Source of the DNA: Deltaproteobacteria bacterium RBG_16_49_23
Lineage (GTDB): Bacteria; Desulfobacterota; BSN033; UBA1163
Assembly (NCBI GenBank): GCA_001798855.1
Contig: MGQQ01000054.1
Span: forward strand, 1 to 32,149
DNA length: 32,149 nt
Direction: 5' to 3'
Shown: in pieces, positions 1-32,149 of the stretch
Layout of the letters: the number at the start of each line of letters is the position of its first letter
How positions within the stretch are numbered: the stretch's first letter is position 1
The notes under the pieces: generated by a model
Seen by the model: only the letters and a program-made list of their open reading frames with translations
Told to the model about the DNA's origin: nothing
Database searches by the model: none
Translations under genes and position numbers: made by a program

Positions 1-1
1 T

Positions 2-367
2 CTTTACCGAAAAGCGGGTCTGGGGGAGTTTCATCTCTCTAAAATTCGGTCAGAAGAAGTGAAACGAATGATGAGACGGGTTGAATGTGTGACGGACCCC
101 GATCTGGAGAAGGCCTTCCCAAAGCAGTGGTGCGCAACCGCTGAAATCTTAACAAAAGATGGAAAGAGATATTTCACAAAAGTTGAATATTGTAAGGGTG
201 ATCCTGAAAATCCTCTTTCCTGGGATGAAGTGATCGAAAAATTTAACGATTTGAGTGGTCGGGTTTTAACGAGGGAAAGGCGCTTAAAAATTGTGGATCA
301 GGTGAAGAACTTTGAGAAGATTCAAAACCTCCAAAAGTGGTCCCCCCTTCTTTTACGAAATCGGTAG
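2..367 (+). CDS. MmgE/PrpD family protein, C-terminal part (runs off left edge)
   Basis: Frame is open from base 2 (LYRKAGLGEFHLSKIRSEEVKRMM...); C-terminal pattern KIRSEEVKRMM..V....D..LE..FP..W.A..EI.TKDGKRY resembles MmgE/PrpD C-termini. Confidence 0.7.
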   Translation, partial: LYRKAGLGEFHLSKIRSEEVKRMMRRVECVTDPDLEKAFPKQWCATAEILTKDGKRYFTKVEYCKGDPENPLSWDEVIEKFNDLSGRVLTRERRLKIVDQVKNFEKIQNLQKWSPLLLRNR

Positions 368-408
368 AAATCCATCCCCCAAACCTTCATGGGATGAGGT
401 TTATTTGG

Positions 409-2688
409 TTATTGTTGCCCCTTTTGACTCAGCGCCTCCAACACCTTATCCGGCGTGACAGGGAGGCTCTTAAACCTTACGCCAATAGCATCATAGATGG
501 CATTGATGATAGCGGGAGCCGGCGCCAATTGGGTTCCTTCGCCCGACTCTTTTGCGCCGAAAGGCCCTTCGGGATCGTCCGTCTCAACCTCGACTGAGGT
601 GATCGATGGGACTTCCATCGCCGTCGGGATCCCGTAATCCAGAAAAGAAGGATTGAGGACCTGTCCTTTCTCCGTGATCACATCTTCATAAAGGGCCTGG
701 CCCATTCCTCCGACGACTGAGCCTTCGAGCTGGCCTTCCACCAGCATGGGATTGATTGCCCTTCCGCAATCATGGCTTGCCACCATCTTCAATACCTTGA
801 TCTTTCCCGTTTGGGTATCCACTTCCACTTCCGCCGCCTGGGTCATGAAGGAATAGGCAGGAGAAAAATTACCATCTTCTTTGAGAAGAGTGGTGGGCTC
901 TTTGGCCGGGGGAAAATAAGAGCCAAGACCGATGATAGGCATGGGTCGGTCAGAATATTGATAGACTTTAATCGCCTCCAGAAAATGCATCTTCCTTTCG
1001 GGATTTCCTTTAATATAGATCCGGCCATCCTTGGCCTCTAATTCGTTGACATTGGCTTCCAGTTTTTCGGCGACTGCTTCAAAGAGCTTCTCTCTGGCAT
1101 CGCGAGCAGCCATCCTGGCGGCATTTCCGGCTCTCAAGGTGACGCCGCTTCCAAATGTTCCCGGATCGAGAGGCGTGATCTCCGTATCCGCTGCGGTGAT
1201 GCGGATGCTGTCAAGAGAGACGCCCAGCTCTTCTGCAGTGATCTGGGAGATGACGGTTTCAGCGCCCTGCCCGATATCAGCGGCGCCCGTGAGAAGGGTG
1301 ATGGAGCCATCCCGCTCGATCTTGACCACAGCGCCCGAAGAGATATGGCTCATATTGGAGACTCCGCTCGGAAAACTGGCTCCAGCCATGCCCACGCCTC
1401 TGCCAAAAGGAAGCTTGCCATGTTTCTCTTTCCAGTTGATTCCCTCAGCGGCTTTGATCAAGGTATCATGGAAGCCGCAACTCTGGACCAGTAATTTTGC
1501 AGGGTGAGGCTCTCCGGCATGGAAAGCATTCTTGAGCCGGAGTTCCAGCGGATCGATCCCCATCTTCTCAGCGATGATGTCCAATTGATTTTCCACAGCA
1601 AACCGAACCTGGGGAATCCCGTGTCCTCTCATTGCTCCTCCGACAGGTTTGTTCGTATAGACATGGCAGCCTTCAAAGAGGAGATTTTCGAGGCGGTAGG
1701 GGAGCATGATGAAATAACAGGCAAGGGTGATCATCAGAGGGGCGGTGCTGTTATAGGCGCCTCCATCAGCGATGGCCCTGAACTGCTGGGCGTTAATCGT
1801 CCCGTCTTTCTTCATTCCTGTCTTGAGATGGATATGAAAAGGGTGTCTCTGTCTCGTGGAGGTGAAGACCTCTTCGCGGTCATAAACAAACTTAACAGGT
1901 TTCTTTGTCCTCATCGAGAAGAAAGCGGCACAGAAGTCCTTCGCATAGAGGTCGATCTTCTGGCCAAATCCGCCTCCCACTTTCGGTTTGATGATCCGGA
2001 CCCTGCTCTCGGGGAGATCGAGTGTGGCGGCAAGATTTCTTCTGAGAAAAAAAGGAATCTGCGTGGAAGACCAGAGGGTAACTTTACCGGAATGGTCCAC
2101 CATCGCCAGTGCAGCCTGAGGTTCGATAGGAGCATGATTGATCGCCTGGGTTTTGAAGTCGTCTTCAAAGACAAAATCCGATGCTAAAAATGCTCTCTCA
2201 ACATCCCCGAACTCTTTCCGGATCGTAGCGCTCACATTATTAGGCACTTCATCGTGAATGACAGGCGCTCCGGGCTTCATCGCCTCTAAGGGATCAAAAA
2301 CAGCGGGGAGGACCTCATAATCAACCCGAATCCTGGAGGCCGCCTCTTCTGCCGCATCGATTGAGGTGGCTACGACGGCGGCGACTTCATCCCCGATGTA
2401 ACGGACTTTATCGATCGCCAGTGCATATTCATCCTTTGCCATTGGAACGATGCCATACTTTTTCTTCGGAATATCCCTTCCACTGATGGCTCCCCGGATC
2501 CCTTTAACTTTTAAGGCTCCGGTCAGATCGACATGGAGGATCTTTGCATGGGGATGGGGGTTTCGCAGAATTTTCCCGAAGAGCATTCCAGGAAGAGAAA
2601 GGTCATCCGTATATCTCGCCTGGCCGGTTGCCTTCTCCAGGGCATCAAGCATGGGTTCACGCTTGCCGACAACATTGAATTTATTCAT
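409..2688 (-). CDS. Xanthine dehydrogenase-family molybdopterin-binding subunit (HcrA/CoxL-like)
   Basis: 759 aa; GGGFGQK, GGAMRGHG, DIGQGAETV, GPFGAKESGEG motifs of Mo-hydroxylase large subunits. Confidence 0.93.
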   Translation of the reverse strand: MNKFNVVGKREPMLDALEKATGQARYTDDLSLPGMLFGKILRNPHPHAKILHVDLTGALKVKGIRGAISGRDIPKKKYGIVPMAKDEYALAIDKVRYIGDEVAAVVATSIDAAEEAASRIRVDYEVLPAVFDPLEAMKPGAPVIHDEVPNNVSATIRKEFGDVERAFLASDFVFEDDFKTQAINHAPIEPQAALAMVDHSGKVTLWSSTQIPFFLRRNLAATLDLPESRVRIIKPKVGGGFGQKIDLYAKDFCAAFFSMRTKKPVKFVYDREEVFTSTRQRHPFHIHLKTGMKKDGTINAQQFRAIADGGAYNSTAPLMITLACYFIMLPYRLENLLFEGCHVYTNKPVGGAMRGHGIPQVRFAVENQLDIIAEKMGIDPLELRLKNAFHAGEPHPAKLLVQSCGFHDTLIKAAEGINWKEKHGKLPFGRGVGMAGASFPSGVSNMSHISSGAVVKIERDGSITLLTGAADIGQGAETVISQITAEELGVSLDSIRITAADTEITPLDPGTFGSGVTLRAGNAARMAARDAREKLFEAVAEKLEANVNELEAKDGRIYIKGNPERKMHFLEAIKVYQYSDRPMPIIGLGSYFPPAKEPTTLLKEDGNFSPAYSFMTQAAEVEVDTQTGKIKVLKMVASHDCGRAINPMLVEGQLEGSVVGGMGQALYEDVITEKGQVLNPSFLDYGIPTAMEVPSITSVEVETDDPEGPFGAKESGEGTQLAPAPAIINAIYDAIGVRFKSLPVTPDKVLEALSQKGQQ

Positions 2689-2860
2689 GGAAACCTCCGA
2701 TGTGCGACCTAATCAAAACCTATATTCTTACCCTCCCTTGATAGGAGGCCACCCGATCTGTTTCCCCTCCCTTGATGGGAGGGGTTAGGGGAGGGTGGAC
2801 GAACATATATCACTTATTACTTCAAATACCCCTTCTGTACTTTTTAGAACTTCATTATTC

Positions 2861-3002
2861 GTATCAATTTAGCTTTTTGAAATCCTCTTATAAAATCCCT
2901 CCCAACCTCCCTTTGCCAAAGGGAGGGGTAAGATTTCCCCCTTTTGACAAAGGGGGATGAAGGGGGATTAGATCAGTTTTTTCAAAGCACTAAATTGTTA
3001 CC
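2861..3002. repeat. MITE-like element, complete, ~142 bp
   Basis: Left GTATCAATTTAGCTTTTTGAAATCCT; right CAGTTTTTTCAAAGCACTAAATTGTTACC (reverse complement GGTAACAATTTAGTGCTTTGAAAAAACTG). Confidence 0.7.
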
Positions 3003-3065
3003 ATTATTCCAAAACCTCAGCACTTTTAATCCTTCCTTCGTTAGGGTGAGCGCATTCAGTTGCCT

Positions 3066-3530
3066 TTATGTCTTTTCAGCCACTGACCGTACCGCCTCCA
3101 CAATCTTTACATAACCTGTGCAGCGGCAGAGGTTTCCGGATATCGCTTTCTTCACCTCTTCCTCCGATGGATGGGGATTTTCATCGAGGAATGCCCTGGC
3201 AGTAAGGATCATCCCGGGCGTGCAGAATCCGCACTGGATGGCGCCCTTCTCGGCAAAGGCTTTTTGAAGGGGGTGGAGTTCTCCATCTTTTGCCAGACCT
3301 TCGATCGTCGTAATCGTCTTTCCCTGAACATCCACGGCGAGGGTCAAACAGGAGAGATGAGGCTTGTCATTAATGAGGACGGTGCAGGCGCCGCAGGCGC
3401 CCAGATCACATCCCCGTTTCGTTCCTGTCAATCCCAGATTTTCCCTCAACACCTCAAGGAGGGTCTTGTGGATTTCGGTGAGCACCTCATAATCTTCGCC
3501 ATTGACATGAAGCTTGATGATATGTTTCAT
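3066..3530 (-). CDS. (2Fe-2S)-binding subunit of molybdenum hydroxylase (HcrC/CoxS-like)
   Basis: 154 aa; CDLGACGACTVL and CGFCTPGM...GNLCRCTGY motifs. Confidence 0.95.
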   Translation of the reverse strand: MKHIIKLHVNGEDYEVLTEIHKTLLEVLRENLGLTGTKRGCDLGACGACTVLINDKPHLSCLTLAVDVQGKTITTIEGLAKDGELHPLQKAFAEKGAIQCGFCTPGMILTARAFLDENPHPSEEEVKKAISGNLCRCTGYVKIVEAVRSVAEKT

Positions 3531-3545
3531 AAAAAGTCCCTTTCC

Positions 3546-3594
3546 CCCCTCACCCCAACCCTCTCCCCTTGGGGGAGAGGGTTGGGGTGAGGGG
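3546..3594. repeat. Perfect 23-bp inverted repeat (CCCCTCACCCCAACCCTCTCCCC / 3-nt loop / complement)
   Basis: Read directly; arms 3546-3568 and 3572-3594, loop TTG. Confidence 0.9.
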
Positions 3595-3647
3595 AGTGTT
3601 TTGAATTTAGGAAGATAACCCTTGTTGGGATCTAAATTCCGTAATCA

Positions 3648-4625
3648 TCATTTTGCATTCCGCAATTGTTCCAGTGCTTGCTTCAAAAGGATTCCTGCCA
3701 TTTTCCTTTTATAGGCCGGAGAATGGATGGAGGTGCGCATCGGCGAAATTTCTTTCACCGCCTGGTCTGAGATTCTTTCAATCATGGCTTCATCGAAAGA
3801 TATGCCCTTCATCATCTTTTCCGCTAAAACAGCCTCAACCGGCCCTCTGCCCGCCGCACTGAAGACGATCCTTCCATTTTTGACCTGATCCTTTCCATCT
3901 TTTTCGATATGGAGAGCCAGGGAGAGGATGGGAAATTCAAGGGAATCCCTGAACCTCCATTTCAGGTAGAGGGTTTTGCCTGAAGAGGGAGGGATGAGAA
4001 TCTCTCTCAAAATCTCCCCTTTTTTCAGAGAGAGAGGTTTTATTCCGTTATGGGTATAGAGTTTTTTGAGGGGGAGAGAACGTTCCCCTTCGGGGCCAGC
4101 GATCTTCATCTGAGCGTCCAGAGCGATGAGCACAGGAGCCAGATCACCGCAGTAAGCGGAATGGCATTCCTTCGATTTTGGAACCACATAGCAAACCTTC
4201 CCTGCGACTTTGAAGCAGGGAGGTCTCACTCCCCTCCAGAAGGCGGATTGATTATAGAAACGGCAACGATTTCCCTGGCAGAGGTTTCCGCCTAAAGTCC
4301 CCATTGCCTGGTGGGCATAGGCTCCTACCTCCCTGGCGGCCTGGGCCAGAGCAGGGCATCTCTCTTTGATCACAAGCGAGGAAGAAATATCATGAAGGGT
4401 CGCAAGGGCCCCGATTCTCAAACCCTCTTTACCTGCGGCGACGTGGTTGAGTTTAGGGATCGTCTTGAGGTTGATGATCCTTTTTGGCTCGATCACTCTG
4501 TGCTTCATATTGACAAGAAGATCTGTCCCTCCTGCGAGGGCAACAGTCCTTTTATCCGAAGCTAACGTCTTTGAAGCCTGCTTAAGTGTCTTTGGCTCTA
4601 CATATTCAAATTGAGGAAGCCGCAT
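3648..4625 (-). CDS. FAD-binding subunit of molybdenum hydroxylase, HcrB-type with extra Cys loop
   Basis: 325 aa; ALAGGTDLLVNMK, GTLGGNLCQGNRC; C-x15-C-x7-C-x8-C insertion before GDLAPVLIALDA. Confidence 0.92.
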   Translation of the reverse strand: MRLPQFEYVEPKTLKQASKTLASDKRTVALAGGTDLLVNMKHRVIEPKRIINLKTIPKLNHVAAGKEGLRIGALATLHDISSSLVIKERCPALAQAAREVGAYAHQAMGTLGGNLCQGNRCRFYNQSAFWRGVRPPCFKVAGKVCYVVPKSKECHSAYCGDLAPVLIALDAQMKIAGPEGERSLPLKKLYTHNGIKPLSLKKGEILREILIPPSSGKTLYLKWRFRDSLEFPILSLALHIEKDGKDQVKNGRIVFSAAGRGPVEAVLAEKMMKGISFDEAMIERISDQAVKEISPMRTSIHSPAYKRKMAGILLKQALEQLRNAK

Positions 4626-4689
4626 TTTTTTCTCCTTTTTTCTCTCCCATAACTCCTTTCTTCCTTTGTCAGAAGAGGAGAGAGATTTC

Positions 4690-4820
4690 TCCTCCCTTTA
4701 GCCGCCGGCCCATGTGGCCTCTGGCCCGGAGGGCAAAGGGAGGTGGCCTGCCTGCGCGAAGCCGCTTCGGCGAAGGCAGGGGAGGGATTTGGAAGAGTTA
4801 TCTCAAAGAGCTAAATGGAT
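4690..4820. repeat. MITE-like palindromic element, right terminal repeat present, nested 33-nt hairpin
   Basis: Right end CTCAAAGAGCTAAATGGATAC matches the terminal repeats of elements at 2861-3002 and 20338-20491; inner TGCCTGCCTGCGCGAAGCCGCTTCGGCGAAGGCAG is shared with ~18262. Confidence 0.55.
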
Positions 4821-5005
4821 ACTCATTATTCAATCGATAGTGAATATTAATGAAGAGGTTACCTCCTTGTCAAGGAAAGCGGCGAAGAGCAAATGGGGGA
4901 ATTTAAAACCGGGTTTACAAATTATTTCCCTCTCCCCGGTAGCACAGGCGTGACGCCTGTGGCCACCAGAGAGGGACGGGGCGAGGGGGGTGCGAAGAGA
5001 CACAA

Positions 5006-6097
5006 TTACCTTGCCGTCGATTTCACCACATCATTGGGACTGAAGTTGCCGCCCTGGACCAATTTCCCGATGGCCGCATCCACACCGAAGAGTTCCGAGA
5101 TCTTCGATATCCCTTTCATCTGGCCTGTGGTCCACCCAAGAGAGATTTTTGTGGCGGGATGAATGATCTCTTTTCCAGGCTCATAAATCTCGAGGGTATC
5201 CCCGATCCGCAGGCCGGAAAGCCTGCCTGCATTGATAAAAAGATTCTCCCCTTCAATCTTCGCAATCGTGGTCGTCCAGTCCAGGTATTCAAGCTGTCTG
5301 AAAAAACCCTCCAGGATTTCCTCCAGCCCAAAATCAATAGCCTTCAGCGCTGCCTTGCTCCGGCTATATTCTCCTGACTCTTTGGTGCCGAAGATGGGGC
5401 TTCTTCCGATAAAGGTTTTAAGCAGATTTCCTGTGGAGGCATCAATGAGACGGATCTCCACCTTTGCCGTAGCGTAGGAGACCTCTTCATCCGATGTCTC
5501 AGAGGTTTTGGAAGAGAGGATGCTTACATCCGTAACTGTCCCAAGAGCAAAGGCCTGGATGCCAAGGGACTGGTGAGCGCGTTTCATCACCGGCAGTTCA
5601 GTCAGACTATCGAACTTAACTCCTTCCCGTTTCAACATCTCTGCAACGACGGCTTTATCCATGATGACCACCCGCTGGGTGGCCTCTAATTTATCCGAAA
5701 ACCTCTTTGCGACTGCCTCTCCGATCTTCTCTTCTTGATAGGTTGTTTTATTATCGAAGTCCAAAATGGCTACCTTCTTTTTAAAGCCCATCTGGAGGAA
5801 AGGAAGTGGGGCGCCGGCAAATGGCCGGGCAGGAGCAGAAGCCATCCTCATTTCCGGCTCTCTCTTCGGAGCAGGTTCAGAAGCAGATTTTTTGGGAGGG
5901 GGAGTATCCGCTCTGGGAGGATTGACTCCCTTGACTGTTCCCATCCCTTCGACTGTCACTGTCTTTCCCTCGGGGAGTTTTTCACCCTTCTTCTCCTCCT
6001 TCTTTCCAATCAGTGGGAGACTGGAGCAGGAGGCCAGAAAAAAAACAGATAGGGTTAAAAAAATGCAAAGATGAAAGAATCTTATTCTTTTAATCAT
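5006..6097 (-). CDS. CsgG/HfaB-like lipoprotein
   Basis: Lipobox LASC near N-terminus; KKVAILDFDNKTTYQEEKIGEAVAKRFSDKLEATQRVVIMDK resembles CsgG-type domain. Confidence 0.7.
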   Translation of the reverse strand: MIKRIRFFHLCIFLTLSVFFLASCSSLPLIGKKEEKKGEKLPEGKTVTVEGMGTVKGVNPPRADTPPPKKSASEPAPKREPEMRMASAPARPFAGAPLPFLQMGFKKKVAILDFDNKTTYQEEKIGEAVAKRFSDKLEATQRVVIMDKAVVAEMLKREGVKFDSLTELPVMKRAHQSLGIQAFALGTVTDVSILSSKTSETSDEEVSYATAKVEIRLIDASTGNLLKTFIGRSPIFGTKESGEYSRSKAALKAIDFGLEEILEGFFRQLEYLDWTTTIAKIEGENLFINAGRLSGLRIGDTLEIYEPGKEIIHPATKISLGWTTGQMKGISKISELFGVDAAIGKLVQGGNFSPNDVVKSTAR

Positions 6098-6248
6098 GAT
6101 GACTCCTTATTTTTTTATTCCTCCACACTTCGCAAGTAAGCGCTCACTCTTGTCCCTTCCCCCCTTGTGGGAGGAGGGACAATGGAGGGGGAAGTATTGC
6201 TGTTATATTACTAATTTTCCAGAAGATGTCAAGGCAGGGGAAAATATC

Positions 6249-6674
6249 TCAAATCAAACCGAGACTTTTGAGGATTTCTTTCATATCAGGGTTCTTTAAA
6301 GCGAATTCTTTAATAGCTCTTTCGAGTTTCTCTTCTCTTTCTTCAATATCTCGTGTTCTTCTGATGGCAGGGGCAAGGGCGGATCGTCGGTCCCAGAGGA
6401 CAAATCCAACAAGGGTGAACATTCCGGCGAGAACTACATAAATGAGATTTACGAGGTAATCCATCCGTTTTTCAAGACCATCTATCCTGACGCCGAGCCT
6501 CTTATCCAAATCATCTATCCTTTGATTCAAGGCCTTTTGTCCCTCTTCAAGTCTGATAAGGCGTTCCCTGATATCCAATATATCTTTTTGGGTTTGCGCA
6601 AAGGCTGGATTGAAAGATAAGATCACCCCCATACAGATAAAAATAATTAAGAGAATGAGCTTGTTTTGAATCAT
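6249..6674 (-). CDS. Secreted/membrane coiled-coil protein with C-terminal TM segment
   Basis: Likely start at Met18 of the 158-aa ORF (MIQNKLILLIIFICMGVILSFNPAFAQ signal peptide), then heptads and a TM (LVNLIYVVLAGMFTLVGFVLW). Confidence 0.6.
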   Translation of the reverse strand: MIQNKLILLIIFICMGVILSFNPAFAQTQKDILDIRERLIRLEEGQKALNQRIDDLDKRLGVRIDGLEKRMDYLVNLIYVVLAGMFTLVGFVLWDRRSALAPAIRRTRDIEEREEKLERAIKEFALKNPDMKEILKSLGLI

Positions 6675-6730
6675 TCGACCTCTCACCTTCTCTGAAATAA
6701 TGATGCATTGTCCATTAAAAGTCAAGATAA

Positions 6731-6760
6731 AAAAAGGGCGGTCAGATGACCGCCCTTTTT
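6731..6760. terminator. Bidirectional Rho-independent terminator
   Basis: AAAAAGGGCGGTCA-ga-TGACCGCCCTTTTT, just downstream of the porin gene. Confidence 0.9.
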
Positions 6761-6775
6761 AGCTACGAGCTTCGG

Positions 6776-8320
6776 TTAGAAGCTGTAGGTCAGGATTCCA
6801 GTGATCTGCCAGGGATTTTTGGGCGAGTCGTTGGTGAGCGTAAGAGGGATTCTTTGATCCATAGCATCCCCAGCCCAGAGATAGCCGCCGGCAAGGACGA
6901 AACTGAGATTCTTGTAAATCTGGATCTCATTGATCAGGTCGGCCTCCCAGCCGATGTCTTTGTCGTCTCTCAAAAGCCCTGTGGGTTTCACTGCCGTACC
7001 AAAGGTGTTTCCATTCTTCGTGGTGTCACCGATGTACATACCCTGGACAGTGACTTTATACCATGGAGTGGGTTTGAAGCTGGCATATGCTTTTCCCAGC
7101 CAGGTTCCGCCAGGTCCACCCCTGCTTACCCGGGTGTAATTGTTGCTGTTGGCGATACCCGAAGTTCCGCGGTTCGGTCCAAAGCTGAACATGACAACCG
7201 ACTCTCCGTAGATGGCGCCGGCTTCTGAACCGGGCGGGACGATATAGGAACCCACCTTAGTGCTGGCGATAGCAGGGGCTCCGCCGTTGAATGCAACCGG
7301 GTCACCAGGTAATCCACGTGCACCGGTCTTCTTCAAATCAGCTCCTGAAGAATAGTTTCCGACTACTCCAAAGTTTAATTTTTCCCATGGGAAGTCAACT
7401 TTGGCACGGGTCGTCCAGCCGCGTAATTTTACATCACGAACAGAAGTCAAACTGCTTCTTCTTTCAACCGTTCCTCGGTCATAGATGAAATCGAAGTTGA
7501 GATTGACCGGGCCGACTTTTCCGTCCGCATAGGCGCCAAACCACCAAATATCAGCGTTATTATCGGTGGGTGAAACTGCGGGGAAAAGTGGTAGTGAGGC
7601 TGTTTCTGCTACAAACGGATAACTGTTCATATTGTAGTAAAGAGCATAGCCTCCGGCAGTTACCGGTCCGACCTTTGCATTGGCATGGAGCCCGTAAACA
7701 TTGACATCGTCCGCAGTCCAGGTTGTTCCTTCAAGGGGTTTGAAATAGATGAGCTGAATGTTTGCAGGGTCAACCTTGATACTGCCTATGATACCCATGC
7801 CATCGGTGTAGACCAGCAGATTGGGCCGGATGTTAAGGGGGTGCATACCCACTCTAACGGTAATCGGGACAGTAATGGCCGGAACGCCAAAGTCGAAATA
7901 AACGTTCTTTACTTCGACAGCAGCCCGGTCAGCGGCCCATTGGCCCATCTGGTTCCTCTGAGCGCCGGTTCCAGCGATTTCACCCCATTGAGAGGAGTCC
8001 ATCTCGAAGATCATGGTTGCAGAGGACTGTTTTCCCATGATCCAGTCGAATTTGAGCCTGGCACGGGTCGCCCAGTAGCTTGCATTCTCATCAAATCCGT
8101 TAGGCGACGCGGCCCGTTTAAAGGTTCCAGGAATGGTATCGAATATACCGGCGCCCCCGGAACCATCTGTGACGTTGACATACGAGTTAAACAGGGCATC
8201 GATGAAGCCGGATGCCTTGAACTGCATGGCTGGTTCATCTTTCTTGGCCTGGGCAAATGCCGTGGCTCCAAAAGCAAGAACCAGTAAAGCAATTAAACTA
8301 AGAACAACAATTTTTTTCAT
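6776..8320 (-). CDS. Outer-membrane porin-like beta-barrel protein
   Basis: 514 aa; signal peptide MKKIVVLSLIALLVLAFGATAFAQA; alternating beta-strand pattern and C-terminal ...GILTYSF. Confidence 0.75.
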   Translation of the reverse strand: MKKIVVLSLIALLVLAFGATAFAQAKKDEPAMQFKASGFIDALFNSYVNVTDGSGGAGIFDTIPGTFKRAASPNGFDENASYWATRARLKFDWIMGKQSSATMIFEMDSSQWGEIAGTGAQRNQMGQWAADRAAVEVKNVYFDFGVPAITVPITVRVGMHPLNIRPNLLVYTDGMGIIGSIKVDPANIQLIYFKPLEGTTWTADDVNVYGLHANAKVGPVTAGGYALYYNMNSYPFVAETASLPLFPAVSPTDNNADIWWFGAYADGKVGPVNLNFDFIYDRGTVERRSSLTSVRDVKLRGWTTRAKVDFPWEKLNFGVVGNYSSGADLKKTGARGLPGDPVAFNGGAPAIASTKVGSYIVPPGSEAGAIYGESVVMFSFGPNRGTSGIANSNNYTRVSRGGPGGTWLGKAYASFKPTPWYKVTVQGMYIGDTTKNGNTFGTAVKPTGLLRDDKDIGWEADLINEIQIYKNLSFVLAGGYLWAGDAMDQRIPLTLTNDSPKNPWQITGILTYSF

Positions 8321-8449
8321 CTCTTTTCCTCCTCAATTTTTAGTTTCGTGATTGGTGAATCGTGCCTGCACACTCAAAGCGCCAACCTTCCTGCATGCAG
8401 GCGTGTTTCGTGCCCCTAAGAGTCACTAACAGAATTCACTACCACTTTG

Positions 8450-8544
8450 CCCCGTTAGAAATAATGCCCCGTTTCTCTGCAACGGGGTTATATTTCAGAA
8501 TAATTCCGGCAGGGTTTAATTTCCCACTGGAATTTCTAACGGGG
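8450..8544. repeat. Nested palindromic repeat in the porin leader region
   Basis: Outer arms CCCCGTTAGAAAT (8450-8462) / ATTTCTAACGGGG (8532-8544); inner CCCCGTT / AACGGGG (8467-8473 / 8481-8487). Confidence 0.8.
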
Positions 8545-8641
8545 TAAACCTTAGCCAACCTCCTTACCTCCTTAACACTTTCACCTCCTTTCCCTATGGA
8601 TTTTGTGAAAAGAACTTACAAGGAGATTAAAATTTCCTAAT

Positions 8642-8670
8642 TCTATAGCACCTCACAAAAAACTTGTCAA
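8642..8670 (-). promoter_or_regulatory. Sigma70-type promoter for the porin gene
   Basis: Minus strand TTGACA - 17 nt - TATAGA, with A/T-rich direct repeats upstream (TTTTTTTGTGC x2). Confidence 0.65.
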
Positions 8671-8760
8671 GTACTTTTTTTGTGCTTTTTTTGTGCTTTG
8701 TTTATTATGGCGGTATTAGAGGACAATGACTTATGTACCGGTGACAACGGTTAAAAATTC

Positions 8761-10353
8761 TCAAAAGAGCTTGAAAAAAAGAATCGCACTGGCGCCTTTT
8801 GAACCTAGGGCGCCTGATGCCTGGGATTCCACAACCGCAATAACCAGATCTTCATTCCCGTCATTGTCGGCATCTCTTACCTGAAAGTCGGAAATATATC
8901 CGGTAATCTCCTTTGTTTTCCAGTAGGTAACCAGGCTATCCTGGTCCCAGATCATGTTATATACCTCGCCGGTTTCATACGTTTTAGCCTTTTCAAACAT
9001 GGTCAATGAAGAATAGTTCTTGTTAATGATGATCTCATTCACACCATCTCCGTCGAGGTCTCTTGATAGAATTCGTCCCGGGATGAACACCCGCCAGGAT
9101 GGGGCATCCGTGGGCCTGAATCCATCGGGTTTTTTCTTTGATGTATCGTAAGAATTTGCAGTTCCCCCGAAGCTTTCCCTGCTGGTCCAGACCGGTTTTC
9201 CGTCAGAAGAAAGGATGCTTATTTTGTCCCTTCGGTCCAGCAAGACCGTGTTTAATTTGCCTTCATTGCGGACATCGGCTACGGTTAAACCGAAAATTTT
9301 AGTATCTTTCGGAAGGCCCATCTTCGGCCCCTTTTCGAATGATTTCTTTTTCCAGGCGAATTTATAGATGGATCCGGTAAATAGCCCGTCAGAGCCCATC
9401 TGCTGTCCCATCAATAAAGGGCCTTCTTTGGGGTGTTCGAGGACCCTGAAGAACCAGCCCGCCTTCCGGGTGATCGTCTTGAATTCTCCCTGTTCAAATT
9501 CGATGATCATGGACTGAAGATTATCATCAATGACGGAAGTCACAATAATCTCCGCATAACCGTTTCGATTCACATCCGCGACATCGAGGGTGAGGAAATT
9601 ATGCTGGTAGCCCGCCTCAATCTTCCGAAAGAGGCTCAATTTATCTCCATCGTATTTAAAAACATAGATGTTGTGATTATCGATGACCACCACTTCGTTC
9701 TTCTTATCTCCGTCCACATCGCCGATATCAATCCCTTTGATTTCGAAGTTAAAGATCTGACTTTTTTTGAAGCCCAATTCCCCCTGGCCAATCCTTCCGA
9801 TGTCTCTCTCCGGGCGAATGATCTGTGAGGATCTGGGGTCCGACGGACGAACTGTCGTAGCACGGCGCCCAAGGATTCTGAATCCGATATCCTGCGCAAA
9901 ATCTCCGATTTTAGTCATTACATCATCGATTCCTTTGTGCTGGGTATAGGCGCCAAGCGGAGGTTTATCGTCGGTAATGCTGATGAGCCGGGCATCGAGG
10001 CTGATGTAATTGCCAATCTTGGTAATGCTTCCGAGAACGACATAGTCGGCCCCGACTCTCGTTCCAGCCTCTTTGGCCGCTGTCTCATCGAGACGCATGG
10101 GCCTCATTTCCCACAGTGCTCTCTCTACAATAGTCCGCTCAACGACGATAATTCTTCCCTCCACAGTGATCCGGGAGGTCAGGATGTCATTGATGCCATC
10201 CCTCAGGTAATCGAGGTTCTCCTGGCTGTGAATGAGGAAGGGAAGAATGGCCACTTTATAGACTTTACCCGGATCTCTGGGCTGGCTAACAGATTGAAAA
10301 GGGAAGGCGAGAAGGGAAAATAAACATAAAGTAAGGATCAATTTAAATTTCAT
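8761..10353 (-). CDS. FlgO/CsgG-like N-terminal domain fused to FG-GAP/VCBS repeat domain
   Basis: 530 aa; signal peptide; KVAILPFLIHSQENLDYLRDGINDILTSRI...; repeated D-x-D-x-D/N-G motifs (GDVDGDKKNEVVV, ADVNRNGYAEIIV, RDLDGDGVNEIII, RDADNDGNEDLVI). Confidence 0.75.
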   Translation of the reverse strand: MKFKLILTLCLFSLLAFPFQSVSQPRDPGKVYKVAILPFLIHSQENLDYLRDGINDILTSRITVEGRIIVVERTIVERALWEMRPMRLDETAAKEAGTRVGADYVVLGSITKIGNYISLDARLISITDDKPPLGAYTQHKGIDDVMTKIGDFAQDIGFRILGRRATTVRPSDPRSSQIIRPERDIGRIGQGELGFKKSQIFNFEIKGIDIGDVDGDKKNEVVVIDNHNIYVFKYDGDKLSLFRKIEAGYQHNFLTLDVADVNRNGYAEIIVTSVIDDNLQSMIIEFEQGEFKTITRKAGWFFRVLEHPKEGPLLMGQQMGSDGLFTGSIYKFAWKKKSFEKGPKMGLPKDTKIFGLTVADVRNEGKLNTVLLDRRDKISILSSDGKPVWTSRESFGGTANSYDTSKKKPDGFRPTDAPSWRVFIPGRILSRDLDGDGVNEIIINKNYSSLTMFEKAKTYETGEVYNMIWDQDSLVTYWKTKEITGYISDFQVRDADNDGNEDLVIAVVESQASGALGSKGASAILFFKLF

Positions 10354-10491
10354 CGATGTTCCTCTCTTTTTTTACACCATTTCTTTCCATCGGGAAGAGG
10401 AATGGAGTAGGGGATTGATTTTTTGAAATTTTAAGTTTATTTGCGGGGTTTGTCAAATCAGATTCTATTCAGATACGATTACGATCTTGGC

Positions 10492-11985
10492 TCATTTTTT
10501 AACATCAGAACCCGGACCGATGAGTCGGATTTCGATGAGGCGTTGGAGAAGGGATCCACGGGGACCTCCTTTGCCGAGGCTTAGATCGGTGACGACGACT
10601 TTTCCGATCTTCTGATATGCAGGGCCTGATCTTCCTCCCTTCTGAATCCCCCAGATGCTGTGTATGGCATAATGTTCCCCGTTATACTTGCCCAGATAGA
10701 GCATGATATGGCCAGGCATCCGAAGGAGCGTGGCCATGGGAATGGCCCGGTCTAATATTGTTTTCTTTTCCTCTGCCGTCTTTCCTTCAAGTGGTTCGAG
10801 AGAGACCCCCATTCTGGCCTGATGATTCGAATTGCGGGGCATTAAAATACCGAACGTGTTGAAGAGGTCCATAATAAAACGCGAGCAGTCTCTCCCCCCG
10901 GACTCCTCTCCCCAGCCATAGGGCTGATGAAGCATCGTAAAGGCCTGTTGAGCCAGGTTTTTCTGAGAATAAGGGAGAAAACCGTAATGAACATTATCAT
11001 CAGCAGGGATGAATCCATGTCGAAAAGACAGCCGGCCATCGCTTTCCCTGAAGGGTATTTTAATGACATAATAATTTCCTAAGGCCCCATGGCCTCCCTT
11101 GGATGATAGATTACTATCCACTATCCTCCCCCTTGACGGGGCCCCCTCACCCTGCCCCTCTCCCGCCAGGGGAGAGGAAATTTTTTTGTTATTTTCTATA
11201 GGATTTGAGGGTTTCGCCTTTCTCGGGAGATCAATGATCGGAAAGGTCGTTCCCATCTGGACGGAAAAAATCGACTGCCGGAAGAGGGGATCATCAAAGA
11301 CCCTGACGAAATTTCCTATGATAACCAGAGGCTCCTTTTGTACCGGCTGCCCCATTGCGTCATTTTTATCCATCGCGATGGCCAGATCTTTCGCCCGAAT
11401 CCATCCGCGGATAAAGGAGGTCTGTACATAGACCCAGAGGTTGTCCCGGCTGAAGTGATAAATTCCAACCGGTGACCCTGGGGCGATGGCGGAATGCTGG
11501 AACAGGTCAAACTCAAGGCTGGTTCGATTTTTCCTCGAAGCTTCATCGGTGGGGAAAACCCGGATATCGGTCCGCTGAATGGTCAGAGCAAACTGGAGTT
11601 GATTCCGTTCTTTTAACCGGACCTGGTTCATATTTTCCTTTATTTCATTCCAGAAAGAATCACCCAGGGGATTTCCATCCTTTCCATATCGAATTTCTTT
11701 CGTTTTTCCAAAACCCTCCCAATCCTCCGTTAAAAAAGAGAGGATCTCTTCCCTGGTCCATTCCTCTTTTATATCTTCTACTCTGCAGAGGAGAAGGTCC
11801 CGTTTTTTAAGATTTTCTTCATTCATCTTCTGAATCTCAGAGGAGGTTAAGAGAAGACGCTCCGGATTCTTGATTGCCCTGACCCAGAAAAGAGGATCTT
11901 CCATTTTCTTTGAGATAGCATGGATTGGAAGGCTGCTTCCCAGAAGCATCGTAACTGCAAGAAGGATAAGGATGGAGGACAACAT
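10492..11985 (-). CDS. SH3-domain NlpC/P60 family protein
   Basis: YGWGEESGGRDCSRFIMDLF catalytic-Cys motif and GHIMLYLG; start placed at Met15 of the 511-aa ORF because MLSSILILLAVTMLLGSSLPIHA is a signal peptide and the upstream residues are encoded by a dispersed repeat. Confidence 0.8.
   Translation of the reverse strand: MLSSILILLAVTMLLGSSLPIHAISKKMEDPLFWVRAIKNPERLLLTSSEIQKMNEENLKKRDLLLCRVEDIKEEWTREEILSFLTEDWEGFGKTKEIRYGKDGNPLGDSFWNEIKENMNQVRLKERNQLQFALTIQRTDIRVFPTDEASRKNRTSLEFDLFQHSAIAPGSPVGIYHFSRDNLWVYVQTSFIRGWIRAKDLAIAMDKNDAMGQPVQKEPLVIIGNFVRVFDDPLFRQSIFSVQMGTTFPIIDLPRKAKPSNPIENNKKISSPLAGEGQGEGAPSRGRIVDSNLSSKGGHGALGNYYVIKIPFRESDGRLSFRHGFIPADDNVHYGFLPYSQKNLAQQAFTMLHQPYGWGEESGGRDCSRFIMDLFNTFGILMPRNSNHQARMGVSLEPLEGKTAEEKKTILDRAIPMATLLRMPGHIMLYLGKYNGEHYAIHSIWGIQKGGRSGPAYQKIGKVVVTDLSLGKGGPRGSLLQRLIEIRLIGPGSDVKK
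11142..11177. repeat. Palindromic repeat inserted in frame in the NlpC/P60 CDS
   Basis: CCCCCTCACCCTGCCCCTCTCCCGCCAGGGGAGAGG, related to the intergenic copies at ~3546 and ~18239; encodes SSPLAGEGQGEGAP. Confidence 0.75.
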
Positions 11986-11991
11986 TGATAT

Positions 11992-12084
11992 CTTATTGAA
12001 TTTCAGATCTGTGTAATCGGTTCCCAATCGATGTAATCAGAGATTTCTGGACTTTTTTAGAAATCTCATGAAATACTCTTGACA
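11992..12084 (+). repeat. Dispersed hairpin repeat with embedded TTGACA (copy R1)
   Basis: ATCTGTGTAATCGGTTCCCAATCGATGTAATCAGAGATTTCTGG...AGAAATCTC-11 nt-TTGACA; homologous to 30590-30685. Confidence 0.8.
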
Positions 12085-12115
12085 AATATATTTATTTATA
12101 TTAAATAATTACTAT

Positions 12116-12168
12116 CTCGGTTGGTTTTGTACCAAAACGAGTTACCCAAAATGGTAACTCTTTTTTTT
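12116..12168 (+). terminator. Overlapping hairpins with Rho-independent terminator (leader/attenuator or small RNA)
   Basis: Hairpin 1 CTCG-g-TTGGT/ACCAA-aa-CGAG; hairpin 2 GAGTTACC-caaaat-GGTAACTC followed by 8 T. Confidence 0.75.
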
Positions 12169-12250
12169 GGGTTTTGCGAGGGAATAGAAAATCCTCTTTA
12201 TTTTCAATACGTTTTAAAAATCAATCCATAATGAAAGGGGGTAGATCGAC

Positions 12251-12538
12251 ATGGTTTGTCTAACCATAAAAACAGGAGCAGAATGTATCTTCATGAAGAA
12301 GAACGGCTGTTCCTACAACGGTGGGAGATGTTATCCCGTCGTGGAGTCCTGCAAAGGGTGTGATCGAGTGGTGACTTATGAGGCAGGATCTTATTGCAAG
12401 ACCTATTGTGAGCCCAGCTTGAAATGGACAAAGGGATCCTGTAATTTCGCCACCCACATTAAAAAGGAAGTGAAGGAAGACACCTTCAAACTCAACCCTT
12501 TGAAGGCCTCAAAGCGAAATGTCAGCCAGAGGGTTTGA
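12251..12538 (+). CDS. PxxKW family cysteine-rich protein
   Basis: 95 aa, Cys-rich, contains PSLKW; RBS-like GGGGG upstream. Confidence 0.7.
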   Translation: MVCLTIKTGAECIFMKKNGCSYNGGRCYPVVESCKGCDRVVTYEAGSYCKTYCEPSLKWTKGSCNFATHIKKEVKEDTFKLNPLKASKRNVSQRV

Positions 12539-12541
12539 GCC

Positions 12542-13606
12542 TTACCCCCTGTTGCGGTCATTATCCGGAAAGCCCTCCTCTCGGTTTCGAGTTGAAACGA
12601 CTTGGTTGCTCTTTAACACGGGGGAGGGCTTTATTGTTTTTTGCCCCTGACGGGATAGGTTCAGAGAAGCCCAGCAGATGAGAGCCGTGATGGCGCAGAG
12701 AAGAAAGATTAGAATATGAACCCCCAAACCCGTGGCAATGGCCTCTTCCTTGGAGAGTCCAACGATCAGGAACCCGGCCGTCCATCCTGCCTCGAGCGTT
12801 CCCCAGTTTCCAAGCCCGCTGATCGGAAGGGCATTGGCGATCACCGCAATGGTCGATCCGAACACAACCTTTAATAACGACACCTCAATCCCGAACCCTC
12901 TCAGAAAGGCATAAAAGACATAGAAGATCATCATCCATGATCCCAGGCTTGCCAGGCTCACCGAAAAATAGGTTTTTCTGGCCTTGATTGCATAGAAATC
13001 CTCCGCCATCTCATGAATCTTTCTTTGGGCCCAATGGAGAGTTTTGCTGTTTTTTAACCTGGGCCATCCGCTCATTTTTCCCGTGAGGATGGAGACCCAC
13101 CCCAGGAAAGCGCTCATATGGAAAAATGCAACCAAGACAGAGAGGATCAGAAGAATGGAGAAAAGGATGATCAAAAGCAGATTCATCTGGAGAAAACTCC
13201 GGAATCCGATGATAGTAAATAAAAAGATGATCAGGACAATAAAAAAATCATAGACCCTCGATGCAATCAAGGAGGCCAGGCCCTCCGTCATGCTCAATCC
13301 ACTCAGTCTGTTTAGAAAATAGGGATAGGAGAGTTCCCCTAATTTGGAGGGAAGGACCATCAGGGCTAAATGATAGAAGACGGTGATATTAAAAAGCTCG
13401 GGGAGGCGAATTCCTTTGGAGTGGATCAGCCATCTGAACCTTAAAGCCCGGAGGAAGATCGCGAGAAGATAGGCAGCGGATCCCAAAACAGCCCAGTACG
13501 GATTCATATTTATAAGGAGGCGATAAAGGTCTTTGATCGAGATCTGGGTAAAGAGGACAAGAAGGATTCCGATGGTAACCAGAAGAGGCAGGATGAATTT
13601 TTTCAA
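12542..13606 (-). CDS. Lysylphosphatidylglycerol synthase TM region/YbhN-AglD-like flippase-domain protein
   Basis: 354 aa polytopic; LRALRFRWLI, LPSKLGELSYPYFL, ALPISGLGNWGTLEAGW motifs. Confidence 0.85.
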   Translation of the reverse strand: MKKFILPLLVTIGILLVLFTQISIKDLYRLLINMNPYWAVLGSAAYLLAIFLRALRFRWLIHSKGIRLPELFNITVFYHLALMVLPSKLGELSYPYFLNRLSGLSMTEGLASLIASRVYDFFIVLIIFLFTIIGFRSFLQMNLLLIILFSILLILSVLVAFFHMSAFLGWVSILTGKMSGWPRLKNSKTLHWAQRKIHEMAEDFYAIKARKTYFSVSLASLGSWMMIFYVFYAFLRGFGIEVSLLKVVFGSTIAVIANALPISGLGNWGTLEAGWTAGFLIVGLSKEEAIATGLGVHILIFLLCAITALICWASLNLSRQGQKTIKPSPVLKSNQVVSTRNREEGFPDNDRNRG

Positions 13607-13628
13607 TGCCGTGGCTTATCACTTCGCG

Positions 13629-14147
13629 CTAAGATAGGATTTTGATACGGTTTTCTAATTCTTCAATTCGATTTTGAAGGAGGATAGATCTTTGCTTTAA
13701 ATCCGCCACCTCCTTTTCAAGACGCTCTTTAAGATTACTCTCTTTATCTAATTTGCCGTCGATTCCATTGAGGCGGTTATCAACTCCATCGAGTTGTTCC
13801 TCAATTCTCTGGATCGAAAAAGTGATGGTGTGGTATTCTGTCTCAAGCCGGTCCAGTCGATGATAGATTTGATCGAAATGGGTCAAGAGATCATCAAATC
13901 TTTTGTCATGTTCTTCAAGTTTTTTCTCAATTTTATCGAAATGGGGTTCAATTCTATTCAGGATATACGATTCGATTCGGTCAAACCGGGGTTCGATCTG
14001 GCTTTGGATATACGATTCGATTCGGTCAAACCGGGGTTCGATCTGGCTTTGGATATACGATTCGATTCGGTTGAACCCAGGTTCGATCGTTTTCTTATTA
14101 AATTCCTCAAGGGCATCAGTCAGGTCTTTTTTGGAAATAGGCTCCAT
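13629..14147 (-). CDS. Coiled-coil protein with 15-aa repeats
   Basis: 172 aa; IESYIQSQIEPRFDR repeated; heptad-rich remainder. Confidence 0.6.
   Translation of the reverse strand: MEPISKKDLTDALEEFNKKTIEPGFNRIESYIQSQIEPRFDRIESYIQSQIEPRFDRIESYILNRIEPHFDKIEKKLEEHDKRFDDLLTHFDQIYHRLDRLETEYHTITFSIQRIEEQLDGVDNRLNGIDGKLDKESNLKERLEKEVADLKQRSILLQNRIEELENRIKILS
13961..14095. repeat. 45-bp tandem repeat, about 3 copies
   Basis: GGATATACGATTCGATTCGGTCAAACCGGGGTTCGATCTGGCTTT x2 identical, third copy diverged. Confidence 0.9.
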
Positions 14148-14282
14148 ATCCGTCCCCTCATTTCTGTAACTTATGGTGCGAACATTAGCACGATTTTAAT
14201 TTCTGGTCAACTCTAAAAAATTGCAGTATTTTAACGAAGATTGACGGCTGTCTTAAAAAATGATAAATAAGAATCAACCAGG

Positions 14283-14357
<75 letters not shown>

Positions 14358-14582
14358 GGATCCCTCAATAATTACCGGGGGAAGATCGTGACCACATATG
14401 AATCCGATAATGTCTCCGTCTACTACATAGACAAACGCGAGTCCCGCCGCTGCCTCAAACCCACGCTCCAGAACGTCATCTCGCCAGTCCTCTTGCCAGA
14501 AACCGGGTTCGGCCTTCATAAGGGCTCTGATTGCGGGGATGTCGTTGTGTTTTGCTTCTCTTATCATCTCTAAATCATTCAA
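14358..14582 (-). pseudogene. GNAT acetyltransferase N-terminal fragment truncated at the tRNA 3' end
   Basis: MNDLEMIREAKHNDIPAIRALMKAEPGFWQEDWRDDVLERGFEAAAGLAFVYVVDGDIIGFICGHDL is GNAT-like; the reading frame then runs into antisense tRNA. Confidence 0.6.
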
Positions 14583-14635
14583 CGCTGTGGCTCACCTGAG
14601 CCGGGTTTATTGGCGATCCGCTATCAATTACTCTT

Positions 14636-14827
14636 TCAGGCACAGGTAAGAAGCTTGGAATAAGCGCATTTGTTGTCTGGCTTGCATCCCAAACAAGCAA
14701 GTTCTGGAGTTGGAAAATTCAAGTCTCTTAGGCCGAGGCAAACCCATAATTCCTTAACTTTCTCTAAATCAGTTGCGTTTCTATTCTGGGTGGCTATATG
14801 AGTCTTCTTGAGCATATCCGTATACAC
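14636..14827 (-). pseudogene. Possible degenerate DUF3795-like fragment
   Basis: IATQNRNATDLEKVKELW...LACLGCKPDNKCAY resembles DUF3795-type small Cys proteins but lacks the N-terminal CGxxC-like part. Confidence 0.3.
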
Positions 14828-14888
14828 CTTTTTGGAAAAACTGGCAAGTGAAAATTTCAGAAGAGGGGGGGTGATTCAGAAAGGAGGG

Positions 14889-15578
14889 CTAACGAATAGA
14901 CGGGCCGCCGAGTTTACGATGTCGGCTGGATTGGCAAGTTAGCCCCAGAGCTTGTCTGCCCCGGCGAGAAAAAATCGGAGGAGTAATAAGCCTTCGTATC
15001 CACTTAGAAATGGATAGACCCGCACGAATCTCCTGCGATGTTTTCCACCGTTGATACCTTTTCTCAAACTCCAACAATTGAGGACAGGTCCCCTTAAAGC
15101 CTATTCCTACCACTGTACGTGGAAAGTTCTCTCTTCCAACATACCCGATGAATGAGTGAGCGAACGGCTTCAGAAGAGACCTAAAGGCTTCTGGAGTAAA
15201 ACGCCAATAATCGTAAGGATGGGCATGGATGGGGAAATCCATCACGCTACTGATTATAACAATTCCATTCGGCTCCAGAACGCGATGAATTTCCCCTAAT
15301 GCCCTATGGGGATACTCCACATGCTCGAGAGTATCCAGACATAGTACCGTGCCAACACATCCCGCAGGCAGGTCTATGTCATGAAGGTCCAGTACCTTAT
15401 CGACGCCCGGACCCTCACGCATGTCAGCGCCTATGTATTTCTTTGCGGGAAAGAATGGGCGAAGATCAGCGAACTCTTCCTGCCCGGCAACCTGCAACGC
15501 TCCAAACTCGTAAATAGGCTCTTTGATCGGAACCGTATTAGCCACAATAGATATGAATTCCTTGATAGCCTTTCTCAT
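14889..15578 (-). CDS. Class I SAM-dependent methyltransferase
   Basis: YIGADMREGPGVDKVLDLHD, VLCLDTLEHVEYPHRALGEIHRVLEPNGIVIIS. Confidence 0.85.
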   Translation of the reverse strand: MRKAIKEFISIVANTVPIKEPIYEFGALQVAGQEEFADLRPFFPAKKYIGADMREGPGVDKVLDLHDIDLPAGCVGTVLCLDTLEHVEYPHRALGEIHRVLEPNGIVIISSVMDFPIHAHPYDYWRFTPEAFRSLLKPFAHSFIGYVGRENFPRTVVGIGFKGTCPQLLEFEKRYQRWKTSQEIRAGLSISKWIRRLITPPIFSRRGRQALGLTCQSSRHRKLGGPSIR

Positions 15579-16001
15579 CGGCCTGCCTCTCTTTTGGTGA
15601 AGGGCTAACTTTACTTTTTATACCACTTTCACATTTTCGTAAACCTTAAACTACCAAAAGTTCTCTTCTTCTCAAACAGGCTCAAATCTCTTGCTATTTT
15701 TCCAGAAAAGATCGTTTTTACAAATATTATACGGAATCGAGTTATTTTCAGAAGGGATTATGCATAGGGGAGGTATATCCCCATTGTCATTTCCTGTTGT
15801 AATATATATCTTTTCCTAAAAATAGAGAAGGGAATTTTTCATGGAAGAAATGATAACAAAGGATTTGAACTATCCAAAATGCGGGACAAGTAATTTCAAA
15901 CAGTGACATACATAAGATTCCGCTGATTGACTTAGGCTTGAATTTGGGATACTTAGAATCATAACAGAAAGTTAGGGAAAGACAGACCACTGGAGATTAT
16001 C

Positions 16002-16445
16002 ATGAAAAAATTGATCGGGTTTTCCGCCCTTTGCACCTTCTTAATTTTACTCCCCCTCTCTGCCCGGTCGGAAGGAATCAAATGGTTTTCTTATAAGGAT
16101 GGGTTGAAAAGGGCGAAGGCGGAGAACAAGAAGGTTTTCCTTAATTTTCATGCGGAGTGGTGAGCTTTCTGCAAGAAGATGGAGGAGGAGTCCTTCACTC
16201 AACCCGAAATCGTCAAGTTTTTAACCACAAACTTTATCCCCATTCGAGTCGATGTAGATAAAGAGAAGAAGATTGCTTCCACCTATCACGTGAGGGGCCT
16301 TCCTGTATCCTGGTTCCTTGAGCCGGATGGTAGAAAGATCACAACCATCCCAGGGTATGTGAATCCCGATCTCTTTCAAGTCATCCTTAAATATATTACC
16401 TCAGAAAGTTATAAGAAAATGACCCTGAAAGAATTCATGAAGTAA
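16002..16445 (+). CDS. Thioredoxin-family protein, probable selenoprotein (UGA at 16161-16163 read as Sec)
   Basis: ATG 16002 in frame with ORF 16179..16445; signal peptide MKKLIGFSALCTFLILLPLSARSEG; ...KKVFLNFHAEW-U-AFCKKMEEESF..PEIVKFL..NFIPIRVDVDKEKKIASTYHVRGLPVSWFLEPDGRKI...; only one in-frame stop, at the catalytic Cys. Confidence 0.78.
16180..16197 (+). promoter_or_regulatory. Candidate bacterial SECIS hairpin
   Basis: TGGAGGA-GGAG-TCCTTCA: 7-bp stem (one G-T pair), GGAG apical loop starting 24 nt after the TGA. Confidence 0.55.
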
Positions 16446-16455
16446 TATTGGATTA

Positions 16456-16626
16456 CTACCTCGTTTCCCTTGGCCCCCCCATCCATTGGAATGTTTCTGC
16501 CCCTTCCTTTGTTGAAAAGAAGGCGCCGCATTTGGGGCATTTGATGGGGGTATCTTGTGATGCGGTTGCGCATCCGAAAACGATGAACAGCATCCCTAAG
16601 ATTAAAACCGTTATCCATTTTCTCAT
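16456..16626 (-). CDS. Small lipoprotein with CPKCG zinc-ribbon-like motif (56 aa)
   Basis: MRKWITVLILGMLFIVFGCATASQDTPIKCPKCGAFFSTKEGAETFQWMGGPRETR; AAGGAG RBS upstream; too short for the supplied ORF track. Confidence 0.65.
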   Translation of the reverse strand: MRKWITVLILGMLFIVFGCATASQDTPIKCPKCGAFFSTKEGAETFQWMGGPRETR

Positions 16627-16687
16627 ATCGGTTCTCCTTATTGAATATAAGTGTCAGTGTCGGTGTTAGTGTCAGTCATTAGAAAAA

Positions 16688-18208
16688 TTAGTGGGGAGAT
16701 TCATCCACCTTCGCTCTTCCGTAAGTTTCAGTCAATTCAAGGAGCAGTTCCGCATGGGAAGAAGTCAACTGGTCCGGCAGCAGTCGCCACTCCCAATTTC
16801 CGGATAGAGTGGCGGGACGGTTCATCCTCGCCTCCTCTCCCAGCCCCAGGAGATCTTGCGCAGGGATCACGACCGTATTGGCCACCGACATCATCCCAAG
16901 GCGAATGAGTTCAACCGGCGCCTGACCGGAGGAAACCTCTTTTCCCAAATATCGGAATATTCTTTTTTTCTCCTGCGGAGTGATCTCGTTTTCAAACCAT
17001 CCCTTCACTGTGTTATTGTCATGGGTGCCTGTATAGACAACGGTGTTGGGCGGGAAATTGTGGGGCAAGTAGGGGTGGGCCGGTTGATTTTCACCAAAAG
17101 CAAATTGAAGGATACGCATGCCCGGGAAACCGAACCTATTCATCACCTTTTTCACATCGGGTGTAATGACTCCCAGGTCCTCCGCAATAAAAGAGTGAAC
17201 CGGAAATCGTTGAAGAAGGGCTTCGAAGAAATTGACTGCAGGAGCTTCTACCCATCTGCCATGGAGAGCTGTCGGCTCCGAGGAAGGGAGCTCCCAGAAG
17301 GCGACAAAACCCCTGAAATGGTCGAGACGCAGAATGTTAAAAAGGTTGAGGTTATGTGAAATGCGGTGAAGCCACCACCTGTAATTCGTCTTCTGGAGTC
17401 TATCCCAGCGAAAGGTCGGGTTTCCCCAGAGCTGGCCTGTCTTGCTGAAGTAGTCAGGAGGGACGCCGGCAACCCCCAGGGGTTTCTTGTCCTTATCCAG
17501 GTTGAAGATTTCGGATTGGGCCCATACGTCGGCGCTGTCATGATTGACATAGATTGGGATATCCCCGATGAACTGAATCCCTTTCAGATTGCAGTAGCTC
17601 TTCAAAGCCGACCACTGTTTGAAAAAGAGATACTGGCAGAACTTTTCCTGCTCCATTTCCACCCGAAGGTCTTTCCTGATCCTCTCAAGGGATTCCGGAT
17701 TTCTTTCCCTCAGATCCTTTTCCCACTCTCCCCATGTTTTTCCTTGAAAATGTTTTTTCGTCACAAAAAACAGGGTAAAATCTTCGAGCCACCCTTCATT
17801 CTTTTTACAGAATGTTTCGAAAGCGCCTCTCTCTTTTCCCCCTGTTTTAAAAGAGTCGTAGGCGCGGCGGAGCAACCCCGATTTATAGGGGATCACAGAA
17901 GCATAGTCACAACGTCCGGCTGGAAACGAAGGCGTTTCTCCGATATCCTCTTTTTTAAGAAGACCGGACTCCATGAGAAGCTCGGGACTGATGAGGAGGG
18001 GATTGCCTGCAAAAGCAGAAGGGGCGCTGTAAGGAGAATTTCCACAGGCCTGGTCCGTTGGGTTGAAAGGCAGGACCTGCCAGTAACTCTGTTTTGTCTG
18101 GGCCAAGAAGTCGGCAAAACGATAAGCAGACGGGCCCAGATCGCCGATTCCGAAAGGCGAGGGAAGCGAAGTGATATGAATGAGGATGCCACTGCCTCTT
18201 TGTGTCAT
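16688..18208 (-). CDS. malQ: 4-alpha-glucanotransferase
   Basis: SGILIHITSLPSPFGIGDLGPSAYRFADFL, GDIPIYVNHDSADVW, RLDHFRGF, AEDLGVITPDV, YTGTHDNNTVKGW. Confidence 0.97.
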   Translation of the reverse strand: MTQRGSGILIHITSLPSPFGIGDLGPSAYRFADFLAQTKQSYWQVLPFNPTDQACGNSPYSAPSAFAGNPLLISPELLMESGLLKKEDIGETPSFPAGRCDYASVIPYKSGLLRRAYDSFKTGGKERGAFETFCKKNEGWLEDFTLFFVTKKHFQGKTWGEWEKDLRERNPESLERIRKDLRVEMEQEKFCQYLFFKQWSALKSYCNLKGIQFIGDIPIYVNHDSADVWAQSEIFNLDKDKKPLGVAGVPPDYFSKTGQLWGNPTFRWDRLQKTNYRWWLHRISHNLNLFNILRLDHFRGFVAFWELPSSEPTALHGRWVEAPAVNFFEALLQRFPVHSFIAEDLGVITPDVKKVMNRFGFPGMRILQFAFGENQPAHPYLPHNFPPNTVVYTGTHDNNTVKGWFENEITPQEKKRIFRYLGKEVSSGQAPVELIRLGMMSVANTVVIPAQDLLGLGEEARMNRPATLSGNWEWRLLPDQLTSSHAELLLELTETYGRAKVDESPH

Positions 18209-18238
18209 CGTTTGTAGAAAAAATTCCTATGGATATCC

Positions 18239-18307
18239 CCCCTCACCCCAACCCTCTCCCCTGCCTTCGCCGAAACGCTTCGTGCAGGCAGGCACCAGGG
18301 GAGAGGG
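18239..18307. repeat. Palindromic repeat with nested 33-nt hairpin
   Basis: CCCCTCACCCCAACCCTCTCCCC...GGGGAGAGGGGG interrupted by CTGCCTTCGCCGAAACGCTTCGTGCAGGCAGGCA. Confidence 0.75.
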
Positions 18308-18388
18308 GGATCATTAGTTCACATTATATCCAAACTAAAAGGAGTTTACCAGAGAGACTCCTATGGTGTATAATGACATCTCATTCTG

Positions 18389-18482
18389 GGTAACACTTTA
18401 GCTGTTTGAAAAAAGGCTTTATAAAATCCCTCCCCACCTCCCTTTGCCAAAGGGAGGGGGAAAATTCCCTCTTTGAAGAAGG
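18389..18482. repeat. Truncated MITE-like element (left terminal repeat only)
   Basis: GTAACACTTTAGCTGTTTGAAAAAAGGCTTTATAAAATCCCTCCCC matches the element at 2861. Confidence 0.6.
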
Positions 18483-18502
18483 GAATCCCAGAGAGAAGGG
18501 CG

Positions 18503-18997
18503 ATGAAGATAAGGCCGCTGATTTCAAAAGACAGGGACAGGCTACAACGGATGGTGATCGAGACGGGCGTTTTCACCGACGAAGAGGTCGGAGTAGCCAT
18601 GGAATTAATCGACATTGTGCTCGGAGAGGAAGGCCCAAAGGATTACAGGATCGTCTGTGCGGCGGATGATCAGGATCAGCCATTGGGGTATATCTGTTAC
18701 GGTCCTATCCCGATGACCATGGGGGCTTTTGACCTTTACTGGATTGTCATTGATCCCGGAGTTCAGGGGCGAAAGATCGGATCAAAACTTTTAGATTACC
18801 TGGAAGAAGAGGTGAGGGGATTGAAGGGGAGAATGATCCTTGCCGACACGTCTTCCATCCCTTCCTATGAAAAGGCTCAGCAGTTTTACCTCAAAAAGGG
18901 ATTTCAGGAAGTGGCGAGAATTTCCGATTATTATTGGGAGGGGAATGACCGGATTACGTATTGTAAAAAGTTAGAGGTTAGAGGTTGGAGGCAATAA
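18503..18997 (+). CDS. GNAT family N-acetyltransferase
   Basis: MKIRPLISKDRDRLQRMVIETGVFTDEEVGVAMELID...PGVQGRKIGSKLLDYLEEE; start chosen at Met11 of the 174-aa ORF. Confidence 0.85.
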   Translation: MKIRPLISKDRDRLQRMVIETGVFTDEEVGVAMELIDIVLGEEGPKDYRIVCAADDQDQPLGYICYGPIPMTMGAFDLYWIVIDPGVQGRKIGSKLLDYLEEEVRGLKGRMILADTSSIPSYEKAQQFYLKKGFQEVARISDYYWEGNDRITYCKKLEVRGWRQ

Positions 18998-19089
18998 AGG
19001 ATTGGCCTCAGACAATAATAGTGACCAGTAATCAGTGATCAGGAGGTTAGAGGATGGAGGCAAAGAGGCAAAAGATATTGGCCTCAGAC
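18978..19089. repeat. Two direct imperfect ~40-bp repeats (TTAGAGG-TGGAGGCAA...ATTGGCCTCAGAC)
   Basis: Copies at 18978-19013 and 19047-19089. Confidence 0.75.
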
Positions 19090-19168
19090 CTCAAGTGAAG
19101 TCCTGAAACCATATGAAGTTCAGGACGAAGTGATCCTAAAACCTCGAGCCAGGGTATGGGAGGAGACA

Positions 19169-20278
19169 ATGGAAAAAAAAAGAATCGGTGTGCTCACAGG
19201 GGGAGGGGATTGTGCGGGATTGAATCCGGCGATCAAATGGGTGGTCAAGACTGCGCTCGATGACAGGCTTCAGAGGATGAGGAAGGTCCAGCATGAGGTG
19301 ATTGGAATCCGGGATGGCTGGAAAGGACTGGTTCAACCGGAGGAAGATGGGGATCCGCCTATTTCCAGGATTTCCACACTGACCGAAGAGATGGTGAGAA
19401 CATGGGATCGCTATGGAGGGACGATCCTCGGCACTTCGAGAACGAATCCCTATGACCCCAAGAAAGATCGTTCAAGCGCCGTTCTTGAAAACCTGAAGCG
19501 ACTTCAGATCGATTATTTGATCGCCATCGGCGGTGAAGATACCCTCGGGGTGGCGAATCGACTCCATTGCGAAGGGGTGAAGGTCGTCGGGATTCCGAAG
19601 ACGATTGATAAGGACCTCTCAGGAACCGATTATACACTGGGATTTGAGACCGCTCTCAATGTGATCACCGAGGAGATCGACCGTCTTCGAACCACAGCCG
19701 GCTCCCACAGAAGGATTTTCGTGGTGGAGACGATGGGAAGGCATGCAGGCTGGCTGGCGCTGGAAGGAGGAGAGTCGAGCGGCGCCTATATCATCCTCAT
19801 CCCTGAATACGATTTCGATATGAACCGGGTGAACGAACTGCTCATGGAAGGCCATCGAAAAGGGACACGGTATGAGATTATCGTCGTAGCCGAAGGGGCA
19901 AAACCTTCCGGGCGTTCTGAAATCATCAAAGAAAATGGCGTGGATAGCTTCGGCCATAAAGCCTTGGGGGGGATTGGAGAGTTTCTTGCAAATCAGATCA
20001 CAACATCCACGGGAATCGAGACTCGAAGCATCACCCTGAGCCACCTGCAGAGGGGGGGCGCTCCCTGCGCCTATGACCGCAGGATGGGAAGGTATTTCGG
20101 GATTGCGGCCGTGGATCTCATCGCCAAAGAAGATTTCGGGAAGATGGTCAGCCTGCGCAATGGCCGGATCACGGCTGTCTCTCTGAAGGAGGCGGTAGGT
20201 AAGTTGAATCTCGTCGATGTGGAAACCCAGTATGACACGGAACGGTATAACGGAAGAAGATGCATCTTATGCTCATAA
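19169..20278 (+). CDS. 6-phosphofructokinase (PPi-dependent type by motif)
   Basis: RIGVLTGGGDCAGLNPAI; GGEDTLG and PKTIDKDL; AGGAG before ATG at 19169. Confidence 0.93.
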   Translation: MEKKRIGVLTGGGDCAGLNPAIKWVVKTALDDRLQRMRKVQHEVIGIRDGWKGLVQPEEDGDPPISRISTLTEEMVRTWDRYGGTILGTSRTNPYDPKKDRSSAVLENLKRLQIDYLIAIGGEDTLGVANRLHCEGVKVVGIPKTIDKDLSGTDYTLGFETALNVITEEIDRLRTTAGSHRRIFVVETMGRHAGWLALEGGESSGAYIILIPEYDFDMNRVNELLMEGHRKGTRYEIIVVAEGAKPSGRSEIIKENGVDSFGHKALGGIGEFLANQITTSTGIETRSITLSHLQRGGAPCAYDRRMGRYFGIAAVDLIAKEDFGKMVSLRNGRITAVSLKEAVGKLNLVDVETQYDTERYNGRRCILCS

Positions 20279-20337
20279 CCCGTACGAAATTCCAAAATCC
20301 AAATATCAAAGGAATGTCAAAGTTCAAATATCGTAGC

Positions 20338-20491
20338 ATAGCAATTTAGTTGTTTGAAAAAACCCTGAATAGGTCAGGCATCTCGGTACGAGTCGATTCC
20401 GACTTGCCTGACCTATTACCGCCATCCGAGGCAAGATGCCTCGGCTATTCGGTGGTGTTTATAGGGTTTTTCAAAGAGCTAAAATGATACC
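20338..20491. repeat. MITE-like element with terminal inverted repeats and nested palindromes
   Basis: Left CAATTTAGTTGTTTGAAAAAACCCT, right AGGGTTTTTCAAAGAGCTAAAATGATAC; inner AATAGGTCAGGC/GCCTGACCTATT and CCGAGGCA/TGCCTCGG. Confidence 0.7.
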
Positions 20492-20559
20492 AGATATCGA
20501 ATAAATTCGGGTTTTCTCAAAAGGAGATTTTTCCTTTGAACTTTGAAATTGGGCATTTG

Positions 20560-20970
20560 TCATTGATTTATCAACCTCTGGTGTTCTTTTTTCATGCACC
20601 GGTTCATCACCACTTTGAGGCCTGACTTCTCGGCCTCTTCTCCTGCCTTCTGATGAATCACCCCTTCCTGCATCCAGACGACCCTGGCTCCCCTCCGGAT
20701 CGCCTCTTCCACAATGGGAGCCACCTCTTCCGATTTCCGGAAGATATCAACCACATCGATTTCAATTCCTTCCGGGATCTCCATCAGGTTGGGGTAGACG
20801 TTTTCATCGAGGATCGTATCGCCATCGGGCCGGACCGGTATGATGCGGTAGCCCTTCGATTGAAGGTAGGCGGCCACAATATAACTGGGCCTGTCCTCTT
20901 TAGGTGAAATACCGACGACCGCCACTGTCTTACAATTCTTGAATATCTCTTGTAGTTCTTCGTCTTTCAT
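20560..20970 (-). CDS. CoA-binding protein (YccU-like)
   Basis: 136 aa; TVAVVGISPKEDRPSYIVAAYLQSKGYRIIPVRP...VDIFRKSEEV. Confidence 0.92.
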   Translation of the reverse strand: MKDEELQEIFKNCKTVAVVGISPKEDRPSYIVAAYLQSKGYRIIPVRPDGDTILDENVYPNLMEIPEGIEIDVVDIFRKSEEVAPIVEEAIRRGARVVWMQEGVIHQKAGEEAEKSGLKVVMNRCMKKEHQRLINQ

Positions 20971-21174
20971 ACATTTCTCCTATGATATTAATGGGTCCAT
21001 AATTGAGAAGACATCTTTAAACTGCTTCGACAAATCCCCATCCCCCTCCTAACCTCCCCCTTGAAGGGGGAGGAACAGAACAGTTTCCCTCCCTTTCAGG
21101 GGGAGGGGAAGGGTGGGGGTGGGGTTCAGCAGATGTCCATACAATTATAGATTGAATAGGAAATACCCTGGTCT

Positions 21175-23670
21175 CTAAAAAGAAGGAACGGTTGTGACGG
21201 GCCGGGAAAGATCTGTGGGAGGCCCTGCTCTTACCGGGGTCCTTGAGGCTCCTTCTTCTTTCCCTTTTGGTGTGGTTTCTTCGATAAAGGCCTCCAGGAT
21301 GGTCTGTGGAGAACTTCCATCCGCAGGGGTTCCTGTTTCGAGATTCACCTTCATCAGGACGATCTTATCAGGAACCCTGAAAGGCTCCGAGGGCGCATCC
21401 TTCAATGCCTGACCCATAAAAGAGATCCAGATGGGAAGGGCGGCCCTTGAACCTGTTTCGTTTTTTCCAAGAGAGGTCTTATCATCGAAACCCACCCAGA
21501 CTCCGGCGAGGAGAGAGGGAGTATACCCGATAAACCATGCATCCGCATAGTCGCTGGAGGTCCCTGTTTTTCCGGCAACAGGCCTGCCAAGAAGTTTCGC
21601 CCTCTGGCCTGTCCCGTGCTGGACCACTCCTTCGAGAAGATGGGTGATGATAAAGGCATGCTGCGGAGAAAGAACCCGTTCATTAGGGATAGAAACGGGG
21701 GAAGGAGTGGCAGCAGGAGTTTCTTCATCCCCTTCTTCCTCCTCCGGCTCCTCCCATTCAACATAAGGGGTATTCTCCTCAAGGACTTCGCCTTTCATGG
21801 TGACGATCTTTTTGATGAAGATGGGTTTAATGCTTTCTCCACCGTTGGCAAAGACCGAAAAGGAGGAGGTTAGTTCTAACATAGAGGTTCCCGAGGTCCC
21901 CAGGGCAATGGAGAGGTCCCGCTTGACCGGAGATTCAATCCCCATCTTTTTAATGAATTTGAGGGCATAACTCACACCGATGTCCTCAAGAATCTTGACC
22001 GTGACGACATTTCTGGAGTGTGCCAGGGCGTTCCGGAAGGTGATGGGGCCCATAAAATTCTTGTCGTAATTTTTCGGAGCCCAGTAGTGCCCTCCGTCGT
22101 AATCCAAATATTCTACAGGCGAGTCCATGAGAAGAGTGGAGGGGGTATACCCTTTCTCCAGGGCTGCGGCATAGATGAAGGGTTTGAAGGCGGAGCCAGG
22201 CTGTCTCCGGGAATGGACAGCGCGATTGAATTGACTTTCACTGAAATCACGCCCTCCCACCAGGGCTCTCACATGCCCGGTTTTCGGATCGAGGCAGAGC
22301 AGGGCGCCCTGGACAAGGGGGGCCTGCTCCAGGGCGAGAATGAGAGGTTGGTCTTTTTTGGCCGGCTCCATCACCTTCACATGAACGACGTCTCCGTTTT
22401 TAAGAAGATCCGCAGGGGACTTCACCTGGCCAGGTTTAAAATTGGCTGTCGATTTGATATGGAGGGCCCAGGTCATCTCCGCATAAGGAAGAATTCCCTT
22501 CCGGTTCTCCACCCAAACTGTGTAGAGCTTTTTGGAGTCATCTCTGGAAAGGATCACTCCCTCAAAGATTTCGTTCGGCGAAAGGGACTGAAGGGTCCCT
22601 CTCTTCTTTTTCATGAGGTCTCTCATCTCGTCAGGAGAAAAAGTCTGGACGGGCCCCCGGAACCCCTGCCTCTTATCCAGCTCCCTCAATCCCATCTCTA
22701 CCGATTTTTGCGCGGCCTTCTGAAGCGTGAGGTCGAGGGTGGTATAGATTCTCAATCCCTCTTTATAGAGCTTCTCCTTGCCGTATCTTCTCTCGACCTG
22801 ATGGCGGATGAACTCCGTAAAGTAAGGGGCCTTGCTGAAGAAGGCGCTCTCCCGCGATTGAATCTTCAGGGGCGTCCGGAGGGCCTTCTCTTTCTGCCCC
22901 TCCGAGATGAATCCCAGCTCCGCCATCCGCGTGAGGACATAGTTCTGGCGTTCTCTGGCCCGGTTCAGGTTGTTGACAGGCGAATAGCGGCTGGGAGCCT
23001 TAGCCAGGCCCGCCAGCAGGGCCGCCTCCGAAAGATTGAGCTGTTCCACTCGCTTATTGAAATAACTCTCTGAGGCGGCTTCTATTCCATAGGCGCCATT
23101 TCCCAGATAGATATGATTGAGATAGAGGGAGAGGATCTCCTCTTTGGTGAGATTCCGTTCGAGACCGAAGGCATAGGCCACCTCTTTCAATTTTCGAAGG
23201 AAACTTCTCTTGGGGGTGAGGAAGAAGGTCTTGGTCACCTGCTGGGTGATGGTGCTCCCACCCTGGACAATCTTTCCGGCGATGAGGTTCTTGAGCATGG
23301 CACGGACAATCCCCTTATAGTCAACCCCTTTATGCTGGAAAAACTCGGCATCCTCTGCGGCGAGAAAGGCCTGGATAAGGGGTTTGGGGATTTTCTCATA
23401 GGAGATGGGGATTCGATTTTCGAGTAAGAATTTTCCCACGACCTCATCCTCCTCCGAATAGACGATGGAGTAAGCATTGAGATCGCGTCCCTTCAAAGAG
23501 GCATAGTCAGGAAGCTGGCGTGAGAAATAGAGAAAGAGGAGCGCTCCGGAAAGAATGAGCAGAAAGCCGGAGGAGAGAAAAGCCAGGATGATATAAAACG
23601 TAAACCCCTTTTTCGCCCTCCTTTTTCTTGGATGATTCGATCTTCCCTTCTTTTTATTCATAAGGACCAT
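21175..23670 (-). CDS. Penicillin-binding protein 1A family (transglycosylase/transpeptidase)
   Basis: AFLAAEDAEFFQHKGVD, GGSTITQQVTKTF, SRRQPGSAFKPF, AGKTGTSSDYADAWFIGY. Confidence 0.97.
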   Translation of the reverse strand: MVLMNKKKGRSNHPRKRRAKKGFTFYIILAFLSSGFLLILSGALLFLYFSRQLPDYASLKGRDLNAYSIVYSEEDEVVGKFLLENRIPISYEKIPKPLIQAFLAAEDAEFFQHKGVDYKGIVRAMLKNLIAGKIVQGGSTITQQVTKTFFLTPKRSFLRKLKEVAYAFGLERNLTKEEILSLYLNHIYLGNGAYGIEAASESYFNKRVEQLNLSEAALLAGLAKAPSRYSPVNNLNRARERQNYVLTRMAELGFISEGQKEKALRTPLKIQSRESAFFSKAPYFTEFIRHQVERRYGKEKLYKEGLRIYTTLDLTLQKAAQKSVEMGLRELDKRQGFRGPVQTFSPDEMRDLMKKKRGTLQSLSPNEIFEGVILSRDDSKKLYTVWVENRKGILPYAEMTWALHIKSTANFKPGQVKSPADLLKNGDVVHVKVMEPAKKDQPLILALEQAPLVQGALLCLDPKTGHVRALVGGRDFSESQFNRAVHSRRQPGSAFKPFIYAAALEKGYTPSTLLMDSPVEYLDYDGGHYWAPKNYDKNFMGPITFRNALAHSRNVVTVKILEDIGVSYALKFIKKMGIESPVKRDLSIALGTSGTSMLELTSSFSVFANGGESIKPIFIKKIVTMKGEVLEENTPYVEWEEPEEEEGDEETPAATPSPVSIPNERVLSPQHAFIITHLLEGVVQHGTGQRAKLLGRPVAGKTGTSSDYADAWFIGYTPSLLAGVWVGFDDKTSLGKNETGSRAALPIWISFMGQALKDAPSEPFRVPDKIVLMKVNLETGTPADGSSPQTILEAFIEETTPKGKEEGASRTPVRAGPPTDLSRPVTTVPSF

Positions 23671-23681
23671 GGGAGGGAATC

Positions 23682-23719
23682 AAAAAAGGGAAAACCCGCG
23701 GACCGCAGGGCTTTCCCTT
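23682..23719 (-). terminator. Rho-independent terminator of the coiled-coil lipoprotein gene
   Basis: Minus strand AAGGGAAAGCCCTGCGGTCCGCGGGTTTTCCCTTTTTTG. Confidence 0.7.
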
Positions 23720-23738
23720 CTTTGTGCTGGATGGATGA

Positions 23739-24029
23739 CTATTTCTTTTTCTTTGCGAGTTGCGACTTCAGATCTTCGACCTGCTTTTTCAAGGCTTCAT
23801 TCTCTGCGGTGAGAGAAACGATGGTGGCCTCTTTCTCGGCCCCCTTCTGGATCTCTTCCTTCAACTTCTGAACCTCAAGTTTCAGCTTATCATTGTCTGA
23901 CTTAAGGTTCGTGTTCTCCGCTTTCAACTTCTCATTCTCTGCCTTGATGTCCGCTCCGCATCCGGCCAGGACCGAAACGAGCATGCCGATCAGGAACAAC
24001 GAAAGCATCACAGATACCGCCCTCTTCAT
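23739..24029 (-). CDS. Small coiled-coil lipoprotein
   Basis: 96 aa; lipobox LAGC; long heptad repeat ENEKLKAENTNLKSDNDKLKLEVQKLKEEI. Confidence 0.75.
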   Translation of the reverse strand: MKRAVSVMLSLFLIGMLVSVLAGCGADIKAENEKLKAENTNLKSDNDKLKLEVQKLKEEIQKGAEKEATIVSLTAENEALKKQVEDLKSQLAKKKK

Positions 24030-24073
24030 GAACCGATCACCTCCTTCTCCAGGGTTTCTTATTTTTGCAAGTT

Positions 24074-24102
24074 ATTATAAGTCCCTCTCCCAAAAAAATC
24101 AA
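24074..24102 (-). promoter_or_regulatory. Sigma70-type promoter for the coiled-coil lipoprotein
   Basis: Minus strand TTGATT - 17 nt - TATAAT. Confidence 0.5.
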
Positions 24103-24117
24103 ATAGTATTTAACAAG

Positions 24118-24197
24118 GAGATTTCTGAAAAAGTCCAGAAATCTCTGATGGCACCGATTAGGGACCGATTACACAGATTAGAAATCCATTGATAAAT
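24118..24197 (-). repeat. Dispersed hairpin repeat (copy R2, minus orientation)
   Basis: Reverse complement reads TTTATCAATGGATTTCTAATCTGTGTAATCGGTCCCTAATCGGTGCCATCAGAGATTTCTGGACTTTTTCAGAAATCTC. Confidence 0.8.
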
Positions 24198-24199
24198 AA

Positions 24200-24287
24200 A
24201 GAAAAATCTGTGGAATCTTTTTTTAAAATCTGTGTAATCAGAGAGCGTAAAGTAGTTTTTCAGAGCTCTCACAAGGAATCCTTGACA
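24200..24287 (+). repeat. Diverged dispersed hairpin repeat with TTGACA (copy R2b)
   Basis: AATCTGTGGAATC...AAAATCTGTGTAATCAGAGAGC...GAGCTCTC-11 nt-TTGACA. Confidence 0.65.
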
Positions 24288-24362
24288 ATCTGATTCCATT
24301 TTTAATAGACTCAAAACTGCGTTAAGAGAAGGAGAGGATATCAGACAGGCGGGCATGCAACG

Positions 24363-24665
24363 ATGAAGGCGACCTCCCGGGAGAAAGAGAAAGTCGTTGT
24401 GACCGTATCGGCGACCGGTTCATTCGGGGACCGGAGGACTCCCGGGCTTCCCATCACTCCGGAGGAGATTGCGGAGAGCGCCCTGGAGTCGTGCGAAGCA
24501 GGGGCAGCGATCGCTCATATCCACGTTCGCGATATCGAAACCGGAAAACCCTCCATGGATTTTAAGCTCTATGAATTGGTGGAAAAAGCGGTGGCCATTA
24601 TAAGGATTTTGGGGAAAGAACCTGCAACCCCGGATGAAGCAAGGGACTTATTGGGGCTCCGGTGA
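24363..24665 (+). pseudogene. Internally deleted beta-keto acid cleavage enzyme (BKACE/DUF849)
   Basis: N-terminal BKACE motif (VTVSATGSFGDRRTPGLPITPEEIAESALESCEAGAAIAHIHVRDIETGKPSMD) joined directly to a BKACE C-terminus (ELVEKAVAIIRILGKEPATPDEARDLLGLR). Confidence 0.75.
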
Positions 24666-24849
24666 CTCCTTTCAGTTTCCCCTTATAACTCCCCCTCCCC
24701 CCTCTTATATTAAGAGGGGGATAAAGGAAGGTTACCCCTCCCCTTGAGATAAGGGGAGATTAGGTGGGGTTATGAATCTTTCTGTCGCCGGCGTCAATGT
24801 ATGGACTATTTTGACCTTAAATAAACAGAGTGAAGGAAAGGAGGCTTTT

Positions 24850-25833
24850 ATGAAGAAGGGATTTTTTACCATCTCATTGATTCTTGTCGTCATCGTTTTC
24901 AACAGTGTCGAGGTGTTTTCCGACACCTTTCCATCAAAACCGATCAATCTTTGGGTCGGATGGGGAGCAGGGTCGGGAACGGATATCAGTCAGAGAGCGA
25001 TTACGGAAAATGCCTCTAAAGCGCTCAAGCAGCCGATTCTGGTTTCAAATGTCACAGGAGGAGGGGGAACCCTGGTATTGGGGAGGCTGAAGCCCGAGAA
25101 AGCCGATGGATATACCCTCGCCAACACGAGCTCAGCCACTCTGGGCCGAATTCCTCATCTTCAGCCCGTTCCTTACAATGCCCAGGACCCGCTGAAGGAT
25201 TTTATTCCGGTCATGAGCTATTCCTACTATCTTTATGGCCTTGCGGTAAAGAGCGACTCTACCTGGAAGACCTTTGAGGAGTTCATTGCATATGCAAAGG
25301 CAAATCCGGGGAAGATCCGTTACAGCACCTCAGGGGTCGGGACCGGACAGCATCTCGTAATGGAATATCTTGCCATGAAGGAAAATATCAAATGGACCCA
25401 TGTCCCCTTTGCCACAAGTCCCCAGGCGGTTGCGGCGGCCATGGGAGGACATGTCGAGGTGGTCTCGCAGACTCCCGAATGGAAGGAGCAGGTAGATGCC
25501 GGGCAGATGAGACTTCTGGTCTGCTGGAATGACAAGCGAATGCCATTCTATCCGGGCGTCCCCACACTCAAAGAGAAAGGTTATGACTTCGCTGTTCAGG
25601 CATTGATCGTCATCTATGCGCCTGCCAACACCCCAAAAGAGGTAGTCGCAACGTTGAGCAAGGCCTTCCGTCAGGCTTCGGAGACCGAGGAGGTGAAACA
25701 GATTCTGAATCGGCTCAGTTATCCACATGACATCAAGGAGAGTGAGGAGTTGATCCAGATCATCAAGAAAGATTACGAGGTCAATGGGAAGCTTTTCAAG
25801 GAGCTTGGAATTGGAATCTATAAGAAAAATTAG
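24850..25833 (+). CDS. Tripartite tricarboxylate transporter substrate-binding protein (TctC/Bug)
   Basis: Signal peptide from Met at 24850; FPSKPINLWVGWGAGSGTDISQRAI..., GGGTLVLG. Confidence 0.92.
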   Translation: MKKGFFTISLILVVIVFNSVEVFSDTFPSKPINLWVGWGAGSGTDISQRAITENASKALKQPILVSNVTGGGGTLVLGRLKPEKADGYTLANTSSATLGRIPHLQPVPYNAQDPLKDFIPVMSYSYYLYGLAVKSDSTWKTFEEFIAYAKANPGKIRYSTSGVGTGQHLVMEYLAMKENIKWTHVPFATSPQAVAAAMGGHVEVVSQTPEWKEQVDAGQMRLLVCWNDKRMPFYPGVPTLKEKGYDFAVQALIVIYAPANTPKEVVATLSKAFRQASETEEVKQILNRLSYPHDIKESEELIQIIKKDYEVNGKLFKELGIGIYKKN

Positions 25834-25860
25834 AGGGATAAACAAAGGGAATAAATTGGC

Positions 25861-26328
25861 ATGAGGAATCCAGATCAGTGGTCGAGCCTCTTCTGGCTCC
25901 TGGCCGGGCTTGGCATTACGCTCGGCTCTTTGAAGTACGGGTTTGGCACCCTCCAGGCTCCGGGGGCAGGATTCATTACCTTTTTTGCCGGAATGCTCCT
26001 TTCTCTCCTTGCCGTGGTTTTTTTCTTCTCTTCATTAAAGAGGGATGAGAAGCTCCACAAGGGAGTTGAAATCCTATGGGAAGGCCCTGAGGCGCACAAG
26101 GTGATCTTTGTTCTCATTCTGCTCGTTGCTTATACACTGATCCTCAAACATCTGGGATTTCTGATCAGCACCTTTGGACTGCTCTGCCTCCTTTTCAGGG
26201 TGAAGGCGACTTATCACCTGATGAAGGTCATCCTCATGTCTCTCCTGATCACCTCAGGGGCTTACCTTCTCTTTCAGGTCTGGCTCAAGGTGCAACTCCC
26301 AAGAGGGATCCTGGAAGGGATCATTTAA
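25861..26328 (+). CDS. TctB family small membrane subunit
   Basis: 155 aa, four predicted TM segments, located between TctC and TctA. Confidence 0.85.
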   Translation: MRNPDQWSSLFWLLAGLGITLGSLKYGFGTLQAPGAGFITFFAGMLLSLLAVVFFFSSLKRDEKLHKGVEILWEGPEAHKVIFVLILLVAYTLILKHLGFLISTFGLLCLLFRVKATYHLMKVILMSLLITSGAYLLFQVWLKVQLPRGILEGII

Positions 26329-26334
26329 AAACCA

Positions 26335-27846
26335 ATGGATATTTTTGACCATATCTTCTTCGGGTTTGGAGTTGCTTTTCAGCCTGTCAACCTTCTCTTC
26401 TGTTTCACCGGAGTCCTGATCGGGACTCTGGTAGGGGTTCTTCCAGGGCTTGGCCCGGTGGCCGCCATCTCTCTCCTTCTGCCTGCGACCTTTCATGCTC
26501 CGCCGGTCGCGTCGATCATCATGCTCTCAGGGATCTACTATGGCGCTATGTACGGGGGATCGACCACTTCCATTCTCGTGAATATTCCGGGAGAGGCTGC
26601 CTCTGTCGTGACCTGCTTTGATGGGTATCAGATGGCGCGAAGGGGTAGGGCGGGCCCGGCCCTTGGAATGGCGGCATTCGCCTCCTTCATTGCTGGCACG
26701 CTGGGAGTGATTGGGCTTGCCTTCCTGGCTCCGCCCTTAGCCGCCATCGCGCTCAAGTTCGGACCTCCGGAGTACTTCTCCTTAATGGTTCTCGGTCTCA
26801 CCGTGCTTACCTTTCTGGCCGGAGGCTCCATGCTCAAATCCCTCATGATGGCATCCATTGGAGTTATAATCGGAAATGTTGGTCTCGATCTGATCACTGC
26901 CCAGCCGAGGTTTACTTTCGGATTAAGCATCCTCTTGGATGGCGTTGGGCTTGTCCCTCTGGTGATGGGCCTTTTCGGCATCTCGGAGGTTCTTCTGAAT
27001 GTGGAGCAGAGGCTGAGCGAGCGGGAGGTTTTCAAAACGGTTCTGAAGGGGCTCCTTCCCACCTTAAGGGACTGGAAAGAATCGATCGGCCCTCTCCTTC
27101 GGGGGTCGATACTCGGTTTCTTTTTGGGAATCCTGCCAGGCGGAGGAGCAGTCATCTCCTCTTTTGTCAGTTATGGATTGGAGAAGAGGCTTTCGAAGCA
27201 TCCGGAGGAATTCGGAAAGGGCGCCATTGCCGGGGTTGCCGGTCCGGAATCAGCAAATAACTCAGCCACGGCAGGGGCCTTCATTCCCCTGCTCACCCTC
27301 GGCCTTCCATCCAATGCCGTGATGGCCATCTTACTGGGCGCCCTCATGATCTATGGCATGCCTCCCGGCCCAAAGTTGATCTCGTCGCACCCGCAGCTTT
27401 TCTGGGGAGTGATCTCGAGCATGTACATCGGCAATATAATGCTCCTCATCCTCAACCTTCCGCTGATCGGCCTCTGGGTCAAAATCTTAAAGATTCCTTA
27501 TCCCATCCTTTTTCCCCTTATTCTTCTCTTTTGCCTGATTGGGGCCTACAGTCTGAATAACAATCCTGCGGAGATCGGGCTCATGCTCTTCTTCGGACTT
27601 CTCGGTTACCTGATGAAGAAATTCAAGTACGATGGCGCGCCTCTTGTCTTAGCGATGGTTCTGGGTCCCCTGATGGATCAGTCTCTCAGGCAGTCGCTTC
27701 TCATGTCGGGGGGCAGCGGAATGATTTTTTTCACAAGACCGATCTGCCTGGTGATCTTTGTGGTCATAGGTCTTATCCTCCTTCTTTCTGTCCTTCCTCT
27801 TATTGGCCGGATGCGAAAGACCATGGACGAGATGAAGGAGGTTTAA
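26335..27846 (+). CDS. TctA family large membrane subunit
   Basis: [64 protein letters not shown]. Confidence 0.97.
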
Positions 27847-27865
27847 TGTTCCAGGAGAGCCCTCT

Positions 27866-29377
27866 ATGAATGTCGGCCAGATTCTTACCCTAACTGCGAA
27901 TAAATTTCCAAAACGGATTGCCGCCGTCTTCGAGAACGAGAGGCTAACCTATCAAGAGTTTAACGAACGAGTCAATCGGTTCTCCTATTTCCTTCTGAGG
28001 ATGGGACTCACAAAGGGAGAGAAGGTGGCCGTCCTTCTCTTCAATTCGATCCCCCTTGTCGAGATTCTCTTCGCCTCCGCAAAAAACGGAGGCGTCTTTA
28101 CGCCGATCAATTTCCGATTTACCGCCGAAGAAGTTTTCTATATCCTGGACCACTCCGATGCCCGTTTTTTTATCTATGGAGAAGAGTTCTCCGGACTCGT
28201 TGATAAGATCCGGCCCAGGCTTAAAAAAGTGGAGTTCTATTTTTCCGTCGGGGGGTCCGCTCCCTCCTCCATTTTGAACTATGAAACACTCTTAAAGGAG
28301 TCTCTTCCTCAAGAACCGGATATCCCTCTCTCCGAAGAGGATGAGTGTCAGTTGATGTATACATCGGGAACCACAGGAAAACCGAAAGGGGCTCTTCTCA
28401 CTCATGGGAACCTCCTCTGGAACCTTTTCAACACCATTCTGGGAAGGGAGGAGAAGGAAGGCGAGACTTCAATCGTCATCGGCCCCCTCTATCATACGGC
28501 GGCTCTCAACAACCATTTCCTCACCCGTGTGGCAATGGCAGGGACCAGTGTCCTTGTCAGGCGCTTCGATCCGGACAAGGTGATGAAAATCATCGAAGAG
28601 GAGAAAGTGACAGTCATCTCAGGCGCTCCTGCCGTCTATCATTTAATGCTCTCTCTTTCTGAGGGACGGTATGACACCCGTTCAATCACAAAATGCACCA
28701 CAGGGGCTTCCATCCTTCCTAATGAGACGAAAGAAAAGCTGGTAAAACTCTTTCCCAACCTCTCCGGCATTTACGATGTATATGGGTGCACCGAGGCCAC
28801 GCCCTCCATTGCCATCCTCAAGGCGAAGGATTCTGTGAGGAAAAGAGAATGCGTGGGGCCGGCTGTTCCCTTTCTGGAAGTAAGAGTTGTGGATGATCAG
28901 GATCGAGATCTCCCGCCGGGAGAGGTCGGGGAGTTGATCTGCCGTGGTCCCAATGTAATGAAGGGATATTACAAGGATGAAGAGGCTACCCGGGAAGCCC
29001 TCCGGGGGGGTTGGCTTCACACCGGGGATATGGGGCGGATGGATGAGGAGGGGTTTGTCTATATCGTTGACCGGAAGAAGGATATGATCGTCAGCGGCGG
29101 AGAGAACATCTATCCACGTGAGATTGAAGAAGTTCTTTACAGCCATCCCAGGATTGAAGATGCGGCCATCATCGGAGTTCCTGATCCGCTCTGGGGAGAA
29201 TCGGTGAAGGCCGTCATTGTATTGAAAAAGGGAGAGACGATGACAGAGGAGGCAGTGATCGAATATTGCAAAAGCCATCTTGCCAGTTACAAAAAGCCTA
29301 AGTCGGTAGAGTTTGTGGAGAGCCTTCCCAGAAATCCTTCCGGGAAGGTCCTGAAGACAGTCCTGAGGAAAAGATGA
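27866..29377 (+). CDS. AMP-dependent acyl-CoA synthetase/ligase
   Basis: MYTSGTTGKPKGALLTHGN, GWLHTGDMGRMDEEGFVYIVDRKKDMIVSGGENIYPREIE, PRNPSGKVLK. Confidence 0.95.
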   Translation: MNVGQILTLTANKFPKRIAAVFENERLTYQEFNERVNRFSYFLLRMGLTKGEKVAVLLFNSIPLVEILFASAKNGGVFTPINFRFTAEEVFYILDHSDARFFIYGEEFSGLVDKIRPRLKKVEFYFSVGGSAPSSILNYETLLKESLPQEPDIPLSEEDECQLMYTSGTTGKPKGALLTHGNLLWNLFNTILGREEKEGETSIVIGPLYHTAALNNHFLTRVAMAGTSVLVRRFDPDKVMKIIEEEKVTVISGAPAVYHLMLSLSEGRYDTRSITKCTTGASILPNETKEKLVKLFPNLSGIYDVYGCTEATPSIAILKAKDSVRKRECVGPAVPFLEVRVVDDQDRDLPPGEVGELICRGPNVMKGYYKDEEATREALRGGWLHTGDMGRMDEEGFVYIVDRKKDMIVSGGENIYPREIEEVLYSHPRIEDAAIIGVPDPLWGESVKAVIVLKKGETMTEEAVIEYCKSHLASYKKPKSVEFVESLPRNPSGKVLKTVLRKR

Positions 29378-30468
29378 AGACTTCCAGGGCAATCGTTCTT
29401 GAAGCGCCGGGGAAAATGGTTTTGAAGGAGTTTCCCTTACCGGCCATCGGACCGGAAGAGGGACTCCTCAAAGTGGAGATGGTCGGAGTCTGTGGTTCGG
29501 ATGTGGGGATGTACCGGGGAAAGGCAACCCGGGCTCCTCGCCCCTATCCCATCATCATGGGCCATGAGATCTTCGGGACGATCGTTGAGATCGGGGAAGA
29601 AGCATCCAAAAGATGGAACCTGAAAGAAGGGGACCGGGCCATCGTTGAATATGCATTCGGATGCGGAGAGTGCTACGATTGCAAGCAGGGAAAATATATT
29701 CACTGTGAGGCTATGTTCACCTATGGGTCGATGATTTCCTGCAAAGATCCGCCGCACCTGTGGGGCGCTTATAGTGAATATCTCTACCTTCCTCCCAGGG
29801 CCATGGTTCATAAGGTTTCTGATCACCTTCCACCCGAAGCCGGAGTTCTGATCTGTGCGGTCCTGGGGAATGCGATTCGGTGGGTTCAGATGATCGGGGG
29901 AGTAAGCCAAGGGGATATCGTTGTGATTCAGGGGCCGGGGCAACAGGGACTTGCAGGCGTGATCGCAGCCAGGGAAGCGGGCGCAAAGAAGGTGATCGTG
30001 ACTGGAATGACAAGGGATCAAATTCGATTCGAACTGGCAAAGACCTTTGGAGCGGATGAGGTTGTCGATATCGAGAAGGACGATCCGGTCGCAAGGGTGA
30101 GAGAGATCACAGGAGGAAGAATGGCTGATCTCGTCATGGATGTGACCGGAAATCCGAAAGGCGCGATCACTGCCATCGATCTGGTGAAGAAGAAAGGGAC
30201 GGTTATCCTCCCCGGGCTTTACGGTATGGATCGAGAAATTCCTTTGGTCCTTGATAAGATCGTTTACAAGGAGGTGAGAGTGCAGGGTGCCTTCAGCCAT
30301 GATTTTCGATCTGTCCTACCGGCCATCCGCCTGGCCGAATCGGGAAAATATCCCCTAGAGAAGATGGTGACCCACCGGTTTCCTCTCAAGGAGGCTGAAA
30401 AAGCAATAAGGGTAGCAGGAGGAGAGATCGAAGGAGAGGATCCCATCAAAGTAGTGATCATTCCTTAA
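29374..30468 (+). CDS. Zinc-binding alcohol dehydrogenase family protein
   Basis: GVCGSDVGMYRG, GHEIFGTIVEIG, YAFGCGECYDCKQGKYIHC; overlaps preceding stop by 4 bp. Confidence 0.93.
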   Translation: MKTSRAIVLEAPGKMVLKEFPLPAIGPEEGLLKVEMVGVCGSDVGMYRGKATRAPRPYPIIMGHEIFGTIVEIGEEASKRWNLKEGDRAIVEYAFGCGECYDCKQGKYIHCEAMFTYGSMISCKDPPHLWGAYSEYLYLPPRAMVHKVSDHLPPEAGVLICAVLGNAIRWVQMIGGVSQGDIVVIQGPGQQGLAGVIAAREAGAKKVIVTGMTRDQIRFELAKTFGADEVVDIEKDDPVARVREITGGRMADLVMDVTGNPKGAITAIDLVKKKGTVILPGLYGMDREIPLVLDKIVYKEVRVQGAFSHDFRSVLPAIRLAESGKYPLEKMVTHRFPLKEAEKAIRVAGGEIEGEDPIKVVIIP

Positions 30469-30589
30469 TAATAATCCTTCAGTTATGGTTGTTTTTATCC
30501 CCATTTGGCAAAGAGGGATATAGGGGGATTTTAAAATAATGCTTGTAAAATCTCCCCTCGCCCCTCTTTGCCAAAGAGGGGGATAATCA

Positions 30590-30685
30590 TTTATCAATGC
30601 ATTTCTAATCTATGTAATCGGATCCTAATCGGTGTAATCAGAGATTTCTGGATTTTTCCGGAAATCTCATTGAAACTTCTTGACA
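30590..30685 (+). repeat. Dispersed hairpin repeat with embedded TTGACA (copy R3)
   Basis: TTTATCAATGCATTTCTAATCTATGTAATCGGATCCTAATCGGTGTAATCAGAGATTTCTGGATTTTTCCGGAAATCTC-11 nt-TTGACA; 12-bp stem, TTTT loop. Confidence 0.85.
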
Positions 30686-30742
30686 TGAATGGCAATTTAT
30701 TGATATGGATGAACATCCAATCCATAGAAAAGGAGGGTAAGA

Positions 30743-31702
30743 ATGAAGATGAGAAGAATAGTTTGTTTGGGGTTTGGAATGATTTTCTTTTTGATGTCTC
30801 CCTTTTTAACCATTGGGCAGGAGAAGGTCGATATCAAGATGATGACCGGGCCGATGGGAGGATCATGGGTTCCTCTGGGAGGGGCAATTGCAGAGTTGAT
30901 CCAGAAGAATATTCCCGGAACAACGGTCTCTGTTACACCGGGCGGAGGCATGGCCAATGTGGTAGGCGTTCAGGAGGGCAAGGCAGATATCGGTTTTGGA
31001 AATTCCTCCTCCAGCGTGGATGGGGTGATGGGGAGAGACCCCTTCAAGGCGCCCACCAAGAATGTCATGCAGTTAGCCACCCTTTATCCCCAGTATTTTC
31101 AGATGGTCGTCCTCGAAGAATCAGGAATCAAGTCCGTGGCCGATCTGAAGGGAAAAGGGATTTGCCCGGGACCGAAAGGCCATACAGGAGAACTGCTGGC
31201 CCAACAGGTTCTTCAGATCTACGGTCTCTCCTATAAGGATATGAGCAGGATCAATCATGTGAGTTATTCGGATGCTGTTTCTTTAATGAAGGATGGCCAT
31301 GCACAAGGATATCTTCTGGGGACCACGATTCCTGCCTCTTCAATCATGGATCTGGCCACCTCCAAGAAAATCAGACTTCTCACCCTTCCCGATGATAAAA
31401 TCAAAGAACTCCAGATGATCAATGCGGGTTACCTGAAGCGGATCATTCCTGCAGGAACGTACACGGGCGTCAACTATGATGTGAATGGAGTCGGATATTT
31501 TACGCACCTGGTAATCAGTGCAAAACTTCCGGAGACATTGGTTTATAAGATTACAAAGGTTCTTACAGAAAATGTGGATCGACTGGCAGATGTCGTAAAG
31601 GATATGAAAGGGATGACGGCTAACGATCTTGCCCTCGACATTGGGGTTCCCTTCCATCCCGGTGCATTGAAATACTATAAAGAGAAGGGTGTCATCAAAT
31701 AG
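30743..31702 (+). CDS. TAXI family TRAP transporter solute-binding protein
   Basis: MMTGPMGGSWVPLGGAIAELIQKNIPGTTVSVTPGGGMANVVGVQEGKADIGFG. Confidence 0.93.
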   Translation: MKMRRIVCLGFGMIFFLMSPFLTIGQEKVDIKMMTGPMGGSWVPLGGAIAELIQKNIPGTTVSVTPGGGMANVVGVQEGKADIGFGNSSSSVDGVMGRDPFKAPTKNVMQLATLYPQYFQMVVLEESGIKSVADLKGKGICPGPKGHTGELLAQQVLQIYGLSYKDMSRINHVSYSDAVSLMKDGHAQGYLLGTTIPASSIMDLATSKKIRLLTLPDDKIKELQMINAGYLKRIIPAGTYTGVNYDVNGVGYFTHLVISAKLPETLVYKITKVLTENVDRLADVVKDMKGMTANDLALDIGVPFHPGALKYYKEKGVIK

Positions 31703-31748
31703 GGGTTCTTCCTTTTCCATTTTGATTGGTTTATCCCAAGTGGGTTGA

Positions 31749-31776
31749 GGCGGGAATGGCTCCATTCCCGCCTTTT
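31749..31776 (+). terminator. Rho-independent terminator between TAXI receptor and permease genes
   Basis: GGCGGGAATGG-ct-CCATTCCCGCC-TTTT. Confidence 0.8.
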
Positions 31777-31817
31777 CTGTATTGTGAATTATGTGAATTA
31801 AAGGAGAGTTTCATCCC

Positions 31818-32149
31818 ATGCTCAAGACGATTGTGACAGTGATCGCTATTTTGATGTCTGTCTACCATCTTTATGCAGGGGCCTTCGGCGCGCCTGAGGC
31901 AATGATGCACCGATCCATCCACCTCCTTTTCACTCTCGTTCTGATATTTCTTGTGGGAATGACGGGCGGAGAAAAGCAGTCCAGAGGGAAGACTGGTTTC
32001 GATATCCTCCTTCTTCTCCTCACTTTCCTGTCCATTGGCTATCTCTTTCTCAATTATGATTACGTTGTAACCCGCTACCCATATGTCCATCCCGTAAGCA
32101 GATGGGATTTTGTGATGGGGGTGATTGTAACCCTCATCCTCCTGGAGGC
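31818..32149 (+). CDS. TRAP transporter fused permease, N-terminal part (runs off right edge)
   Basis: MLKTIVTVIAILMSVYHLYAGAFGAPEAMMHRSIHLLFTLVLIFLVG...NYDYVVTRYPYVHPVSRWDFVMGVIVTLILLE; open to end; follows TAXI receptor. Confidence 0.8.
   Translation, partial: MLKTIVTVIAILMSVYHLYAGAFGAPEAMMHRSIHLLFTLVLIFLVGMTGGEKQSRGKTGFDILLLLLTFLSIGYLFLNYDYVVTRYPYVHPVSRWDFVMGVIVTLILLE

Follow-up and report, generated by a model that had tools for sequence, protein, structure and literature searches.

A hairpin repeat that stands at one constant distance from a promoter box raises the question of which came first. Does the repeat bring the promoter with it, or does it settle beside a promoter that is already there? 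The question is posed by contig MGQQ01000054.1 of Deltaproteobacteria bacterium RBG_16_49_23, analyzed over a stretch of 32,149 nucleotides (the window). Here, at three places on the plus strand (12079, 24282, and 30680), TTGACA begins exactly 11 nt beyond the outer edge of a hairpin, and the sequences are found where the initial annotation put them. That annotation proposed a mobile promoter/leader module. Comparison of the copies with one another and with their empty counterparts in related genomes replaces it with an element that probably inserts at a set position ahead of promoters already present.

The repeat is a gene-free mobile DNA element, a MITE some 152 bp long whose terminal inverted repeats, each about 40 bp, are imperfect. 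The complete element in the window runs from A end to B end on the plus strand (24118-24270) and is delimited by its alignment to 17 other copies from the same genome, by a sharp peak in length (a mate lies at 150-159 bp for 224 of the 366 ends in all genomes), and by its folding, which is much better than that of shuffled sequences (z -4.96). Both terminal inverted repeats are hairpins, of two types: hairpin A (GAGATTTCTGAAAAAGTCCAGAAATCTC, plus strand, 24118-24145), defined by its sequence and stem statistics, and hairpin B (GAGAGCGTAAAGTAGTTTTTCAGAGCTCTC, plus strand, 24241-24270), defined by its sequence and the alignment of copies. Between them, according to the same alignment, lies a core (plus strand, 24146-24240) of paired GATTACACAGATT-type units, inverted, on either side of an A/T-rich center. 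Set in a single orientation, all copies have one layout: hairpin A, two GATTACAC-GATT units, the A/T-rich center, two inverted units, and hairpin B. This architecture was seen in 18 copies of the genome. The paired 13-bp units between the ends look like protein-binding sites, a putative role.

The properties expected of a MITE are present. The element is short (about 152 bp in most copies), has no coding capacity, and has defined ends, which form imperfect inverted repeats (GAGATTTCTGAAAAA...TCTCTGATTACACCGATT versus GAGAGCTCTGAAAAA...TCTCTGATTACACAGATT), with GAGAnnTCTGAAAAA..TCTCTGATTACACnGATT common to the A and B ends in inverted orientation. The boundaries of both hairpins are sharp, and four internally deleted copies (L016, L052, L028, and L050) retain both ends. 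End positions were taken from global alignment of 44-45-nt consensus sequences of the ends in this genome, and indels may shift the offsets given below by one.

Seen in this way, some of the units initially proposed dissolve. What was counted as a fourth, inverted copy (24118-24197) makes up, together with 24200-24287, the two ends of the single element at 24118-24270. The GAGAGC/GCTCTC stem, read as a diverged hairpin whose pairing had been kept, is the distinct terminal hairpin B, with a consensus of its own in many copies. The notion of compensatory changes in a diverged hairpin was accordingly rejected: pairing across copies of hairpin A is only slightly above that of shuffles (967 versus 943, of 1110), and across copies of hairpin B there is no excess over shuffles. 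The RNAalifold consensus of the copies is a long-range palindrome, in which one pair has changed on both sides. The copies at 11992 and 30590 are real, though as truncated A halves rather than full repeat units; both lie on the minus strand (11992-12067, with hairpin A at 12040-12067, and 30590-30668, with hairpin A at 30641-30668). A terminator scan found no intrinsic terminator inside the element, and a scan of the window with Rfam 15 gave no family above its gathering score for the element, the sole match being a tRNA at 14283-14354. The core sequence does not occur as text in the papers searched.

The element is common in its genome. Searching the 3.83-Mb assembly with 24118-24287 yields about 40 separate places (71 BLAST pieces at E<=10), and querying with the copy at 11992 yields 37; genome-wide counts rest on such similarity searches together with the loci retrieved. 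Most of the other members of the genus that were tested carry it, as do most members of a neighboring genus, while two genus members (G004 and G008) do not. Most of the genomes compared are draft MAGs, with fragmented assemblies. Copies turn up also in MAG contigs titled Stahlbacteria, WOR-3, and Omnitrophota, possibly through mis-binning, and four loci on such contigs (L091, L095, L096, and L109) have the same promoter geometry. In distant families of the phylum, the same core is found with other terminal hairpins or none. Eight such relatives (L073, L087, L280-L283, L285, and L286) have only the GATTACACAGATT core in common, their tips being different or absent; core and tips thus act like interchangeable modules. 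Duplications (ACTAA and ATTAA) can be made out by eye in distant-family relatives with different terminal hairpins. No match to the element was found in viral contigs by pattern search or in plasmids by similarity search.

The manner of insertion can be read from the flanks. The sequence ACAAG stands on both sides of the complete element (24113-24117 and 24271-24275). In 34 of 95 non-redundant elements, the 5-bp target-site duplication is perfect, as against 1.1 with shuffled partners, and in the same set no comparable excess is seen for duplications of 4, 6, 8, or 9 bp. The duplicated target is A/T-rich. A duplication of constant length, again as expected of a MITE, is evident too from an empty site upstream of a gene resembling mgtE. 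In G006, this site reads AAAACACTTTTCGTTTGACA (in a longer reading, AAAACACTTTTCGTTTGACACCC) with one ACACT; in the genome studied here, it reads AAAACACT[element]ACACTTAGCGTTTGACA (longer right flank, ACACTTAGCGTTTGACACCC) with two.

Empty sites of this kind also tell to whom the promoter belongs. The mgtE site is occupied at the same place in G003 and empty in the other members of the genus, which keep the promoter unchanged or nearly so. Upstream of a Fur-family gene, the element or its remnants are found in four species and are absent from four genus members and one other, and all have a promoter of the TTGACAA...ATGATAA type, with or without the element. The three boxes in the window, all on the plus strand, can be viewed in the same way. 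The box of the TAXI-type gene (30680-30685, 11 nt from an A end and followed by a -10-like TATGGA at 30704-30709) faces a half element found also in G003; G006 and G002, lacking the element, keep AAACTTCTTGACAT, and in G004 the box is TTGACT. Upstream of the PxxKW gene (box at 12079-12084, 11 nt from an A end, with a -10-like TAAATA at 12102-12107), the orthologous site holds the same half element in G003 and a decayed one in G006; in G004 no element is recognizable there, and the promoter is conserved. The third box, that of the BKACE/Tct promoter (24282-24287), lies outside the complete element, 11 nt from its B end, and is followed after an 18-nt spacer by a candidate -10 box, TAGACT (24306-24311). 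On the A side of this element is a candidate divergent host promoter on the minus strand (TTGATT, 17 nt, TATAAT; 24074-24102). Because the promoters persist in relatives that lack the element, the -35 box belongs to the host; it and the 11 nt lie outside the element and are present in relatives that do not have it. Thus the initial annotation was right to see a mobile repeat with terminal hairpins, upstream of genes and at a constant 11 nt from -35 boxes, and wrong to credit it with a -35 box of its own: there are empty sites, and the 5-bp duplication ends before the box. From constant spacing to a -35 box, it seems wise to remember, one should not conclude that the promoter is part of the repeat.

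The spacing itself is anything but random. After ends were deduplicated at 62% identity over 50 nt of flank, 225 remained (121 A and 104 B). In 40 of them TTGACA starts at offset 11, where a background of about 0.1-0.3 per position would be expected; ten more have it at offset 10 and four at offset 12 (54 for offsets 10-12). Only 71 of the 225 have any TTGACA within 40 nt outside (offsets 0-40), and if these were spread uniformly over the 41 positions, the binomial probability of finding at least 40 at one chosen place would be about 2e-45. Both types of end contribute (25 A and 15 B), and the reversed motif gives no peak at the ends. Of these sites, 85% have a -10-like hexamer at offset 33-35, 17 nt after TTGACA, compared with 10-28% in control windows; where a TTGAC box is missing from the flank of an end, -10 sequences are weakly enriched at that offset at best. 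The 11 intervening nucleotides are A/T-rich and differ in each copy, the sole recurring feature being a frequent C just before TTGACA. Nine deduplicated ends in the genome of origin are at 11, and two more (L193 and L208) can be added by eye. The genes downstream of occupied promoters are unrelated (mgtE, Fur-like, tRNA-Met, cytidylate-kinase-like, and CopG-like, all but the tRNA named by inspecting the sequence), so no regulon is visible. Between the TTGACA and an aminotransferase-like gene at one locus (L041) lies a structured leader, possibly a riboswitch or attenuator.

Only a minority of ends face a -35 box: about 70% are more than 40 nt from TTGACA. Because of this, either promoters are not the only targets or a preference for A/T combined with purifying selection shapes part of the pattern. 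Many of the ends away from promoters adjoin the stop codon of an upstream gene or a Shine-Dalgarno sequence. For 24 of 110 long inward frames, the stop lies within 5 nt outside the element; some inward frames run into the element and terminate at a stop inside it. Shine-Dalgarno sequences are found 2-9 nt beyond some ends, too broad a spread to sustain the idea of a fixed spacing to them, which was rejected. Both kinds of site may reflect an A/T-rich target together with purifying selection.

What could place an element so precisely? Probably it is a non-autonomous DDE-type transposon (a MITE) whose insertion is directed to promoters, the place being chosen by the transposase itself. The transposase would act in trans. 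In promoter regions the point of insertion, as the statistics of the ends and the empty sites show, is fixed: the outer edge lies 10-12 nt, usually 11, upstream of TTGACA, which puts the staggered cut at about -46 to -42 of a sigma70 promoter that was already there, and the element may face this promoter with either of its ends. Perfect duplications are found at 11-nt sites, the spacing is sharp in several lineages, and the downstream genes are unrelated, and on these grounds we infer that the transposase sets the geometry. It might do so by contacting RNA polymerase or the region of the -35 box and UP element, or it might recognize in the -35 box an incomplete version of its own end. A landing site of this sort would spare both promoter and gene, and after insertion copies would decay, often to a single end.

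The second of these routes leads to a more tentative suggestion. In the ends of the element (C/T)TGAAA occurs 7 nt in from the tip, and in the target TTGACA follows the duplicated bases at a distance of 6 nt. Perhaps the transposase seeks promoters yet belongs to none of the known p-MULT groups, being set apart by its 5-bp duplication and 11-nt spacing and possibly reading the -35 box as a partial inverted repeat of its own, although we would sooner bet against this than for it. If true, it would be a second, independent solution to the problem of promoter targeting in bacteria, shared between phyla.

One might instead suppose that selection for function, not the transposase, accounts for the spacing. 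By this account, insertion is loose within A/T-rich intergenic DNA, and only copies with an end hairpin at one phase upstream of a -35 box have been retained, because a protein bound to the end (with the center of the palindrome near -60), or bending of the DNA, aids transcription. The palindrome is indeed centered about 25 nt ahead of TTGACA, from where class I activators can act. In addition, a few ends are found at 21 nt, more distant by one helical turn, elements or hairpins on the promoter side persist at orthologous sites in several species, and the pairing of hairpin A is slightly better than in shuffles. The perfect target duplications at 11-nt sites, however, argue that the geometry arose at insertion. 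Moreover, there is no regulon to be served, the promoters of relatives work without the element, as far as conservation shows, and either end serves equally despite its different sequence. Selection is on balance an unlikely source of the spacing.

Far less likely still, the repeats could be REP-like palindromes spread by a RAYT enzyme (of the IS200/IS605 Y1 type), with TTGAC as its cleavage site. Terminal hairpins and a TTGAC motif at a fixed distance recall the right ends of IS200/IS605 elements, and, like REP palindromes, the repeats are dispersed, extragenic hairpins, often in inverted pairs. IS200/IS605 elements, however, insert without target duplication. The 5-bp duplications here are clear and, like the defined inverted-repeat ends, would not be expected of Y1 transposition, and the TTGAC motif is outside the element, part of a promoter with a -10 box. 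Last, the idea that the repeat brings its own -35 box to new genes, drawn from the constant distance at the three plus-strand places, is refuted by the same promoter at empty orthologous sites, by the position of the box outside the target duplication, and by the difference in each copy of the intervening 11 nt.

Insertion directed by the transposase, the favored reading, has known counterparts. Transposons of the TnGBS/ISLre2 (p-MULT 3) and ISKra4 (p-MULT 4) groups insert upstream of sigmaA promoters, 15-17 bp (overall 13-17 bp) from the -35 box, produce 8-9-bp duplications, and take both orientations when their ends are symmetrical (Guerillot et al., PMC3942029). To judge from its sequence, our element works like them: it inserts in the manner of DDE transposons, duplicating its target at a set distance ahead of vegetative promoters (40 of the 71 nearby TTGACA boxes at exactly 11 nt, with a -10 box), its ends are nearly symmetrical and used in both orientations, and its inverted repeat has C/G as the terminal base, as in those groups (PMC3942029). 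It departs from them in two defining numbers, a distance of 11 nt (range 10-12) rather than 13-17 and typically 15-17 bp, and a direct repeat of 5 rather than 8-9 bp. The gap between duplication and -35 box comes to about 7 in the p-MULT elements, a value derived from the numbers in PMC3942029, and to 6 here. Also, they encode a transposase, whereas this element encodes nothing. Among bacterial MITEs, Chunjie of Geobacter uraniireducens, the Correia elements, MITEAba12, and BrickBuilt, as described in the passages of PMC10969869 searched, are likewise short and gene-free, with inverted repeats, target duplications, tens of intergenic copies, and decayed partial ones. The same passages report internal promoter sequences for the last three, whereas the promoter here is outside the element and older than it, and they name no MITE with promoter targeting at a fixed distance.

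No bacterial transposons that aim at promoters, other than Mutator-like ones, were found in the literature searched. When a transposon aims at a set position ahead of promoters, gene and promoter alike are left intact. The present one is a gene-free element with a different length of duplication and a different spacing, spread across a genus and MAGs of other phyla. With tens of natural insertion sites, complete with empty-site controls, it becomes testable whether the transposase attends to RNA polymerase or reads the sequence of the -35 box.

A partner encoding such a transposase was sought in several ways. In the genome itself, a pattern search with the terminal inverted repeats found no pair that encloses an ORF. 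None of the matches to DDE_Tnp_1 (PF01609) and rve (PF00665) in five genomes has the element's ends. With the ISKra4 model of NCBIfam, no match in twelve genomes fits, the sole element with identifiable ends (L303, in a relative) having unrelated ends and a 9-bp duplication. The two Pfam families, the one NCBIfam family, and the repeat pattern thus yielded no autonomous partner with the same ends in these fragmented assemblies.

The window holds other features worth recording. Downstream of the complete element, the BKACE gene (24363-24662) is a fragment of 100 amino acids, its main match covering only positions 1-62 of a profile of 274. The leader of the PxxKW/DUF6811 gene (12079-12250) consists of the promoter, then a strongly conserved CTCGGTTGGTTTTGTACCAAAACGAG, then GAGTTACCCAAAATGGTAACTC with T8. 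It is without an Rfam match, and its folding z is only -1.9. Nearly identical in members of the genus and similar in layout in another family, it resembles an attenuator or a short terminated RNA. A second family of dispersed palindromic repeats, of the CCTCCCTTTGCCAAAGGGAGG type and unrelated to the element, occurs at 2893-2926, 18424-18457, 21040-21073, and 30490-30589, with one inverted pair directly adjoining the copy at 30590. Finally, an ORF at 13629-14147 contains three tandem copies of a 45-bp repeat (13927-14088).
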